Shown here one piece after another: positions 1 through 7,870 of a DNA stretch of 7,870 nucleotides. A program made the translations under genes and the position numbers. The stretch's first letter is position 1; each line of letters opens with the position of its first letter. The notes under the pieces were generated by a model, which worked only from the letters and a program-made list of their open reading frames with translations, did not search any database and was not told the DNA's origin. This stretch comes from Chloroflexota bacterium (GTDB lineage Bacteria; Chloroflexota; Anaerolineae; J102): the NCBI GenBank assembly GCA_013152695.1, contig JAADFV010000070.1, positions 10,586 through 18,455 of the forward strand, given 5' to 3'.

Positions 1-461
1 TTACCCGGGGCAGGGATAACCGCCCCCGCCATCAGCCATATCAGCAACCAGGCACCGAGAAGATTGAGCCAGGAAATAGAGAGAATGGCCAGCAGAGCTG
101 CGGCCGCAAACAACATCGTCCACAGAGGGAAATCATCACCAGGTCGCCATTCTGTTCCCGCGAACAACAAAGTCACACCGGCAATAACCAGGATACTCAG
201 CCCCACAAACCAGGCCCAACTGTCCAAATAGAAGCCGAAAACTGTCTCTAGCTCGAGGGGAATACGCCACTGCCACAAAAGAGGAGCCTGTTCTGACTGA
301 AAGCGCAGTGCAACCCATGCCAACAGTGCGATTGCAATCCAGACACTGGCAGCCCAGCGTCGCCAGCCTGCCTGCAAATAAGGCAATACAGCTTTAAGAA
401 GACCGGCGCCAGCAAGCAACCAGAGAACGGGGCCGAGGGGAGATGTCCAAATAATACTCAT
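1..461 (-). CDS. NuoL/M/N-like proton-channel membrane subunit, N-terminal part (runs off left edge)
   Basis: The frame is open from ATG (461-459) to the window edge, giving 153 codons with no stop. A TAA six codons upstream makes this ATG the first possible start. No Shine-Dalgarno is visible. The peptide is strongly hydrophobic, with about five membrane spans near residues 8-28, 36-53, 82-101, 112-130 and 131-150. The segment GFYLDSWAWFVGLSILVIAG (76-95) resembles the F-x-LD-x-L-S segment early in NuoL/MrpA-type subunits. The run around residues 117-147 (AAAALLAILS, then NLLGAWLLIW) resembles the start of the Proton_antipo_M domain, where a helix is followed by an N-L-L motif. Members pump protons or sodium in respiratory complex I, Mrp antiporters or membrane hydrogenases. 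Only the N-terminus is visible, so the exact complex cannot be told. The usual Trp-Glu of the following helix is not evident (LIWLMAG), so this may be a divergent paralogue. The family call is moderate; the coding call is fairly strong. Confidence 0.6.
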   Translation of the reverse strand, partial: MSIIWTSPLGPVLWLLAGAGLLKAVLPYLQAGWRRWAASVWIAIALLAWVALRFQSEQAPLLWQWRIPLELETVFGFYLDSWAWFVGLSILVIAGVTLLFAGTEWRPGDDFPLWTMLFAAAALLAILSISWLNLLGAWLLIWLMAGAVIPAPG

Positions 462-686
462 GGCCCAGAGATTTTAGCACGCGCGAGGAAGATGAGAGAA
501 AGGTGGACAACAAGGAAATCAGCAACTATAGGGTATAATAGTTTCAATGTTGGTGTCTTCGTACTGACTCTGGTTCCTTAAAAAGAGATCGCACATAGAA
601 CCCTGCCTCACCACCGTTACTACGCCTTCTTTTTTCCTCCAACCCCATAAGCCACCCCTTCCCAGCCTCCATTCTCCCTTCGTACC
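462..686. other. Divergent intergenic region with a pyrimidine-rich leader
   Basis: The 225 bp between the leftward membrane gene and the rightward kinase contain no supported gene. A TATAAT box lies at 534-539. From about 597 to 686 the plus strand is markedly C/T-rich and poor in purines, and runs straight into the kinase ATG with no GGAGG-like site. A reverse-strand frame covering 519-719 is mostly antisense to this leader and the kinase start, and shows no protein character. On the minus strand a TAAAAT hexamer (476-471) ends 9 bases before the membrane gene's ATG. That could give a nearly leaderless message, but no -35 accompanies it. Confidence 0.5.
534..539 (+). promoter_or_regulatory. 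Candidate -10 box (TATAAT) upstream of the kinase gene
   Basis: A perfect TATAAT hexamer lies about 150 bp before the kinase ATG in the divergent intergenic region. There is no convincing TTGACA-like -35 at 16-18 bp spacing (the 17-bp position reads CAAGGA), and the extended -10 TG is absent, so the promoter might need an activator. The overlapping reverse-strand hexamer TATTAT (540-535) could equally serve the leftward membrane gene. Confidence 0.4.
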
Positions 687-2777
687 ATGAATCCTATCAC
701 AGCATTTCTGGTGCAGCACCTCATCATCATACAGTTTTTATCCGGCCTGGTCTTTTTTGCTCTGGCGACCGTAGTGATGGCCACCAGCCATCATAGAGAT
801 TCGGATTTTCGCTTTGCCCAGGCTCTGCCCCCTCTCGCTCTTTTTAGTTTACTTCAGAGTGCCTCCATTTGGTGGCAAATGTTCGGTGCAATAGAAAATG
901 GTAGCAGTGCGGGAGTTGTAATAGCGGGGGGACAAATCATCTTGTTGGCGACTTCTTTTTTGGCTTTACTCACCTTTGGGATGTTACTTCTCAGCCCCGA
1001 GCGCCTCAGCCGCCTGCAACTGATGACACCCTTGCTTATTCTTGTGGTGATCTGGCTGGGCGGGGTCTTCATCGCAGATACCGTCCTAAAACCAGACCTC
1101 CCATCTATCCTGGCCATTACGACGATGCTTGCACGATATGGCCTGGGGATTCCTGCATCACTTCTGGCAACGTGGGCGCTCATGCGCCAGCAACGGACGT
1201 TTCGGGAACAAGGCTTGCCGCAGTTCGGGCATTATCTGGTATGGTCGGCGGCAGCATTGTTGCTATTTGGGACATTAGGTCAGGCTTTTGCGCAAACAAC
1301 TGCCATCATCCCCTCCAACATCCTCAATGCCCAAAACTTCTTGGCCTGGTTTGGCATTCCTATCGAGCTCTTTCGGGGTGTGCTTATTGCTGTTTTTGCC
1401 TTCTTCTTTCAGAAAGCTCTGGGGTCCTTTGCAGCCGAACGTGAGCGACGCCTTAGCGAAGCAAATCAGGCGAAAATCGCAGCCCAACAGGCCCAACTGG
1501 AAGCAGAACGCCTCAACCGCCAGGCAATGGAGATTTTGAACCAGGAATTACGCTTGACAACCCAGGAACTCACACTCCTGCTACACATCGCCAACATTCT
1601 GGTTTCTCCCCGTCCTCTCACAGAACGGCTGCAACAGACCCTGCATGAGTTGGTAGCCAGTGTGCCAGTATGTGATCATGGCCTCATTCTCCTGCCCACA
1701 AAACACCCGCAAATGCCCATGATCGTGACCGAGGGTTTCGATGTCAATGTCGGCCCGGATTTACGCGAGCAGGCCGTGTTCCTGGGTCACCAGGCCATCG
1801 CCAAAGGCGTGGCAATGTGCCAACGCATCAATGGCGTGATTCTGAATTTCGATCCCAACAACGAAGTCGAACGCCAACAGTGCCGCGAATACCCCTATCC
1901 GATGGTGACCCTGGCCTTACCCCTCTCGGTACAAGAGCGCGTGATCGGCAGTCTCGTCTTTGCCTGGCCCTTTGCCAATGCTCGCAAACCCTTCTCCATG
2001 GACGAATTCCAACTGGTTTTCACAGCCACACAGCAGCTAGCTTTATCGATCGAGCATGCCCGCCTCAATGCTGCTGTGCAAGAACGCGAGGCTCTTCTGG
2101 AAAAACTCCTCCAGCAAATCGTCAATGCTCAAGAAGCAGAACGTAAACGCATTGCCCGAGACCTGCATGACGCCACCAGCCAGGCTCTCACTGCCATATC
2201 CTTAGGCTTGCGCGGGATCGAAGCTGTTCTTCAGCAAGAAGGAAGTGCCGTCACGGACCAGGTGCAAGAACTCGGGAAGATGAGTACCGAGGCCCTGACA
2301 GAGCTCCGCCAGATCATGTCCGACTTACGCCCTTCGCACCTGGATGACCTGGGTTTGACGCCCACTGTCCGCTGGTGTGTCGGAAATTATGAAAAGCGCT
2401 ATGGTATCCCCGTTTCTCTAGAGCTGCGAGGGCAACAAGAACGCCTGAATCCCGAACGCGAAACTTTGCTCTTTCGCATCGTGCAAGAAGCTCTGACCAA
2501 TGCCGCCAAACATGCTCACCCTTCCCATGTCCACGTCACCCTCGCTTACGAACCCGAACAAATTTATTTGGCGGTGGAGGATGATGGTGTGGGCTTCGAT
2601 GTCAACTCGGCTCTGCGGCGCCAGCAGAAAGAGGGGGGCTGGGGATTGATTGGCATGCAAGAGCGCGCATCTCTATTGGGGGGACAGATGTCTATTCATT
2701 CCACGGTCGGTCAAGGCACACGCATCGAGGTGAGTATTCCTCGCTTTGGAGGTAATCAGCATGACAAAGAAAATTAA
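687..2777 (+). CDS. Membrane sensor histidine kinase, NarL/HPK7 type, 7-TM + GAF-like
   Basis: This 696-residue kinase should autophosphorylate on His494 and pass the phosphate to the regulator encoded immediately downstream. Seven hydrophobic spans are visible near residues 9-31, 44-66, 75-102, 111-130, 146-166, 183-203 and 217-242. A charged coiled coil (about 249-298) and a GAF-like region (about 300-465) follow. A second helix leads into the HisKA_3 dimerisation domain with the H-box ERKRIARDLHD. The HATPase domain has its N-box Asn at 605 (EALTNAAKHA), a G1 box DDGVGF (632-637) and a G2 box GGWGLIGM (about 650-657). The fold order and H-box are typical of NarX/DegS-like kinases. The membrane part has no large extracytoplasmic loop, so the signal is probably sensed within the membrane or by the GAF-like region; the ligand is unknown. 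ATG 687 is the first start after an in-frame TAA at 648, but it has no Shine-Dalgarno. The gene end overlaps the regulator gene by 17 bp. Confidence 0.93.
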   Translation: MNPITAFLVQHLIIIQFLSGLVFFALATVVMATSHHRDSDFRFAQALPPLALFSLLQSASIWWQMFGAIENGSSAGVVIAGGQIILLATSFLALLTFGMLLLSPERLSRLQLMTPLLILVVIWLGGVFIADTVLKPDLPSILAITTMLARYGLGIPASLLATWALMRQQRTFREQGLPQFGHYLVWSAAALLLFGTLGQAFAQTTAIIPSNILNAQNFLAWFGIPIELFRGVLIAVFAFFFQKALGSFAAERERRLSEANQAKIAAQQAQLEAERLNRQAMEILNQELRLTTQELTLLLHIANILVSPRPLTERLQQTLHELVASVPVCDHGLILLPTKHPQMPMIVTEGFDVNVGPDLREQAVFLGHQAIAKGVAMCQRINGVILNFDPNNEVERQQCREYPYPMVTLALPLSVQERVIGSLVFAWPFANARKPFSMDEFQLVFTATQQLALSIEHARLNAAVQEREALLEKLLQQIVNAQEAERKRIARDLHDATSQALTAISLGLRGIEAVLQQEGSAVTDQVQELGKMSTEALTELRQIMSDLRPSHLDDLGLTPTVRWCVGNYEKRYGIPVSLELRGQQERLNPERETLLFRIVQEALTNAAKHAHPSHVHVTLAYEPEQIYLAVEDDGVGFDVNSALRRQQKEGGWGLIGMQERASLLGGQMSIHSTVGQGTRIEVSIPRFGGNQHDKEN
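2748..2753 (+). promoter_or_regulatory. Shine-Dalgarno of the response regulator gene
   Basis: GGAGGT sits 7 bases before ATG 2761, inside the last codons of the kinase gene. It decides the regulator start: the in-frame TTG at 2746 would lie upstream of this site and add five residues (MEVIS) that are not family-like. The overlap suggests translational coupling of kinase and regulator. Confidence 0.85.
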
Positions 2778-3420
2778 ACTGCTCCTGGTCGATGATCATG
2801 CTATTGTGCGTTCAGGCTTACGCATGCTTTTTCAGTCTGAGCAGGATATGGAAATCGTGGGAGAGGCAGGCACCGGTGAAGAAGCCTTGATCGCCGTGCA
2901 GACTTTAGAGCCGGATGTGGTGGTGATGGATGTGGCTATGCCGGGGATGACGGGCATCGAAGCGACCCGAAGGATCAAAAAGGCAAATCCGGATGTAGCA
3001 GTCCTGGCATTGACCATGTACGAAGATGAGCAGTATTTCTTTCAAATGTTAGAAGCCGGGGCTTCCGGCTACATTCCCAAACGGGCCGCTCCTGATGATC
3101 TGGTCTCAGCCGTACGCGTGGTGGGGCAGGGCAATGTCTTCTTGTACCCCTCACTGGCTAAGTTACTGGTCAATGACTTTCGGCAACGCGAGGCCAACGA
3201 TGATGTTACCAATATCCCTAAATTAACCCCTCGCGAACGGGATGTTTTGGCCCTCATTGCCGAAGGCTTTACGAATCGAGAAATTGCGGAGCGCCTGGTG
3301 ATTAGCGTGAAGACCGTAGACCGGCATCGCGAAAATATCATGAATAAACTCGATCTCCATAATCGTGTGGCCTTGGTCAAGTACGCCATTGCCAAAGGTC
3401 TGATCAGCGCTGAAGAATAA
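2761..3420 (+). CDS. NarL/FixJ-family response regulator (receiver + LuxR HTH)
   Basis: This 219-residue cytoplasmic DNA-binding regulator is the probable phosphoryl acceptor of the kinase encoded just upstream. The receiver domain (about 5-120) shows the acidic pair Asp11-Asp12, the phospho-acceptor Asp57 ([11 protein letters not shown]), Thr85 and Lys107, all the residues needed for phosphorylation and switching. A short linker leads to a LuxR-type helix-turn-helix (about 153-215) with [20 protein letters not shown] and a recognition helix around [14 protein letters not shown]. Length and order match the NarL family closely. The start at ATG 2761 is chosen for its well-spaced GGAGGT. The gene overlaps the kinase by 17 bp and ends at a hairpin terminator, so the two form a two-gene operon. 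No target operator can be assigned from this window. Confidence 0.96.
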
Positions 3421-3456
3421 GGCCCCACAGACTGGAATATCTGTGAGGCCTTGTTT
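3421..3456. terminator. Hairpin terminator shared by convergent genes
   Basis: GGCCCCACAG (3421-3430) and CTGTGAGGCC (3441-3450) form a 10-bp stem with one C:A mismatch and a 10-base loop, directly after the regulator's TAA. The plus strand continues TTGTTT. On the minus strand the same hairpin is followed by TTATTCTT. It can therefore end both the kinase-regulator operon and the leftward secreted-protein gene that stops at 3486. Confidence 0.75.
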
Positions 3457-3485
3457 GGATGTGGGGAAGAAGCCCTAGAATGGTA

Positions 3486-5075
3486 CTAAGGATGAGCGAT
3501 TAAGGGCATCCATATTAAGACCGGAGTAGGGCTGGGTGTTTGTGTGGGAGTAGGGGTTTGAGTTGGTGTAGGAGATGGTGTCGGACTCGATGTCGCCGTT
3601 GCTGTTGGTGTAGAAGTTGGAGTGCTGGTGGGTGTGAGGGTAGGAGTCGGAGTCATCGTAGCCGTGGGGGTAGCTGTCGGTGTGGCGGTGGGTAGCGGTG
3701 TCGGCGTGGGGACGGTGCCAGACTGCAAAAGATATTCGAAAGTGAGCTCGGGTAAACGCTCTGGTTCATTCCAATTACTGCTGACAAACTTGTAAAGTTG
3801 ATTTGCCGAGGCATCGCCTGTGATCATCCAGCCGTAGTTAGTGGCCGTTCCCGCCAAGAAGTCTTGGACATCGGCAGTGACATCCCAGGAAGTGAATGTT
3901 CCTACCGCGGTCATGGGTACATCGCTGGTAGTGGTTGCCGCCCGGTCTGTGGCACCCATGCCTCCACCAGTCTCCCAGGGTTGGCCGGCAGCGGCTTGTT
4001 GCCAGGTAGCTGTTTTCTCATCCCAGGGGCGCAACATGCGATAAAGATGCGTTTGCAAGGTAGAAACCTGATCCTCATACACATTCAGCCGCAGTGTTGC
4101 CCGCGTGATCTGTGCATCGGTCGGCAATGCCGACAGATCAAATTGAATCAGGCTACGACGGGCACCACTGGAATGCACCCAGAGATGACCGAGATTGCCG
4201 TAATTGCTGGTGGGATTCCATTCGTCGAGAATGGTGTCCTGTACCGTGGTCTGACCGTCGCCTGCCTTGAGAAGCAGGGTCAAAGGACGTAAGGCCAACA
4301 CGCCAAAATCGGCCTGGACGCCGGTAACCGAAGCCCCCTGCCAGTTGAGATAGCGTTCCGGTGTACCGTCATCATTGTCGTCATCCTGGAGACCAATATT
4401 GAACGGAAGTTGCTGGTGCGCCGTCAATTCGCCACCGAGAAGGCTGGCGGGGATCGCTAATTCCAGCTGATAGCCGTCAGCACTGGGCTGAGCCGCAGCA
4501 ACGATGGCTGTTGTGTCGCCCCCAAGGGACTGGATCTCGCCATCGGGCCGTACCAAAAGACTGAGATCGTCAGCACCAGGCCGAGCATCGGCGCTGGGAT
4601 CAAAGCTGAGGAGGAGGCCATCCCCAGTTGCGACCTGATTGTCGCTTACAGCAATGCCCAGGAAAAGGTAATCACGCCACCAGCCCCAATGCACGACTGC
4701 GCTGAGATCTGCATCGTTGTCCAGAGGCTGTCCTTGCACGGAGTCGGCAGTGGTATTGTTCAGTTGTAAGGTCGGAGCAGCATTCCACTCGCTGAGATCG
4801 CCGTCGAGAGTACGTGCGCCCACGGCAAAAGCTTCGAGTGTGGGTTGCTGGCGGTCGAACTGGAAGAGTACCAGCTCGCCAAAACCAGCAGGATCACCAT
4901 CCAGGCTCTCTCCTGCCCAAATCAGAACGGTATCGTTGTCCTGGGTGGAGGTCTGGGCGGCAGGATTATCCCGGTCGAACAGAGCTACATTTACTCCCAG
5001 CTTACGCAAATCGCAAATGCTCAAAATTGGCACCAACCGCGCTGGCGGGGAGAGAGGCTTCAATATCGTAGCCAT
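3486..5075 (-). CDS. C-terminal part: CBM9-like domain, DNRLRE domain, Thr-Pro linker and hydrophobic tail
   Basis: The open frame is 529 codons from ATG 5075, but the first 23 or so residues are an out-of-frame reading of the upstream gene; genuine homology resumes at about LRKLGVNV (residues 23-30). There is no Shine-Dalgarno before ATG 5075, so independent translation is doubtful. The end of CBM9-like domain 1 is followed by a full second copy (about 88-260: DGDLSEW, then GADDLSLLVRPDGE, then an AIPAS strand). A DNRLRE-type domain (about 266-448) follows, with TTVQDTILDEWNPTSNYGN, then SLIQFDLSALP, ATLRLNVYE, a Trp-rich stretch and YGWMITG. Residues 454-518 are nearly all Thr, Pro, Ser and Ala, and the protein ends VLIWMPLIAHP. 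DNRLRE and CBM9-like domains are typically carbohydrate-binding or wall-associated modules; the linker and tail suggest display at the cell surface. Taken alone it lacks any secretion signal. Confidence 0.75.
   Translation of the reverse strand: MATILKPLSPPARLVPILSICDLRKLGVNVALFDRDNPAAQTSTQDNDTVLIWAGESLDGDPAGFGELVLFQFDRQQPTLEAFAVGARTLDGDLSEWNAAPTLQLNNTTADSVQGQPLDNDADLSAVVHWGWWRDYLFLGIAVSDNQVATGDGLLLSFDPSADARPGADDLSLLVRPDGEIQSLGGDTTAIVAAAQPSADGYQLELAIPASLLGGELTAHQQLPFNIGLQDDDNDDGTPERYLNWQGASVTGVQADFGVLALRPLTLLLKAGDGQTTVQDTILDEWNPTSNYGNLGHLWVHSSGARRSLIQFDLSALPTDAQITRATLRLNVYEDQVSTLQTHLYRMLRPWDEKTATWQQAAAGQPWETGGGMGATDRAATTTSDVPMTAVGTFTSWDVTADVQDFLAGTATNYGWMITGDASANQLYKFVSSNWNEPERLPELTFEYLLQSGTVPTPTPLPTATPTATPTATMTPTPTLTPTSTPTSTPTATATSSPTPSPTPTQTPTPTQTPSPTPVLIWMPLIAHP
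3522..3716 (-). repeat. Low-complexity Thr-Pro linker (about 65 codons)
   Basis: This stretch encodes an almost pure run of Thr, Pro, Ser and Ala, with units such as PTPTPTQTP and PTATPTATP. At the DNA level it is an imperfect hexamer-like repeat (reverse-strand ACTCCGACTCC, ACACCCACC). It would form an extended, possibly glycosylated spacer between the folded domains and the C-terminal tail. Such repeats are prone to length change between strains. Confidence 0.85.
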
Positions 5076-7482
5076 CCGGCAGCAAACGAACTGCGTATTG
5101 CCAAGTGGGAGGCGGCGCTTGCCCGTTCACCAAGAGGCTACCATCAGCACCGAATAGCATGGTGACATCATCGGCGCCGATCACGCCGTCTTGCAGGCCA
5201 TCCAGGGCCAGACCGACTTGATCAAGATGATTGGTTGCAGTGAGCACATCATTGTCGTCGATATGGATGCCGAAGTAGAGGTTGTTATCATCCCAGCGTA
5301 CACGTACATCCGCATTAAGATCGCTTATCTCGGGCTCTTGACCGGTAATGAGATCGGCGTCACTGGCGTTGATGCTGCGCTGATAAGTTGCCGACCACTC
5401 AGCTAAGGAACCATCGACGCTCGATACCCCCTGCGGACTGGCAATCAGGCGACGATCGGCCTGAGCAAAACGTAAAATCGTCTGGCCATCGCCAGCGGCA
5501 TAAACGAGGGTACGGTCGAAAGCATCCACGCTCCAGAGATCTCCGGCTGCAGGGACATCGAGCACCGTCCAGGTAACACCATCTTCAATCGCGGCCAGGA
5601 AGCCATCTCGCCCAACCGCCCAACCGGTATTTTCATCCACCATCTCGATACTATAAATCAAGCTATTGACACCGGTGAACCGATAGTCTTCCCAGGTGAA
5701 GCCGCCATCCTCGCTGTGCAAAATTCCTGCTTCAACGCAAGGATGGGTGTCATCTTCATGGGCCCAGGCACCAGGGCGATAACAACCAGCGTACCAGATA
5801 TTATCGAGGGCACCATTGTTATCGACATCATAGGCATCAATCGAGTGCAAGAACCAGCCACTGTATTCGGTAGGCAACGGAGGGCGGTGCCCCCAGGTTT
5901 GACCACCATCCAGGGTGTAGCGAGGGCCAGCCGATGTTTTTAGAATGGCGGCCACACCCACATTCTCGTTGATCATATCGAGATCGACACCTGTCGTACG
6001 GATGACAGGTTGGGATTCAGTCCAAAATTGATTATTGGTCGTGTAGAAATAGTGGTGAGTGCCGGTGGTTACTCCCTTTTTATCGGTCGTGCGATTCACA
6101 TCGTACAAAAATCCACCGTAGCTCGGTGTCCATTCCCGGCGCCAGGTGGCACCACCATCGAGGGTGTGCACCATCAGGGCCCCGCGTCCCACAGCATGAC
6201 AGTCGTTGGGATTGCCCGGGGCACAATCGATAGCCATGAGCCAGGACCCGAGAGTCTCGGCCGTGACCGCGATTTCAGGATTATCGCGGAATTCCTGGGC
6301 GAGTTCACGCCAGGTATTACCGCCATCTTCAGTTTTCAGGGCAACGACATGATCGCCTACAGCATAGGCCACCTTGTCGCTGGCAGCTTTGATACTAAAG
6401 AAGCGGGGATAATGCCCGCCGATCACATGCTCCCAGTTGATGCCATTGCGCGTGCGCCACATAAACCAGCTGGGAAGCTGCGTAGGACCACCCCAATTGC
6501 CGTCGTTTTCAGCAATGACCGATCCTGCCGCCCACACATGTTCCGTATCACCGACGCCTAAAGCAAAGAGGTCCCAACCATCACTGGCACTGCTCAACTT
6601 CCAGGTGGCGCCACCATCAGCGGTGCGCCCGACACGTCCATTGGGGCCGGCAACCCAGCCGATCTGGTCTTGACCAAAGGCAAATTCGATCTCGGTGAGG
6701 GCGACACCAACATTGGCTTGTACCGCCCAGGTTGCGCCGGAGTCGCTGCTGTGATACACACGACCATCACTCCCTACAGCCCAGAAATGATCGCCGGATA
6801 CGGCAATATCTTCCAACTGGGTGCTGGTTGGAATCAGTCCTGCGACAGGAGTCCAAGTGGTGCCGGCATCGGATGTGGTCAAGAGCACGCCATTGGCGCC
6901 GGCGGCAGCACCGTGCAATCCATCATCAGCCATGGCGATAGCACGCAAAGCGGTACTCACACCGCTGGCTTGTTGTGTCCAGGTATCACCACCATCGGCC
7001 GTCTGCCAGATTTCCCCACCATCGCCCACGACCCAGCCGTGGGAACTATCGACAAAGGCCACGCCATAGAGGTGATTGGCCAGACCTGTGGCTAATTGCC
7101 GCCAAGAGGCTCCCCCATCTTTCGAGCCGATTACCAGACCTTCGGCGCCGACCGCCCACATGCGTCCCCCCACTATCGCCAGGGCATTGAGGTCCTGGTT
7201 GGGGAAAGGTGCCTGGTAATGCCAGGTTTCGCCACCATTGCTGCTGTTGATGATCATACCACTGGTGCCCACACCCACGATAGTCTGGGCGTCAATCCCG
7301 ACCAGGGCCTGGACAGCACCATCACCGCGCCATACCGGCTGCCAGGAGCCTTGCGCGGCCGGGGCAGCCGGGGCAAGGGTCGTCTCAGTCGTTGGGGTGT
7401 TAAGACCATAGCTGGCCGACAACGGTACGGCCAGAAGCATAAGCATTATCAGAAAGAAGCGAAAGCGGTTTCGTCGTATCAC
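5002..7482 (-). CDS. N-terminal part: secreted Ycf48/BNR-like propeller plus truncated CBM9-like domain
   Basis: As written this frame encodes 826 residues. The start is GTG 7482-7480, with GGAGAG six bases upstream. Residues 1-24 form a signal peptide (Arg-rich start, FFLIMLMLLAVPL core, SAS), followed by a Thr/Ala/Pro-rich stretch. Asp-box-like motifs of the type DGGxTW recur near residues 82, 122, 163, 205, 247, 289, 345, 386, 442, 525, 592 and 633. The first six are spaced a regular 40-42 residues apart, as in Ycf48/HCF136-like and BNR propellers. Two cysteine pairs (420/428 and 567/582) may form disulfides. A CBM9-like domain starts near 685 (VDGSLAEW) and is cut off by the stop after EHLRFA. 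In photosynthetic organisms Ycf48 assists photosystem II, but similar propellers are common in unrelated secreted bacterial proteins and nothing here points to photosynthesis. Ligand unknown. Confidence 0.85.
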   Translation of the reverse strand: MIRRNRFRFFLIMLMLLAVPLSASYGLNTPTTETTLAPAAPAAQGSWQPVWRGDGAVQALVGIDAQTIVGVGTSGMIINSSNGGETWHYQAPFPNQDLNALAIVGGRMWAVGAEGLVIGSKDGGASWRQLATGLANHLYGVAFVDSSHGWVVGDGGEIWQTADGGDTWTQQASGVSTALRAIAMADDGLHGAAAGANGVLLTTSDAGTTWTPVAGLIPTSTQLEDIAVSGDHFWAVGSDGRVYHSSDSGATWAVQANVGVALTEIEFAFGQDQIGWVAGPNGRVGRTADGGATWKLSSASDGWDLFALGVGDTEHVWAAGSVIAENDGNWGGPTQLPSWFMWRTRNGINWEHVIGGHYPRFFSIKAASDKVAYAVGDHVVALKTEDGGNTWRELAQEFRDNPEIAVTAETLGSWLMAIDCAPGNPNDCHAVGRGALMVHTLDGGATWRREWTPSYGGFLYDVNRTTDKKGVTTGTHHYFYTTNNQFWTESQPVIRTTGVDLDMINENVGVAAILKTSAGPRYTLDGGQTWGHRPPLPTEYSGWFLHSIDAYDVDNNGALDNIWYAGCYRPGAWAHEDDTHPCVEAGILHSEDGGFTWEDYRFTGVNSLIYSIEMVDENTGWAVGRDGFLAAIEDGVTWTVLDVPAAGDLWSVDAFDRTLVYAAGDGQTILRFAQADRRLIASPQGVSSVDGSLAEWSATYQRSINASDADLITGQEPEISDLNADVRVRWDDNNLYFGIHIDDNDVLTATNHLDQVGLALDGLQDGVIGADDVTMLFGADGSLLVNGQAPPPTWQYAVRLLPDGYDIEASLPASAVGANFEHLRFA
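5005..5018. repeat. Tandem 7-bp duplication causing the frameshift
   Basis: CGCAAAT occurs twice back to back (5005-5011, 5012-5018); on the coding strand this is ATTTGCG-ATTTGCG. Seven is 1 modulo 3, so the second copy moves the reading frame and the TAA at 5004-5002 follows at once. With one copy the coding strand reads GAG CAT TTG CGT AAG CTG (EHLRKL), in frame on both sides. Confidence 0.93.
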
Positions 7483-7488
7483 AAGATT

Positions 7489-7494
7489 CTCTCC
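7489..7494 (-). promoter_or_regulatory. Shine-Dalgarno supporting the GTG start of the secreted protein
   Basis: On the minus strand, GGAGAG (7494-7489) is followed by six bases and then GTG (7482-7480). Together with the signal peptide that begins immediately (MIRRNRFRFFLIML), this fixes a non-ATG start. Confidence 0.75.
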
Positions 7495-7573
7495 AGGTTA
7501 GATTTTTAGGATAAGTGGTCGAAAGGGTAGCAGAAGGAACAGGGATGCGCAAGACCAAACTCCTCCCAGAACG

Positions 7574-7603
7574 CCAAAAAGGGCCGATCTAGCTGCTTTT
7601 TGG
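7574..7603. repeat. Inverted repeat CCAAAAAG-N14-CTTTTTGG
   Basis: There are perfect 8-bp arms (7574-7581, 7596-7603) around a 14-base centre. The stem is A/T-rich and so is weak as a terminator, although on the plus strand GTTTAAG follows. Lying in the leader or promoter region of the leftward secreted-protein gene, it could be a protein-binding site or an attenuator-like element. Confidence 0.4.
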
Positions 7604-7609
7604 GTTTAA

Positions 7610-7634
7610 GTTACAATACTGTCATCTTTGTAAC
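7610..7634. promoter_or_regulatory. Operator-like palindrome GTTACAA-N11-TTGTAAC
   Basis: Perfect 7-bp arms (7610-7616 and 7628-7634) are separated by 11 bp, giving an arm-centre spacing of 18 bp. This is close to two helical turns, as expected for a dimeric regulator. It lies about 130-150 bp upstream of the secreted protein's GTG. TACAAT (7612-7617) inside it is also a plausible plus-strand -10. The binding protein is unknown. Confidence 0.45.
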
Positions 7635-7653
7635 GCCACAGTTGATCTTACCA

Positions 7654-7669
7654 CCCCGTGATTGCGGGG
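7654..7669. repeat. Short GC-rich hairpin CCCCG-N6-CGGGG
   Basis: A 5-bp perfect stem (7654-7658, 7665-7669) with a 6-base loop. It is followed by no T-run on either strand, so it is not a good terminator. It is the third dyad within 100 bp. Confidence 0.3.
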
Positions 7670-7826
7670 GTAGCATAGTCGCACATTCCCGTATCCCTTC
7701 CCCCACGGGCGAGCAAATCCCACCTCGACGCTGCCTTGACCCAACTGTCTTTCCTGGTGTCACGCTTTTTCCCATAAAGAGCCTGTTACGGAATTCCTCG
7801 CCCCTGCCAATATCCCTTCACCACAC

Positions 7827-7854
7827 TCTTCCGTCTCCCGTCTTCCGTATCCCT
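7827..7854 (+). repeat. Heptanucleotide tandem repeat (TCTTCCG-like, about 4 copies)
   Basis: TCTTCCG, TCTCCCG, TCTTCCG and the degenerate TATCCCT follow one another with an exact 7-bp period. This is short, but it resembles the heptanucleotide intergenic tandem repeats described in cyanobacteria. It lies just before the ATG at 7859. Confidence 0.45.
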
Positions 7855-7870
7855 CCCCATGCCAGCGAGC

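Follow-up and report, generated by a model that had tools for sequence, protein, structure and literature searches.

We have analysed a window of 7,870 nt (the whole stretch of DNA under study) in which two long open reading frames of the minus strand meet at a short perfect tandem repeat. The heptamer CGCAAAT occupies positions 5005–5011 and again 5012–5018; the initial annotation had described this repeat at the junction of an 826-codon and a 529-codon frame, and both the repeat and the frames were found again. The stretch from 7482 to 3486 measures 3997 nt and so exceeds 1330 codons by 7 nt, consistent with the earlier arithmetic by which removal of one copy leaves 1330 codons. The junction comprises the following features:

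7489–7494, minus strand: GGAGAG, a good Shine-Dalgarno-like sequence preceding the GTG at 7482
5002–7482, minus strand: upstream frame, 826 aa, GTG start; its stop (5002–5004) adjoins the repeat
5005–5018, no strand assigned: tandem duplication with a 7-bp unit, edges without microhomology
3486–5075, minus strand: downstream frame, 529 aa, internal ATG, without a Shine-Dalgarno-like sequence before the ATG at 5075

On sequence grounds, this is a single gene of Chloroflexi coding for a predicted exported protein with a tandem propeller, two CBM9-like domains and a CBM96/DNRLRE domain, and it is broken in the first CBM9. The domains and segments are arranged as follows, from the N- to the C-terminal side:

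5434–7347, minus strand: propeller region of the YCF48/BNR type, residues about 46–683 (Pfam PSII_BNR, 118.1 bits versus 27)
5044–5391, minus strand: first CBM9-like domain, cut short, residues 698–813 (Pfam)
4332–4790, minus strand: second CBM9-like domain, residues 96–248 of the downstream frame (Pfam)
3765–4250, minus strand: CBM96/DNRLRE domain, residues 276–437 of the downstream frame
3522–3710, minus strand: Pro/Thr-rich stalk, limits approximate, read from the translation
3489–3521, minus strand: short C-terminal tail VLIWMPLIAHP; a similar tail ends 22 of 27 homologues

The CBM96/DNRLRE assignment lies above the curated cutoffs of both collections (Pfam CBM96, 68.3 versus 26; NCBIfam DNRLRE, 104.9 versus 34). 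The Pfam CBM9_1 model scored 26.2 for the first domain of the window and 22.5 for the second, with a gathering cutoff of 23.4, and reached 66.0 and 83.4, in two stretches each, in the homologous proteins P0002 and P0003. Since the first CBM9 domain of these homologues ends at residues 869 (P0002) and 855 (P0003), about 41–47 residues beyond the equivalent of the break, the upstream frame stops inside this domain. A structural model of the upstream frame, built from a 24-sequence alignment (mean pLDDT 85.7, pTM 0.78), displayed a long run of propeller strands (46–683) followed by CBM9 strands, with residues 821–826 as a low-confidence stub. Among solved structures, the family profile matched 5ojp and 2xbg, which are YCF48-like chains, and 1i82, a xylanase CBM9. 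The protein compares most closely with YCF48/BNR propellers, GH74 xyloglucanases and CBM9/CBM96 modules, but differs from the first two: its score for the NCBIfam Ycf48 model (photosystem II assembly factor, equivalog) was below the cutoff (107.7 versus 326), and the GH74 enzymes that topped the Foldseek search with the upstream-frame model gave low TM-scores, of about 0.36–0.46.

As had been proposed, the truncated product would retain the export-signal-like start and the propeller while losing the C-terminal modules, the Pro/Thr stalk and the tail. Carbohydrate binding and retention at the cell surface are the probable roles of the lost parts, which, like export and anchoring, we infer from the protein sequence. 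The hydrophobic tail behind the Pro/Thr stalk, of the type [WY]-[LM]-P-[LVI]-[IVL] in the homologues that share it, may serve as a sorting or anchoring signal; an NCBIfam search at E 0.01 matched no sorting-signal model to it. The listing of the protein search contains an 812-residue version of the upstream frame (P0001), which as filed is without more than a third of its gene. The protein of the downstream frame itself was not found among the best 120 of 449 matches, the best of those listed being 49% identical.

The protein search returned 266 proteins, of which 120 were listed, and from these we aligned 27 homologues covering at least 84% of the query region, leaving out the window's own 812-residue entry. 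Four of the aligned proteins are distant (P0025, P0026, P0033 and P0042, 27–30% identical) and P0020 is a partial protein. All 27 run on past the site of the break, by 268–576 residues. At the DNA level, 36 homologous ORFs, the closer part of the matches listed, were collected from 34 loci in 20 genomes; 32 of them are open through the site, as judged by ORF length and matched range, and the other four end before it. Both sets overlap, P0002 being the gene of genome G005 and P0003 that of G017. In the 14 relative copies located by motif, the undivided codon spacing was the same throughout and the duplication was found in none. The nearest relative, G005, is 80% identical upstream of the break and 71% downstream, and carries 9 nt between conserved anchors where the window carries 16 nt, a comparison that narrows the frame change to those 16 nt. 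The idea that a 7-bp tandem duplication has split a single gene, with the undivided frame as the ancestral one, was borne out by 27 of 27 aligned proteins and by each of the 32 ORFs that reach the site; the frame of the window is disrupted with respect to intact homologues, as in a pseudogene.

Other matches contributed less at this position. The match in the L001 genome (77%) does not reach the site, stopping at query residue 727, and the best-scoring match of this genome to the downstream piece is 37% identical. Of 40 matches in plasmid records, none attained 60% identity or spanned 80% of the query. Stop counts had hinted at a broken paralogue in G002 (C417), which was discarded after its frame proved open to the tail (L051). 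Among the listed proteins, P0121 (732 aa; contig of 306,900 bp) is a homologue that starts inside the propeller, either because this copy is broken at its N-terminal end or because the gene call is short.

The overlap of the two long frames could also be read as two real genes, or as one protein produced via programmed frameshifting at the site. The corresponding check, a search for homologues that end and restart at this point, found none among the 27 proteins and 32 ORFs; the break interrupts a CBM9 domain that P0002 and P0003 have in full, and the second frame has no Shine-Dalgarno-like sequence before its start. Since the relatives keep to one frame at the site, no shift is needed there. 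Two genes or recoding are accordingly rejected on the undivided relatives, as an extremely improbable arrangement.

A perfect tandem 7-mer is not rare per se. In 500 simulations under a first-order Markov model of the window, the mean was 0.578 per window and at least one such repeat occurred in 35%, and 20 were counted in the 185,139 nt of 27 relative loci. The chance of a random one inside the 16 nt of the frame change is about 0.001 (0.578/7870 × 16), so that a chance repeat at 5005–5018 is ruled out by its position at the frame change and not by the repeat itself. The upstream frame holds two further perfect tandem repeats, at 5609–5626 and 7358–7375, with units of 8 bp (2.2 copies) and 9 bp (2 copies), respectively. 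Inverted repeats near the site are weak (77–91% complementary over 11–13 nt, 66–135 nt apart) and none of them frames the duplication.

The duplication may have arisen by slippage or, less likely, may be the target-site footprint of a mobile element since gone. The edges without microhomology are in line with such a footprint, and in the excerpted text of PMC5658596 7-bp duplications are recorded at 24 of 33 sites of ISS12 (IS21 family) in Pseudomonas putida S12. We nevertheless regard a mobile-element origin as highly improbable, as the searches with the window's main proteins recognised no element or remnant. It would, moreover, be unusual for an element to excise and leave nothing but the two copies behind.

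Regarding the age of the break, relative-rate counts with G017 as outgroup gave 41 unique residues in the window and 41 in G005 over 810 upstream columns, and 25 and 24, respectively, over 422 downstream columns. The dN/dS ratios against G005 were 0.067 upstream and 0.079 downstream, with dS values of 2.0 and 2.8; these lie close to saturation of the synonymous sites, which makes the test coarse for very young events. The downstream half does not evolve faster than the upstream one, so the break is recent, rare in the population, or an artefact. The relaxed constraint expected behind the break of a pseudogene was not observed. An old pseudogene is ruled out by the equal counts of unique residues, and if the gene is a pseudogene, these counts would make it a young one at most.

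The best reading of these data, and one that we hold to be fairly probable, is a recent and real 7-bp duplication that costs the C-terminal part of the protein. According to this proposal, an ancestor-like continuous frame would have encoded the tandem propeller, the two CBM9-like domains, the CBM96/DNRLRE domain, the Pro/Thr stalk and the short tail, until a 7-bp stretch was doubled in tandem, recently in evolutionary terms. Translation would then halt within the first CBM9 domain, at the stop that immediately follows the duplication, yielding a product with signal-like start and propeller that goes without its probable carbohydrate-binding and surface-holding parts. The downstream half would probably not be produced as a working protein, because it is devoid of a good translation start and of an export signal. 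Loss of one copy would be possible in principle, as in any tandem duplication; its use as a switch is not indicated. The repeat, the frame change, the intact relatives and the unrelaxed constraint are direct observations; the reality of the mutation and the fate of the truncated product we infer.

The main rival to a real mutation is an error of sequence or assembly, in which the gene is undivided in the cells and the contig shows a second copy by artefact. Unrelaxed constraint is expected equally from an artefact, and the break stands alone in a family that is otherwise constrained. Nevertheless, a perfect 7-bp duplication is not typical of base-calling errors and is unlike the usual substitution or homopolymer error, and 14 bp are short enough for any read to span. 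The histidine kinase, the response regulator and the visible part of an NADH-dehydrogenase-like gene are open in the window, so that frame errors are not widespread in the contig. We rank a real mutation above the artefact because an exact 7-bp tandem copy would be an unusual error; the artefact appears unlikely, though far from negligible.

A useful point of comparison is given by the singleton frame-shifted genes of GeneTack (PMC3711429, in its excerpted text), which resemble the window in having an isolated frame change that intact homologues confirm; the window differs in carrying a tandem repeat at its break. For such singletons a sequencing error or a recent indel is expected, and rather an error if they are homology-confirmed, a tendency that favours the artefact. 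Two relatives with frame breaks near their 3' ends (P0002/G005 and P0011), which may be errors too, point in the same direction.

The G005 gene (L049, G005:C22; P0002) reads through the break site of the window and has its own Pro/Thr stalk out of frame, the usual tail (..LLWMPLITQS) lying in another frame. Whether real or error, this break in the stalk costs the tail. P0011 (1239 aa; contig of 72,511 bp) has end residues unlike those of P0010 and, to judge from this ending, seems to leave the frame inside CBM96.

The initial annotation had further proposed a possible on/off switch, in which slippage between the copies would toggle the display of the C-terminal modules, and had itself listed pseudogenization and assembly error as alternatives. 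The tandem repeat does sit exactly at the break, the protein is probably surface-exposed and constraint is unrelaxed on both sides. A precedent is offered by the pneumococcal capsule genes (Waite 2001, 2003; cited in the excerpted text of PMC4022640), where switching by tandem duplications is reversible and where, as in the window, a short tandem duplication within a reading frame inactivates a surface-affecting gene. Both duplications would be revertible in principle, but reversion has been observed in the capsule genes, whereas one state is known for the window and its unit is only 7 bp. The same excerpt gives a reversion of about 1e-5 at most for short two-copy duplications with a unit of up to nine bp, so that reversion would be expected to be rare here. 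In addition, the duplication was seen in one sequence, with none of the 14 relatives' site DNA carrying it and no examined relative broken at this point, and the breaks of G005 and P0011 lie at other places. The switch is not supported by these results, and we consider an evolved one quite improbable.

The phase-variable genes delineated in the excerpted text of PMC3711429 combine a tandem repeat near the frame change with a cluster of at least five homologous frame-changed genes, the repeat marking phase variation only jointly with the cluster; a further mark is the presence of both states within one population, with a high switching rate. In the window, two 7-bp copies lie within the 16 nt of the frame change, and a frame change at the site is absent from all 27 proteins and from all 32 ORFs that reach it. 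A broader variant would take the two-copy form as one state of a mixed population, with the unit gained and lost by slippage, and, at once, the family as tuning shedding versus display of its C-terminal modules by frame breaks at varying places, namely the first CBM9 in the window, the Pro/Thr stalk in G005 and CBM96 in P0011; this combination is, in our estimation, very improbable. Compared with a switch, a recent break is the better fit, be it real or artefactual, and the duplication looks like an ordinary event, either an accident of recent date or an error in the sequence, and not like an evolved device.

If the switch were true, the locus would represent a phase-variable surface protein in uncultured Chloroflexi; in a literature search combining Chloroflexi and phase variation, neither term stood in the title or abstract among the matches listed. 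As it stands, the locus illustrates cleanly the splitting of a gene call by a short tandem duplication in an environmental contig, and it cautions that P0001 is filed incomplete.

As to the neighbourhood, the histidine kinase and the response regulator, which is of the LuxR type, lie at 687–3420 and separate the broken gene from the NADH-dehydrogenase-like gene. The latter is also found behind the G005 homologue, with 54% identity; there, the propeller-gene homologue and the NADH-dehydrogenase-like gene are direct neighbours, without the kinase/regulator pair between them.
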